Below, one piece after another: positions 1 to 48,918 of a DNA stretch of 48,918 nucleotides. This stretch comes from Candidatus Hodarchaeota archaeon (GTDB lineage: Archaea; Asgardarchaeota; Heimdallarchaeia; Hodarchaeales; Hodarchaeaceae), in NCBI GenBank assembly GCA_016839625.1, contig JAEOTY010000339.1, positions 1 through 48,918 of the forward strand, read 5' to 3'. The notes beneath the pieces are model-generated. The model did no database searches. It was not told the origin of the DNA and saw only the letters and a list, made by a program, of their open reading frames with translations. The translations under genes were made by a program, and so were the position numbers. The stretch's first letter is position 1, and every line of letters begins with the position of its first letter.

Positions 1-26
1 GTCAGCCTAAAATTGAGTTTTTTCAA

Positions 27-34
27 TTTATAAT
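27..34 (+). promoter_or_regulatory. TATA box of the actin gene
   Basis: The AT-rich box TTTATAAT ends about 20 bases before the actin ATG at 54. In archaea transcription starts roughly 22-27 bases after the TATA centre, so the transcript would begin at or within a few bases of the start codon. No Shine-Dalgarno sequence is visible, which agrees with a leaderless or nearly leaderless mRNA. The box is seen; the leaderless state is inferred. Confidence 0.55.
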
Positions 35-53
35 GACTACGAAGTGAAATAAA

Positions 54-1196
54 ATGTCAGTAGCAGAAGGAATTACTGGAAAACCCCTCGTCATTGATAA
101 TGGGACAGGGTTAAGCAAGAATGGTTATGCTGGTGAAGACCAACCCCGATCAGTTTTCCCCACACTAATCGGATACCCCAAGTATCAGTCTATCATGTCT
201 GATGTTGATCATTATGTCAGGGAATACTACGTAGGTGAAGAAGCGATGAACCTGCGTGGAGTCCTCAAACTAATTTACCCTATTCTCCATGGTATTGTAA
301 CTGATTGGGACGCTATGGAAAAGATCTGGCACTATACCTTCCATAATGATCTACGAGTCAATCCCAGCGAACATCCTATTTTATTGACCGAAGCACCTTT
401 GAATCCTGGTACGAATCGTGAAAAGATGGCTGAAATTCTCTTTGAGACGTTTAATGTCCCAGCTATGTATGTCTCAATGCAGGCTGTTCTTTCTCTGTAT
501 GCTTCTGGTCGAACTACAGGTCTAGTTATCGACGCAGGTGATGGAGTTATTCATATTGTTCCTATTTATGAAGGCTTTGCAATCTCTCATGCGATTAGTC
601 GTATTGATATTGCTGGCCGAGACATCACCGAGTATCTCCGTCGATTACTACGAACTCGTGGACGAGCATTAACCTCCTCCGCTGAGAAAGAAATTGTCCG
701 TGACATCAAAGAACGTCTTTGTTATGTGGCTCTCGACCCCGAGAAAGAACTTAAACTAGCTGAGAAAGTTTCAGGTATGGAGAAACAGTATACTCTCCCT
801 GATGGTGAAACTCTTACTATTGGCCCTGAACGATTCTTAGCTCCTGAAGCGTTTTTCAATCCGAGCGCCCTCGGAAAAGAAGAAACCCCTCTCGACGAAG
901 CCATTTACAATGCCGTTCAGCTCTGTGATATTGACTTACGCAAGGAGCTTTACCAAAACATAGTCCTTTCAGGCGGTTCAACCATGTTCCCAGGCTTGAA
1001 AGAGCGTCTTCACAAAGAATTGACTGAACTTGTCCCTGAGAATGTTGAAATTCGTATTGTTGCTCCTCCCGAGCGCCGTTATTCCGTCTGGATTGGTGGT
1101 TCTATTCTCTCTTCTTTGAAAACCTTCCAGAGATTATGGGTCTCCCGTAAAGAGTATCAAGAACAAGGACCTGGCGTTATCAAACGAGCTATCTAA
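54..1196 (+). CDS. Asgard actin (lokiactin-type, eukaryote-like actin)
   Basis: A 380-residue actin-fold ATPase, expected to form cytoskeletal filaments. It aligns with eukaryotic actin over the full length (375-377 residues in eukaryotes). The phosphate-1 loop is [15 protein letters not shown], the phosphate-2 loop is VIDAGDGV, the adenosine-site [10 protein letters not shown] is present, and [27 protein letters not shown]-like and [15 protein letters not shown] blocks are present. The histidine equivalent to methylated His73 is kept in the YPILHGIV block. The region equivalent to the DNase-binding loop is diverged, and the C-terminus ends in GPGVIKRAI rather than the eukaryotic HRKCF. The ATG at 54 fits the family N-terminus. 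Such close actins are known only from Asgard archaea and eukaryotes, so this gene is the best taxonomic marker in the window. Crenactin is less likely given the near-continuous similarity to eukaryotic actin. Confidence 0.96.
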
Positions 1197-1197
1197 T

Positions 1198-1231
1198 TTC
1201 CCCCCCTTTTCTTTTTTCCCTTTTTTTCCCC
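1198..1231 (+). terminator. Pyrimidine/T-rich terminator after actin
   Basis: Directly after the actin stop codon is a run of C and T blocks with three T-tracts of 4 to 7 bases and almost no purines. Archaeal RNA polymerase commonly ends transcription at oligo-T tracts without a hairpin. The tract is seen; its role is inferred from position between convergent genes. Confidence 0.6.
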
Positions 1232-1234
1232 AAT

Positions 1235-1287
1235 TTACCGATAATTCGGTAATTGAAACCCACTTTACTGATAATTCAGTAATTGAA
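1235..1287. repeat. Two 23-bp repeats, each a covarying hairpin
   Basis: Two 23-bp copies at 1235-1257 and 1265-1287 (30-bp period) differ at only two positions. Each holds a five-base inverted repeat around TAAT: ACCGA-TAAT-TCGGT at 1237-1250 and ACTGA-TAAT-TCAGT at 1267-1280. The two differences lie opposite one another, so C-G pairing in one copy becomes T-A pairing in the other. The second copy overlaps the last codons of the convergent minus-strand gene. The symmetry works on either strand, so this could be a protein-binding site or a bidirectional termination or processing signal. Confidence 0.75.
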
Positions 1288-2014
1288 TTGCTTGTTGATA
1301 CAAATTTATTAAATCGTCGGAGAGTTCCTGTTCTAGAATGAAATTCATTCTATCAAGAGACCTTTGGATTTTTTCGTTATCTCCTGCTTCTAATACACGA
1401 TCAAGTAATTGTATCAGTGTTTTAATCCGTGTTTGAATCAGCCTTTCTTCATCTTCTTCTAATGATGATACTAGATAAGAATCCAAATATTTTGAAAGAT
1501 GATCTCTAATTTTTTCTCCTTCGTTTATAATTTTCAGCTTTCTCTGAAGAATGAGGTCTGTCTCATAAGCTATTTCATTTATTAATGCCTCTTTATGTGT
1601 AATTGGTTCTCCCTGGTAGTTCTCGAAGAATTTCGTAAAAAGAGCTTGAATTTGCCGTAGATCTATCCAAGACATCTCCATAATTACCTGAGGCATTAAA
1701 ATTGAAACTAAATTAATACTAAAGCCACCACGATCTGTTTCGGAAGACTCGTAAAGGACTGTTGAAATCGAGAATAATTCATACTCAGGAAATGGAATAG
1801 TTGCAGGCATCTTCGAATAGGAAATATGATTGGGTCTACTGGAAAAAACAGACATTCCCCTAAGAGAGACACTAAATAATAATTCATCGGAAAGCTCTTT
1901 AGGGGTCCAGGCGCTCGGCATACCACCCCTAATGTCATCAAATTTTGTCCATATAGCACCTATGAGAACTTTATACTTGTTTTTACTTTCTCTTGAAGAT
2001 CTACGGAATGTCAA
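1265..2014 (-). CDS. Longin-like-domain protein of Asgard type (hypothetical)
   Basis: A 249-residue protein without enzyme motifs. Residues about 14-135 show a pattern I associate with archaeal longin-like proteins: a first strand KVLIGAIW, then FDDIRGGMPSAWTP, a segment around ATIPFPEYELFSIS, an RGGF turn leading into the strand SINLVSIL, and a helix. Residues about 140-249 are helical and charged, probably coiled coil. The start is a TTG at 2014, with an in-frame stop 18 bases upstream; a later start would remove the first strand. It is convergent with actin. Longin domains act in small-GTPase and trafficking complexes, and Asgard genomes have many, so a cytoskeleton- or GTPase-linked role is possible but inferred. 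The fold call rests on pattern memory and is tentative. Confidence 0.5.
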   Translation of the reverse strand: MTFRRSSRESKNKYKVLIGAIWTKFDDIRGGMPSAWTPKELSDELLFSVSLRGMSVFSSRPNHISYSKMPATIPFPEYELFSISTVLYESSETDRGGFSINLVSILMPQVIMEMSWIDLRQIQALFTKFFENYQGEPITHKEALINEIAYETDLILQRKLKIINEGEKIRDHLSKYLDSYLVSSLEEDEERLIQTRIKTLIQLLDRVLEAGDNEKIQRSLDRMNFILEQELSDDLINLYQQAIQLLNYQ

Positions 2015-2258
2015 TGAACTTCTGTCCTAGAGCACTCTTACTGATACTTTTGTGCTATTCTTCTATCCTTTAAAGAAATGCAATTAAAGAATTTCGCTAT
2101 TAATGTACAAAAATTTTCACAGAAATTTATACCATTTGCAAATATTGGGTAAAGATACTTTGTAGAAATTCATAACCAAAACTATAATACTTATCGTTTC
2201 AAACTAAAAGATATTATCACAACAGCATGACAAAATCTCTTTTAGCTTCTACCAAGTC

Positions 2259-2591
2259 TTACTCAGGAGTATTCTTCTTATTAGCAATAAGATCAGCCAC
2301 TAATTTACAGATTTGCAGAATTTTAGGGTCAGCTAATGCATAATAAACCTCATTAGCCTTTCTTCGTGTTATTACTACTCCTTTATCTCTTAAGACACGG
2401 AGATGCTGGGAAATATAAGGTTGTGGTTTGTTTGTCATTAATATGATATCTGAGACATTTTTCTCCTCATCTTTGAGAATTTGAAGAATTTTTAATCTGA
2501 AAGGATGTGTTAACGACTGACACAGATCTGCTTGTCGAGACAATATCTTTTTTTCTTCATCTATTGAGTTTGAGACTTGTTTTGAGGTCAT
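2259..2591 (-). CDS. ArsR-family winged-helix regulator, thiol type (paralogue 1)
   Basis: A 110-residue ArsR/SmtB-type repressor. The recognition region is PQPYISQHLRVLRDKGVV and the wing ends in EVYYALADPKIL. It has only two cysteines: Cys24 in the first helix (LCQSLTHPFR) and Cys95 in the last helix (QICKLVADL). The metal-site cysteine pair of the CadC/ArsR third helix is absent. It aligns without gaps to the regulator at 4524-4853, including both cysteines. In ArsR dimers the first and last helices pack at the dimer interface, so a disulfide or persulfide switch is plausible (inference). A TATA-like ATATATAT lies at 2622-2629 on its promoter side. It sits downstream of the 518-residue gene on the same strand. 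Confidence 0.85.
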   Translation of the reverse strand: MTSKQVSNSIDEEKKILSRQADLCQSLTHPFRLKILQILKDEEKNVSDIILMTNKPQPYISQHLRVLRDKGVVITRRKANEVYYALADPKILQICKLVADLIANKKNTPE

Positions 2592-2668
2592 ATCCTAATC
2601 AGGAGGAATATATTACGATTCATATATATGGGTCTGCGACAGAATAGCAAAATAAACTATGATACTCA

Positions 2669-4225
2669 TTATATTCGATAAACAACGCGAGTTTCTCTTA
2701 ACCATTTATCTACATCACTGCTTGTTGTAAAAAATAAATACAAATAATCATTTAGAATTCCTAAGATCTGATTATATGTCTTATTTACCATTTGTGGAGT
2801 AGGATCAAAACTAAGAGTTTCATTTGAATTATTAAACATTGGTCTGTTTTTTCCACAGAGCAAATCTATTATTTTATTAATGAGCTTAGCTGGTTCACTC
2901 ATTTTAAAATCTGGACTAATGCATAAATCATATGATTGAGCACTTCCAGTATATGCCTGTATAGAGGCGCCCATAAAATTCAATTTATTACCATAAACAA
3001 GTTTCATATAATCTCTAGCGATACGTGAGTCAACTTCACTAATGATAGTTGACCCGTTTTGGTTTAAAGGATAAAAATCATGGGGATGACCTGTTCCAAG
3101 CATTAATTTCATAATAGCTATCTTACTTCCCTCTGGAATTCCTCTCAATTTCCCTTCAATTAGTCTTATATATGGACGATTGTCACCTAGAACTTTAAAG
3201 AAGACTAATAAATCGAATCCTTGGGTAGCCAAATTCCCTGTTCCAATTAAAGCTCCAAATATTAAGCCTTTCAACTTTGAGTTAATAATTTCAAGTTTTA
3301 ATTTTCCTGCATTTAAATCGCTTGTAAAATTCTTCCCAAATTTCTCTGATACTCCAATAATTAAAGGAGTTCCTGAATTTTGTCCAACTATTTTATCATA
3401 AATTGCAGCTGACATTTGTAACAAAGGGGCTTCAAGGAAACTGACACCAGCAATTAGATCTAGTTTCAATTTCTTAAAGAAGTTCCATGTTGTACCTAAA
3501 TTGACATAATAAGAAAATCTCCAATTATATCGCTTTTTAACTTCTTTAGGTGTTAGATATTCGTACATTAGTTTTTGTTTATTATTAACTGTTAATTTTC
3601 CGCTAAAACCGAACTTATCTTTTAATTTTTCAGGTATCTCTATCTCAAATCTCCCAATCCCATCCATACTATTCCAAAAATTCACCATCTCAATTATCAG
3701 TGCTGCTATTTTCGTACCTTCATCTTCAGTGAATTTTATTACGTTATTAGGTTTTATGCTGAAGTTGTTGAGGATAGTTTCTAAAATTAAAATCCCACGA
3801 ATGTCTGGACTCTTTGATTGCTTAACCCAACTATCTGTTTGTAAACATATTTCAATAAAAAGATCAGAACTCATTCCTGGAAAGATTGTTTGGATTTTAT
3901 ATCCATTTTTTCCTCTTTTATCAGAGAAGAGTTTTTTTAATTTTTCTTTAATCCTTTTCTCGTTATTTTCTCCCATAAAGCCATCTACATATAACAATGC
4001 GTCACTAGGATGCTTTTTATAATATATCCACTTTTTTATAATCTCCCATTCTTGTGTATTCATTTCTAGATTAGATATTCTGTTACTATCTAAATTCAAA
4101 CCATTTGAAAAACCTGTGTATTTTCTCCCATTAACTGAGAGATTAAAAATCAGTCTTTTCGCAAAAACAAAGATTTCATCCATGAAAGATTCATTAATTA
4201 AACCAATTCTATCTTTGAATTTCAT
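2669..4225 (-). CDS. Unrecognised 518-residue protein between two ArsR genes
   Basis: I do not recognise this protein. It looks soluble: no signal peptide and no convincing membrane segment. It has many Lys/Glu residues in its N-terminal third and more hydrophobic alpha/beta-like stretches around residues 270-420, for example LKGLIFGALIGTGN and GFDLLVFFKVLG. Near residue 380 it has GTGHPHDFYPLN, whose clustered His and Asp residues could bind metal, but there is no known catalytic signature. It starts at an ATG preceded by GAGAG. It is flanked on the same strand by two paralogous ArsR regulators, so its expression is probably under their control. Its coding capacity is secure because the frame is open for 1.5 kb in AT-rich DNA; its function is unknown. 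Confidence 0.7.
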   Translation of the reverse strand: MKFKDRIGLINESFMDEIFVFAKRLIFNLSVNGRKYTGFSNGLNLDSNRISNLEMNTQEWEIIKKWIYYKKHPSDALLYVDGFMGENNEKRIKEKLKKLFSDKRGKNGYKIQTIFPGMSSDLFIEICLQTDSWVKQSKSPDIRGILILETILNNFSIKPNNVIKFTEDEGTKIAALIIEMVNFWNSMDGIGRFEIEIPEKLKDKFGFSGKLTVNNKQKLMYEYLTPKEVKKRYNWRFSYYVNLGTTWNFFKKLKLDLIAGVSFLEAPLLQMSAAIYDKIVGQNSGTPLIIGVSEKFGKNFTSDLNAGKLKLEIINSKLKGLIFGALIGTGNLATQGFDLLVFFKVLGDNRPYIRLIEGKLRGIPEGSKIAIMKLMLGTGHPHDFYPLNQNGSTIISEVDSRIARDYMKLVYGNKLNFMGASIQAYTGSAQSYDLCISPDFKMSEPAKLINKIIDLLCGKNRPMFNNSNETLSFDPTPQMVNKTYNQILGILNDYLYLFFTTSSDVDKWLRETRVVYRI

Positions 4226-4245
4226 GATATTCTCTCAGTTTTACT

Positions 4246-4269
4246 AAGTCTGAAAGTCTGAAAGTCTGG
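4246..4269. repeat. Three tandem 8-bp repeats upstream of the 518-residue gene
   Basis: Three consecutive copies of AAGTCTGA (the last ends in G) start 21 bases upstream of the minus-strand ATG at 4225. On the coding strand the unit reads TCAGACTT. The position falls in the expected leader or promoter of that gene. It may be a regulator-binding array or simple slippage. Confidence 0.7.
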
Positions 4270-4523
4270 GCTGATGTAAATAGGAGTATTAATTAATTTG
4301 GATCTTAATATACAAACTAAGCAGAAAAGATGAAAAAACCCTTTTTAACCTTCTCAACCTATGATTCCAATTGAAATGTCCTTTATTTACCCTGATCTGT
4401 TCGCTGTAATGTTTTTATTCAAGTTCGCCCTAAGAAAGATAACGAGATTCAGAGACAGTCGAAAAAATCCTTTTCTCAGAGATAGAACAGTCTTACACTT
4501 CGAATCGGATGATTCTGAGATCA

Positions 4524-4853
4524 TTAGGAAGATTTTTCTTTCTGTTTAACAAGATCAGCAATTAGTCTACAGATTTCCAGTATCTTAGGATCAGCTAAAG
4601 AATAATAAACTTCATGTTTTTCTCTTTTACAAGTGACTATACCTTTTTCTCTTAAAACTCGAAGGTGTTGTGAAATAAACGGTTGAGGTCGTTTAGTCTC
4701 CATTTCAATTTCCCCAACTTTTTTTGAGCCATTTTTTAAGATTTTGATTATTTTCAATCTAAATGGATGAGTTAATGATTGACAAAGTTGTGCTTGTTGA
4801 TTTAAACTCTTTTCATCCTCAATAGGTGATTTTGAAGTTGAATTAGCTTTCAT
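4524..4853 (-). CDS. ArsR-family winged-helix regulator, thiol type (paralogue 2)
   Basis: A 109-residue ArsR-type repressor and close paralogue of the one at 2259-2591. The blocks QLCQSLTHPFRLKI, PQPFISQHLRVLREKG and EVYYSLADPKILEIC match it. Cys24 and Cys95 fall at the same positions; it has an extra Cys75. I chose the ATG at 4853 over the upstream ATG at 4910. The sequence before it reads GAGGATAAT-ATG, a good ribosome site, and the resulting length and cysteine numbering then match the paralogue exactly. A minus-strand TATA box lies near 4885-4892. The gene is divergent from a protein disulfide oxidoreductase, which suggests it regulates thiol or redox functions (inference). Confidence 0.87.
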   Translation of the reverse strand: MKANSTSKSPIEDEKSLNQQAQLCQSLTHPFRLKIIKILKNGSKKVGEIEMETKRPQPFISQHLRVLREKGIVTCKREKHEVYYSLADPKILEICRLIADLVKQKEKSS

Positions 4854-4868
4854 ATTATCCTCAATGGA

Positions 4869-4926
4869 AATATTCAATACACAGTATATAAACTCTACGT
4901 TAATATTCAAAAGACGGAATATTTTT
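4869..4926. promoter_or_regulatory. Divergent promoter with repeated AATATTCAA boxes
   Basis: The intergenic region between paralogue 2 and the disulfide oxidoreductase holds AATATTCAA at 4869-4877 and again at 4902-4910, 33 bp apart (about three helical turns), plus AATATTTTT at 4918-4926. The boxes bracket the minus-strand TATA element near 4885-4892. This is the arrangement expected of an operator for the adjacent ArsR protein, but AT-rich chance repeats cannot be excluded. Confidence 0.35.
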
Positions 4927-4973
4927 AAAGAATTTGTAAAAGTGTTAAATCAAGTAATTTTGGAGGATTATAA

Positions 4974-5675
4974 ATGTCCGAAGCAAAAGTTAGAATAGAA
5001 GAGAAAATTTTGAATGACGTCCGTCAAATGTTCGATGGATTGACCTCAGATGTAACGCTCCACATGTTTACAAACAAAAATCATTGTTTATTATGTAATG
5101 AAACACTTGACTTGGCAGAACAAATCGCAAATCAATCAGAGAGAGTAAAGCTGGATCATTGTGAATGTGATATAGATTCTGAAAAAGCACAACAATGGCA
5201 AATTCAAAGACATCCTGCGATAACTATTGAAGGCAAAGGGAAAGGAATGATAAGATTTTTTGGAATCCCATCTGGATATGAATTTGGCAGCTTGATCGAG
5301 AGCATTATCATGGCTGGTACAGACAAAGAGAGCGATCTAGATTCTGAAATCGTTGAAGAAATTCAAAAGATTGATAAGCCTGTTCATCTACAAGTTTTTG
5401 TTACTCCAACTTGTCCCTATTGTCCAAGAGCTGTTTTGAACGCGTTTAAATTTGCAATGTTAAATGAAAACATTACCGCTGACATGATTGAAGCCACGGA
5501 ATTCCAAGATCTATCCATGAAATACATGGTACAAGGAGTTCCGAAAACAGTCATCAATGATGAATGGATTGAAGAAGATGACGACGGTGAAATTCTTCAA
5601 ATTCCCAAATGGAGTGTTGTTGGTGCTGTACCTGAAAATGTTTTATTAAATAAGGTGAAAGAAGCACTCCAATAG
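4974..5675 (+). CDS. Protein disulfide oxidoreductase (tandem thioredoxin fold, PDO family)
   Basis: A 233-residue protein with two thioredoxin-fold halves, as in the archaeal PDO/glutaredoxin-like proteins of about 226 residues. The first half has Cys38-Leu-Leu-Cys41 and a cis-proline loop near RHPAITIEG. The second half has the classic Cys147-Pro-Tyr-Cys150 in TPTCPYCPRA and a cis-proline loop at QGVPKTV. It is expected to form, reduce or shuffle cytoplasmic disulfides. Other cysteines (Cys63 and Cys65) are present in the first half. A strong ribosome site, GGAGG at 4962-4966, sits seven bases before the ATG. It is followed after 70 bases by another thioredoxin-fold gene and is divergent from an ArsR gene, so the locus appears to be a thiol-redox unit. 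Confidence 0.9.
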   Translation: MSEAKVRIEEKILNDVRQMFDGLTSDVTLHMFTNKNHCLLCNETLDLAEQIANQSERVKLDHCECDIDSEKAQQWQIQRHPAITIEGKGKGMIRFFGIPSGYEFGSLIESIIMAGTDKESDLDSEIVEEIQKIDKPVHLQVFVTPTCPYCPRAVLNAFKFAMLNENITADMIEATEFQDLSMKYMVQGVPKTVINDEWIEEDDDGEILQIPKWSVVGAVPENVLLNKVKEALQ

Positions 5676-5745
5676 TTCCAACAAATATAACACAATTTGA
5701 AAACAGAATTACTTGAGAGAATCGGAACCTGGAGATCTGAAAATT

Positions 5746-6330
5746 ATGCTAGAACGATTAACCGAGGAGTTTTATCAAACAGGGATGAATTTTGAAGAAT
5801 TTGTCAACACAGGGAACGAAGACGAACAGAAACGAATGTTACTATATTTTAATCGATCTGAAAAAGAGTTTCATCCAGAAGAATTTCATATTGATGTAGC
5901 ATATCCAATCAATCTTCTGGTTGCAGCAACTACTTGGTGCTGGGATTCTCAAACAAATGTTCCTATTCTGGCCCGAATAGCAGAACATAGTCCAAATATC
6001 AACCTGAAAATCTTCAATAAAGACCAATATCCCTTTCTAATTGATCGTATCAATGGAGGCGAAAAAATCCCTCAAGTTCTGATATTTTCAAAAGATTTCT
6101 TTTTTCTCGCTCGATGGGTTGAACGACCGAGGTTAACTTATCGCTTATATGCTGAAGTTCATCAGGAAATTGGCTGGGATGAGAGTACAAAAGATGAATT
6201 TGTGAAAGAGTACCGGAAAAGCTTCCTAAAAAACCATAAAGAGCTAGAAAACGCTTTAATCCACGAAATCAGGACTATCTTAGAGCGAACAGATGCTATT
6301 CAATCGTCTACTTCTCGTTTTTTTCAATAA
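5746..6330 (+). CDS. Thioredoxin-fold protein with a single active-site cysteine (Thioredoxin_9-like)
   Basis: A 194-residue protein of the thioredoxin superfamily. The strand PINLLVAATTWCWDSQ leads into a helix NVPILARIAE. A later loop GGEKIPQVLIF supplies the cis-proline, and FLARWVERP follows. This order matches the PF14595-type family, whose motif is usually WCGDS/A; here the motif is WCWDSQ, with only one cysteine. A helical C-terminal extension (EVHQEIGWDE onward) is also typical of that family. The ATG at 5746 was chosen because GGAG lies 11 bases upstream; the longer TTG start at 5713 has no ribosome site. Role: probably a monothiol redox or adaptor protein paired with the upstream disulfide oxidoreductase. 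Confidence 0.75.
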   Translation: MLERLTEEFYQTGMNFEEFVNTGNEDEQKRMLLYFNRSEKEFHPEEFHIDVAYPINLLVAATTWCWDSQTNVPILARIAEHSPNINLKIFNKDQYPFLIDRINGGEKIPQVLIFSKDFFFLARWVERPRLTYRLYAEVHQEIGWDESTKDEFVKEYRKSFLKNHKELENALIHEIRTILERTDAIQSSTSRFFQ

Positions 6331-6333
6331 ATT

Positions 6334-6345
6334 GTGTTATAACAC
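6334..6345. repeat. Perfect 12-bp palindrome after the thioredoxin-fold gene
   Basis: GTGTTATAACAC lies three bases after the stop codon at 6330. It is self-complementary with no loop, so it resembles a dimeric protein-binding site more than a terminator hairpin. It could also serve as a weak 3' end signal. Function unknown. Confidence 0.5.
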
Positions 6346-6393
6346 GATTTATTAGAATATCATAGATGAAAAACAAACAGGGAGAGAGATAAA

Positions 6394-6415
6394 TACTCTT
6401 TTTTTCGGGAGAGTA
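6394..6415 (+). terminator. Short hairpin with T-run loop
   Basis: TACTCT and AGAGTA form a six-base stem around a loop of T residues followed by CGGG. The T-run could end transcription of the upstream redox genes. Another small inverted repeat, CAGATT-AGC-AATCTG, lies at 6427-6441. Both are seen; the terminator role is inferred from position only. Confidence 0.35.
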
Positions 6416-6539
6416 GATTCATTATACAGATTAGCAATCTGAATGTTGATAAATTCATTCTTCACCATATTCCATAGGAGTATATATTCGTCTTTTCTAG
6501 GATAAAGTCCAATATAATGGTTATCTTCATAACAAGTTT

Positions 6540-9164
6540 GTGAGATGCTTTAGTTTGAGGAAACGGGTTATTGAATGGGATTTTCCTTTAGGTGAGATAT
6601 CGAAAGCATCTATCCATGAGAAGAGTGTCAGGCATGGACACCCAAGCACTTTACATCTGTGGTGGGCCAGACGGCCATTAGCAGCTTCTCGAGCGACCAC
6701 ATTTGCAGCTTTAATTGATCTACCTTCAAGTTCTAAGGGGAAAGAAGAGTTATATGGATTGATCAGAGATATTGCGCCTTGGAATACTGTGAAATCCAAT
6801 TCAAATCCTGTAATTCATAAAAGTCAGCAGTTTATTAAAAAGCAGTGGCATAATGAACCACCAAAAATAATAGATCCTTTTTCGGGGGGAGGATCAATTC
6901 CTCTCGAAGCTTTAAGACTTGGTTGTGAAACCTATGCAAGTGACTTAAACCCAATTGCAGTTATCATCGGGAAAGCAACCCTAGAATGGCCACAAAAGGC
7001 TGCTAGTACTCAACTAGCAACAATTGTCGAAAAATGGTCAAAAAAAATTCGGAAGGAGGTTAAAAAAGAGATTGGCCAATTTTATCCTCATGATTCAGGA
7101 GAGGAAGGAGGTATTCCCATTGGATATCTATGGGCTAGAACAATTATTTGTCCAAATCCAGCCTGTTCTGCAGAAATTCCTTTAATTAAACATTTCTGGT
7201 TAGCTAAAACTAAAAGACGCTCAATCGCCTATAAACCAATAATAAACAGAGATACAAAAACAATTTCTTTTCAAATTCAGATAGATAACAACATTGATTT
7301 TGACCCCTCCCAAGGAACAATTTCAAGGGCTAACGCCAGATGTTTAATTTGTAACCAAGTGATAAAAGCAATTAAAATACGAGAACTTGCACAACAGGGA
7401 AAAATGCTTCATAAAATGACTATAGTGATCCTACGATTTCCCAACAGGAAAAATAAGCACTATCGTATAGCAAATGAGAATGATCTTCACACCTACACTC
7501 AAGCAACAAAATTTCTTGTTCAAAAGCTTTCAAACTATGGGGATATGGAACCTCTTTTACCAGATGAAGAATTGCCACCAATGGGAACTTTGGGGTTTGG
7601 TGTTCGTCAATATGGGATGTCTAAGTGGTGTGATTTGTTTAATCCTCGTCAGCAATTAGCACTCGTCACCTTTCTCGAGCGAATCAAAGCAAATTACAAA
7701 GCAATTGCTAAAGAGCATCAAGAATTAGTTGATACAACCCCTCACCCCATTAAACTATCTAGTATAATTATGGCTTATTTAGCAATAATCCTAGGAAGGT
7801 TGGCAGATAAGAATGCTAATTTAGTGGTTTACAACGCTTATGGGGAGAAAATTGAGCATGTCTTTGGCAGAACAGCTCTCTCAATGGCGTGGGATTATGC
7901 AGAATTAAATGTTTTCTCTGGTGCCAATGGAGATTGGTTACGGCAAACCGACTGGGTTATTCGCTTTTTGGATACAAATTCTTGGGAAATTTCTACGGAA
8001 TCATCAGTTCAACAGGCATCTGCCACAAGTTTACCTTTTCCTAACGAGTTTTTTGATGCTGTTTTAACTGATCCACCATATTACGACAATGTTCCTTATT
8101 CTGATCTCTCAGATTTCTTTTATGTTTGGTTCAAAAAAGCAATTGGTGATCTATTTCCTGAGCTATTTGCAACTCCACTCACTCCCAAGGAAGAAGAGAT
8201 TGTTGCTAATAAGGGAAGACAAAAGAATCCTAAGGAGTTTTTTGAAGAAAATATTCGCAATTCCTTTCAAGAGATGTATAGAGTATTGAAATCCCAAGGC
8301 ATTGCGATCATAGTGTATGCCCACAAGTCCTCAGCAGGTTGGGAGACAATGTTGGAGGCATTAACTAACGCTGGTTTCGTGGTTACAGCTTCATGGCCCA
8401 TTCACACTGAAATGAAAACGCGTCTTCGAGCAAGAACATCAGCAGCACTCGCTTCATCTATCTATCTTGTGTGCAGAAAACATCCACAACATGAGATCGG
8501 TTATTTTAAAGAGATCCAACATGAAATAGAAAGTCAAATCCATGAACAATTACATCGCTTCTGGAATGAGGGGATTCGTGGTGGGGATTTTTTCATATCA
8601 GCAATTGGGCCTGCTATGGAGATACTAAGTCAATACCGGCAAATAATGCGTTACTCTGGTGATATAGTCTCGTTTCGAGATCAATTAAACCTGATCCGTT
8701 CGATTTCAACGAACTTCCTTGTAAAAACCATTTTACAGAACAAAGGAACCATTATGATTGATAGAGTGTCTCAATTTTATCTGGCATTTAGATGGACTTT
8801 TCAAGATAATACTGTTGACTTTGGGGAAGCTCAGAAACTTAGTCAAGCGTGTGGAGTCGAGCTAGACCAAACTTTGAGAATTGGACTTATTGAGAAAAAA
8901 GGATCTAAGATCACAGTCCTAGACGCTTCAAATCGGCGTAATATGAATACAGAAGACCCTTACTTAGTTAATGTTATGCACCAATCGTTAATCGCTTGGA
9001 AGGAAGGAGATGAAAACCAACTAAAAGAAATAGTCCTTTCTTCTGACATTTTAGAGAAAGATGATTTTTTAAAATTCTGTCAAGCGGTAGCTGAATGCCT
9101 CCCTCGAAGAAATGCTGAAAAACAGCTACTTGAAGGATTTCTGATTTCGAAGTATTGCACATAG
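6540..9164 (+). CDS. DUF1156-containing DNA methylase with zinc ribbon (COG1743)
   Basis: An 874-residue predicted SAM-dependent adenine-specific DNA methyltransferase. Residues about 10-65 are the DUF1156 domain, including SVRHGHPSTLHLWWARRPL. The SAM-binding motif DPFSGGGS starts at residue 112 and is followed by SDLNP. A zinc ribbon is formed by Cys204/Cys209 and Cys268/Cys271. The catalytic motif DPPYYDN starts at residue 511. The C-terminal part (about 650-874) is helical and unassigned. The start is a GTG at 6540 with no ribosome site; later starts would cut into DUF1156. In bacteria and archaea this family often travels with DUF499, DUF3780 and helicase genes in defence islands, but none are beside it here, so this copy is an orphan. 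Its substrate could be host or foreign DNA. Confidence 0.88.
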   Translation: MRCFSLRKRVIEWDFPLGEISKASIHEKSVRHGHPSTLHLWWARRPLAASRATTFAALIDLPSSSKGKEELYGLIRDIAPWNTVKSNSNPVIHKSQQFIKKQWHNEPPKIIDPFSGGGSIPLEALRLGCETYASDLNPIAVIIGKATLEWPQKAASTQLATIVEKWSKKIRKEVKKEIGQFYPHDSGEEGGIPIGYLWARTIICPNPACSAEIPLIKHFWLAKTKRRSIAYKPIINRDTKTISFQIQIDNNIDFDPSQGTISRANARCLICNQVIKAIKIRELAQQGKMLHKMTIVILRFPNRKNKHYRIANENDLHTYTQATKFLVQKLSNYGDMEPLLPDEELPPMGTLGFGVRQYGMSKWCDLFNPRQQLALVTFLERIKANYKAIAKEHQELVDTTPHPIKLSSIIMAYLAIILGRLADKNANLVVYNAYGEKIEHVFGRTALSMAWDYAELNVFSGANGDWLRQTDWVIRFLDTNSWEISTESSVQQASATSLPFPNEFFDAVLTDPPYYDNVPYSDLSDFFYVWFKKAIGDLFPELFATPLTPKEEEIVANKGRQKNPKEFFEENIRNSFQEMYRVLKSQGIAIIVYAHKSSAGWETMLEALTNAGFVVTASWPIHTEMKTRLRARTSAALASSIYLVCRKHPQHEIGYFKEIQHEIESQIHEQLHRFWNEGIRGGDFFISAIGPAMEILSQYRQIMRYSGDIVSFRDQLNLIRSISTNFLVKTILQNKGTIMIDRVSQFYLAFRWTFQDNTVDFGEAQKLSQACGVELDQTLRIGLIEKKGSKITVLDASNRRNMNTEDPYLVNVMHQSLIAWKEGDENQLKEIVLSSDILEKDDFLKFCQAVAECLPRRNAEKQLLEGFLISKYCT

Positions 9165-9200
9165 AAAGGAAAAACAATTTTATCTGGGGTTTTCAAGAGA

Positions 9201-9638
9201 CTATTTCTCTTGTAGTTTAAGAAGCTCTTTGTTAATTTTTGTTAAAATACTCTCAATAACCTTCTGGCTTTTTAGTATTGTTTGCATATCTTCTGATAAC
9301 GTTTTCATGTCATTTTCTATATTTTTAAGAGATATCTCTACATCATCAAGGCGGTTGTCAATTAAAGCATCAGAAATTGTATCGGGTGCAGAGCTTCTAG
9401 AAGTACCGCTAGATGGGAGATTCTTAAGTCTACTAGATTCTTTTTTCTGTTCTTGGGCTAAGGGTGTAATACTGGACGACCCTTTAGTCAACGAAGCAGA
9501 AACAACAGGTGAGTAAACTGGAGGTGGAGGTTCATCGAAGTCACCTTGGAATTCTTTGGGAACAATCATTTTAAAATCGTCAGCAGATCGGTTTGAAATG
9601 GATTCTTCAGACCCACAATGCGGACAGGGAAACTTCAT
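9201..9638 (-). CDS. Zinc-ribbon protein with C-terminal coiled coil (hypothetical)
   Basis: 145 residues from the first ATG. It begins with KFPCPHCGSEE, one half of a zinc ribbon. A Pro/Ser-rich linker follows (residues about 30-85), then a coiled coil of about 60 residues (ISDALIDNRLDDVEIS onward). The frame is open upstream of the ATG and encodes CKKCHNYI, which supplies the missing first Cys pair of a four-cysteine ribbon. No ATG, GTG or TTG occurs before the in-frame stop at 9681-9683; an ATT at 9672-9674, preceded by GTGAG, is the only plausible start that keeps both pairs. The true protein is therefore probably 12 residues longer. Similar small zinc-ribbon-plus-coil proteins are common in Asgard archaea; function unknown. 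Confidence 0.65.
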   Translation of the reverse strand: MKFPCPHCGSEESISNRSADDFKMIVPKEFQGDFDEPPPPVYSPVVSASLTKGSSSITPLAQEQKKESSRLKNLPSSGTSRSSAPDTISDALIDNRLDDVEISLKNIENDMKTLSEDMQTILKSQKVIESILTKINKELLKLQEK

Positions 9639-9695
9639 TATATAATTGTGGCATTTTTTGCAAACAGGACTAATAGAAACTCACATCCAGTAAGC

Positions 9696-9738
9696 GTCCA
9701 GGTCTAGGACGGCAGTATGTGTCCAGGTCTAGGAAGGC
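9696..9738. repeat. Two near-identical 18-bp direct repeats, 25-bp period
   Basis: GTCCAGGTCTAGGACGGC at 9696-9713 recurs at 9721-9738 with one change (C to A). The unit is much more GC-rich than its surroundings. It lies just upstream of the zinc-ribbon gene on its promoter side and downstream of tldE. It is too few copies for a CRISPR array. It could be a regulator-binding site. Confidence 0.75.
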
Positions 9739-9810
9739 TAACTAATAACTCATGTTTTCACTCTTAAATAAATTTTACCCAAGAAAAGTATGTGAAATAT
9801 CCCACTATTA

Positions 9811-11190
9811 CTATTGTGTTGCTGTTGTAATTCGACAATCTTTTACGCGTACAGTAGAAATCCAAGTGGGAATCAAAACTTCCCACCATTTGACCTGTAC
9901 CTGATCGTTCCCTAGGGCTTCAATATTGGAAAATTGTCGTAATAGGTTATCACTGATACGAAAATTCTTTATCGGTTGTCCTAATTCACCATTTTCGATA
10001 AGGAATGCAGCGTCTCTCGGAATTGTGCTATACTCGGTTGATATCATACTAGTGAACCGAGTATACCAGTTGCAAGTAACAAAAACAGTCGGATTTGACC
10101 CCTCTAGTAGTTCATCAAAAGAATGATCTCCATTATTAAACACCAAATTTGTAGGAGAGGGACCCAAAAGTTTAATCCCCATACCGAAGTCAATCAATTC
10201 CCCGTTTCCTGTACTTTTTCCACCAGACATCTTGGCTGTTGATGTATTGTGAAGGAAGTTGATTAAAACTCCTTCCTTGATAATTGGAGTTTCTTGTCGT
10301 GGCGTTCCTTCAAGATCATAAGGAGATGAGCATAATCCGTCTTGCTGTAATCCATTATCTGTCACTGAAACATATTCTGGTGCTAATTTTTCCCCCATTT
10401 TATCTCCTAAAGCGCTTCTACCCATCATAATCGCAAGGGGATTCGCCATTTCTGGAATTACTCCCAGTAAATTAGCTGCAACCGCAGGTGTCATAACAAT
10501 ATCATATTTTCCCCTTTTCACCTGTTTTGCACCTTGGTGGAGTTTGGAGAAATGTCCCGCTCGTTCTCCAGCAGTAGAAATCTTTTTCTCAGCGTCAGAA
10601 GGAATTCGACCGCAAGCTAAACCTTGACCAGAAGCATCTAATTCCTCCTGAAATGCTCTGACTGTAAGATTATAATAAGTCTCAGTATAACTCCCCCTAG
10701 GCCCTGCAGAGCTATTCAGGAAAATTGTTTTCTCGCCGAAAAGGTAGGAACCAGCTACTCTAACAGCACCTGCAGTGAACGCGGCATCAATACAGGCATT
10801 TATATCGTTTGGAGCTTTCTCTTGATAATCCAGAATTTTCGTATCAGCAAGACCCTCTTGTTTTGGATAACTTGAGATTTTTTCTTCTGTACCTTGAAAG
10901 AAAGGACTAGCCCCCATTTTTTTCGTGAATTTTACTGATGCTTCCACTTGTTCCTTAACATTCTCATTTGAGGAGGGTGAAAATTCATTCGTTGACAGAC
11001 GGTTATCATCAACGACCACAATTAGTTCAATCATTTTTGAGTGCCATTGTTTGTTAATATCAATCTTGTTTTGAGAAAATCTGATTTGATTTTCAATGTT
11101 TGAAATGCCACGAGCGATAATAAGATCAACATCCAGTTTCTGTCCAATTTCAACTGATAAATCGACATAAGCTTCCATTTGTTCTGTCAT
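9811..11190 (-). CDS. TldE/PmbA-like protein, partner of TldD metalloprotease
   Basis: A 459-residue member of the PmbA/TldD family (U62 peptidase-like). It carries the family blocks but has no HExxxH motif, which marks it as the non-catalytic TldE/PmbA partner. In characterised bacteria and archaea TldD and TldE form a heterodimeric zinc protease that degrades unfolded or modified peptides in the cytoplasm. Family features seen include SSAGPRGSYTETYYNLTVRAF-like central strands, a glycine-rich block GKSTGNGELIDFG, and a C-terminal block LIENGELGQPIKNFRISDN. It starts at an ATG 12 bases after the tldD stop, so the two are co-transcribed and made in equal amounts. Well supported by family and neighbour. 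Confidence 0.9.
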   Translation of the reverse strand: MTEQMEAYVDLSVEIGQKLDVDLIIARGISNIENQIRFSQNKIDINKQWHSKMIELIVVVDDNRLSTNEFSPSSNENVKEQVEASVKFTKKMGASPFFQGTEEKISSYPKQEGLADTKILDYQEKAPNDINACIDAAFTAGAVRVAGSYLFGEKTIFLNSSAGPRGSYTETYYNLTVRAFQEELDASGQGLACGRIPSDAEKKISTAGERAGHFSKLHQGAKQVKRGKYDIVMTPAVAANLLGVIPEMANPLAIMMGRSALGDKMGEKLAPEYVSVTDNGLQQDGLCSSPYDLEGTPRQETPIIKEGVLINFLHNTSTAKMSGGKSTGNGELIDFGMGIKLLGPSPTNLVFNNGDHSFDELLEGSNPTVFVTCNWYTRFTSMISTEYSTIPRDAAFLIENGELGQPIKNFRISDNLLRQFSNIEALGNDQVQVKWWEVLIPTWISTVRVKDCRITTATQ

Positions 11191-11202
11191 TTTTACTGCA
11201 CC

Positions 11203-12615
11203 TCAACCGAGTCTGATATCCCGCATACGGATGTAACCACCACCAGCATAAACGGGAACTCCCTGCGATGGGTCACTCTTCCCACAAATGCCAGGAAAAT
11301 CAAATATAAGATCTTTGGAAACTCCGTCAATCGAAGAAAACAATCCTATAGATGTAAGCTCCATAACAGGACGACGTACCATTGTGTCAGTCACTTCTCC
11401 ATTTTTAATTTCAAAGCATTCAAAACCTACATATTTAGATTGATATCGTCTATCATCGATATTCCACTCTGTAAATGAAAGCATGTAGATCCCGTGTTTC
11501 ACACCTTCTATCAATTCTTCAAGAGTATAATCTCCTGGTTTCATATAAGTATTAGCCATACGAATTATTGGTTCACGATTGAAGTCCGAAGACCGAGCTG
11601 CTCCATTCGATCCTAATCCAAATTTCACCCCGTATTCTCGATTAAGTAGCGGTTCATTTATTATTCCATTCTTAATTAGAATTCTTTCACGAGCTTTAAC
11701 ACCCTCGTCATCGTATTCATAATATCCTCCTGTCCCCGGAATTGTTGGATCTTCTGCGATAGTTACGTATTCAGATCCAACTCGTGATTCCCTAAAGGAT
11801 AAGTCCCTCCAGAAGGACTCCCCTGCTTGTGCACCTTCTCTGCCCATAATTCGATCTCCCTCACTAGGATGACCACAATTCTCGTGACAAATAATACCCA
11901 CGACTTCGGGACCTACAACAAAATCTACTTTTCCTGTTATAGCATTTTCTGATTGCGCGGCAACTTTAGCTAAGCGGGCACAATCATCATCATATTTATC
12001 AATCCAAGTTTTAGTGCCTTCCCATCCTGTACTCCGAGTTAGATCCACCCAACGTTGTTCAGAATCTAACAGCCCTTTGGCTGTTAAAATAGCATAGAAT
12101 TTAAGCATGGACGATTCTGACTCAATACGAGTCCCTTCTGAAGTTACAAGATATTTCTCATAGCTTTGAGCTTCAAAAATATTCGCACGGGTGTTGATCC
12201 CATGATCTTCAGCCTTTTTATCCATTTCTGTTAATAACTCTAGCATAGAATCTGTGTCAACGTCTACCAATTTTTGTTTGGCGGCCACGGCCCATTTCGC
12301 TTCATTTGAAATAGGTTCACCTAAATCAATTTTCTCTTTGGGATTGGATCCTTTCACCATTTTGACTCCAATGTTAATAGCGTCTGTTACCGTTTTTCTC
12401 GATAGTTCATCAATGGATACAAACGCAAGTCCCCCATTTTTTAACACACGAAATCCAATACCAAGCCAAGGTCGTTGAGTTCCTGAAATTAACATACCGT
12501 TTCGTAAGAGTAGAAGAGTTCTTTGACCATTAATTAATCTGGCTTCTACGTAGTCAACTCCATTTTGGTGGGCATATTCCACACCAAATTCAGCTAAGTC
12601 TTTACCATATGACAC
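11203..12615 (-). CDS. tldD: TldD-type zinc metalloprotease
   Basis: A 470-residue catalytic subunit of the TldD/TldE protease. The zinc-binding HExxxH is His244-Glu-Asn-Cys-Gly-His249, followed by PSEGDRIMGREG. The C-terminal CGKSDPSQGVPVYAGGG block carries the conserved cysteine that completes the site in this family. N-terminal residues about 1-200 are the dimerisation and fold domain. The length agrees with bacterial TldD (about 480). It is the first gene of a minus-strand pair with tldE. The ATG start gives the usual N-terminus for the family; a short upstream region separates it from a 306-base gene-poor stretch. Confidence 0.93.
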   Translation of the reverse strand: MSYGKDLAEFGVEYAHQNGVDYVEARLINGQRTLLLLRNGMLISGTQRPWLGIGFRVLKNGGLAFVSIDELSRKTVTDAINIGVKMVKGSNPKEKIDLGEPISNEAKWAVAAKQKLVDVDTDSMLELLTEMDKKAEDHGINTRANIFEAQSYEKYLVTSEGTRIESESSMLKFYAILTAKGLLDSEQRWVDLTRSTGWEGTKTWIDKYDDDCARLAKVAAQSENAITGKVDFVVGPEVVGIICHENCGHPSEGDRIMGREGAQAGESFWRDLSFRESRVGSEYVTIAEDPTIPGTGGYYEYDDEGVKARERILIKNGIINEPLLNREYGVKFGLGSNGAARSSDFNREPIIRMANTYMKPGDYTLEELIEGVKHGIYMLSFTEWNIDDRRYQSKYVGFECFEIKNGEVTDTMVRRPVMELTSIGLFSSIDGVSKDLIFDFPGICGKSDPSQGVPVYAGGGYIRMRDIRLG

Positions 12616-12921
12616 TCTTTGTCAACTCGTGATATCCTATTTTAGCAAATTTATCAGAGTAACTTTTGGTATAAATCCTCCAGAATAAAAATATTTCTCT
12701 CTTTCTCCCTCTTGGATGATTTTTGTAGATTTTTAGAATAAAACTTAGGGAATTAGTTACAATTGAAGAATTCATGAGGATTCATTATATTATCTATCAT
12801 AGATAGGAATCTAAATTAAGTTACTAAATGAATAGGTTAATAAAAAAGATAGAGGCAACTACACTAATTCAGTGTTCAGAAAAAGACGATAAAATTTAGC
12901 TGAAAAAGAATTGTGGTATAA
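12616..12921. other. Gene-poor stretch with a short palindrome
   Basis: No convincing gene is present on either strand. The longest plus-strand ATG frame I followed here is 23 codons and has no ribosome site. A perfect 7-base inverted repeat with a one-base centre, TATCTAT-C-ATAGATA, lies at 12791-12805, flanked by GGATTC and GAATCT that extend the symmetry imperfectly. The stretch must contain the tldD promoter near its left end. Confidence 0.5.
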
Positions 12922-13062
12922 TTAATGCCAGCTCCAACGTATTTTATCCAATTCCTCTTTGGTTATCTTAGGTTCTTTACCATATTTCCGTTCTAGATAG
13001 TTATGTTTCTTTGACGTTGGACTCGAAGATTTTTTATCAGTAGACGGTGATGAAGATGACAT
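12922..13062 (-). CDS. 46-residue hypothetical protein
   Basis: A complete small frame from an ATG at 13062 to TAA. The N-terminus is a Ser/Pro/Lys-rich tail (MSSSSPSTDKKSSSP), followed by a compact conserved-looking end, KYGKEPKITKEELDKIRWSW, then His. The Trp-Ser-Trp-His ending and dense Lys/Glu pattern are unlike random AT-rich translation. A TATA-like ATAAT lies just upstream, and no ribosome site is visible, so it may be leaderless. Function unknown; it could be a small nucleic-acid- or protein-binding factor. The gene call rests on composition and intact frame only. Confidence 0.5.
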   Translation of the reverse strand: MSSSSPSTDKKSSSPTSKKHNYLERKYGKEPKITKEELDKIRWSWH

Positions 13063-13294
13063 ACGTATTATATTGCTGAAATCCCTTTTAAACTCATAAG
13101 AGAGAGAGATAACTGAAAATGATATAGGAATGAATAAAATCCTGAACCTGTATTATAAACCTTAGTTTTCGGTAAATAATGATTCCATTCTATATAAAAC
13201 TCAGTATCCCTTTAATTAGAGAGAGTTATCTTACTATAGAAAATGAAAATGAAAATTTAAAAGGAGATCTTTCTCAATAATAATTGAGACTATC

Positions 13295-13435
13295 ATGGTG
13301 TTTAAGAAAATCCCCCAATCTTCTCGACGAAAAAAAGCTAATATTAATAAAGAGGCCATTGAGCATATAAAGGATACTAAACGTCGGATTAAGGAGAAAA
13401 TTCCACAGGCGAAAACAAAGAAGAAAGAAAAGTAG
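13295..13435 (+). CDS. 46-residue very basic hypothetical protein
   Basis: A small plus-strand frame from ATG to TAG, rich in Lys and Arg (MVFKKIPQSSRRKKAN at the start, KTKKKEK at the end) with a helical middle (KEAIEHIKDTKRRIKEKI). The high positive charge suggests RNA, ribosome or DNA binding. The nearest purine-rich site, AAGGAG at 13261-13266, is 28 bases away, so the start is not certain. A 77-base gap separates it from the next small basic protein. A longer opposite-strand frame covers the same DNA but looks like a mirror of this one. Confidence 0.45.
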   Translation: MVFKKIPQSSRRKKANINKEAIEHIKDTKRRIKEKIPQAKTKKKEK

Positions 13436-13511
13436 TCTAAAGCGGTATTTGACTTAATGATCCAAAGGAATATAATATAATACATTATTTACAGAGTGGA
13501 ATGGTGTTTTT

Positions 13512-13631
13512 ATGCCCAGGAAAGGAAAGGGAGTCAGACGTATTCTCCGAGAAGAAAAACGGTTACGAGAGAAGAAAAAACAAGGAAAAAAATTCTGGCG
13601 TTTGAAAAAAGAAGACCTTAACAACGACTAA
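13512..13631 (+). CDS. 39-residue basic hypothetical protein
   Basis: A small frame from ATG to TAA. The protein begins MPRKGKGVRRIL, continues with an Arg/Lys/Glu helix (REEKRLREKKKQGKKF) and ends WRLKKEDLNND. It is strongly basic and likely binds RNA or the ribosome. GGTG lies a few bases upstream of the ATG. It ends 22 bases before the S4-FtsJ methyltransferase, so the two may form an operon, which would fit an RNA-linked role. It is too short for standard gene calling; the operon position and composition are the support. Confidence 0.5.
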   Translation: MPRKGKGVRRILREEKRLREKKKQGKKFWRLKKEDLNND

Positions 13632-13653
13632 CTAGCAAGTAAAGTGAACAGGT

Positions 13654-14364
13654 GTGCGTTTGGATGAATGGTTTGTTCATAATCAGCTTTTTCCTTCCAG
13701 GTCGAGGGCAATTCGGTTCATCCGAGAAAATGGCGTCAGGATAAATGATAAGCTTGTGAAAAAACCTGCTTATAGAGTAAAAACTCATGATAAAATTGAG
13801 ACAAAAGAATTAATAATTCAGAGATTCGGGAAACCAGTAGGTTATCACAAAATAGAATTTTTATCCTCTAATCTTGATTTCCCCCTTATAAGTCCAAAAG
13901 ATCAGTGTCTAGACATCGGAGCAAATGTAGGGGGATTTTCGATTTTTATGTTAGAGAATAATGTTGATTCTGTCTTAGCCATTGAAATTTCACCGCAATA
14001 TGAGCCATCTTTGAGAGAAATCAAAGAACAATGGTCCAATTTCTCTTATAGAATTGCTAACTTTTTCGAGGTAAATATTGATAATTTCTCTCCTCAATCT
14101 TTTAGCCTTATAACAGCAGATTTAACATTAGACCCTTTTTTCTTACTTGAAAATCTAGATCGTTTCAATCAGCTTTTGCAACCCACTTCCATATCAGCTC
14201 GACTTCTTTTAACCATAAAAACTGGAAAAGTTTCCGATCCTCAAGGAGTTATTGCTGCGATTGAACAAAAGATCCCAAATTTCTTTCCAGATTCTTCTCA
14301 CATGTGGTTAAAATCATTACCAGGTAAGCAAGAACACATTTTACTCATTATACGCTCTTATTGA
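13654..14364 (+). CDS. S4-domain FtsJ-like RNA methyltransferase (TlyA-like)
   Basis: A 236-residue protein with an N-terminal S4 RNA-binding domain (residues about 1-50: MRLDEWFVHNQLFPSRSRA, then GVRINDKLVKKPAYRV) and a Rossmann methyltransferase domain. SAM motif I is CLDIGANVGGFSIFML, followed by the acidic end of strand two, AIEISP. Asp in TADLTLDP and Lys in LTIKTGK sit where FtsJ/TlyA enzymes hold catalytic residues. It likely 2'-O-methylates rRNA or another RNA. The start is GTG with AGGTG overlapping just upstream. Length is close to TlyA (about 270) but shorter. Divergence from bacterial TlyA leaves the target uncertain. Confidence 0.82.
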   Translation: MRLDEWFVHNQLFPSRSRAIRFIRENGVRINDKLVKKPAYRVKTHDKIETKELIIQRFGKPVGYHKIEFLSSNLDFPLISPKDQCLDIGANVGGFSIFMLENNVDSVLAIEISPQYEPSLREIKEQWSNFSYRIANFFEVNIDNFSPQSFSLITADLTLDPFFLLENLDRFNQLLQPTSISARLLLTIKTGKVSDPQGVIAAIEQKIPNFFPDSSHMWLKSLPGKQEHILLIIRSY

Positions 14365-14407
14365 TTTTTCTTCAGATAATTCTTAGTACTCCTTAGATTA
14401 AAGTTGT

Positions 14408-14974
14408 TTATCTCTCCCTTTGTTCTCTTTTCTTTTGCAAGTTTATAAGATCTCCTTTTAATGTCTCATAGATGAAACCAACAACTTCCACTCCAACTGG
14501 AGTAATTAAAGGATGTTCCCGAATATCCTTAACAGTTTTTTGAACTTGTACCTCAACATTATTGAACCCAAGAAACGCACTAGGAGGATCAGAGGAGCCT
14601 AATAAACGGAGAACCTCTTCAGGTGATATTCCTGCCCTCTTAGAAATTTTTGAGATTAATTTTCTCATTTGATTCTCTGACATTTCCCCTCCACAATCTG
14701 TATGCCCTATAACTGCAATTAGATTGACATTTAGCTCATATACAGCAATTAATAGAGATCGAAGGCTATCAAGAGTTAATAAAGCACCTGTGGTCCGAAT
14801 GACAATTGCTTCCCCAGGATCCTCAATTCCAAAGACATTCGAGATTATCCGACAATCCATACATGTTAAAATGGCTACCCTCCACTTAGGCTGTCTGGTT
14901 AACTCACTATAAGGATAATAATACTTGATATTTCGCCAAAGCTTAAATTTCTCATCTAAGTTAAAAACTGCCAA
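14408..14974 (-). CDS. Beta-class carbonic anhydrase
   Basis: A 188-residue enzyme interconverting CO2 and bicarbonate. Zinc ligands are Cys38 in CMDCR, His91 and Cys94 in GHTDCGG; the Asp40-Arg42 catalytic dyad is present. The usual CMDSR/CMDAR motif has Cys in place of Ser or Ala. Length and motif spacing fit the small archaeal and mycobacterial-like beta class. It stands alone, convergent with the S4-FtsJ gene (43 bases between the stops). It may supply bicarbonate for carboxylation or balance pH. Confidence 0.93.
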   Translation of the reverse strand: MAVFNLDEKFKLWRNIKYYYPYSELTRQPKWRVAILTCMDCRIISNVFGIEDPGEAIVIRTTGALLTLDSLRSLLIAVYELNVNLIAVIGHTDCGGEMSENQMRKLISKISKRAGISPEEVLRLLGSSDPPSAFLGFNNVEVQVQKTVKDIREHPLITPVGVEVVGFIYETLKGDLINLQKKREQRER

Positions 14975-15126
14975 TTTTTATCCCAAGGATTATATTTTAA
15001 TTTAATTCGTGACAAAAGCATTATTTATACTTGGTCTTCTCGGATATCTGAAAAAAAAATGATGAAGAGAAATTAGGAAACAAAAAATATTATCTAAAAG
15101 GAATAAATAGAAAATAGGACTTTTTC

Positions 15127-16854
15127 TTATTCTAATGATTCAGATGTTTCTATTGGAGGCAAATTTAACGTTGGAATTAATGAGAGATCAATTTCAAATG
15201 CGGCCACAGGTATAAATACCTCCCAGTTTTCAAGCAGTTCAGGAGAGACTTCACCAATTATACCCACTTCTTTCCCCTCAGTTATAATTCGTGCTGTTCT
15301 TCCATGAATAAATTCAGCTGATCTAATTGCCTCTAACTTGTAAGTTGTTCCCAATCCTTGAATTAACGTTTCGAGAATGCTGTGGCAATGTTCAAAAGAA
15401 ACATCGGAATCTGCTAGGGTGACAGCTGCTTTATTGATTGTTCTTACGGAGTCACCTTCAATCATGACAACTTCTCCGACTTCAAAGAGATATTGTGGAT
15501 ATTCATTGTGAGTATTTCGTGAAAGAAAATCAAGCAATCCTGGGAGAATGCGATTTCTCATAACTGAATAAGTTAGACTTACTGGATTTGTGACTTGAAT
15601 ACAGTTAGTAAGTGCTTCATCGTCATATCCCATCAATGTCGTTAGCTTATCAGGATCGGTAAGAGTGAAATTCAGGACTTCTTGTAATGCACATCCACTT
15701 AAAATTTCACGTACATAATTCTCGCTTGTCGTTCGTGACGATAATCCCCCTATCGTTGGAACTTCTGACCTAGCTGGTTCAATGTTCATGTACCCATATG
15801 CAATTGCTGCTTCCTCCGCTACATCGACCCAATGAAGCAAGTCAACCCGATAAGGGGGGTACTTGACAAGTAATGACCCATTTTTTGAAATAGCTTCAAG
15901 TCTTCTTTTACGAAGTAATTTAATAATATCTTCCACTGTTAAATTGAGACTCAAATAATTCTCAATATTTTTTGGGTTAACTTCCATTTCATAAGGTTCC
16001 GTTTCAGGTGTAACTAGCGTCGTAGGTGCCTCTCCATGATTCTTTGGATAATGGATTTCAACACTATATACTTTACCGCCACGATCTCTTAAGGTCTGAG
16101 TCATTAAGGTGTTAACGACTTTAACAACTTCAAGGTTGGTACCTGTTACCTCTACCAAAACATCATTAGTTTCTTCATTTACGCGACCAACATCATTGCT
16201 ATTAATTATCGGAGGCATGGAAAGAACAACGCGATTAACATCACGGAGAATAGGTAGATCACCTTCAGAGGGTAAGATGTGGCCGTATTCTATGCCTTTT
16301 TCGTGTCTTACTAAGATTTCACCTAAGGTCATTTTCTCGTTATACCCAAGAGGAAAGAAAGAAGACGATCGTGGGACAAGACCATAAAAAATGGGACTTT
16401 GAATCATGTTGGCATTATAAACACCAATGGAGGATCGACTACGACGGCGTCCATATGAAAAATCAACTTTTTCTTGTAACTGGATCAATTGCTTAATAAG
16501 GAAGTCGGAGAATCTCACGCCTCTAATAAGTGAGCATGCAATGTATGGGCGTACAGATTTGATTCGAGGATCAACTTCTATTACAAAGCCACTAGGTTCA
16601 GCGGAGATATCAGGTAAACCTTCGTGTAAGCCTATTGCACCACTAACTTCTCTAACAAGGCCTTCAACACCCCAGATGTCTGGTCGATTGGAAGTTTTAC
16701 AGTCAACTTTTATATAACCCTCGTCAGCCAAATCATGTTCCTCAATTTCAGATTTGGCATAGCTAAAGAGATTATCTAGTTCATCTATTGAGATATCCTC
16801 TGGTAAGTTCAGTAAGTCTATGACATCATAATATGAAATTTTGAAAGCAACCAA
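15127..16854 (-). CDS. pheT: Phenylalanine-tRNA ligase beta subunit, archaeal type
   Basis: A 575-residue PheRS beta chain of archaeal/eukaryotic length (bacterial chains are about 800). It begins with the B1-like segment YDVIDLLNLPEDISIDEL, contains NRPDIWGVEGLVRE (the B3/B4 start), and has the class II-like core PPYRVDLLHWVDVAEEAAIAYGY near residue 350. The tRNA-anticodon-binding end found in bacterial PheT is absent, as expected. It follows pheS by 11 bases and is surely co-transcribed. Confidence 0.95.
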   Translation of the reverse strand: MVAFKISYYDVIDLLNLPEDISIDELDNLFSYAKSEIEEHDLADEGYIKVDCKTSNRPDIWGVEGLVREVSGAIGLHEGLPDISAEPSGFVIEVDPRIKSVRPYIACSLIRGVRFSDFLIKQLIQLQEKVDFSYGRRRSRSSIGVYNANMIQSPIFYGLVPRSSSFFPLGYNEKMTLGEILVRHEKGIEYGHILPSEGDLPILRDVNRVVLSMPPIINSNDVGRVNEETNDVLVEVTGTNLEVVKVVNTLMTQTLRDRGGKVYSVEIHYPKNHGEAPTTLVTPETEPYEMEVNPKNIENYLSLNLTVEDIIKLLRKRRLEAISKNGSLLVKYPPYRVDLLHWVDVAEEAAIAYGYMNIEPARSEVPTIGGLSSRTTSENYVREILSGCALQEVLNFTLTDPDKLTTLMGYDDEALTNCIQVTNPVSLTYSVMRNRILPGLLDFLSRNTHNEYPQYLFEVGEVVMIEGDSVRTINKAAVTLADSDVSFEHCHSILETLIQGLGTTYKLEAIRSAEFIHGRTARIITEGKEVGIIGEVSPELLENWEVFIPVAAFEIDLSLIPTLNLPPIETSESLE

Positions 16855-16865
16855 TTATTCCACCT

Positions 16866-18359
16866 CTAAGTTAAAGGCACCTTGCGTAACCAATTCAAAT
16901 CCTGTGTGAAAAGTTCACGAATATCATTAATTCCTCTCTTGACCATATAAAGGCGATCCACTCCAAGACCCCAGGCAATCACTGGATCAGAAATACCAAA
17001 AGGAGCAGTAACCTCGGGCCGAAAGATACCAGAACCGCCAAATTCAATAAAACCAAGCTTGGGGTGAAAAGCACTAAGCTCAGCAGAGGGGCTAGTGAAA
17101 GGATAATAATCAGGTTTGAAGCGAACTTTAGTAGCTCCGGCAATCTCGATAGCAAAAGTTTTGAGAAGACCTAAGAGAGTACGAAAGGTGATAGAAGGAT
17201 CACAGGATATCCCCTCAAGCTGATTGAACTCAGAAAGGTGAACAGCATCGACAGAATCAGGTCTATAACATCGTGCAATACAAAAGTATTTTGAAGGAAT
17301 TTTAAGGTTGTATAGTGTTCTAGCACTCACAGAGGTTCCTTGGGGTCTTAATATTAGCTGAGCTGCTTTTCGTGGATCCCATCGATATCGCCAACCTCGT
17401 GAACCTACTGGTTCACCTGTTTCATGGACTTTTTGAACATTTTTTACAAGATTTTGATCCTTTGGAAGGTTTCCATGGGTGGGGTGTTTTATGGTATAAA
17501 TATCGGACCATTCGCGAGCTGAATGATCCTGAGCTTGGAATAAGGCATCAAAGTTCCAAAACTCACTCTCCACGAGTGGCCCTCTCATCTCAGTAAATCC
17601 TAAACCCACGAGTTTCTGTTTTACTTCATCTAAAAACATGAGATATGGGTGTTTTCTGCCTGTTGGGTAAGCTTTTGGACGACTAGTGATGTTATAACTT
17701 TTTAACTGTAAAGATCGCCAATCGCCTGATCGTATTTGATCAGGTGTTAAGCGTGATACAGTTTCAATAATTTGAATATTGGACAATGCTTTGGATCCAA
17801 AATCAGTTATACTAACAGTTGTTTGTTGTTTCTCTTTCAATTCAATAAATCCTCGGTTTGAAAGAGCTGTTTGAATTTCTCCTGTAAAAGGAGACAATGG
17901 ATCTTCAGATAGAGATTTTAAAACATCTTCTAGTTCTTGATTCAATCTTTTTGCTGGTTCGACAAGAATAAGAAGCCCTTTGTCAATTTTTATTAATCCG
18001 GCGTTTCTTAGGTTTCCAATTCCTGCATTCACTGCTTGTTTAGTTAAGTCCACAAGAGATGATAGCTGGGTTATTGGGATTCCATCAGATTTTTTCTTTA
18101 GAACTTTGATTATTTGATTTTCGGGTAATCCCTTTTCGATAATTTCTCGTCCTTCTTTTGTTAATACAACACGAGAAATTGTTTTCACTTCTCTTACTGT
18201 TAGCTTTTCTATACTTAATCGTGAGGTGAGCTGTTCAACCTTGACATGGGGCATGCCAACAACTTCAGCCAATTCATCGACTGTCATTGAACCACTTTTG
18301 CTCAAAGGTCTTAAGACTGTCGCCATTTCTGGTGTAACGAGGATAGAATCGTCGTTCAA
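16866..18359 (-). CDS. pheS: Phenylalanine-tRNA ligase alpha subunit, archaeal type
   Basis: A 497-residue catalytic chain. The N-terminal 200 residues are winged-helix modules typical of archaeal/eukaryotic PheS (SMTVDELAEVVGM, GIPITQLSSLVDLTKQAV). The class II core follows: FTEMRGPLVESEFWNFDALFQ, motif 2 around RPQGTSVSARTL and CIARCYRPD, and motif 3 WGLGVDRLYMV. The start is TTG at 18359, with GGAG 11 bases upstream; an ATG 11 codons later is an alternative and keeps all domains. Confidence 0.95.
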   Translation of the reverse strand: MNDDSILVTPEMATVLRPLSKSGSMTVDELAEVVGMPHVKVEQLTSRLSIEKLTVREVKTISRVVLTKEGREIIEKGLPENQIIKVLKKKSDGIPITQLSSLVDLTKQAVNAGIGNLRNAGLIKIDKGLLILVEPAKRLNQELEDVLKSLSEDPLSPFTGEIQTALSNRGFIELKEKQQTTVSITDFGSKALSNIQIIETVSRLTPDQIRSGDWRSLQLKSYNITSRPKAYPTGRKHPYLMFLDEVKQKLVGLGFTEMRGPLVESEFWNFDALFQAQDHSAREWSDIYTIKHPTHGNLPKDQNLVKNVQKVHETGEPVGSRGWRYRWDPRKAAQLILRPQGTSVSARTLYNLKIPSKYFCIARCYRPDSVDAVHLSEFNQLEGISCDPSITFRTLLGLLKTFAIEIAGATKVRFKPDYYPFTSPSAELSAFHPKLGFIEFGGSGIFRPEVTAPFGISDPVIAWGLGVDRLYMVKRGINDIRELFTQDLNWLRKVPLT

Positions 18360-18685
18360 CTTGATAAAAACTCCGTTACCTGATAGATAGCTGATCTACT
18401 TATTTGATGTTGAATTTGAGATTGATGTAAAAGTAATTGTGAAAACAAGGAAGGTAGTAAATTCAATGATGCCTTATTAGATAAAGAAGAAGAGCTATTT
18501 TTGTCTAAAGCTTTGTAAAGTCCAAGGCATCAACCTCTAAAGTCCGCTAAGAAATTTTTAATTTAAATTTTTCTACATACGAAGAAAAAAAACATGGATT
18601 GATAAGGAAAAAAATAAGAAAATGAAAATTGATCTATTACAAATTATTATTCTATGAATGTTACAATCTCCTAGATCATGCAAAT
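18360..18685. other. Gene-poor leader region upstream of pheS with a long inverted repeat
   Basis: No gene is apparent. TGATGCCTT at 18467-18475 pairs perfectly with AAGGCATCA at 18524-18532, enclosing 48 bases that contain a further weak inverted AGCT element. If transcribed toward pheS it would form a stem about 110 bases before the start codon. It also lies downstream of the 1004-residue gene, so it could equally be a 3' end structure. The inverted repeat is seen; any role is inferred. Confidence 0.45.
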
Positions 18686-21600
18686 TCAGTCATTGTTTAA
18701 TTTTATAACTCCAGGCTTGACTATTATACCTTCTCTCTTTCTTCCATCGATTTTTACAAACAAAGGACTTTCTGTCCGAATATGACGAATGAATTCAGCC
18801 TCAGTGATGATATTTTTCTGGCCTTTCAACCAATCCCAATCAATGAAGTCTATCTTTGAACTATATTTTATGAAAAAGTATCCAATGTTAGCAGTAGTAA
18901 TATTTTGAAAGAAATGGCTTCCCTGAGAATGTTCAACATGAAAAGCGTCTAAACCAGTTTCAATCATTACTTGAGCACCCGAGATATTGTTCCATTTTAC
19001 GGGAATCCCCAAAAAACGGTCAAAAGTTCCCCAACGACCAAATCCTAAAAGGATGTAGGGGATCTCCTGAGTTCTTAAAATCTGATTAATTTGATCGATT
19101 TCTTTAACCATTTCTTGAGTTTTCAACTTATCAAAAGCTTCAGGTTTTACATAGACTATATCACGAATGTCTTTGATAATTCGATTCCCTGAAATTTGAG
19201 TTGAATAGGCTATCATTTCGCTCTTGGGAACTGATTCAAGTTCCTCACTCAATAATTCATCCTGTTCTATGAATGGACGAATCTGTAAAAGATAGAGGGT
19301 GGTTCTTTTCTTTTGTATAGCTTGAAAGTTTCCTGCAAACTCGATTTCCACGCTACAACCCATAGCTTTCTCTCCAAGCTCTAAAGTCTTCGATATCACC
19401 TCAACAAGCGGGATAGTCTTATATTTCAATTGATTGTTAAAGGTTACAACGGGAGTACCCTCACCATAATAACCATTCCTAAGCACTTGATCATTGTAAT
19501 CATAAGTATCTGCAACATTGCTTAAAATATCCCTATTAGCGTCAAATACACTTTTTTTTATAAGAAAAGAATTTTCCCCTTTGTTAATAAAATCACCTTC
19601 AACTGACGCTAAATCTATTGCAAAGAACTCTTTTTGACTATTCTCTAATAACTGATCTTGAGTTGAAAAAAAACTGATTTCTGGATATTTTGGACAGAAA
19701 CGGAGAGCGAGTCCCCCGTCTACTATTGTTTTTCCTAACCCTATTGCAAGAAATGCGATCCTATCAGTAGGTTTCATGTAAGATATTGGATAATAATTAT
19801 ATGAAGATGCTACTCCCGAGAAACTAGGATAAGAAAGCTTGGTAGGATGTTCTCTTCCAACAACTTGCTGAATTACAACTGCCATCTTAGATTCCTCAAC
19901 AGATTGATCCGTAGTTTCAGCGTAACTTTTTGCTCTCTTTAAAAAGGAAGAAGAATATACTAGTTTAATAGCATCGCATAGTAATCTCACCCTAACATCC
20001 ATTTCTTGGTTATTCGGTAAAAAGTATGTTTCAAAGATACCTGCAAATGGTTGATACTGGGAATCCTCAAATAAACTCGAAGATCTTACCGAAAGAGGAC
20101 CAGTGAGATCCTTCAAGATGATTCTTAAATCGTCAATGAGACTTTTAGATACCATAGCTTTTAAGAAACTGTTTTTAATATCTTCATCAGAAGTATCGGA
20201 GAGAGCAATGTCATAGAGCTCATCGTTCTCTTGCATGAATCTATCGAATTCATCCGTTCCTATTACAAAGGTCTTAGGTATTCGGATATCAAAATTTTGA
20301 GAAAGATCATCCGCAAGAAGGAATGTATTAAGCAAGAATTGTAAAAACGCAATTCCACGACCCTTTCCGCCAAGAGAACCTGGCCTTAATCGGGTAAATC
20401 TTATCGCGGGGTGATGACTCTCCCGATCCCAATCATGTACAACCCCACCTGTTTTTTCAACAAGAATGGCATTGATTGATTTGAGTAAGAAATCACGTAA
20501 TTCTGCCTCAGTAAAATCGGTTACTTTAACTGGTTTAATTTTTTGAGCGATGGCAAACTCTGCACGATTCATCAACCAACCAGAAAAATGATCGTGAGAA
20601 CCATGATATACTAACGATTCGCTAGGAACTACTGAAATCGCTTGATATAACTCTAGAATGTTTCTAGCTTGACCAACAACAGTACCGTCAGCTAGTTGGA
20701 AGAAAAAATCCCCAAAACCTAGATATTTTAACATAAAGTCCCTCAAGCTTTTGAGAAGTCTCCGTGACTTCTTATGAATAAAATACGCTCCGATTTCCTT
20801 TGCTCGCTTTTTATTTTGAAGTTCACTTGATTGTAGCGCGGTAGGAAGTGTTAGGTTGTTTTTTTTCACTTCATTAATGAACATTAAACCTGCTTCTTTG
20901 TCTTCTTTCCCTTCTTTGAAAAATCGAACATCAGAAATTACCCCTATGACATATTTTTTGTAAGAGTGATAATATTCCATAGCCTCTTCATATGTTTCTG
21001 CTAAAAGGATCTTTGGTCTTGCTCTCATCTGTAATAAGTTGTAGAAATCATTTATCCCAGCTGAGATCAATCGATGCGTTTGTTTCATGAGTTCACTGTA
21101 GATCAATGGTAAGAAAAGTGAGTAATAACGAATAGAGTCCTCAACAACAATAATCACTCTTACAAGGCCGACTTCAGTATCATGTGCTACATTTAATAGA
21201 TCCTCGAGATGTTTTATTATTGCAACAAAGACTGTAGAATCTCCATTCCATAAAAAGATTCTATCAATTCCTTGTCTTTTTGATCGATCTGGTAAATACG
21301 GTATAACACTTGCGTTGTTCAATAACATAACAACAGGGATATCACAAATTTTCTTAATATTTTGACCCAAATCGAATGCATCAATATCTCCCAAGCGTCT
21401 CATGGTAATTACTAAATCAAATTCTTTTTCTTTGACTAATTTTAACGCTTCATTGGCTGAGGCTACTCGTGTGATGCTTGGTAACGTTCGCAGGTTAAGA
21501 TTATGAAATTGTTCAAACACTTGATCACTTAGTCTTCCATCTTCCTCCAAAATGAAATTGTCATAATAACTTGAAACAAGCAGCACTTTGTTAATCCTTT

Positions 21601-21700
21601 TGGTCATCAATTCATGAAAAATTTTGTATTTAGGCTGGTATTCCAGACCTAGCCCTTCTCCTTCTAACTCAGGAATTGGAGTTCTGTCGATCATTCTCAT
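18686..21700 (-). CDS. REC-REC-ATP-grasp (PEP/pyruvate-binding domain) protein
   Basis: A 1004-residue protein. Two receiver-like domains occupy residues about 35-170 (KVLLVSSYYDNFILEEDGRL start) and about 175-345. A linker with YHGSHDHFSGWL follows, then the PPDK N-terminal ATP-grasp domain from about residue 425 (RPGSLGGKGRGIAFL, then PLSVRSSSLFEDS near 580) to about 850 (LYLLQIRPF). The phosphohistidine and PEP TIM-barrel domains needed for PEP synthesis are absent, so it is not a PEP synthase. The remaining 150 residues contain GFGRWGTFDRFLGIPV. I recall same-architecture proteins annotated as PEP/pyruvate-binding in Bacteroidetes; no function is established to my knowledge. It could phosphorylate or otherwise modify a partner with ATP. 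It lies upstream of pheS on the same strand after 326 bases. Confidence 0.85.
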   Translation of the reverse strand: MRMIDRTPIPELEGEGLGLEYQPKYKIFHELMTKRINKVLLVSSYYDNFILEEDGRLSDQVFEQFHNLNLRTLPSITRVASANEALKLVKEKEFDLVITMRRLGDIDAFDLGQNIKKICDIPVVMLLNNASVIPYLPDRSKRQGIDRIFLWNGDSTVFVAIIKHLEDLLNVAHDTEVGLVRVIIVVEDSIRYYSLFLPLIYSELMKQTHRLISAGINDFYNLLQMRARPKILLAETYEEAMEYYHSYKKYVIGVISDVRFFKEGKEDKEAGLMFINEVKKNNLTLPTALQSSELQNKKRAKEIGAYFIHKKSRRLLKSLRDFMLKYLGFGDFFFQLADGTVVGQARNILELYQAISVVPSESLVYHGSHDHFSGWLMNRAEFAIAQKIKPVKVTDFTEAELRDFLLKSINAILVEKTGGVVHDWDRESHHPAIRFTRLRPGSLGGKGRGIAFLQFLLNTFLLADDLSQNFDIRIPKTFVIGTDEFDRFMQENDELYDIALSDTSDEDIKNSFLKAMVSKSLIDDLRIILKDLTGPLSVRSSSLFEDSQYQPFAGIFETYFLPNNQEMDVRVRLLCDAIKLVYSSSFLKRAKSYAETTDQSVEESKMAVVIQQVVGREHPTKLSYPSFSGVASSYNYYPISYMKPTDRIAFLAIGLGKTIVDGGLALRFCPKYPEISFFSTQDQLLENSQKEFFAIDLASVEGDFINKGENSFLIKKSVFDANRDILSNVADTYDYNDQVLRNGYYGEGTPVVTFNNQLKYKTIPLVEVISKTLELGEKAMGCSVEIEFAGNFQAIQKKRTTLYLLQIRPFIEQDELLSEELESVPKSEMIAYSTQISGNRIIKDIRDIVYVKPEAFDKLKTQEMVKEIDQINQILRTQEIPYILLGFGRWGTFDRFLGIPVKWNNISGAQVMIETGLDAFHVEHSQGSHFFQNITTANIGYFFIKYSSKIDFIDWDWLKGQKNIITEAEFIRHIRTESPLFVKIDGRKREGIIVKPGVIKLNND

Positions 21701-23420
<1,720 letters not shown>

Positions 23421-23450
23421 TAATTTCAAATATTCTCTTAAATTGAACTT

Positions 23451-23483
23451 GGAGACGTTTATGTCTCCTGTATCAACTTTTTT
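23451..23483 (+). terminator. Hairpin plus T-run between convergent genes
   Basis: GGAGAC at 23451-23456 and GTCTCC at 23463-23468 form a six-base stem with a six-base loop, followed by CTTTTTT at about 23477-23483. It sits 30 bases after the dehydrogenase stop and just before the stop of the convergent sensor gene. It looks like an intrinsic terminator for the plus-strand transcript. Confidence 0.6.
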
Positions 23484-23501
23484 CCTATCTTCAAGCTTTT
23501 T

Positions 23502-26500
23502 CTATTCTTCATCCTCTGAAAACTGGATTAGATTACTTGGGAAATTAAGTTGAAATTCATTTCCTGCTGTGTCTTGAGGTTGGATTGTTAGTGATCCTTC
23601 ATAATGTTGCATTATGACTGATACTAGTGAAAGTCCAGTAAAATGACCTTGATATTCCCATCTTTCTGTAATCTTCTTAGAGAGCCTTAAACTAATTTCT
23701 TCTGATATGGGTTGAGAACATTGGTCAAATATCGTCACACGGAAAAACGGAGGAACAAAAGAACCTTTGATGACAGTTGAAGTTGAAATGTCTAATTTTT
23801 TCTCACAGGAATCTATGATAAATAAGAAAAGTTCCAAAAAGACGTTCTCAAGGTATTTATCTGCATATATCATCACGCTAAGACTTTCTTGGTCAGCGTT
23901 TGCGTTAAGGGAAAACGGTTTCATATCCAAAATGGCTTTGTTAACAACATCTTGCAGATTAAATCTTTTTTGGACTTGATCGAAAGGCGATTGAAGAACT
24001 TCAAATATCTTATTTACGGTATCAATTGTTTTTGATGAGCTAGAAGCAATGTCTATTATTCTACTTACATTTTTCTCCATTTCTTGAGTTGATTCGGAAT
24101 TTAATGATATTAATTCGACATTATTGATGATTTTTTGGAGATCATTATTTACAAAATGACTTAACATTGCATGATAACGCTCTTCTTCAAGTTTAACAAG
24201 TCGTAATGACTCTTCAGCCTTCTTCCTAGCAGTAATGTCCACAAAAGCTGCCTGGATTGCAGGTTTCCCCATGTATTCAATTCGACTGGAATGTGCTTCC
24301 AACCAGATTATCAACCCGTCTTTTCTTATAAAACGAACTTCTGGTTGAGGTTGAAAATCTCGGTTTGCTAAACGATCTCTATAGCTTTGGAAATATCCCT
24401 CTCTATCATCAGGATGAGCCAAGTTGTATATTTGTTCAGGTTGAAAATTTAAAATTTCCTCGATAGAATATCCAAGAATTTCAGCAATTACAGGGTTAGT
24501 AAAAGCAATCTGAGGGGGATCCCCTTGAAAAATGAGTAAACCTTGGAGTGAATAATTAACTAAAGTCCGATACTTTTCTTCGCTTTCCCTTATAGCTTCT
24601 TCTGCTTTGTATCTTTCTGTAATGTCACGTGCAATACCTAACATACCAGCTATTTTACCATCCCTGATTTGAGGTGAACCCTTTACCTCGAATATTAAAT
24701 AATCACCCGATTTAGTCAGAAGTCGTAATTCGGGTGCTGGAGGTTGTTCACCTTCTAAAATGCGTTCAAATCCCTCTATTATTAGAGAAAGATCCTCAGG
24801 GTGCACTATTAATGAAAAAGGTTGGTTAATCCACTCATCACGTTCCCAACCTGTGATTCTTTCGAAAGAGGTGTTCACTGAAGCAATAATACCCTCTGGA
24901 GATATTGTAAATATTAAATCTCGAGCATTCTCTATAAGACTTCGATAACGTTCCTCTGATTCACGAAGGTTTTTCTCCCCCCGTTTCTGTTCAGTAATGT
25001 CTGTGAATACAGAAAGTACTCCTTTGAATTCTCCTCTTTTAGATAAAATAGGAGTTGCTGTAACGAGAACAGGAATCTTTCTTCCATCATTCGATTGAGC
25101 AACGGATTCATAGGAGCTAACAATTCCCTTGGGACGTTTTGCTGTTTCAGCTTCAACTTTCTCACGCTCCTCAGCTGCCACCACATAGCTCCAGTGTTTT
25201 CCTAATAACTCATCTTCAGGAAAACCAATCATTTCCACTGTTCTAGGGTTTACAAAGGTAATATTTCCCTCTTCATCCTCCAAAACTACTCCCTCATGCA
25301 TCTTCTCTATAAGCATTTGATATTTCTCTTTTGACTCCTGCAGTGCTTCCTTTGTTTTCTTACGTTCTGATATGTCCCTTACTATGCTGATGAAAGCAGT
25401 AGGATCGCCTTTTTCATCAGTAATTAATGAGGCATTCAATTCTGCAGGAAAAACGGTTCCGTCCACCTTGAGCAACCTATATTCTAAGTTCAATTTTCTC
25501 CCCTGTTGTAATGTTTTTTGAGCATTCTCAATAGCCTTAACACGGTCTTCTGGTAAGATAAAACCCATTGCATTCCTTCCGATTAAATCTGCCGCACTTT
25601 TCACACCGTTCAAATTTACAGCTTGGTGATTCACTGCAATTATGTTGAATTCAAGATCAGTCAAAATGATAGCATCAGGAGAAAGTTCGATTAACCTACG
25701 ATACCTTTCTTCGCTTTTTTGCAATGCTTCTTTTGCCTTTGTTTCCGATGTAATATCAGATAATATCCCAAAGCTCCCAATAGTTTCTCCCTGTTCATCT
25801 AACAATGCCGTTCCAGCGACTCGAGTGATTATTGAAGTTCCATCCTTCCTGATCCATTTTAATTCGTAGGTAGAAGTGGGAATTTTTTTAATGAATCGTT
25901 CATTTATTATATCTTCAAAAAATGGAAGTGAATCAGAGTGGAGGAAATCTCTCCCGTCTTTTTCAAGTATTTCAGCTTCACTATACCCTAACATGTTTTC
26001 TAACGCAGAGTTTACAAAAACTGTCTTATTTTTGCGATCTGTTACCCAGACTCCTTCACTCATTGTTGTAATTAGGGTTCGATATCTCTCTTCACTTTCT
26101 CGAAGCGCTCGTTCAAAGCGTTTTCGCTCTGTAATTTCTCGAACGATTACTAGATCAGCTGGTTCCTCCTGAAAGGTAATTATCCCGGCATTTAACTCAA
26201 CCTCCAGTGACGTACCATCTTTCTTGATCAATATTGTTTCATAAATCGGTGGTACAGGTTGGCCAGCTATCCGTAGTTCGTATCGCTCAATAACTATCGA
26301 AACATGGTCAGGGTGAATATAATTCATAATGGGAGTATCTATAATTTCTTCTGTAGTATATCCAATCATAGTTACAAGACTTGGATTGACATATTTTATT
26401 AATGAATTTTGGACTATCGTTATTCCATCACTTGCTCGTTCAACTAGATTTCGATACTTCTCCTCTGACTCTCTTAATGACTTCTCAACCAGGACTTGTT

Positions 26501-26939
26501 CAGTGATATCATTTCCAAAAACTGCTAATCGAACCACTTTTCCATACACATCAAGGACAGGATGGATATAATTGTTAAAAACCATTCCCTCTCGCTCATC
26601 GTTGAAACGTAGAGGTTCTCCTGAACGAATAACTTTATTAATTTGCATCTTTCGGAAATTAGCTACTTCAGGTGAGAATAAATCAAAAACACAACAGCCA
26701 ATAAGTTCATCCACATTTTTACCTATTCTTTGGGTTGCTACCTCATTGATGGCAAGGATGGTACCTTCTTTATCTAAAAGTAGTGATGACTCTGGAGAAA
26801 CTTTTAGAAGTGATTCAATCAATTCTTCAGATTCTCGTAGTCTGGTTTCTGTTGCCTTGACCTCAGTAATACTTTTTTTTATCACTTCTTTTACATCTAC
26901 AGTAATATCTTGCCGTTTTAGCAGTGATTCCAATAGCAT
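23502..26939 (-). CDS. Seven-PAS sensor protein with degenerate histidine-kinase module (paralogue A)
   Basis: An 1145-residue soluble protein. Seven PAS/PAC units of about 125 residues run from about residue 35 to 915, each opening with a RESEEKYR-like linker helix and most closing with DITER-like PAC ends. The C-terminal 220 residues resemble a histidine kinase. The helix EEERYHAMLSHFVNNDLQKI puts a candidate phosphoacceptor at His928, in an HxxxNDLxxI context like archaeal kinases. The ATP-binding part is eroded: the Mg-binding Asn of the N-box is Phe in VFLELFLFIIDSC, the DxGxG box reads FDQCSQP, and only part of the last glycine box is kept (GHFTGLSL). It may bind ATP poorly or act as a scaffold. 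No receiver-domain partner is adjacent. No membrane segment is seen. Confidence 0.88.
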   Translation of the reverse strand: MLLESLLKRQDITVDVKEVIKKSITEVKATETRLRESEELIESLLKVSPESSLLLDKEGTILAINEVATQRIGKNVDELIGCCVFDLFSPEVANFRKMQINKVIRSGEPLRFNDEREGMVFNNYIHPVLDVYGKVVRLAVFGNDITEQVLVEKSLRESEEKYRNLVERASDGITIVQNSLIKYVNPSLVTMIGYTTEEIIDTPIMNYIHPDHVSIVIERYELRIAGQPVPPIYETILIKKDGTSLEVELNAGIITFQEEPADLVIVREITERKRFERALRESEERYRTLITTMSEGVWVTDRKNKTVFVNSALENMLGYSEAEILEKDGRDFLHSDSLPFFEDIINERFIKKIPTSTYELKWIRKDGTSIITRVAGTALLDEQGETIGSFGILSDITSETKAKEALQKSEERYRRLIELSPDAIILTDLEFNIIAVNHQAVNLNGVKSAADLIGRNAMGFILPEDRVKAIENAQKTLQQGRKLNLEYRLLKVDGTVFPAELNASLITDEKGDPTAFISIVRDISERKKTKEALQESKEKYQMLIEKMHEGVVLEDEEGNITFVNPRTVEMIGFPEDELLGKHWSYVVAAEEREKVEAETAKRPKGIVSSYESVAQSNDGRKIPVLVTATPILSKRGEFKGVLSVFTDITEQKRGEKNLRESEERYRSLIENARDLIFTISPEGIIASVNTSFERITGWERDEWINQPFSLIVHPEDLSLIIEGFERILEGEQPPAPELRLLTKSGDYLIFEVKGSPQIRDGKIAGMLGIARDITERYKAEEAIRESEEKYRTLVNYSLQGLLIFQGDPPQIAFTNPVIAEILGYSIEEILNFQPEQIYNLAHPDDREGYFQSYRDRLANRDFQPQPEVRFIRKDGLIIWLEAHSSRIEYMGKPAIQAAFVDITARKKAEESLRLVKLEEERYHAMLSHFVNNDLQKIINNVELISLNSESTQEMEKNVSRIIDIASSSSKTIDTVNKIFEVLQSPFDQVQKRFNLQDVVNKAILDMKPFSLNANADQESLSVMIYADKYLENVFLELFLFIIDSCEKKLDISTSTVIKGSFVPPFFRVTIFDQCSQPISEEISLRLSKKITERWEYQGHFTGLSLVSVIMQHYEGSLTIQPQDTAGNEFQLNFPSNLIQFSEDEE

Positions 26940-27136
26940 CGTAACTCACAGACAATTGAAGTTTGTTATTATCTAAAGTTACGATAATAGCGAAATATAT
27001 GGTTTTTCTAATTTCTATAAATAAAAAAAATTCATCATGCTTTCGCTCTTTCTCTCGATATAACCATGTAAAAGTTAGGGGAACTATTTACGGAGAAAAA
27101 AAATCATTTTAAAACTCTAAGCGAAATATTTGTGAT

Positions 27137-30100
27137 TTAATCTTCTTTAAGTTCTCCTAAAGCCTCTATTAAATTATGAGGGAAAAGAAGTTTGAACTCG
27201 TTTCCTTTATGAGCAGATGGATGGATTTCAAGTGAGCCACCATAGTATTGTATTATTACTGAGGCTAGTGCTAAACCAATATTATGTCCAATAACTTCCC
27301 ACTCATCTGTTATTTTCCCCGAAAGTTTTGAAATCAACTCTTGGGATAGTGGTTTAGAACAACAATCACTAACAATAACGCAGAAAGAGGAGGGAAGGAA
27401 AGAACCCCGAATATCAATACTCGTCTTGATATTGACAACATCAGAGCTCAAAATAAAAAAGAAAATTTCACTAAAAACATCCTTAAGATGTGCATCACTC
27501 AAGATCATCACCTCCAGATTCTCCTTATCAAATTTGATGAATTGAGAAAAAGCTGATGATACCGAGATTGCTTCATTAATAACATCGAGAAGATTAGTGC
27601 TGTCTTTTGGTGGAATAAAAGGAGATTGAAGAACCTCATAGATTTTGTTTACTCTATCAATGGTTTTTGACGAGCCAGAAGCAACGCTAACGATCTTAGT
27701 TAATATCCTATCATCCAATTTTAATTCTGATTCATACATTAATGATAATAATTCCAGATTGTTGATTATTTTTTGCATGTCATTATTTATGAAATGACTA
27801 AGCATGGCATGATAGCGTTCTTCCTCAAGTTTTACTTGTCGTAGTGCCTGTTCCGCTTGTTTACGTTCGGTAATATCCCGAACGATGCCCTGAATTACCG
27901 TTTTCCCTCCAACAGTGAAAAGACTTGAGGAAACATCAGCAGGAAAGACTTCCCCATTCTTTTTCATAAAATTAATTTCAAAATTTGTAAATCCGTCTTT
28001 AGCAATTTTCTCAAAGGCGTTTCTCGAGGCTTCACTCATTTCAGGAGGATGAAGAACGGGGATTTTAATTGACAAGATCTCTGGTTTTGTGTATTCAAAC
28101 AGTTTTAACGTTTTTTCATTAACATCTATGATGTTTCCATCTAGATCGTGCAGAAAAATTGCATCATTCGATTGATGGAACAGATTACTATATTTCTCCT
28201 CACTTTGCTGCAACTTCTCCTCAATACGTTTACGCCTAGTGATATCGGTTGATAAAACTAGAACAGATTGGAACTCTCCAGTATTAGAGAAAATAGGTGT
28301 TGCTGAAACTATAACTGGAATATTAGTCCCATCTTTTGCTAAAAGACTGCTTTCATACCTGCTACTGATGCCTCTAGATCGTTTTTCTGTCTCAATACGA
28401 GATTCCTCAATATATTTTTCTGGAACTATAAAACTCCAGTGTTTTCCTAATAGTTCTTCTTCTATATAGTCTAAGATTTCTAATGTTTTTGGATTAGCAT
28501 ACCTAATGATTCCTTCTGGATCTTCTAGAGTTACTCCCTCTTCTAATTTATTAACTAATGTTTCGTATTTTTCTCTTTCTTCTCCCAATGCTGCTTCCAT
28601 TTCTTTTCGTTCAGTAATATCACGAACAATCCCGCGGAACCCGTTGGGTTCACCATCAGGGTCTACTATCAGGGAAACAGACACCTCATTGAAAAATCTA
28701 CTCCCGTCTTTTCTGATAGTTTCAAAATCAAACAATTTTGTTGATTCCCCTGTTCGAAAAACCGTATTATAAGTCTGGTATACCTTCTTGGCAGTCTTTT
28801 CATTCGTGTACTGATGGTAATTCATCCCCATTAATTCATCTTTAGAATAACCAAGAAATTTACTTATCGAATCATTAAAGAAGGTAAAATTCCCAACAAG
28901 ATCCACTTCATAATAACCCTCTTCAATAGTTTCCAAAATTGTCCTATATTTCTCCTCACTTTCTCGTAAAGCACGCTCTGCTTGCTGACGTTCAGTTGTA
29001 TCACGAATTATCCCACGGAACCCAGTGGGTTCACCATCAGAATTAGTAATTAAAGAAATAGACGCTTCGTTGATCCGCTTAGATCCATCTTTTCGATTAA
29101 TTTCGTAAGCAATGATTCTTGTGGGCTCTCCTGTTTGATAAACCTTATTAAAGTTGTCATACACCATCTTGGCGGTCTCTTCATCTGTATACTCTCGGTT
29201 ATTTATACCCATCATCTCATCTTTAGAATAACCATGAATTCTGCACATAGCATCATTGAAGAAGGTTAAATTCCCAGCTAAATCGACCTCATAATAACCA
29301 TCTTCGATATTCTCGAGAATTGTACGATACCGTGTTTCGCTTTCTCGGAGAGCTCGTTCAACTTGTATTCGCTCCGTAATATCGCGGATAATCCCACGAA
29401 ATCCAGTACGTTCACCTTTAGAATCATATATTAGTGATGCTGATGCTTCAACAATTCTCTTCGTTCCATTTTTCCTCACAGCCTCCCAATTAAACGCTTT
29501 AATTGGTTTACCCGTCCGATAGACAGCATTAAAGGTTTGAAACACAAGAGGAGCTAATTTCTCATTTGTATACTTTTTATAATTCATCCCCAAAATTTCT
29601 TCTCTTGGATACCCAAAAATTTTACAAAGAGAATCATTGAATAACGTAAAATTTCCAGCTAAATCGACCTCATAATATCCATCCTCGATATTCTCGAGAA
29701 TTGTACGATATCGTGTTTCACTTTCCCGTATTGCTTGTATTATTTGCTTTCTCTCACTAATATCCCTTATAATCGCCAGGTCAGCCAGTTTGCCCTGATG
29801 AGTGATGACACCAGCATTGACTTCAACTTCTAAGATCCTACCATCTTTCAAAATTATTTTCGTTTCATATATTGAAGGAACACTTTGTCCAGCCATACGT
29901 TGTTCAAAATGATTAATAACTTTTTTACGAACCTCAGGATGAATATAGTTTGTAATTGGAGTGTTATATAGCTCCTTGGCGGAATAACCAGTTATTTCTG
30001 TTACCATTGGATTGGAATACTTTATCAATGAATCCCGAACTATAGCAATGCCATCGTTCGCTCGTTCTACTAAATTGCGATATTTCTCTTCTGATTCACG

Positions 30101-30589
30101 CAAATCAATCATCGATTGTCTGTATTCAGTAATATTTCTAACAAAAGTCATGACACGGGTAACCTTTCCCTCATCGAAAATCGGGATCTTGCGTGTTTCA
30201 GTGATAAATTCTTTATCCCCGATTGTAGTTCTTTCCTCGGTGACTAGAGATTCTCCAGAACTGAATACTTGATTGTATTCATCGATAATCCTATCTGATA
30301 GGAAGGGGAATACTTCAGAAATTCTCTGACCAAGTACATCTTCTTTGAGGCCCAGCTCTTTGTTCCACTGTTTGAAAGCTGTGTTGAAAAGAATAAAACG
30401 CAAGTCAGAACCAACAACATGTATCGCATCGCCCATAGAATCAAGAGTTTGACGTAAGGGCAGTTCTATATCATGTTGGGTTTCCTTGATTTGTTTTTGT
30501 TCAATTAAATAGCTTTTGATAGCTTGTTTCACGTCTAAAGGAACATCAGGTCTCTCAAGTATAGTTTCCAAGTGCATTTCTACCAACAA
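27137..30589 (-). CDS. Seven-PAS sensor protein with degenerate histidine-kinase module (paralogue B)
   Basis: An 1150-residue soluble paralogue of the previous gene, 197 bases upstream of it on the same strand. Seven PAS/PAC units span residues about 45-920; units 3, 4 and 5 are near-copies of each other (ENIEDGYYEVDLAGN and similar openings). The C-terminal module has MLSHFINNDMQKI with candidate His932. The N-box Asn is again Phe (VFSEIFFFIL), the DxGxG box is SDCCSKP, and the last glycine box is GHNIGLAL. Unlike most PAS pairs, both proteins also share the opening ETILERPDVPLDVKQAI. The two probably arose by duplication and then swapped PAS units. Ligands of the PAS domains cannot be told from sequence. 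Confidence 0.88.
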   Translation of the reverse strand: MLVEMHLETILERPDVPLDVKQAIKSYLIEQKQIKETQHDIELPLRQTLDSMGDAIHVVGSDLRFILFNTAFKQWNKELGLKEDVLGQRISEVFPFLSDRIIDEYNQVFSSGESLVTEERTTIGDKEFITETRKIPIFDEGKVTRVMTFVRNITEYRQSMIDLRESEEKYRNLVERANDGIAIVRDSLIKYSNPMVTEITGYSAKELYNTPITNYIHPEVRKKVINHFEQRMAGQSVPSIYETKIILKDGRILEVEVNAGVITHQGKLADLAIIRDISERKQIIQAIRESETRYRTILENIEDGYYEVDLAGNFTLFNDSLCKIFGYPREEILGMNYKKYTNEKLAPLVFQTFNAVYRTGKPIKAFNWEAVRKNGTKRIVEASASLIYDSKGERTGFRGIIRDITERIQVERALRESETRYRTILENIEDGYYEVDLAGNLTFFNDAMCRIHGYSKDEMMGINNREYTDEETAKMVYDNFNKVYQTGEPTRIIAYEINRKDGSKRINEASISLITNSDGEPTGFRGIIRDTTERQQAERALRESEEKYRTILETIEEGYYEVDLVGNFTFFNDSISKFLGYSKDELMGMNYHQYTNEKTAKKVYQTYNTVFRTGESTKLFDFETIRKDGSRFFNEVSVSLIVDPDGEPNGFRGIVRDITERKEMEAALGEEREKYETLVNKLEEGVTLEDPEGIIRYANPKTLEILDYIEEELLGKHWSFIVPEKYIEESRIETEKRSRGISSRYESSLLAKDGTNIPVIVSATPIFSNTGEFQSVLVLSTDITRRKRIEEKLQQSEEKYSNLFHQSNDAIFLHDLDGNIIDVNEKTLKLFEYTKPEILSIKIPVLHPPEMSEASRNAFEKIAKDGFTNFEINFMKKNGEVFPADVSSSLFTVGGKTVIQGIVRDITERKQAEQALRQVKLEEERYHAMLSHFINNDMQKIINNLELLSLMYESELKLDDRILTKIVSVASGSSKTIDRVNKIYEVLQSPFIPPKDSTNLLDVINEAISVSSAFSQFIKFDKENLEVMILSDAHLKDVFSEIFFFILSSDVVNIKTSIDIRGSFLPSSFCVIVSDCCSKPLSQELISKLSGKITDEWEVIGHNIGLALASVIIQYYGGSLEIHPSAHKGNEFKLLFPHNLIEALGELKED
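28600..29737 (-). repeat. Three tandem copies of a 381-bp PAS unit inside paralogue B
   Basis: PAS units 3-5 (residues about 285-663) repeat with a 127-codon period. At DNA level the block TCTCGAGAATTGTACGATA occurs at 29311 and again at 29692, exactly 381 bases apart; the third copy near 28930 has diverged. This indicates recent in-frame duplication or gene conversion. Short-read assembly could collapse or expand such units. Confidence 0.75.
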
Positions 30590-30841
30590 TATTTTGTACT
30601 TTACCGTATATTAGTCTATACTAAATTGCGATTATTTAATAATTTTCAAACAATAATTTCTTTGTCATTGAACAAAATCGAGAGAAATAAGTTCAAAATT
30701 CCCTCAATCTTCAGTCATATTTTTAATATATCAAAAGGAATCATAAAATTCCCTATTCAAACATTGAAACTGTATCATTAGATTCTAAAGGATTAAGATT
30801 AATGCAAAATAGTCAAAATTTTAAGGAAAAGGTAGGAAAAA

Positions 30842-31363
30842 ATGACGAAAAACTCACGTTCATTTGATTTTGTTGAAAAGCAGATTCGTAGGAAGACTTT
30901 TGGTGTTCTTAGCACCGTAAGCCCTAAAGGAAGAGCCCATTCGACAGGAATCCTTTATGGTGTCTCGCCATTAGAGAAAAAGTTCTCTCTCTACATGATA
31001 ACTATGAAGGATTATGTGAAGGTTCGTAACATTATGAATAACCCATATATTTCATTTATTATACCTTTTCCACATCATTATTTTCGATTTATTCCGTCCT
31101 CGTGTGTTTATTTTCAGGGCACAGCAGAAATCGTGTCTTTTGATGATCCTGAACCTCAGAAAGTATTTAATCAAAAACGAATACTGAGAATGATGCTAGA
31201 AGAATCAAATCAATCGGACATGGAAGGAAATACAATTTTCATGAATATTAAACCCAATAAGAAAGTCCATTGTTATGGTCTTGGTTTAAGTTTGTGGCAC
31301 CTTCGGAAAGAACACGAACAAGGAAGCTATACTGTTATAATTCCCTCTGAAAGACTAAACTAA
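30842..31363 (+). CDS. Pyridoxamine-phosphate-oxidase-like FMN-binding split-barrel protein
   Basis: 173 residues with the PNPOx-like opening FVEKQIRRKTFGVLSTVSPKGRAHSTGILYGV, a strand containing LYMITMKDYVKVRNIMNNPYISFII, and CVYFQGTAEIVSFDDPE. These are typical of flavin-nucleotide-binding split barrels, which bind FMN, F420 or haem. No substrate-specific residues can be named. A good ribosome site (AAAGGTAGG) precedes the ATG. The next gene starts 12 bases after its stop, so the two form an operon with a saccharopine-dehydrogenase-like protein and probably the FGGY kinase. Confidence 0.82.
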   Translation: MTKNSRSFDFVEKQIRRKTFGVLSTVSPKGRAHSTGILYGVSPLEKKFSLYMITMKDYVKVRNIMNNPYISFIIPFPHHYFRFIPSSCVYFQGTAEIVSFDDPEPQKVFNQKRILRMMLEESNQSDMEGNTIFMNIKPNKKVHCYGLGLSLWHLRKEHEQGSYTVIIPSERLN

Positions 31364-31375
31364 TAAAAATCAAAG

Positions 31376-32614
31376 ATGAAGGAATTAGAAACATTGACAA
31401 AAATTATAGTGTTAGGTGGGTCTGGAGTCGTTGGGAGAATAGCGGTTAGAACCCTTACAACTTTCCATGAGTTCTCGAAGGTCGCAATTGGTGATATCAA
31501 TACCGAAAAAGCACATGAAATAGCGAAAAATATTGGTTCAGAAAAAATTACAGTGATAAAAGTCAACGCACTTGATCCTGATAGCGTTAGAAAGGCAATC
31601 ATGGACTTTGACATCGTACTTAATTGTATTGGACCATTCTACAAATTCGCACCTTTAATTCTAAAAATCGTAATAGAAACAGAAAAAAATTACTTAGATA
31701 TCAACGATGATGTTGATGCAACGCAAGAAGTCCTAAAAATGGATAAAATGGCCAAACAAGCAAATATCACTGCATTAATTGGCATGGGAAGCTCGCCTGG
31801 TGTGACCAATTTACTGGCAAAATTCGCTGCTGACCATTTACTTGACAAAGTAGATTCAATTGATCTGTACCATGCTCATGGCGGAGAACCGTTTGAAGGA
31901 GAAGGAGTAATTCATCATCGAATTCACTCTATGAGAATTGATATTCCAGTCTTCATTGATGGAGAACTTAAATCAGCAAAGTTCTTTGAAGAAAGCGGAA
32001 AAGCTCTAGAGGAATACGTAGATTTCCCGAAAATCGGAAAATACCGAGTTCATCCTTATCCCCATCCTGAGACAATCACTTTACCTAATTATATCAAGGG
32101 TGTCAAACGTGTGACAAACAAGGGAACAGTTCTCCCTCCTGAATACTTTTATTTAATCACTGATATCGTTAAACTCGGTCTCACCGATGATAAACCCTTA
32201 AATATTAAGGGAAATATGATCTCTCCATTAGATTTTGCTATTTCTTATATTATCAATCAACGGGTTAAAATATTAAAAGAAACAGACTTTGGGCCTCAAC
32301 GGGGTTGTATAAAAATCGTTGTCAAAGGAAAAAAAGACACTAAACCTCATCAGTATGTTTTTTCATTAGCATCTGAAGGTGGCCAAGCAATGGGAGAAGC
32401 CACTGGTATTCCTGTGGCAATCGGTGCTGTTCTTATGAACAGGGGATTGATAACGAAAAAAGGGGTTTTACCGCCAGAATCATGTGTTAAACCTTTTGAT
32501 TTCTTGAACATCATGCGAGAGCATCTTAACCTTGAGACTGCTACTGGTGAGGGCTCGCCGTTGATCATTGAATCTATTGATGAAGAAGGTAACATCGAAA
32601 GAGTTAGCCTATAA
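31376..32614 (+). CDS. Saccharopine-dehydrogenase-family NAD(P)-binding protein
   Basis: A 412-residue oxidoreductase-like protein. The N-terminal Rossmann motif is VLGGSGVVGRIAVRTL, followed by IGDINTEKAHEIA and the family block DIVLNCIGPFYKFAPLILKIVIE with YLDINDD. GMGSSPGVTNLLAKFAADHL begins the catalytic domain. It belongs to the broad saccharopine dehydrogenase/reductase family, not clearly to lysine metabolism; carboxynorspermidine-type or unknown reductases are alternatives. It lies between the FMN-barrel gene (12-base gap) and an FGGY kinase (22-base gap). Confidence 0.85.
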   Translation: MKELETLTKIIVLGGSGVVGRIAVRTLTTFHEFSKVAIGDINTEKAHEIAKNIGSEKITVIKVNALDPDSVRKAIMDFDIVLNCIGPFYKFAPLILKIVIETEKNYLDINDDVDATQEVLKMDKMAKQANITALIGMGSSPGVTNLLAKFAADHLLDKVDSIDLYHAHGGEPFEGEGVIHHRIHSMRIDIPVFIDGELKSAKFFEESGKALEEYVDFPKIGKYRVHPYPHPETITLPNYIKGVKRVTNKGTVLPPEYFYLITDIVKLGLTDDKPLNIKGNMISPLDFAISYIINQRVKILKETDFGPQRGCIKIVVKGKKDTKPHQYVFSLASEGGQAMGEATGIPVAIGAVLMNRGLITKKGVLPPESCVKPFDFLNIMREHLNLETATGEGSPLIIESIDEEGNIERVSL

Positions 32615-32636
32615 TTTATGATAAGCAGGGTTACCT

Positions 32637-34205
32637 ATGGCAGAAGAAAAAAAATATGTTTTAGCGTTCGACCATGGAACGTCAAGTGTAAAAGCTGCAA
32701 TTTGTTCGGTGTATGGAGAAGTTTTAGATTTTGTTTTTGAGAAGACACCCGTATATCTAAAAGGAGAGGGAGGAGCTGAACAAGATCCTGATGAATGGTG
32801 GCAAGCTGTTCTAAAAGCTTCAAAAAGTCTGATCGATAAGGATTTAATTTCCATTGATGATATCGTTGGGATCTCCTGCTCTAGCCAGTGGTCAGGGACT
32901 GTCCCTGTTGATGCAGATGGCAACCATTTAATGAATGCAATAATCTGGATGGACTCACGAGGTGCTCCTTACATTAAAGAACAAATGAGTGGACTCATCA
33001 AAATCTCTGGTTATGGAATTCGAAACGTTATCAGATTTATTTACAAGACTGGTGGTGCTCCCACCCTAAGTGGTAAAGATCCAATTGCACATATTCTATT
33101 CCTGAAATATGAAAACCCTGAGATTTATTCAAAGACTTATAAATTCTTAGAGTGTAAGGACTTTTTAAACCTTAAATTTACAGGAAAGTTTGCTGCTTCC
33201 TTCGATTCGATAACTCTTCATTGGGTTACCAACAATCGAAATCCTAGTAACATTTATTATGATAAGTCTTTGTTAAAATCCCTAGGAATAAAAAAAGACC
33301 AACTACCAGAACTGAAATACTCTACTGACATATTGGGGGTGGTTTCCCCTGATTTTGCTGATGAGGTTGGAATCAATCGAGATGTCAAAGTAGCTATGGG
33401 GGCTCCTGATCTTCATTCTGCCGTAATTGGGTCTGGTGCTATAAAAGATTACCAAGGACATATCTATATCGGAACTAGCTCATGGGTCATATGTCATGTA
33501 CCTTACAAAAAGACTGACATTTCCCATAATATCGCTTCCATTCCTTCTGCAATACCAGGGAAATATTTTGTCGCTAACGAACAGGAAAGTGCAGGAGCTT
33601 GCTTAAATTTTCTACGGGATAACATCTTTTATAGTGACAATGAAGACTATTTAGGCAATCCAGATGTTTATAAAATGTTTGATGACATTGTTGAAGACGT
33701 TCCAGTCGGTAGTAACCAGCTAATTTTTACCCCTTGGTTGTACGGTGAAAGAACACCCATAGAAGACCATACCGTTCGGGGAGGTCTCTTTAATATCTCG
33801 TTGAACACCAAAAGGGAGCATATCATAAGGTCAGCTTTTGAGGGAGTAGCTTACAATAGTCGTTGGGTGTTAAAGTATGTAGAGAAGTTCATTAAGAGGA
33901 AAATGAATCCTTTGAACATTATTGGTGGTGGTGCTCAATCAGATATCTGGTGTCAGATTTATGCTGACGTTCTGAACAGGAAAATTCAACGAGTGAAAGA
34001 TCCTATACAAGTAAACGCTCGTGGGGCAACTTTTATTGCCTCTGTTGCCTTGGGATATATTTCTTTTGATGAAATTCCCAATCTCATTCAGTACTCCGGA
34101 ACATTTCATCCTATTCCTGAACATACTAAGATCTACAATCGGCTTTACGAAGAATTCTTGAGGATTTACAATAATAACTGGAAAATGTATAGACGATTGA
34201 ATTGA
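32637..34205 (+). CDS. FGGY-family carbohydrate kinase (xylulokinase-like)
   Basis: A 522-residue sugar kinase. The N-terminal phosphate loop is AFDHGTSSVKAAI, followed by EQDPDEWWQAV, the substrate-side motif IIWMDSRGAP, and the second-lobe motifs APDLHSAVIGSGA, FTPWLYGERTP and IIGGGAQSDIWCQIYADVL (FGGY signature region). The family phosphorylates pentoses, glycerol, gluconate or related sugars with ATP; xylulose is the closest guess. A ribosome site AGGG precedes the ATG. It ends a three-gene plus-strand run and is convergent with the exporter gene (10 bases). Confidence 0.88.
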   Translation: MAEEKKYVLAFDHGTSSVKAAICSVYGEVLDFVFEKTPVYLKGEGGAEQDPDEWWQAVLKASKSLIDKDLISIDDIVGISCSSQWSGTVPVDADGNHLMNAIIWMDSRGAPYIKEQMSGLIKISGYGIRNVIRFIYKTGGAPTLSGKDPIAHILFLKYENPEIYSKTYKFLECKDFLNLKFTGKFAASFDSITLHWVTNNRNPSNIYYDKSLLKSLGIKKDQLPELKYSTDILGVVSPDFADEVGINRDVKVAMGAPDLHSAVIGSGAIKDYQGHIYIGTSSWVICHVPYKKTDISHNIASIPSAIPGKYFVANEQESAGACLNFLRDNIFYSDNEDYLGNPDVYKMFDDIVEDVPVGSNQLIFTPWLYGERTPIEDHTVRGGLFNISLNTKREHIIRSAFEGVAYNSRWVLKYVEKFIKRKMNPLNIIGGGAQSDIWCQIYADVLNRKIQRVKDPIQVNARGATFIASVALGYISFDEIPNLIQYSGTFHPIPEHTKIYNRLYEEFLRIYNNNWKMYRRLN

Positions 34206-34215
34206 TCTATCAATA

Positions 34216-34923
34216 TCAAAGATTTAGTAGCTCTAAAAAGGATCGAAAAGCCTCTTCAACCATTATTGCGGCAAAACCAAATAAAATGAGAGCAGTCCCT
34301 CTTTGTACCCATAGAAAGAGCCTTGGATTTGGTAAACGCCCTATTATTGCAAGTAACGTTGTGAAAAACACTGTCCATATTAATATTCCAGTTAAAAACA
34401 TGATAACAATTGCTAAGCGAGATATAGGGTCAGGAATGTTGAAATCACTAAATAATATTATAGTTCCTACAGAGACCCACCAAAGATAAGACAAAGGTGA
34501 TGTTACGACTAGTGAAAAGCCAGTAACATATTGCCTGGATAATTGGAAATAACTTAATCGTGATGGTTCATTATTTTGTTCACCTTGGGGATCCTCCACA
34601 GGGATTGGTTTAGATATTAGTGCAGAAACACCGAGAAATCCCAAAATCAAGATATTAACAAAGAAAAGTGGGAATTTAATAACTGGGTTTGAGAAGATAT
34701 CCGTTAAAACTTCCCCTCCTATTGTTAATGCCGAAATTGAAATAATGAAGTCTCCAGTCATTGCCCCAATCCCAACGAATATTGCTGATCCCCAAGCAAG
34801 TTTTTCGCTGATATTTTTATTTAAGACCTGTTTAATTATTTCAGCATTAATTGGTCCAAGAGGAGCTGCTAATGTAAATCCTAAAAAAGCAACAAGAATC
34901 CAAATTTCGAAGATGTTGGCCAA
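34216..34923 (-). CDS. LysE/RhtB-type exporter
   Basis: 235 residues with about six hydrophobic segments. The first carries the LysE-family hallmark FTLAAPLGPINAEIIKQVL, followed by GAIFVG-like and GAMTGDFIISISALTIGG segments. A charged cytoplasmic loop (residues about 118-140: KPIPVEDPQGEQNNEPS) separates the halves. The last segments are FLTGILIWTVFFTTLL and TALILFGFAAIMVEEAF. It likely exports an amino acid or similar small molecule; the substrate is unknown. Confidence 0.82.
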   Translation of the reverse strand: MANIFEIWILVAFLGFTLAAPLGPINAEIIKQVLNKNISEKLAWGSAIFVGIGAMTGDFIISISALTIGGEVLTDIFSNPVIKFPLFFVNILILGFLGVSALISKPIPVEDPQGEQNNEPSRLSYFQLSRQYVTGFSLVVTSPLSYLWWVSVGTIILFSDFNIPDPISRLAIVIMFLTGILIWTVFFTTLLAIIGRLPNPRLFLWVQRGTALILFGFAAIMVEEAFRSFLELLNL

Positions 34924-35158
34924 ATCTGAAAATACCTCAGTTTCCTTTATTAAATTAGAAAAAACTCTTGTTACTACAGTATTTATTTACTAATGCTTTT
35001 ATTTTGGATGTTTCTAACTTTTTTATTTGAAATTATTAAGACAAACCAATCATAGATTAGTTTTTGGAACTGGAAGTGCCTATATTCGAACAAGATACTA
35101 AATAGCCTCAAGAATATTTTTTAATTTTCATTTTTTAAGTTAGATTGGTTTGATCAAG

Positions 35159-35503
35159 ATGAAAATTGTGAAGAGTAGTGAAGCCCCCACACTTCAAACT
35201 GTTAAGGGACGACATGGAGTAATTCTAGTAGTTGGTGAGAAAGCTATGATGATGAAACTTACAATTGAACCAGGAATTCCAACTCCACCCCATAGTCACT
35301 ATCATGAGCAAATGGGGCATGTTCTCGAGGGTGAAGGGACTCTGTTTGTGGGCGATGATTCTGTGGAAATAAAGGCAGGAACCTCATTTTGTATACCACC
35401 CCATGTACCTCATAACTTTAATGCAACAGGAGATAAACCAGCAGTTCTTATCGAAACTTTTAGCCCTCCACGAGAAGACTATTTAGAACGTGCAGCTAAA
35501 TAA
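35159..35503 (+). CDS. Single-domain cupin protein
   Basis: A 114-residue small beta-barrel. Motif 1 is PPHSHYHEQMGHVLEGEG with the metal-ligand histidines and glutamate; motif 2 is CIPPHVPHNF with the last histidine. Such proteins bind a metal and act as isomerases, dioxygenases or sugar-binding proteins. I prefer the ATG at 35159 to the in-frame TTG at 35150. It sits 78 bases before the GH4 glycosidase, which suggests a sugar-related role. Confidence 0.87.
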   Translation: MKIVKSSEAPTLQTVKGRHGVILVVGEKAMMMKLTIEPGIPTPPHSHYHEQMGHVLEGEGTLFVGDDSVEIKAGTSFCIPPHVPHNFNATGDKPAVLIETFSPPREDYLERAAK

Positions 35504-35581
35504 TGAAAATTGAATCACACAAGAAATGCAAAGAGATCAGTAAGAAACCGAGTTTTCAATTTTAATGATTGAGGATTACGA

Positions 35582-36952
35582 ATGAAAGACGAACCAAAAA
35601 TTGTCATTATTGGCGCAGGGAGTGCGAGTTTTGGATTAGAGAATCTTGCAGGTATCATGGATCATGAGAATTTGAAGGGGAAGGCAAGCTTATCGCTAGT
35701 TGATATAAATGAACCTAATCTAAAAGCTATTACTGCTCTTGCGAACCGAATCAATCACGAATGGAAATCAGACATGAAAATAGTTTCTACAACTGACCGA
35801 AAGCAAGTTCTACCAGGTGCTGATTTTGTAGTCTTATCAGTAGCAGTAGATAGAGAAGAAACCTGGATAAAGGACTTCGAGTTGGCTAAAAAGCATGGTA
35901 TCTGGCATTACGCAGAAAATGGTTTAGTAGGAAGTTTCACACATACAGCACGAGGATTAGCATTTATAATGCCTATCTTAAATGACATCCACGACCTTGC
36001 ACCTGACGCGTGGCTAATTAACTTCACCAATCCAGTTCCGCGAATTGGATATGCTGCACAACATGCTAATGTAAAATCGGTCGGTTTGTGTCATCAAATA
36101 TGGCATGGATACGGGATATTGGGAAGATTTTTGGCAAGAGATCTAGGAATAGACAAGAATCTTGACTTTGAGGTCAAATGGACGGATGAAAGTCAGAGAA
36201 TTTTAACTGAGTTTGGTCTTGCAGCGGTTTTAGAGTATGATATCAAGGCTGCTGGTCTAAATCATTTCACTTGGATGTTAGATGTAAGGCGCCGAGACAC
36301 ATGGGAAGATGTTTATCCCTTAATCAGAAAAGAAGTCTCAACCGTGCATCCAAATTTTGAACCATTAACCCAACATATCTTCAGGATTTTTGGTCTCTTA
36401 CCAGTCCCAGGAGACTGCCATTTAAGCGAGTACATTCCATATACTATCAAGAAGGAGAATTGGGATAAATATCGTATTCAACTTTATGATTTTAAGCGAG
36501 CTAAAAAGCAAAGAGAAGCAATGTGGACAAAGATCAATGATATTGTTTCGAAAAAACGCGCCCTCGATTTGGTTCCAACCACCGCTGAGAGAGGTGACGC
36601 GATAATTACTGAAATCTTCACTAATGCTAATGCCTATGAACAAGCAGTAAATATCGAAAATAAAGGAGTCATAAGCAATTTACCTAATAAGGCAATCGTA
36701 GAAGTCCCTGCTCTTGTCAATAGTCATGGTATTTCAGGGATGAAGGTTGGGAAATTACCAGAAGGAATTGCTGCGCTTTGTCAACGAGAAATCTCCATTG
36801 CTAGACTAACCGTGAAATCTGCCATCGAAGGTGATCGTGAGGCCGCACTTCAAGCATTTGCCTTGATGGTTGATGATCTCACATTAGCAGAAACACTTCT
36901 TGATGAATATTTAATCACTCACAAAGAATATTTACCTCAATTCTTCACCTGA
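35582..36952 (+). CDS. Glycoside hydrolase family 4 (NAD- and metal-dependent glycosidase)
   Basis: A 456-residue GH4 enzyme. Residues 9-18 form the NAD-binding IIGAGSASFG. NFTNP (147-151), the metal-ligand Cys170-His171 in VGLCHQ and His228 in GLNHFTW are the family catalytic-site landmarks. The C-terminal VPALVNSHGISGMKVGKLPEGIAALCQRE is also typical. GH4 enzymes cleave alpha- or beta-glycosides by an oxidation-elimination mechanism with NAD and Mn. The closest feel is alpha-galactosidase/alpha-glucuronidase (MelA/AglA-like), but the substrate is uncertain. GAGG lies just before the ATG. It leads a run with a HAD phosphatase and an MFS transporter. Confidence 0.92.
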   Translation: MKDEPKIVIIGAGSASFGLENLAGIMDHENLKGKASLSLVDINEPNLKAITALANRINHEWKSDMKIVSTTDRKQVLPGADFVVLSVAVDREETWIKDFELAKKHGIWHYAENGLVGSFTHTARGLAFIMPILNDIHDLAPDAWLINFTNPVPRIGYAAQHANVKSVGLCHQIWHGYGILGRFLARDLGIDKNLDFEVKWTDESQRILTEFGLAAVLEYDIKAAGLNHFTWMLDVRRRDTWEDVYPLIRKEVSTVHPNFEPLTQHIFRIFGLLPVPGDCHLSEYIPYTIKKENWDKYRIQLYDFKRAKKQREAMWTKINDIVSKKRALDLVPTTAERGDAIITEIFTNANAYEQAVNIENKGVISNLPNKAIVEVPALVNSHGISGMKVGKLPEGIAALCQREISIARLTVKSAIEGDREAALQAFALMVDDLTLAETLLDEYLITHKEYLPQFFT

Positions 36953-36989
36953 CCTCCTAATTTTACCAGAAATCAATTGAGGTAATTCC

Positions 36990-37634
36990 ATGTCTACAAT
37001 AAAATTGATAATTTTCGATTTAGATGATACATTAATTCATTCGAACATTAATTACTCAGAGATCCGATATCAAGTCGCTGAACTCTTTACTCCACCACTC
37101 TCAAATGAATTCATATTAAAAACCCCAATTCTAGAATTACTAAAGAAATTAAGAGAAGTAAATTCAGAAAAATATGACGAAGGTTATCGAAGAATCGATA
37201 AAGCGGAAAAAGAAGCAATAAAAACAGCAACAGTTATACAAGGAGCAGAGAGAATCCCTCTGTTTCTTGAAAAATATGATATGCATTCGATAATCTTTAC
37301 CAATAACTCGAGAAGTACTGTTGATCTCTATCTGACGAGGTTTTCTTTTCTAAAGGAATTTGAAATACTTACCAGGGAGGATTTTAACAATCCAAAACCT
37401 GATCCTGAGGGTCTAATAAAGATAATTGAAAGATTTGATAATGAATCGATCACAAGAGAAAATGCGGTATATGTAGGAGACTCATATATTGATGCAATAG
37501 CTGCGTACCGAGCAAATATTCGATTTGTTTGGTTTAATTCTAGAGATATTAATCCAGATCTTATACCAACTCTTCCTTATGCAATTCTAACTGATTGGTC
37601 TAATTTCGAGTCCATCCTACGGAAGATAACCTAA
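36990..37634 (+). CDS. HAD-superfamily phosphatase
   Basis: A 214-residue hydrolase. Motif I is FDLDDTL (nucleophile Asp10, acid/base Asp12), motif II is IIFTNNS, motif III Lys is in NPKPDPEGL, and motif IV is YVGDSYIDA. The cap is a helical insertion after motif I, as in phosphoglycolate-phosphatase-like enzymes. Ribosome site GAGGT precedes the ATG. With its GH4 and transporter neighbours it may dephosphorylate a sugar phosphate (inference). Confidence 0.9.
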   Translation: MSTIKLIIFDLDDTLIHSNINYSEIRYQVAELFTPPLSNEFILKTPILELLKKLREVNSEKYDEGYRRIDKAEKEAIKTATVIQGAERIPLFLEKYDMHSIIFTNNSRSTVDLYLTRFSFLKEFEILTREDFNNPKPDPEGLIKIIERFDNESITRENAVYVGDSYIDAIAAYRANIRFVWFNSRDINPDLIPTLPYAILTDWSNFESILRKIT

Positions 37635-37667
37635 AAATAGAGATACTCTTAAGGGATAGCGAATAAT

Positions 37668-39083
37668 TTGGATATTCAAGAACCTAATGAAAAGGAATTC
37701 AGTTCTACTGGCAACATTTTCGCTTTATGCTTGGCATCCTTTGTTGTGGTGACGGGATTTGGGGTCATTATGCCTTTTTTCCCGTTATATGCTAAGGAAA
37801 TGTTGACAGATTTTCTCTTTTTGGGTATTTCAGTAGGATTAGCTTTTCAAATTGGTATTTTAACCTCTGCATTCATGTTCATGAGGTTTCTACTTGCTCC
37901 TTCCTATGGCGATCTTTCCGACATATCTGGACGCAAACCCATCATTTTAGTAGGGATGGCTGTGTATGCTTTTTTATTAGTTGGATATGGACTCGCATTT
38001 GATTTTATAACCTTACTCTTGCTTCGAGCATTACAAGGGATGGCATCTGCTGCTGTCTGGCCAGTCGGAGAAGCATTGATCGTCGATACATCAACAAAAA
38101 AAACTACAGGGAGGAATTTAGGGTATTATATCATGTCAATGCAAGCAGGGATGGCAGCTGGTCCATTCATTGGATTCATATTTTATGCTGCATTGAATGG
38201 TATTATTGGCCTCTCTGTAATAGTATCCTATAGATTAACGTTCATTTGTCAAGGTGTTTTTGGCATTCTAGCCACATTGATTGTGGCGCTACTTGTTAAA
38301 GATCCTGATCAGTCTAGGGATGATATATCAGTAATAGCTAGTTTCCTTATCGCGTTAAAACAAATGGGGAGTAAGACATTACGAAGCCCAAAATACCTAG
38401 TAACAACATTTACTCGAAAAACCAATTATCGAAGTCGTACTCTCTACATAATTTATCTTGTTGCTGTTATAAACGGATTCGGGAATGCTATGATCTTTCC
38501 CATCATTGCTTTGTTTCTTGACGATTATTATTATCTAAATCCAGAGTACATCGCGTTAATCATTGGCATTGTAGGCATCATTGCGTTATCAGGGAATCCT
38601 TTAGGTGGAACTTTGAGTGATAAGGTGCCTCGAAAACACGTTGTTTGGATCTCAGGGTTGATTCGAGGAGTGCTTTATCTTTTCTTGGGTATTCAATGGG
38701 GATTATTTGCTGTGATTATCGCTTTTGCCTTCCAACGATTCCTTTGGGCGATTTACCAACCAGCATTTAGAGCTATACAAAGTGATTTGATTCCAAGAGC
38801 TGTTCGAGGGAGAGAATTTGGAATAGTACAAGCACTCTTTAACTTTGGATCTGTGCTTGGCCCTATTATTGGTGGAGCACTTTATGATCATTTTTTGACT
38901 ACTACTTTCAACTTAAACGGTATTGTATATATTGGAGCTGGGGTGACATTTGCATTTGCAGGGATTCTAGGAATTATTGGGAGCATATGCCTTTTGTTAT
39001 TCGTAAGCACCTCACCGTCCCACGAAAGTGTTGAGGAGACACCCCACAGAATGGAACCACTTATAGGACAAGGTAACAAATAA
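37668..39083 (+). CDS. Major facilitator superfamily transporter
   Basis: A 471-residue membrane protein with about twelve hydrophobic segments and a basic central loop (residues about 215-260, SKTLRSPKYLVTTFTRKTNY). The MFS signature GDLSDISGRKP sits between segments 2 and 3, and LLLRALQGMASAAVWPVGEAL is motif-B-like. The second half repeats the signature as GTLSDKVPRKH. The start is a TTG at 37668; the first in-frame ATG lies inside the first membrane segment. It resembles drug- or sugar-efflux types; the nearby GH4 gene suggests sugar transport. Confidence 0.88.
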   Translation: MDIQEPNEKEFSSTGNIFALCLASFVVVTGFGVIMPFFPLYAKEMLTDFLFLGISVGLAFQIGILTSAFMFMRFLLAPSYGDLSDISGRKPIILVGMAVYAFLLVGYGLAFDFITLLLLRALQGMASAAVWPVGEALIVDTSTKKTTGRNLGYYIMSMQAGMAAGPFIGFIFYAALNGIIGLSVIVSYRLTFICQGVFGILATLIVALLVKDPDQSRDDISVIASFLIALKQMGSKTLRSPKYLVTTFTRKTNYRSRTLYIIYLVAVINGFGNAMIFPIIALFLDDYYYLNPEYIALIIGIVGIIALSGNPLGGTLSDKVPRKHVVWISGLIRGVLYLFLGIQWGLFAVIIAFAFQRFLWAIYQPAFRAIQSDLIPRAVRGREFGIVQALFNFGSVLGPIIGGALYDHFLTTTFNLNGIVYIGAGVTFAFAGILGIIGSICLLLFVSTSPSHESVEETPHRMEPLIGQGNK

Positions 39084-39121
39084 ATTCCCTTTAGATCTTA
39101 TACACTCAGAAAAAAACCCAA

Positions 39122-39586
39122 TTATTCCAAAAACTTCTCTAACAAAACAGCTTCAAGAATGGATCCATGTCTCTCGATTTGGGACTCAATCAGAGGTTTA
39201 AAACCATTCTTAACATAAAATTGTTTCGAATGAAGCACAGAATTAACAATAAGAGAGTTTACTCCTTTGTAATATGCCTCTCGTTCGAGAAAAGCCAATA
39301 TTCTTGATCCAACGCCTCTACCTTTGAAACCAGCTCTGACGTACATATGTCGAATTTCATTTCCTTTCAGAGCTCCCATACCAATGATTTCATCATTGAT
39401 CATAGCAACGGCGATAATTCGATCAGTAACTATTTGTTGTACATATTCTGTTGTCCGAGCATCTGCAATCTGCGTTCTCACTTCCACAGGAAGATTTTTT
39501 GCTTCGTTACGAAAATGATCTTGCATAATCGAACTACATTGCTGTGCATCTTCTGGTTGAAAAAGGCGTAGAGTTATTTCGGACAT
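39122..39586 (-). CDS. GNAT-family N-acetyltransferase
   Basis: A 154-residue enzyme. The acetyl-CoA motif A is MYVRAGFKGRGVGSRIL, followed by the motif B region AFLEREAYYKGVNSLIVNS and FYVKNGFKPL. It opens with the usual LRLFQPEDAQQCSSIM. The substrate is unknown. It is convergent with the MFS gene (38 bases) and precedes the arsR gene across a promoter region. Confidence 0.88.
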   Translation of the reverse strand: MSEITLRLFQPEDAQQCSSIMQDHFRNEAKNLPVEVRTQIADARTTEYVQQIVTDRIIAVAMINDEIIGMGALKGNEIRHMYVRAGFKGRGVGSRILAFLEREAYYKGVNSLIVNSVLHSKQFYVKNGFKPLIESQIERHGSILEAVLLEKFLE

Positions 39587-39703
39587 GAGAAGACAAAATC
39601 ACCTATACATAATGGTATTGTGATTGTTTTGAAATAAATTACAATATATTTCAGACTCATTTACCTTAACTTTGTATATAAATACGTTGACCTAACAAAC
39701 GAA

Positions 39704-40090
39704 TTAATGTCTCGAAAATGTATCAAGAATATTTGATTTTTTTGACTTTAAAATAGTCCATTTCCCTTTACGATCTCGAGATATTAGTTCAGCGTCTTCT
39801 AAGATAGTTAAATGATGGGAAACTGTCGCTTGAGCAAGTTCTGTTATGAATTCAAGCTCACATGGACAGGAAGCTCCATTATTTATTGAAATTAAGATAT
39901 CAAGCCTAGTTGGATGATCCAAGGCTTTCACTAATCTTTTAAAATTCTTAAACTCTTCTTTTTCTTTTGATATTGAGATATTTTCTTTAATTTGTTTCAA
40001 TTCTTGAATTCTTGATGGAACTGATTTCCATTTGACTAATTTTAAATCAAGCAATTCTGTGAGTTTTCTTTCCAGTTCAGAATCTCCCAT
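39704..40090 (-). CDS. arsR: ArsR-family regulator with CPC motif, divergent from arsenite efflux gene
   Basis: A 128-residue winged-helix repressor. The helix-turn-helix region is FITELAQATVSHHLTILEDAELI, preceded by KALDHPTRLDILISI. Cys75-Pro-Cys77 lies at the start of the third helix, the place where As(III)-sensing ArsR proteins hold their cysteine pair (ELCVC in E. coli). An N-terminal 45-residue helical extension is unusual. It is divergent from an ACR3 exporter with two palindromes between them, so arsenite-responsive control of both genes is likely. Confidence 0.85.
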   Translation of the reverse strand: MGDSELERKLTELLDLKLVKWKSVPSRIQELKQIKENISISKEKEEFKNFKRLVKALDHPTRLDILISINNGASCPCELEFITELAQATVSHHLTILEDAELISRDRKGKWTILKSKKSNILDTFSRH

Positions 40091-40246
40091 TTATATAAAA
40101 TCTCCAATTCTTAAGTAAAATAATTTCTTACCTTTTTATGGCTATTAGATCTCTTTAAAAAGTTACATATTGAAATGATGTTGCGTTGAACCTTAAACAT
40201 TCACTTTAATTGGTTATTCTTGAAGAAAATATCACATTTAAAAATT

Positions 40247-40258
40247 TCGATATATCGA
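40247..40258. promoter_or_regulatory. Operator palindrome 1 of arsR-acr3
   Basis: TCGATATATCGA is a perfect 12-bp palindrome in the divergent promoter region. It shares the half-site TCGATAT with the second palindrome at 40269-40288. Spacing between palindrome centres is 26 bp. Confidence 0.65.
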
Positions 40259-40268
40259 TATGTTTTTT

Positions 40269-40288
40269 ATATCGAAGAGCTTCGATAT
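40269..40288. promoter_or_regulatory. Operator palindrome 2 overlapping the acr3 TATA region
   Basis: ATATCGAAG and CTTCGATAT form nine-base perfect arms around AG. The left arm overlaps the T-rich TTTTTTATAT that is the best TATA candidate for acr3 (ATG at 40340). Binding of a dimeric ArsR here would block promoter access. The palindrome is seen; regulator identity is inferred from adjacency. Confidence 0.7.
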
Positions 40289-40339
40289 GATACATACAAG
40301 TTCTGATAATTGATGTGATCAATTGAAGGTTAAATTCTA

Positions 40340-41398
40340 ATGACTCAAGCAGTAACTGTCCCTGATCATGTTTCAGAGGTTCTTGATAAGGAAATCAGTT
40401 TTTTCGAGAAATACCTAGCTCTTTGGGTCGTATTATGTATGGCTCTTGGTATAATTCTATCACAGATTGTTCCCGATGTAAGTCAAACCATTGATTCCTG
40501 GCAAATTTCTGGAATTTCAATACCCATTGGGATATGTCTTTTCTTGATGATGTATCCTGCAATGTTGAATTTGAAAGCTTCAGAGATGAAGAAACTCACT
40601 CGACAACCAAAACCGATATTTTTAACGCTATTTTCAAATTGGTTGATTGCTCCAGTAATTGGGGCCATTTTAGCTAATATTTTCCTTAAAGGAAACGAAC
40701 AATTAATAATTGCTATAATTTTACTTAGTTCTAGTCCTTGTACAGCCATGGTACTAGTTTGGGGCTCAATGGCAAAAGGAAATCAGGAACAAAATGTAAT
40801 AACAACTAGTTTGAATACTGTAACAATAATGTTCCTATATGTACCTGTCGTTGTCTTATTGACTGGTCTTCAAAATATCACAATTGACCGTGTTCTTTTG
40901 GCAATTTCTGTCATTATTTTTATTGGGATTCCACTTTTACTTGGAATAATCTCTAAAAGAATCATTGTAAACACAAAAGGAGAAGAATGGTTTAACAATA
41001 CATATAGACCACTTATCGGGAAAATCGCTATTATTGCTTTATTGAGTACATTAATTGTTCTATTTTCTTTAAACGGTGAGGTATTACTTACCAATCCAAT
41101 GGAATTAATAAAAGTATCTATACCTCTCTTACTTGGATTTGCAATAGTGGTTGGATTTAATATCTTGATGACAAAACTTACCAGTTTAAAATATCGTGAA
41201 GCCGTAATCACTGTTATTATTGGTTCATCGAGTCATTTTGAGATAGCTATTGCGACAGCGATTGCAATGTTTGGTGTTGGTTCCATTGCAGCGTTAGGTA
41301 CAACTATGGGCCTTTTCTGGGAAGTACCTATTATGTTAGGATTAGTTTATCTTGCCAAATTTCTTAATTCACGTGGTTTTTGGGCCTCAGGATCATAA
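40340..41398 (+). CDS. acr3: ACR3-type arsenite efflux permease
   Basis: A 352-residue membrane protein with ten hydrophobic segments (BART superfamily). Cys134 in SSSPCTAMVLVW is the conserved ACR3 cysteine required for arsenite export, and SHFEIAIATAIAMFGVGS with WEVPIMLGLVYL matches the C-terminal ACR3 signature. Bile-acid symporter relatives lack the PCTAMV motif. It exports As(III), possibly Sb(III). It is controlled by the divergent arsR. No arsenate reductase gene lies nearby. Confidence 0.93.
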   Translation: MTQAVTVPDHVSEVLDKEISFFEKYLALWVVLCMALGIILSQIVPDVSQTIDSWQISGISIPIGICLFLMMYPAMLNLKASEMKKLTRQPKPIFLTLFSNWLIAPVIGAILANIFLKGNEQLIIAIILLSSSPCTAMVLVWGSMAKGNQEQNVITTSLNTVTIMFLYVPVVVLLTGLQNITIDRVLLAISVIIFIGIPLLLGIISKRIIVNTKGEEWFNNTYRPLIGKIAIIALLSTLIVLFSLNGEVLLTNPMELIKVSIPLLLGFAIVVGFNILMTKLTSLKYREAVITVIIGSSSHFEIAIATAIAMFGVGSIAALGTTMGLFWEVPIMLGLVYLAKFLNSRGFWASGS

Positions 41399-41588
41399 TG
41401 ATCAACATTTCGGGAAAAACTGATTGAATAAGATTTCAATTCGTCTAGATATCTAAAAATAACAAAAAGATTTTCCAATTGGTTTCTCAATAGATCATCT
41501 ATTTTCGATTAATACTAGAGTGAATCAGATTTAAAAATCTAGATTGAAAATCGCTATTAACTCGGTAAAAAGAGAGTTTATTTACGGA

Positions 41589-41858
41589 ATGCTTTACAGC
41601 CAGTATGGCATTAGCGAAATGGTTAGAGTTGAACAAAAAATGAGAAAATTCGCTTTCCAGGAACTTGCGTATGCAATCGTTGTTGCTGCAGCATATGGTC
41701 TAATAATTGGAACTTACATGACTAGTAACATTTTCCTCATTTTCTTGTGGATATTGGTAATTTGTGCGCATCTGGCTGGAATATATTTACTTGTTCACCT
41801 TGAAGAACAACAAAAAAAATCGAGGCAAACAGTTTCAACCGAGGAGAATACTGATTAG
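41589..41858 (+). CDS. Small two-helix membrane protein (hypothetical)
   Basis: About 89 residues from the ATG at 41589. Two hydrophobic segments (AYAIVVAAAYGLIIGTYM and IFLIFLWILVICAHLAGIYLL) are followed by a charged tail (HLEEQQKKSRQ). The start is uncertain: a TTG at 41544 and ATGs at 41619 and 41640 are also in frame, and none has a clear ribosome site. All keep both membrane segments. It stands alone between acr3 and the coiled-coil gene. Function unknown. Confidence 0.55.
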   Translation: MLYSQYGISEMVRVEQKMRKFAFQELAYAIVVAAAYGLIIGTYMTSNIFLIFLWILVICAHLAGIYLLVHLEEQQKKSRQTVSTEENTD

Positions 41859-41894
41859 TTAATCGTGAAATCTTTAGAGGGGAGAAATAAGAGC

Positions 41895-44147
41895 TCACGA
41901 TAGTTCATCCTTAGTCATTTCAGATACTATTAACCAGATCTTTTCTAATTCTGGTAAACATTCAGAAAGCTCATTAGCACAGGTATCAAGAATTTGGGGA
42001 GTCAGTGAATTAAGAATTTCCATTATTTGGACCGATATCGTGGTATTTTCTTTTTGCTTCTCCTTAAAATCATTTAATTGCATTTTTATCCTACGATGTT
42101 CTTGTTCTAAACTATAAACTTCTGAAAATCTCTCTTTTAAAAGGTTCAAAATGGCATTTTGAATTTCAAGATTAACATCTTCGAAAAATCGTCGTAAGAT
42201 CATTTCATTGAAAAATAGAATTCTTTCAGCGTGCAGGCGGGTTTGTCTTTCTCTTTCCAGAGCGTTTTGTCGTTCTTTTTCAACTGTTTTCAACAGTTCA
42301 ATCCGTTCTCTCTCTTTCTTTATTGCAAGGTCAATACGATCAGTTACTGATTCATCTGTAGGCGTAATACCGAAAGATTCTGTTATATCACCTGTTAACC
42401 ATAGATTACCAGGTTCATAGAGGCTTTCTACTCCTCCTTGAGTGATAAAATTCTCCAATTTTGCTGCTCGGGCATCAGTTATCGATTTGATTCTTAAATC
42501 CGTTAATAACTGGTTAATCTTACTGAATATTTGTCGTTGTTTTAAAGATTTAGACTGAAACTCTAAAGACGCTTCATTTTGACAAAGCAACCCCACTAAT
42601 TTTGATTCATCACTAGAAAATAGCGTTGAAAGATTTTTACCAGGATGTTTTTGATCTTCATACAGAAATTCTATTGGATAAAAGCTCATCTCAAGATCTG
42701 GATTGTTTTGCAGTAAAATGATTCGTAAGACATTTGAACAATGATCTGTGATAATTTTTATATGGTCTAATAAGCGCTCTGTCTGGTCCTTTGTAATCAT
42801 ACTTGATTGAATTCCAAGCATATCCATTCGTTTAGATGTAATCGCTCTAGGTGTATCTAGCAGTATTTCTATTATAGTTTGTTGTTTCTCCTGCTTTAAA
42901 AGACCAACAGGGATGAATCCTTGTTCTCGAAGCTCATCTTTCAATTCAAGAAAATTGTATTCCTCCTGTAAATTGTGGATATACATTTCCATCCAAGCTG
43001 ATAACAGACTATTTATATTATCAGTAGTAGTATCACCTTGGTTCTTTAAACGGCTTGAAATCCCTCTGATGTCAATACACCGTTGTTTTGAATAAGAGAT
43101 CAGTGATTGTAAATTCACGTTCTGTTCAGAGAGTATCAGATAATTCCAATTTCCTAATCTATTTGCGTAACCATTATCAGAATTTTTTTCTTCGAAATTA
43201 TGAATGTAAAAAAAACGTTCCTCTGGTCTTTGGTCTGGAACCTTTACTTGGACATGAAATTTAGCGAAAAGTAGTTTATACGGATTTTCAAGTCTACTTG
43301 ATGCAGAATTAATATATAATGAATTATGCAACTCTTGCTCCAATAGCTCCAATACTTTGTACGAGATTATCTGTTCATCATAAGCAATGGGTGAAAATAA
43401 CTCTCTCGAGTCAGTATCATAAAAAACTGAACTAGCAAATTCGTACGACCTTCTACCAATATCACCAAATGATTCTAATTCTTTCACACCATCTCCAAAC
43501 TTTTTGTTAAAGTAATCTTCCACAAATGGCTGAATAACAAAAAATCCTGCATCAAAATAAACCTCTGTCTTCATTTTGACGATAGGAAAACGGGATTTAA
43601 GATCTTCAGTGTAAAATTCTGCAGCAAATCCCTTGTTCAAAGCACCAAATAACTCGGCCATTGCCCATCTTAGATCTAAATTGGGAACGACTTGGTTAAG
43701 GAAAGAAAATAGTGGAACAGCATAAATATCCACTAAATTGGTCATTATTACTTTTTGATTAACCAATAATCTGGCATGTGTAACCAAATCTTTTTCGATC
43801 TTGACAACCCAATCATAAAGAAGGGAATACACATTCACAAGAGATTCAAAATCCATTGTCAGGTGCTTTTTTGCCTCAATGAGATTTTCTAGCACAACCT
43901 TGACCCGATCATCCTCATCAACTCTATCTCTTGCTTCTTTATCTCTTTGAAGTTTGTCCATCACATAGTTGGCTAAATAAAATGCAGAAACTGCTGTATC
44001 AACGTCTGTACGGTAAGTGTTGGCCAAATCATGAAGTAGTTCATCGTACATTACTTTATATGTGCCGAAAATTTCAAGAACATTCCTTCTTCTTTGGAGG
44101 ATTTCCTTAAGTTCATCAATCAGAGACATACCGTATTCTACGGCCAT
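41895..44147 (-). CDS. Large unrecognised helical/coiled-coil protein
   Basis: A 750-residue protein I do not recognise. The N-terminal 170 residues are helical. Residues about 190-500 look alpha/beta with many aromatic residues and no catalytic signature. Residues about 615-690 form a strong coiled coil (DLAIKKERERIELLKTVEKE, then ERERQTRLHAERI and QEHRRIKMQLNDFKEKQ). There is no signal peptide or membrane segment. The start is the ATG at 44147; a second ATG six codons on is possible. It could be a structural or scaffold protein, which would be of interest in an actin-bearing archaeon, but nothing in the sequence proves that. Confidence 0.7.
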   Translation of the reverse strand: MAVEYGMSLIDELKEILQRRRNVLEIFGTYKVMYDELLHDLANTYRTDVDTAVSAFYLANYVMDKLQRDKEARDRVDEDDRVKVVLENLIEAKKHLTMDFESLVNVYSLLYDWVVKIEKDLVTHARLLVNQKVIMTNLVDIYAVPLFSFLNQVVPNLDLRWAMAELFGALNKGFAAEFYTEDLKSRFPIVKMKTEVYFDAGFFVIQPFVEDYFNKKFGDGVKELESFGDIGRRSYEFASSVFYDTDSRELFSPIAYDEQIISYKVLELLEQELHNSLYINSASSRLENPYKLLFAKFHVQVKVPDQRPEERFFYIHNFEEKNSDNGYANRLGNWNYLILSEQNVNLQSLISYSKQRCIDIRGISSRLKNQGDTTTDNINSLLSAWMEMYIHNLQEEYNFLELKDELREQGFIPVGLLKQEKQQTIIEILLDTPRAITSKRMDMLGIQSSMITKDQTERLLDHIKIITDHCSNVLRIILLQNNPDLEMSFYPIEFLYEDQKHPGKNLSTLFSSDESKLVGLLCQNEASLEFQSKSLKQRQIFSKINQLLTDLRIKSITDARAAKLENFITQGGVESLYEPGNLWLTGDITESFGITPTDESVTDRIDLAIKKERERIELLKTVEKERQNALERERQTRLHAERILFFNEMILRRFFEDVNLEIQNAILNLLKERFSEVYSLEQEHRRIKMQLNDFKEKQKENTTISVQIMEILNSLTPQILDTCANELSECLPELEKIWLIVSEMTKDELS

Positions 44148-44337
44148 TAAATCACCCTAGGAAAGAATCAGGATTCATTAGACAGGTGTAGTTAATATGC
44201 ATTTACCAAAAAGAAGATAATTTTCAGCTCCCCAAACATTCATTGAGAAACTAGAGAAGAGAAAAATAAGCTGTAGGTAGATAATAATGAGAATCAGGAT
44301 TGTAAGATGTGAAGAGGAGGAATTAGAAACAGTTATT

Positions 44338-46449
44338 TTATCTTAAAAGCCTAAGAGAGTTCAATACTGTTAGAATTGTCACTCCCACGTCACCAAACAC
44401 AGCAGCCCACATAGACGCAAGCCCCATAACTCCTAAGACTATAAAAATCGCTTTAATCCCTAAAGCCATTATAATGTTTTGTTTAGCGAGCGTATTTGTA
44501 CGTTTCGAAATATCTATTGCATTATTCAATTTCCGTGGGTCGTCGTCCATGATTACCAAATCAGCCGCTTCAATGGTCGCATCTGAACCTATTCCCCCCA
44601 TAGCTACACCAACGTCAGCCCTAGCTATGACAGGAGCATCATTGATGCCATCCCCAACAAAAATAACAGATCCGTCTCGAGAATTCTCTCGAATATAGCG
44701 TTCCAATATTTCTAATTTATTTAATGGCATAAGACTAGCATAAATTTCCTCTTGGCCGATTCCTAGTTCTCTTCCAACTCTTTCTGCAACATTTCTTGTA
44801 TCTCCAGTCAGTAATCCAATTTTTGGGACATTCTGACTTCTCAATCTCTCGATTGCACGAGCAGAATTCTCCTTAATCTTGTCATCAATAATGATATGTC
44901 CTAGGTAGACTCCATTTTTAATAACATAAACGGCTGTTTCATCTCGGATACATTTTGAGTGAGGACAATCAACACTGTGAGCCATTTTGTCATTTCCAAC
45001 AATGATTTCGTCGCCGCTTGAAGTACGCATCTTTATACCTAACGCTGGTACTTCTTCGTATTCTTCAACCTGTGTCAAATCAATAGGTTTTCCATATGCT
45101 TCCCTAATAGAAATTGCGATGGGGTGTGTTGAATGAGCCTCTGCAAGAGCAGCATGACTCAATACTTCTTCTGGGGTATAGTCTGTTTCTGGAATTATGG
45201 TTACTACCTGAAACTTACCTACAGTTAAAGTACCAGTTTTATCCCATAGAACAGTTGTCACATTATTCAATGAATCAATAACATTAGCACCCTTAAGTAA
45301 AATCCCTTCCCGTGAGCTCTTACCAATTCCAGAGAAGTAAACCAAGGGAATAGAAACAACTAAAGCACAAGGACATGAAATGACTAATATAACAAATGCT
45401 CGGTAGACCCATACATTAAAAGCTTGGCCGAATAAAACAGGGGGAATTACTGCTATTACAAGAGCTACCACAAGAACTAGCGGAGTATAATAACGAGCAA
45501 ATCGTGTTATAAAAAGTTCAGTTTTAGATTTATTTAAAGCAGCATTTTCAACAGCATTTAAGATTCTTGAAACAGTGCTGTCAAAACAGGGGGATGTAAC
45601 TTGAATGTAAATACTATTACTCGTTATTGACCCAGATAAAACATTATCACCTTCGTTCACAGTCACAGGACGAGATTCTCCAGTTAGAGCTGACATATCT
45701 AGATTTGTTTGACCTTTAACGATTTTTCCATCTAATGGAACTCGTTCTCCTGGTTTTACTAGAATAGAATCACCTGGAGTAATTTCAGCAATGGGAACTG
45801 TAGTAATTTTGTCTTTTTTAACAAGATGAGCTTGATCTGGGCGGATATCCAACAAAGAGCCGATTGATTGACGTGAATGATTGATAGCTTTTGTTTGAAG
45901 AAATTCCCCAATCGTATAAAAAACCATGACAGCTACTGCTTCAGGAATCTCCTGTATAAGGATTGCTCCAATCGTTGCTACAGACATTAGAATATATTCA
46001 TTTGTAAAATCATAATTCCTTAATTGAAGAATAGCATTCCTGAGTACTTTCCATCCAGCGATAAAATATGCAAGAAACAGTGACAAATTTCCCATTAAAA
46101 TTAGAATTCCTGTCATTGAGGGGTGGGTTAGTACAATCCCCAAAACAAGAAGAATTACTGAAATAAGGATCTGAACAATAGGAACCCAGTTTTTGATTTG
46201 AGGTCTTTGATCTAGATCTCTAATCACTGGGATGGCAAGAACTCCTGGTTCGATTTTAGAAATGATTGCATTTATCTCATCTGCGTGAGAAGCACATTCT
46301 TTCTCTCCACAACTAAATGTAAGCACCCTTGTAACAAAATTTAATTGCACATTAGAAAAATCCTGACCTTTCAAAGTATGTTCAATCTTAAGCGCACAAT
46401 TAGCACAGCTCAGCCCTTTGAGAGAAAATTCATGGATGTCCTGATCCAC
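44338..46449 (-). CDS. Zn/Cd/Pb-type P1B ATPase
   Basis: A 703-residue metal-exporting P-type ATPase. An N-terminal HMA domain has Cys15/Cys18 in GLSCANC, and an extra CGEKEC pair follows at 47-52. Then come TGES (256-259), the membrane metal site Cys359-Pro-Cys361, DKTGTLT with the phosphorylated Asp403, and GDGINDAP. The last membrane segment reads FGDVGVTILTVLNSLRLLR, whose Asp-Gly is the P1B-2 signature of Zn(II)/Cd(II)/Pb(II) pumps rather than copper pumps. It starts 13 bases after the stop of a CadC-like repressor gene and is co-transcribed with it. Confidence 0.94.
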   Translation of the reverse strand: MDQDIHEFSLKGLSCANCALKIEHTLKGQDFSNVQLNFVTRVLTFSCGEKECASHADEINAIISKIEPGVLAIPVIRDLDQRPQIKNWVPIVQILISVILLVLGIVLTHPSMTGILILMGNLSLFLAYFIAGWKVLRNAILQLRNYDFTNEYILMSVATIGAILIQEIPEAVAVMVFYTIGEFLQTKAINHSRQSIGSLLDIRPDQAHLVKKDKITTVPIAEITPGDSILVKPGERVPLDGKIVKGQTNLDMSALTGESRPVTVNEGDNVLSGSITSNSIYIQVTSPCFDSTVSRILNAVENAALNKSKTELFITRFARYYTPLVLVVALVIAVIPPVLFGQAFNVWVYRAFVILVISCPCALVVSIPLVYFSGIGKSSREGILLKGANVIDSLNNVTTVLWDKTGTLTVGKFQVVTIIPETDYTPEEVLSHAALAEAHSTHPIAISIREAYGKPIDLTQVEEYEEVPALGIKMRTSSGDEIIVGNDKMAHSVDCPHSKCIRDETAVYVIKNGVYLGHIIIDDKIKENSARAIERLRSQNVPKIGLLTGDTRNVAERVGRELGIGQEEIYASLMPLNKLEILERYIRENSRDGSVIFVGDGINDAPVIARADVGVAMGGIGSDATIEAADLVIMDDDPRKLNNAIDISKRTNTLAKQNIIMALGIKAIFIVLGVMGLASMWAAVFGDVGVTILTVLNSLRLLR

Positions 46450-46462
46450 CTCGGTAATCCTC

Positions 46463-46819
46463 CTAAGCTGTGGGATGTTCTCTAAGATGTTCTAAAGCAT
46501 CAGCGATAATCGGTTCTAAGTGCTCAATTTCGAGTGAATAATAGTTTTCTTTCCCATCACGGCGATATTTGACAAAATTCCCCTCTCTAAGTTCCTTCAA
46601 TTGATGAGAGACAGCTGAAGGGGATAATTCTAAGATTTCACTAAGATCACACACACAAAGTTCAGTCTCAAATAGGGCTAGAAGAATTTTAATCCTTGTT
46701 TCTCCAGAAATTAGTTTAAAAAACTTTGTCAATTGGTTTGGATTAGATTCATTGATCTTTTTACGTGCAATTTCTATCTGTTGAGGATGGATTTCGATCG
46801 TTTTACAAGGTTCCGCCAT
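46463..46819 (-). CDS. CadC/SmtB-like metal-responsive ArsR repressor
   Basis: A 118-residue winged-helix repressor. ELCVCDL supplies Cys55 and Cys57 in the third helix, and Cys5 near the N-terminus matches the extra ligand of CadC. The last helix has His100, His111 and Glu114 (His-x10-His-x2-Glu), close to the zinc site of SmtB/CzrA. So both the Cd/Pb-type and the Zn-type sites may be present. It heads an operon with the P1B ATPase and presumably represses it until Zn, Cd or Pb binds. Palindromes lie in its promoter. Confidence 0.92.
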   Translation of the reverse strand: MAEPCKTIEIHPQQIEIARKKINESNPNQLTKFFKLISGETRIKILLALFETELCVCDLSEILELSPSAVSHQLKELREGNFVKYRRDGKENYYSLEIEHLEPIIADALEHLREHPTA

Positions 46820-46857
46820 GTTAATTCAAACTCTAAACAAAATGTTTCACTTAAGAA

Positions 46858-46869
46858 ATTGTTAACAAT
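46858..46869. promoter_or_regulatory. Operator palindrome between TATA box and repressor start
   Basis: ATTGTTAACAAT is a perfect 12-bp palindrome about 40 bases upstream of the repressor ATG at 46819. The minus-strand TATA candidate TTTATAAA is at 46872-46879, so the palindrome lies between it and the expected transcription start, an ideal repressor site. Confidence 0.6.
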
Positions 46870-46884
46870 AGTTTATAAAACATC

Positions 46885-46898
46885 TGAGGAAATCCTCA
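46885..46898. promoter_or_regulatory. Second palindrome upstream of the repressor TATA box
   Basis: TGAGGA and TCCTCA form six-base arms around AA, with outer CAT and ATG extending the symmetry imperfectly to 46881-46902. It lies just upstream of the TATA box, where it could be a second operator or an activator site. Confidence 0.5.
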
Positions 46899-46984
46899 AA
46901 TGTTCAGTATTTCAATTTTGGTTTATCATGAACTACTACCTACTAAAAAGGCGTCAAAAAAGAACAACATCGTTTAATATATCT

Positions 46985-47578
46985 TTAAATGGTATGTAGA
47001 TCATTTTCTTTCAATATTTGATGGATTGATGTCCTAACTCCAGAAGTAATCTCTTCTTGCCATGATTTTAAAATTGATAATATAACCCCGTGATATTCCA
47101 TGCGTTTCAAACCTATTTCATGCTCAAAATGATTCCGTGAAAAGGTCATGTCTACTAAAACACAGACTTGATATCCATTTTCAAGGAGATCTATTGCTGT
47201 TTGGCCAACACACACATCAGTTTCAAATCCACAAAGTACCGCAACTGTTTTTCTGGTGTTTTTAATGGTATTTTGAATGTCTTTCTGGCCCCAACAACTA
47301 TAGATGAATTTATCATAAACCTGAACGTTTGGAGCTAATGACTGCAGAAGAGCATCTGGTATTGATCCATTTTTCTGGATATCCTCCGCAGTAACGATGA
47401 GGGGTATTTTTAAAACGGAAGCTAGCTTAATCAAATGCCTATATTTCCGCATGAAGACAGTTTGCTCCTCTCTGGTGAGACCCTGTATGAACGCTTCTTG
47501 AACATCAATAATAATGATGAAACAATCATCTGCATTTATCAAATTTGAAGAACGAGACAGTGGCTCAATCATATCCAT
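46985..47578 (-). CDS. Isochorismatase-family cysteine hydrolase
   Basis: A 197-residue hydrolase with the family triad: Asp25 in IIIDVQEAF, Lys90 in YDKF, and nucleophile Cys123 in GFETDVCVGQTA. Relatives cleave isochorismate, nicotinamide, ureidoglycolate or carbamoyl amides; the substrate cannot be chosen from the sequence. GGATG precedes the ATG by about nine bases. It lies upstream of the repressor gene on the same strand but across about 165 bases with its own promoter elements, so it is probably a separate unit. Confidence 0.9.
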   Translation of the reverse strand: MDMIEPLSRSSNLINADDCFIIIIDVQEAFIQGLTREEQTVFMRKYRHLIKLASVLKIPLIVTAEDIQKNGSIPDALLQSLAPNVQVYDKFIYSCWGQKDIQNTIKNTRKTVAVLCGFETDVCVGQTAIDLLENGYQVCVLVDMTFSRNHFEHEIGLKRMEYHGVILSILKSWQEEITSGVRTSIHQILKENDLHTI

Positions 47579-47688
47579 TGTGATTCATCCTTGGATTCAA
47601 GACAATATAGCTTTAAAAAGATTAAATCAATAGATTGAATGAAAAAGATGAAACCATTGATAAAAAATGAAAAAAGGAGCAAGTAAAA

Positions 47689-47820
47689 GTGATCCTCGTT
47701 CAAACCTACCAAGAGCTATATTATGCCTTACAGGTTCTTGAAATACTTAAAGAAAGTGATAAACCCCTATTTGAAAAACTCTCTAAATTAATTGCAAGCC
47801 AGATAGAAAAACTAGCCTAA
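47689..47820 (+). CDS. 43-residue hypothetical protein
   Basis: A small frame from GTG to TAA. A clear ribosome site GGAG at 47676-47679 lies nine bases before the GTG. The protein is amphipathic helical (TYQELYYALQVLEILKES, then FEKLSKLIASQIEKLA). No motif is recognised. The ribosome site and regular helix pattern are the support. Confidence 0.5.
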   Translation: MILVQTYQELYYALQVLEILKESDKPLFEKLSKLIASQIEKLA

Positions 47821-47978
47821 AAACCAAGAACAAAGCTAATCTTTGATACACTACATCCGTCCAGAACTGTTTTCATAGAAGGAATGTGAATACCAGTTTA
47901 TCAAAATCTGGAAAGCTGACAATTGAAAATTTGAAAATACTCATTCTGACTGTGATAAAGAATAGAAGGAGACGTGCC

Positions 47979-48918
47979 TTGCACCAAGAGTTGACTATTG
48001 TCGGCGGAAATATTGCAGGATTGTCCGCAGCATACTATCTATCAAAAAAAGGATATAACATAACAGTTTATGAATCACAAATTTGGAATAAGCCATGCGG
48101 GGGGGCAATCAGTTTAGAATTTGACCATTATCTCCGTAATGAGTTAGATATTAACCTGAAAGAATCTGATCATTACATTCCCCGTTTCAAAGTTGGCCTT
48201 TGGGATGGTCGTCATATGGAAGATGAAAGTGTTTTTACCGTTACGACCCGATATGACTTGCAAAACCGATTAATCAAAAGATTTCAAGAGGTACCAAATA
48301 TTGAGATTATACAAAAACGCATTAAAAGTAATGATACTGAGTTATTCACCCCACAGACAATTGTTGCAACGGGATATAGCGGTTTTACCACACAAGTCAT
48401 GGAGAAAACATGGAAATTTGACGAAAAAGCACTAACTCTACGATTTGATGGGAGAATTCCAAATTCATCTTTTCCAAACGCTCACTTAATCGTTCTTGAT
48501 CATGCTAAGGTAGGATATGGGTGGGTGTTTATTGGAAAACACAATCATGTGAATATCGGAGTGGGTGCTTTAGCATCAAGAGATCATTTGCAACAAAGAT
48601 ATAGGGACTTTTTTGAAGTGTTAAAGACTAATTTTGGATATGATATTGACCTTCCTCATAAAAAACCAGAATTTTGGGTTGTACCGATGCCAGTTAATAA
48701 AAAAAAGTACCCAGTATCAAATATTAAGAATGGAATCGAATATATCGGAGTAGGAGACGTTTTAGGACTCGCACACCCTATGGCAGGAGCTGGAATAGAG
48801 CCAGCATGGCAATCAGGTTGGGTACTAGCAGAGAGTGTCGATTCAGCGACAAAAACTATTGATGCCGAAAAATATCGTCAGTTATTAATCAAAAATCTCC
48901 GCTTAGCGAGCTGGCGAC
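47979..48918 (+). CDS. Geranylgeranyl-reductase-family flavoprotein, truncated by the window end
   Basis: At least 313 residues of an FAD-dependent reductase; there is no stop codon before the window ends. The N-terminal FAD motif is IVGGNIAGLSAAYYLSKKGY followed by VYES, then KPCGGAIS typical of the geranylgeranyl reductase family. YIGVGDVLGLAHPMAGAGIE is the second FAD motif. In archaea this family saturates isoprenoid chains of membrane lipids. The start is a TTG at 47979, seven bases after GGAG at 47968-47971. The first glycine motif is GGNIAG rather than GGGPAG. Other family members act on different substrates, so the lipid role is likely but not certain. Confidence 0.85.
   Translation, partial: MHQELTIVGGNIAGLSAAYYLSKKGYNITVYESQIWNKPCGGAISLEFDHYLRNELDINLKESDHYIPRFKVGLWDGRHMEDESVFTVTTRYDLQNRLIKRFQEVPNIEIIQKRIKSNDTELFTPQTIVATGYSGFTTQVMEKTWKFDEKALTLRFDGRIPNSSFPNAHLIVLDHAKVGYGWVFIGKHNHVNIGVGALASRDHLQQRYRDFFEVLKTNFGYDIDLPHKKPEFWVVPMPVNKKKYPVSNIKNGIEYIGVGDVLGLAHPMAGAGIEPAWQSGWVLAESVDSATKTIDAEKYRQLLIKNLRLASWR

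Follow-up and report, generated by a model that had tools for sequence, protein, structure and literature searches.

Genes and candidate control elements at the locus

The features in Table 1 lie at the start of the window, by which we mean the whole analysed stretch of 48,918 nucleotides from a Candidatus Hodarchaeota archaeon (genome G000). A preliminary description had claimed five open reading frames here, encoding two ArsR-type regulators, a 518-residue protein, a PDO and a monothiol thioredoxin, and all five were confirmed at or within the positions it gave them. An Rfam scan of the first 12 kb of the window gave no match.

Table 1. Coordinates of genes and candidate control elements in the window
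Feature	Size or sequence	Position	Strand	Basis or remark
Conserved protein, unknown family	249 aa	1265..2014	-	Genus-wide downstream of ArsR
ArsR-A	110 aa	2259..2591	-	ORF and HTH_5 match; cysteines C24 and C95 only
Orphan protein	518 aa	2669..4225	-	ORF; without family match
ArsR-B	109 aa from ATG	4524..4853	-	ORF and HTH_5 match; C24, C95 and extra C75
Candidate operator	AATATTC-AAAAGACG-GAATATT	4902..4923	.	ATTC-N8-GAAT type, perfect 7-bp arms
TATA-like element of PDO promoter		4920..4929	+	Overlaps/abuts right half of candidate operator
PDO	233 aa	4974..5675	+	TIGR02187, 244 bits (cut-off 185)
Thioredoxin_9-type monothiol protein (Trx9)		5713..6330	+	PF14595, 83.6 bits (cut-off 25), E 1.4e-23

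Both regulators belong to the ArsR/SmtB superfamily, with HTH_5 scores of 50.2 and 48.0 bits (E 2e-13 and 1e-12; cut-off 22), an α1-α5 winged helix in the structural model, and structural matches to SmtB, CzrA, BigR and SqrR at Z 12-15. For ArsR-B, an upstream TTG start would lengthen the protein to 128 AA. The two proteins exceeded the cut-off of 55 for the NCBIfam family HTH_metalloreg (75 and 71 bits), scored 52.3 and 55.0 bits against the BigR/SqrR equivalog NF040642, under its cut-off of 155, and reached 24.0 and 26.6 bits against PF01978 (TrmB; cut-off 25.6), far under HTH_5. The best equivalog hint was TsoR, with a score under the cut-off, and a literature search on TsoR found nothing relevant. 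Compared as a profile with the PDB, the family matched best to BigR (1.4e-16), PagR, and SqrR (3e-15).

The PDO scored above the TIGR02187 cut-off and carries two CxxC motifs, CLLC and CPYC, both invariant in 11 genomes, as are C63 and C65. The Thioredoxin_9 protein has a single, invariant cysteine (WCWDSQ). TrxR-like proteins are also encoded in G000, the best match reaching 300 bits against a family cut-off of 343.

The candidate operator is located about 50 bp 5' of the PDO start codon and is of the type recognized by RcSqrR and YgaV, ATTC-N8-GAAT (PMC9774250). Eight of the 11 intergenic regions matched AATATTC-N8-(G/C)AATATT, compared to a shuffle mean of 0.0005 genomes, and the other three carry diverged forms in the same place. 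The palindrome stands beside the TATA box in every genome, 40-53 bp from the PDO ATG, and the rest of the spacer is poorly conserved. The ATTC-N8-GAAT form is exact in G000 and G050; in most relatives the dyad is imperfect because the right half is CAATATT. The TATA-like element reads ATTTTTAAAG here versus ATTTATAAA in most relatives. Genome-wide, 11 sites matched the palindrome with at most one mismatch, and a wide regulon was ruled out, as beyond this locus and a few intergenic sites the rest lie inside unrelated genes.

A conserved divergent pair and a private insert

All nine Hodarchaeum-group relatives with the ArsR retain the divergent arrangement of ArsR and PDO-Trx9, the synteny of one (G041) being read from two contig ends with about 120 identical intergenic bases common to both. 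The 249 AA protein was 55-76% identical across nine relatives, one of these a fragment at a contig end; its gene lies on the ArsR strand and is possibly co-transcribed with ArsR. No metal transporter was found in the conserved neighbourhood of the pair in relatives. Conservation of the neighbours thus held for ArsR and PDO-Trx9 but not for ArsR-B or the 518-residue protein, both found in G000 only, and the five-gene unit as a single conserved system was rejected because this insert is private to one genome. Nor is the unit kept across Asgard archaea, since outside the genus the examined PDO genes did not have this ArsR as a neighbour.

ArsR-A was 72% identical to the ArsR of G050, and its 5' flank aligned with that of the G050 gene as far as a TATA-like stretch; from these sequence comparisons, ArsR-A is likely the orthologue of the single ArsR of the relatives. 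ArsR-B was 57% identical to ArsR-A, 62% to the ArsR of G051 and 61% to that of G050, and a second copy was absent from all 11 other genomes of the genus. Both ArsR-B and its promoter resemble those of another species, G051. Most inner branches of the ArsR tree were open and too weak for placing A and B, so that pairwise identity and the resemblance between promoters are what bear on duplication versus import of ArsR-B.

The 518-residue protein, which the preliminary description had called unrecognised, was absent from every family library scanned. There was no match in Pfam, NCBIfam, PADLOC, phages or plasmids, only weak ones in PHROGs (E over 0.05), and a best E of 0.39 among PDB sequences; the viral_contigs and genome_contigs scans, which detect close relatives only, also gave no match, and the gene was not found in 391 genomes beyond G000, including all 11 others of the genus. 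A single-sequence AlphaFold model was unusable (pLDDT 32). Given the base composition, a frame of 518 codons is not due to chance (log10 p about -21). The gene has a GC of 0.304 and a GC1 of 0.37, a composition unlike that of its neighbours, and the whole segment with ArsR-B and the orphan is unusually AT-rich; no terminal repeats were found around it. The orphan is outside the conserved core, and no sign ties it to thiol chemistry.

Cysteine geometry and known thiol switches

The claim that Cys24 and Cys95 occupy the same positions in both regulators, in the first and last helix, was borne out: in the ArsR model (pLDDT 86), the helix spanning 7-26 contains residue 24 and the one spanning 90-106 contains residue 95. 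As a rule, these helices, α1 and α5, make up the dimer interface of ArsR proteins. Both cysteines were invariant in 11 of 11 aligned sequences of the genus and were the sole cysteines in ten of these, the exception being ArsR-B, whose third cysteine (C75) the earlier account had left out. This invariance is supportive and not decisive, because it covers one genus only, in which about a third of the ArsR columns are invariant. Cys24 is missing from the related Asgard ArsRs that were read from outside the genus, and a GTDB-wide ArsR profile scan confined the CQSLTHPF signature to this group, with two bacterial matches lacking it. The reported absence of known metal-site cysteine pairs also stood. 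No canonical metal site was found, because the α5 ligand positions D104/H106/H117/E120 of SmtB map to D88/K90/L101/N104 (offset from HMMER alignments) and the CVC motif is absent in α3.

The locus is less new than originally stated. In Thermococcales, the gene for SurR, a redox-active ArsR-type regulator with a thiol switch, is divergent from the adjacent pdo, with regulator sites in the shared promoter region (PMC12162507). SurR keeps pdo repressed when S0 is absent and is reduced by Pdo in vitro (PMC12162507; PMC7278568). The ArsR gene likewise adjoins and diverges from PDO, with a candidate site in the shared promoter to which ArsR presumably binds. However, SurR has two wHTH domains in about 219 residues and a CxxC in the N-terminal one (24/27 in T. 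barophilus), whereas the regulator here has one wHTH in 110 residues, with only C24 and C95 conserved, in α1 and α5. The sites also differ, of GTTn3AAC type for SurR and ATTC-N8-GAAT type here, and unlike in SurR-Pdo a Thioredoxin_9 gene follows PDO.

Two cysteines per subunit, the operator type (PMC9774250) and the nearest solved profile relatives all recall BigR, SqrR, YgaV and HlyU, ArsR regulators that respond to sulfane sulfur. Cysteines of the BigR/SqrR type sit in α2 and the α5/C-terminal extension (PMC8960804), and, in agreement with the preliminary description, they lie elsewhere in the fold: SqrR C41 aligns at position 37 and the α5 Cys lies about eight residues after C95. Their sensor pair in α2 and the end of α5 contrasts with cysteines in α1 and early α5 here. 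The targets of BigR and SqrR are sulfur-metabolism genes, whereas this ArsR adjoins PDO. The ArsR-SmtB thiol-switch repressor RexT of Nostoc regulates a thioredoxin gene whose product in turn reduces it (PMC8960804), but RexT is cyanobacterial and forms a vicinal C40-C41 disulfide in α3. A precedent for cysteines in these helices is given by the single-wHTH archaeal proteins OxsR, Sto12a and MM_1094, with conserved cysteines in antiparallel α1 and/or α5 interface helices and, in OxsR, an intersubunit disulfide at C24 (PMC9426492). These are of the TrmB family (arCOG02242), not ArsR, and oxidant stress strengthens DNA binding by OxsR, which serves both to activate and to repress, whereas ArsR here would be a repressor released by oxidation. 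By this comparison, what appears new is a BigR/SqrR-like single-domain ArsR in a SurR-like role with a different cysteine geometry.

A proposed circuit and its alternatives

Because the cysteines are conserved and only the synteny of ArsR and PDO-Trx9 is kept, a thiol-responsive ArsR probably controls PDO-Trx9, judging from sequence; the redox- or persulfide-sensing unit proposed earlier is to this extent probable, but its 518-residue effector is without evidence. We consider it moderately probable that the conserved genes form a thiol-redox switch of divergent, autoregulated design, to which the segment with ArsR-B and the orphan was added in this genome. Within the shared promoter region, an ArsR dimer of the BigR/SqrR-like branch would bind AATATTC-N8-(G/C)AATATT and block the BRE/TATA of PDO-Trx9, and from the position of the site it probably represses its own gene too. 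Oxidation or sulfane-sulfur modification of C24 (α1) and C95 (α5), giving a disulfide or polysulfide bridge, would take ArsR off the DNA and induce PDO-Trx9. As in SurR-Pdo, PDO/thioredoxin, with PDO supplied by a TrxR-like reductase, would then reduce ArsR and close the loop. The segment added in this genome would have separated the ancestral ArsR (A) from the operator and left ArsR-B operator-proximal, with the orphan as a passenger. The signal may be an electrophile, a metal(loid) or H2O2, which are not distinguishable here from sulfane sulfur.

The cysteines could instead be structural or neutral, with ArsR answering another cue or only regulating itself, so that the operator is real and the switch is not thiol-based. 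The confinement of Cys invariance to one genus and the occurrence of PDO elsewhere in Asgard archaea without the regulator are consistent with this, but C24 and C95 are the only cysteines kept in every copy, the diverged ArsR-B included, related Asgard ArsRs that were read lack Cys24, and the target genes are thiol-redox genes, which together make it rather unlikely. We judge it unlikely as well, and slightly more so, that ArsR is an ordinary metalloregulator in which C24 and C95, alone or together with further ligands, hold a thiophilic metal or metalloid at a non-canonical site, with PDO-Trx9 as a metal-stress response. Thiolate sites have evolved in many places in ArsR proteins, and both regulators match HTH_metalloreg; against this stand the missing α3 and α5 ligands, the lack of a conserved third Cys/His ligand other than H29 and H63, which are typical ArsR residues, and targets that are thiol oxidoreductases in a neighbourhood without a metal transporter.

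The earlier proposal, in which both ArsRs and the 518-residue protein form one redox unit with a new effector, is highly improbable. Its genes share one strand, only 77 nt separate the 518-residue stop from the ArsR-A start, and the frame is intact (chance about 1e-21), but the distribution and composition of the insert argue against it, as do the 298-nt spacer between the orphan and ArsR-B, the lack of any ATTC-N8-GAAT palindrome seen upstream of the orphan gene, and a protein with only three cysteines and no CxxC pairing.

With regard to the favoured divergent thiol switch, we would go further only tentatively, at a confidence somewhat short of even: a C24/C95 bridge across dimer-interface helices may be an undescribed switch in the ArsR superfamily, controlling and reset by the divergent PDO, and may represent a second archaeal ArsR-PDO circuit, with a BigR/SqrR-type regulator and operator, independent of SurR, in Asgard archaea. 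None of the archaeal thiol-switch transcription factors SurR, MsvR and OxsR is from this group. If true, Asgard archaea would have a small thiol switch made up of a regulator of 110 residues, a site of 22 bp and two target genes, and its nine naturally occurring variants would allow regulators and sites to be compared. The SurR-Pdo feedback design would then have arisen at least two times, each time with its own cysteine geometry and operator. A SqrR-type DNA site would also be in use in archaea.

Gene order and its variation across the genus

The window is contig C287 of the Asgard genome G000 (4.83 Mb, 494 contigs, 83% complete), and its proteins were mapped onto 11 relatives of the same genus (G041-G051). 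The preliminary description had joined five ORFs into one redox- or persulfide-sensing unit with an unknown effector, and all five were present: ArsR-A and ArsR-B, HTH_5 proteins that both carry C24 and C95, with a third cysteine, C75, in ArsR-B; a protein disulfide oxidoreductase (PDO) exceeding the TIGR02187 cut-off; the following Thioredoxin_9 gene with a single cysteine (Trx9); and a 518-aa ORF without a match in any library searched.

Features of the window
Feature	Position	Strand
249-aa protein (p249)	1265-2014	-
ArsR-A	2259-2591	-
518-aa ORF	2669-4225	-
ArsR-B	4524-4853	-
Candidate operator, perfect 7-bp dyad (G000, intergenic alignment)	4902-4923	
PDO	4974-5675	+
Extra CxC of PDO (residues 63, 65)	5160-5168	
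Trx9	5713-6330	+
DUF1156 DNA methyltransferase	6540-9164	+
Multi-PAS proteins, 1145 and 1150 aa	23502-26939, 27137-30589	-
Region of two further ArsR-type genes	39704-40090 (-), 40340-41398 (+), 44338-46449 (-), 46463-46819 (-)	

A single gene order was found across the genus, running from actin to p249(-), ArsR(-) and the divergent PDO(+) and Trx9(+), usually with the methyltransferase. The proposed conservation of neighbours held for ArsR and PDO-Trx9, with ArsR adjoining PDO in nine relatives, but not for the second ArsR and the 518-aa gene: relatives with an ArsR of this type have one copy each, a second copy occurs in G000 alone, where the 518-aa gene separates the two, and the 518-aa protein was absent from all 391 other genomes searched. 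In G041, ArsR and PDO lie on two contig ends that have about 120 identical intergenic bases in common; in G048 a 100-N gap stands immediately upstream of PDO, and a search there for an orthologous ArsR found none. Among the closest PDO loci beyond the genus (19 by tblastn, neighbours read for seven), none had an ArsR of this type, and position 24 of the related ArsRs read was F, L or another residue. An ArsR profile scan of GTDB returned nine archaeal loci, eight from Candidatus Hodarchaeota/Heimdallarchaeota and one from Candidatus Hodarchaeum mangrovi.

ArsR-A was most similar to the G050 ArsR (72% identity), while ArsR-B was 62% identical to that of G051, 61% to that of G050 and 57% to ArsR-A; the ArsR tree did not settle the placement of either. 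The 5' flank of ArsR-A aligns with its G050 counterpart as far as a TATA-like stretch, the G000 PDO leader and operator also align with G050, and, past the operator, the ArsR-B promoter has its best match in G051 (AACGTAGA(G/A)TTTATATAC). Of the genes examined, the 518-aa gene and ArsR-B had the highest AT content (GC 0.30), with GC3 of 0.24 and 0.16, respectively, against 0.26-0.36 in the other window genes tested. From the sequence, ArsR-B and the 518-aa gene are inferred to belong to a segment that was inserted between ArsR-A and the operator. The 518-aa protein is a private gene, unrelated-looking until otherwise shown.

Genus-wide, the gene for the 249-aa protein (no known family) follows ArsR downstream in the same orientation; it may be another member of the ArsR transcript, one omitted from the preliminary description. 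The methyltransferase follows PDO-Trx9 in most relatives and was labelled HmaB by PADLOC (E 4e-147), with no Hma partner genes recognised beside it. In G044 only, PDO and Trx9 stand about 2 kb apart (locus L071, 6967-9036), a further lineage-specific insert. Elsewhere in the window are two more ArsR-type genes, apparently of the ordinary metal type, by eye one divergent from an arsenite-permease-like gene and the other beside a heavy-metal P-type ATPase, and two adjacent long multi-PAS proteins that look, by eye, like paralogous sensors.

The conserved promoter palindrome

Alignment of the ArsR-PDO intergenic regions of the genus (11 sequences) revealed one conserved block in an otherwise poorly conserved spacer, AATATTCAA and, after a short gap, (C/G)AATATTTATAAA, which in every genome lies 40-53 bp ahead of the PDO start codon. 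As a dyad, AATATTC-N8-(G/C)AATATT, it was matched by eight of the 11 sequences, compared with a shuffle mean of 0.0005, and G051, G048 and G041 have a diverged form in the same place. For RcSqrR the recognition sequence has been deduced as ATTC-N8-GAAT, with a similar sequence within the YgaV footprint (PMC9774250), and the closest PDB profile matches of ArsR were BigR, PagR and SqrR; the palindrome is therefore likely to be the site of the adjoining ArsR. The right dyad arm extends into the PDO TATA box, where a bound ArsR dimer would presumably block TBP/TFB. Genome-wide, G000 has 11 sites at no more than one mismatch, three of them perfect, with no regulon evident among the others, so the circuit looks confined to its own locus.

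The cysteine pair and the class of the regulator

C24 and C95 were invariant in all 11 genus ArsR proteins, as the preliminary description would have them, and were the sole cysteines in 10. Since roughly one column in three is invariant within one genus, this supports a function for the pair, short of proof. An AlphaFold model built on the 11-sequence alignment (pLDDT 86) has helices at 7-26, 30-38, 46-53, 57-69 and 90-106, which puts C24 close to the end of α1 and C95 early in α5, in agreement with the first and last helices named previously. The SqrR/BigR cysteines lie elsewhere in the fold, as had also been noted, in α2 and α5 or the C-terminal extension (PMC8960804), and SqrR C41 aligned by profile to ArsR position 37. 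Between the two active sites of PDO lies an additional CxC (HCECD), which does not vary among the 11 genomes of the genus.

The regulator belongs to the ArsR/SmtB superfamily, with the canonical metal ligands absent, consistent with the reported lack of known metal-site cysteine pairs. It has its operator type in common with BigR/SqrR, but the Hodarchaeum-group ArsR falls outside that equivalog by both cut-off and cysteine position. Similarly, the circuit layout is that of SurR, whereas domain number and the CxxC differ. Based on these comparisons, its mode of action is probably that of SurR-Pdo, although the protein is not SurR itself.

Set beside what was observed directly (synteny, cysteine invariance, the promoter palindrome and family assignments), the proposed mechanism is that ArsR would bind the palindrome and repress PDO-Trx9 as well as its own gene, that oxidation or sulfane-sulfur bridging of C24/C95 would free it from DNA, and that PDO, with a TrxR-like protein, would re-reduce it. 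Several TrxR-like candidates are encoded in G000; the top one scores 300 bits, where the cut-off is 343. These steps draw support from precedents in other proteins: SurR-pdo, in which the two genes are divergent and SurR represses pdo and is in turn reduced by Pdo (PMC12162507; PMC7278568), the RexT-TrxA2 pair (PMC8960804), and the α1/α5 interface cysteines of OxsR, Sto12a and MM_1094 (PMC9426492). Separately, in another Asgard family (f28; L044 2472-3413, L046 2226-3152), a thioredoxin-reductase-like gene (MYDLVVIGSGVTGYGAAMYAAR) lies convergent after PDO, suggesting a PDO-TrxR pair in that family.

We concluded that the locus is a candidate for a conserved thiol-redox switch; its design is a known one, the lineage is new, and C24/C95 would be a cysteine geometry new for an ArsR.
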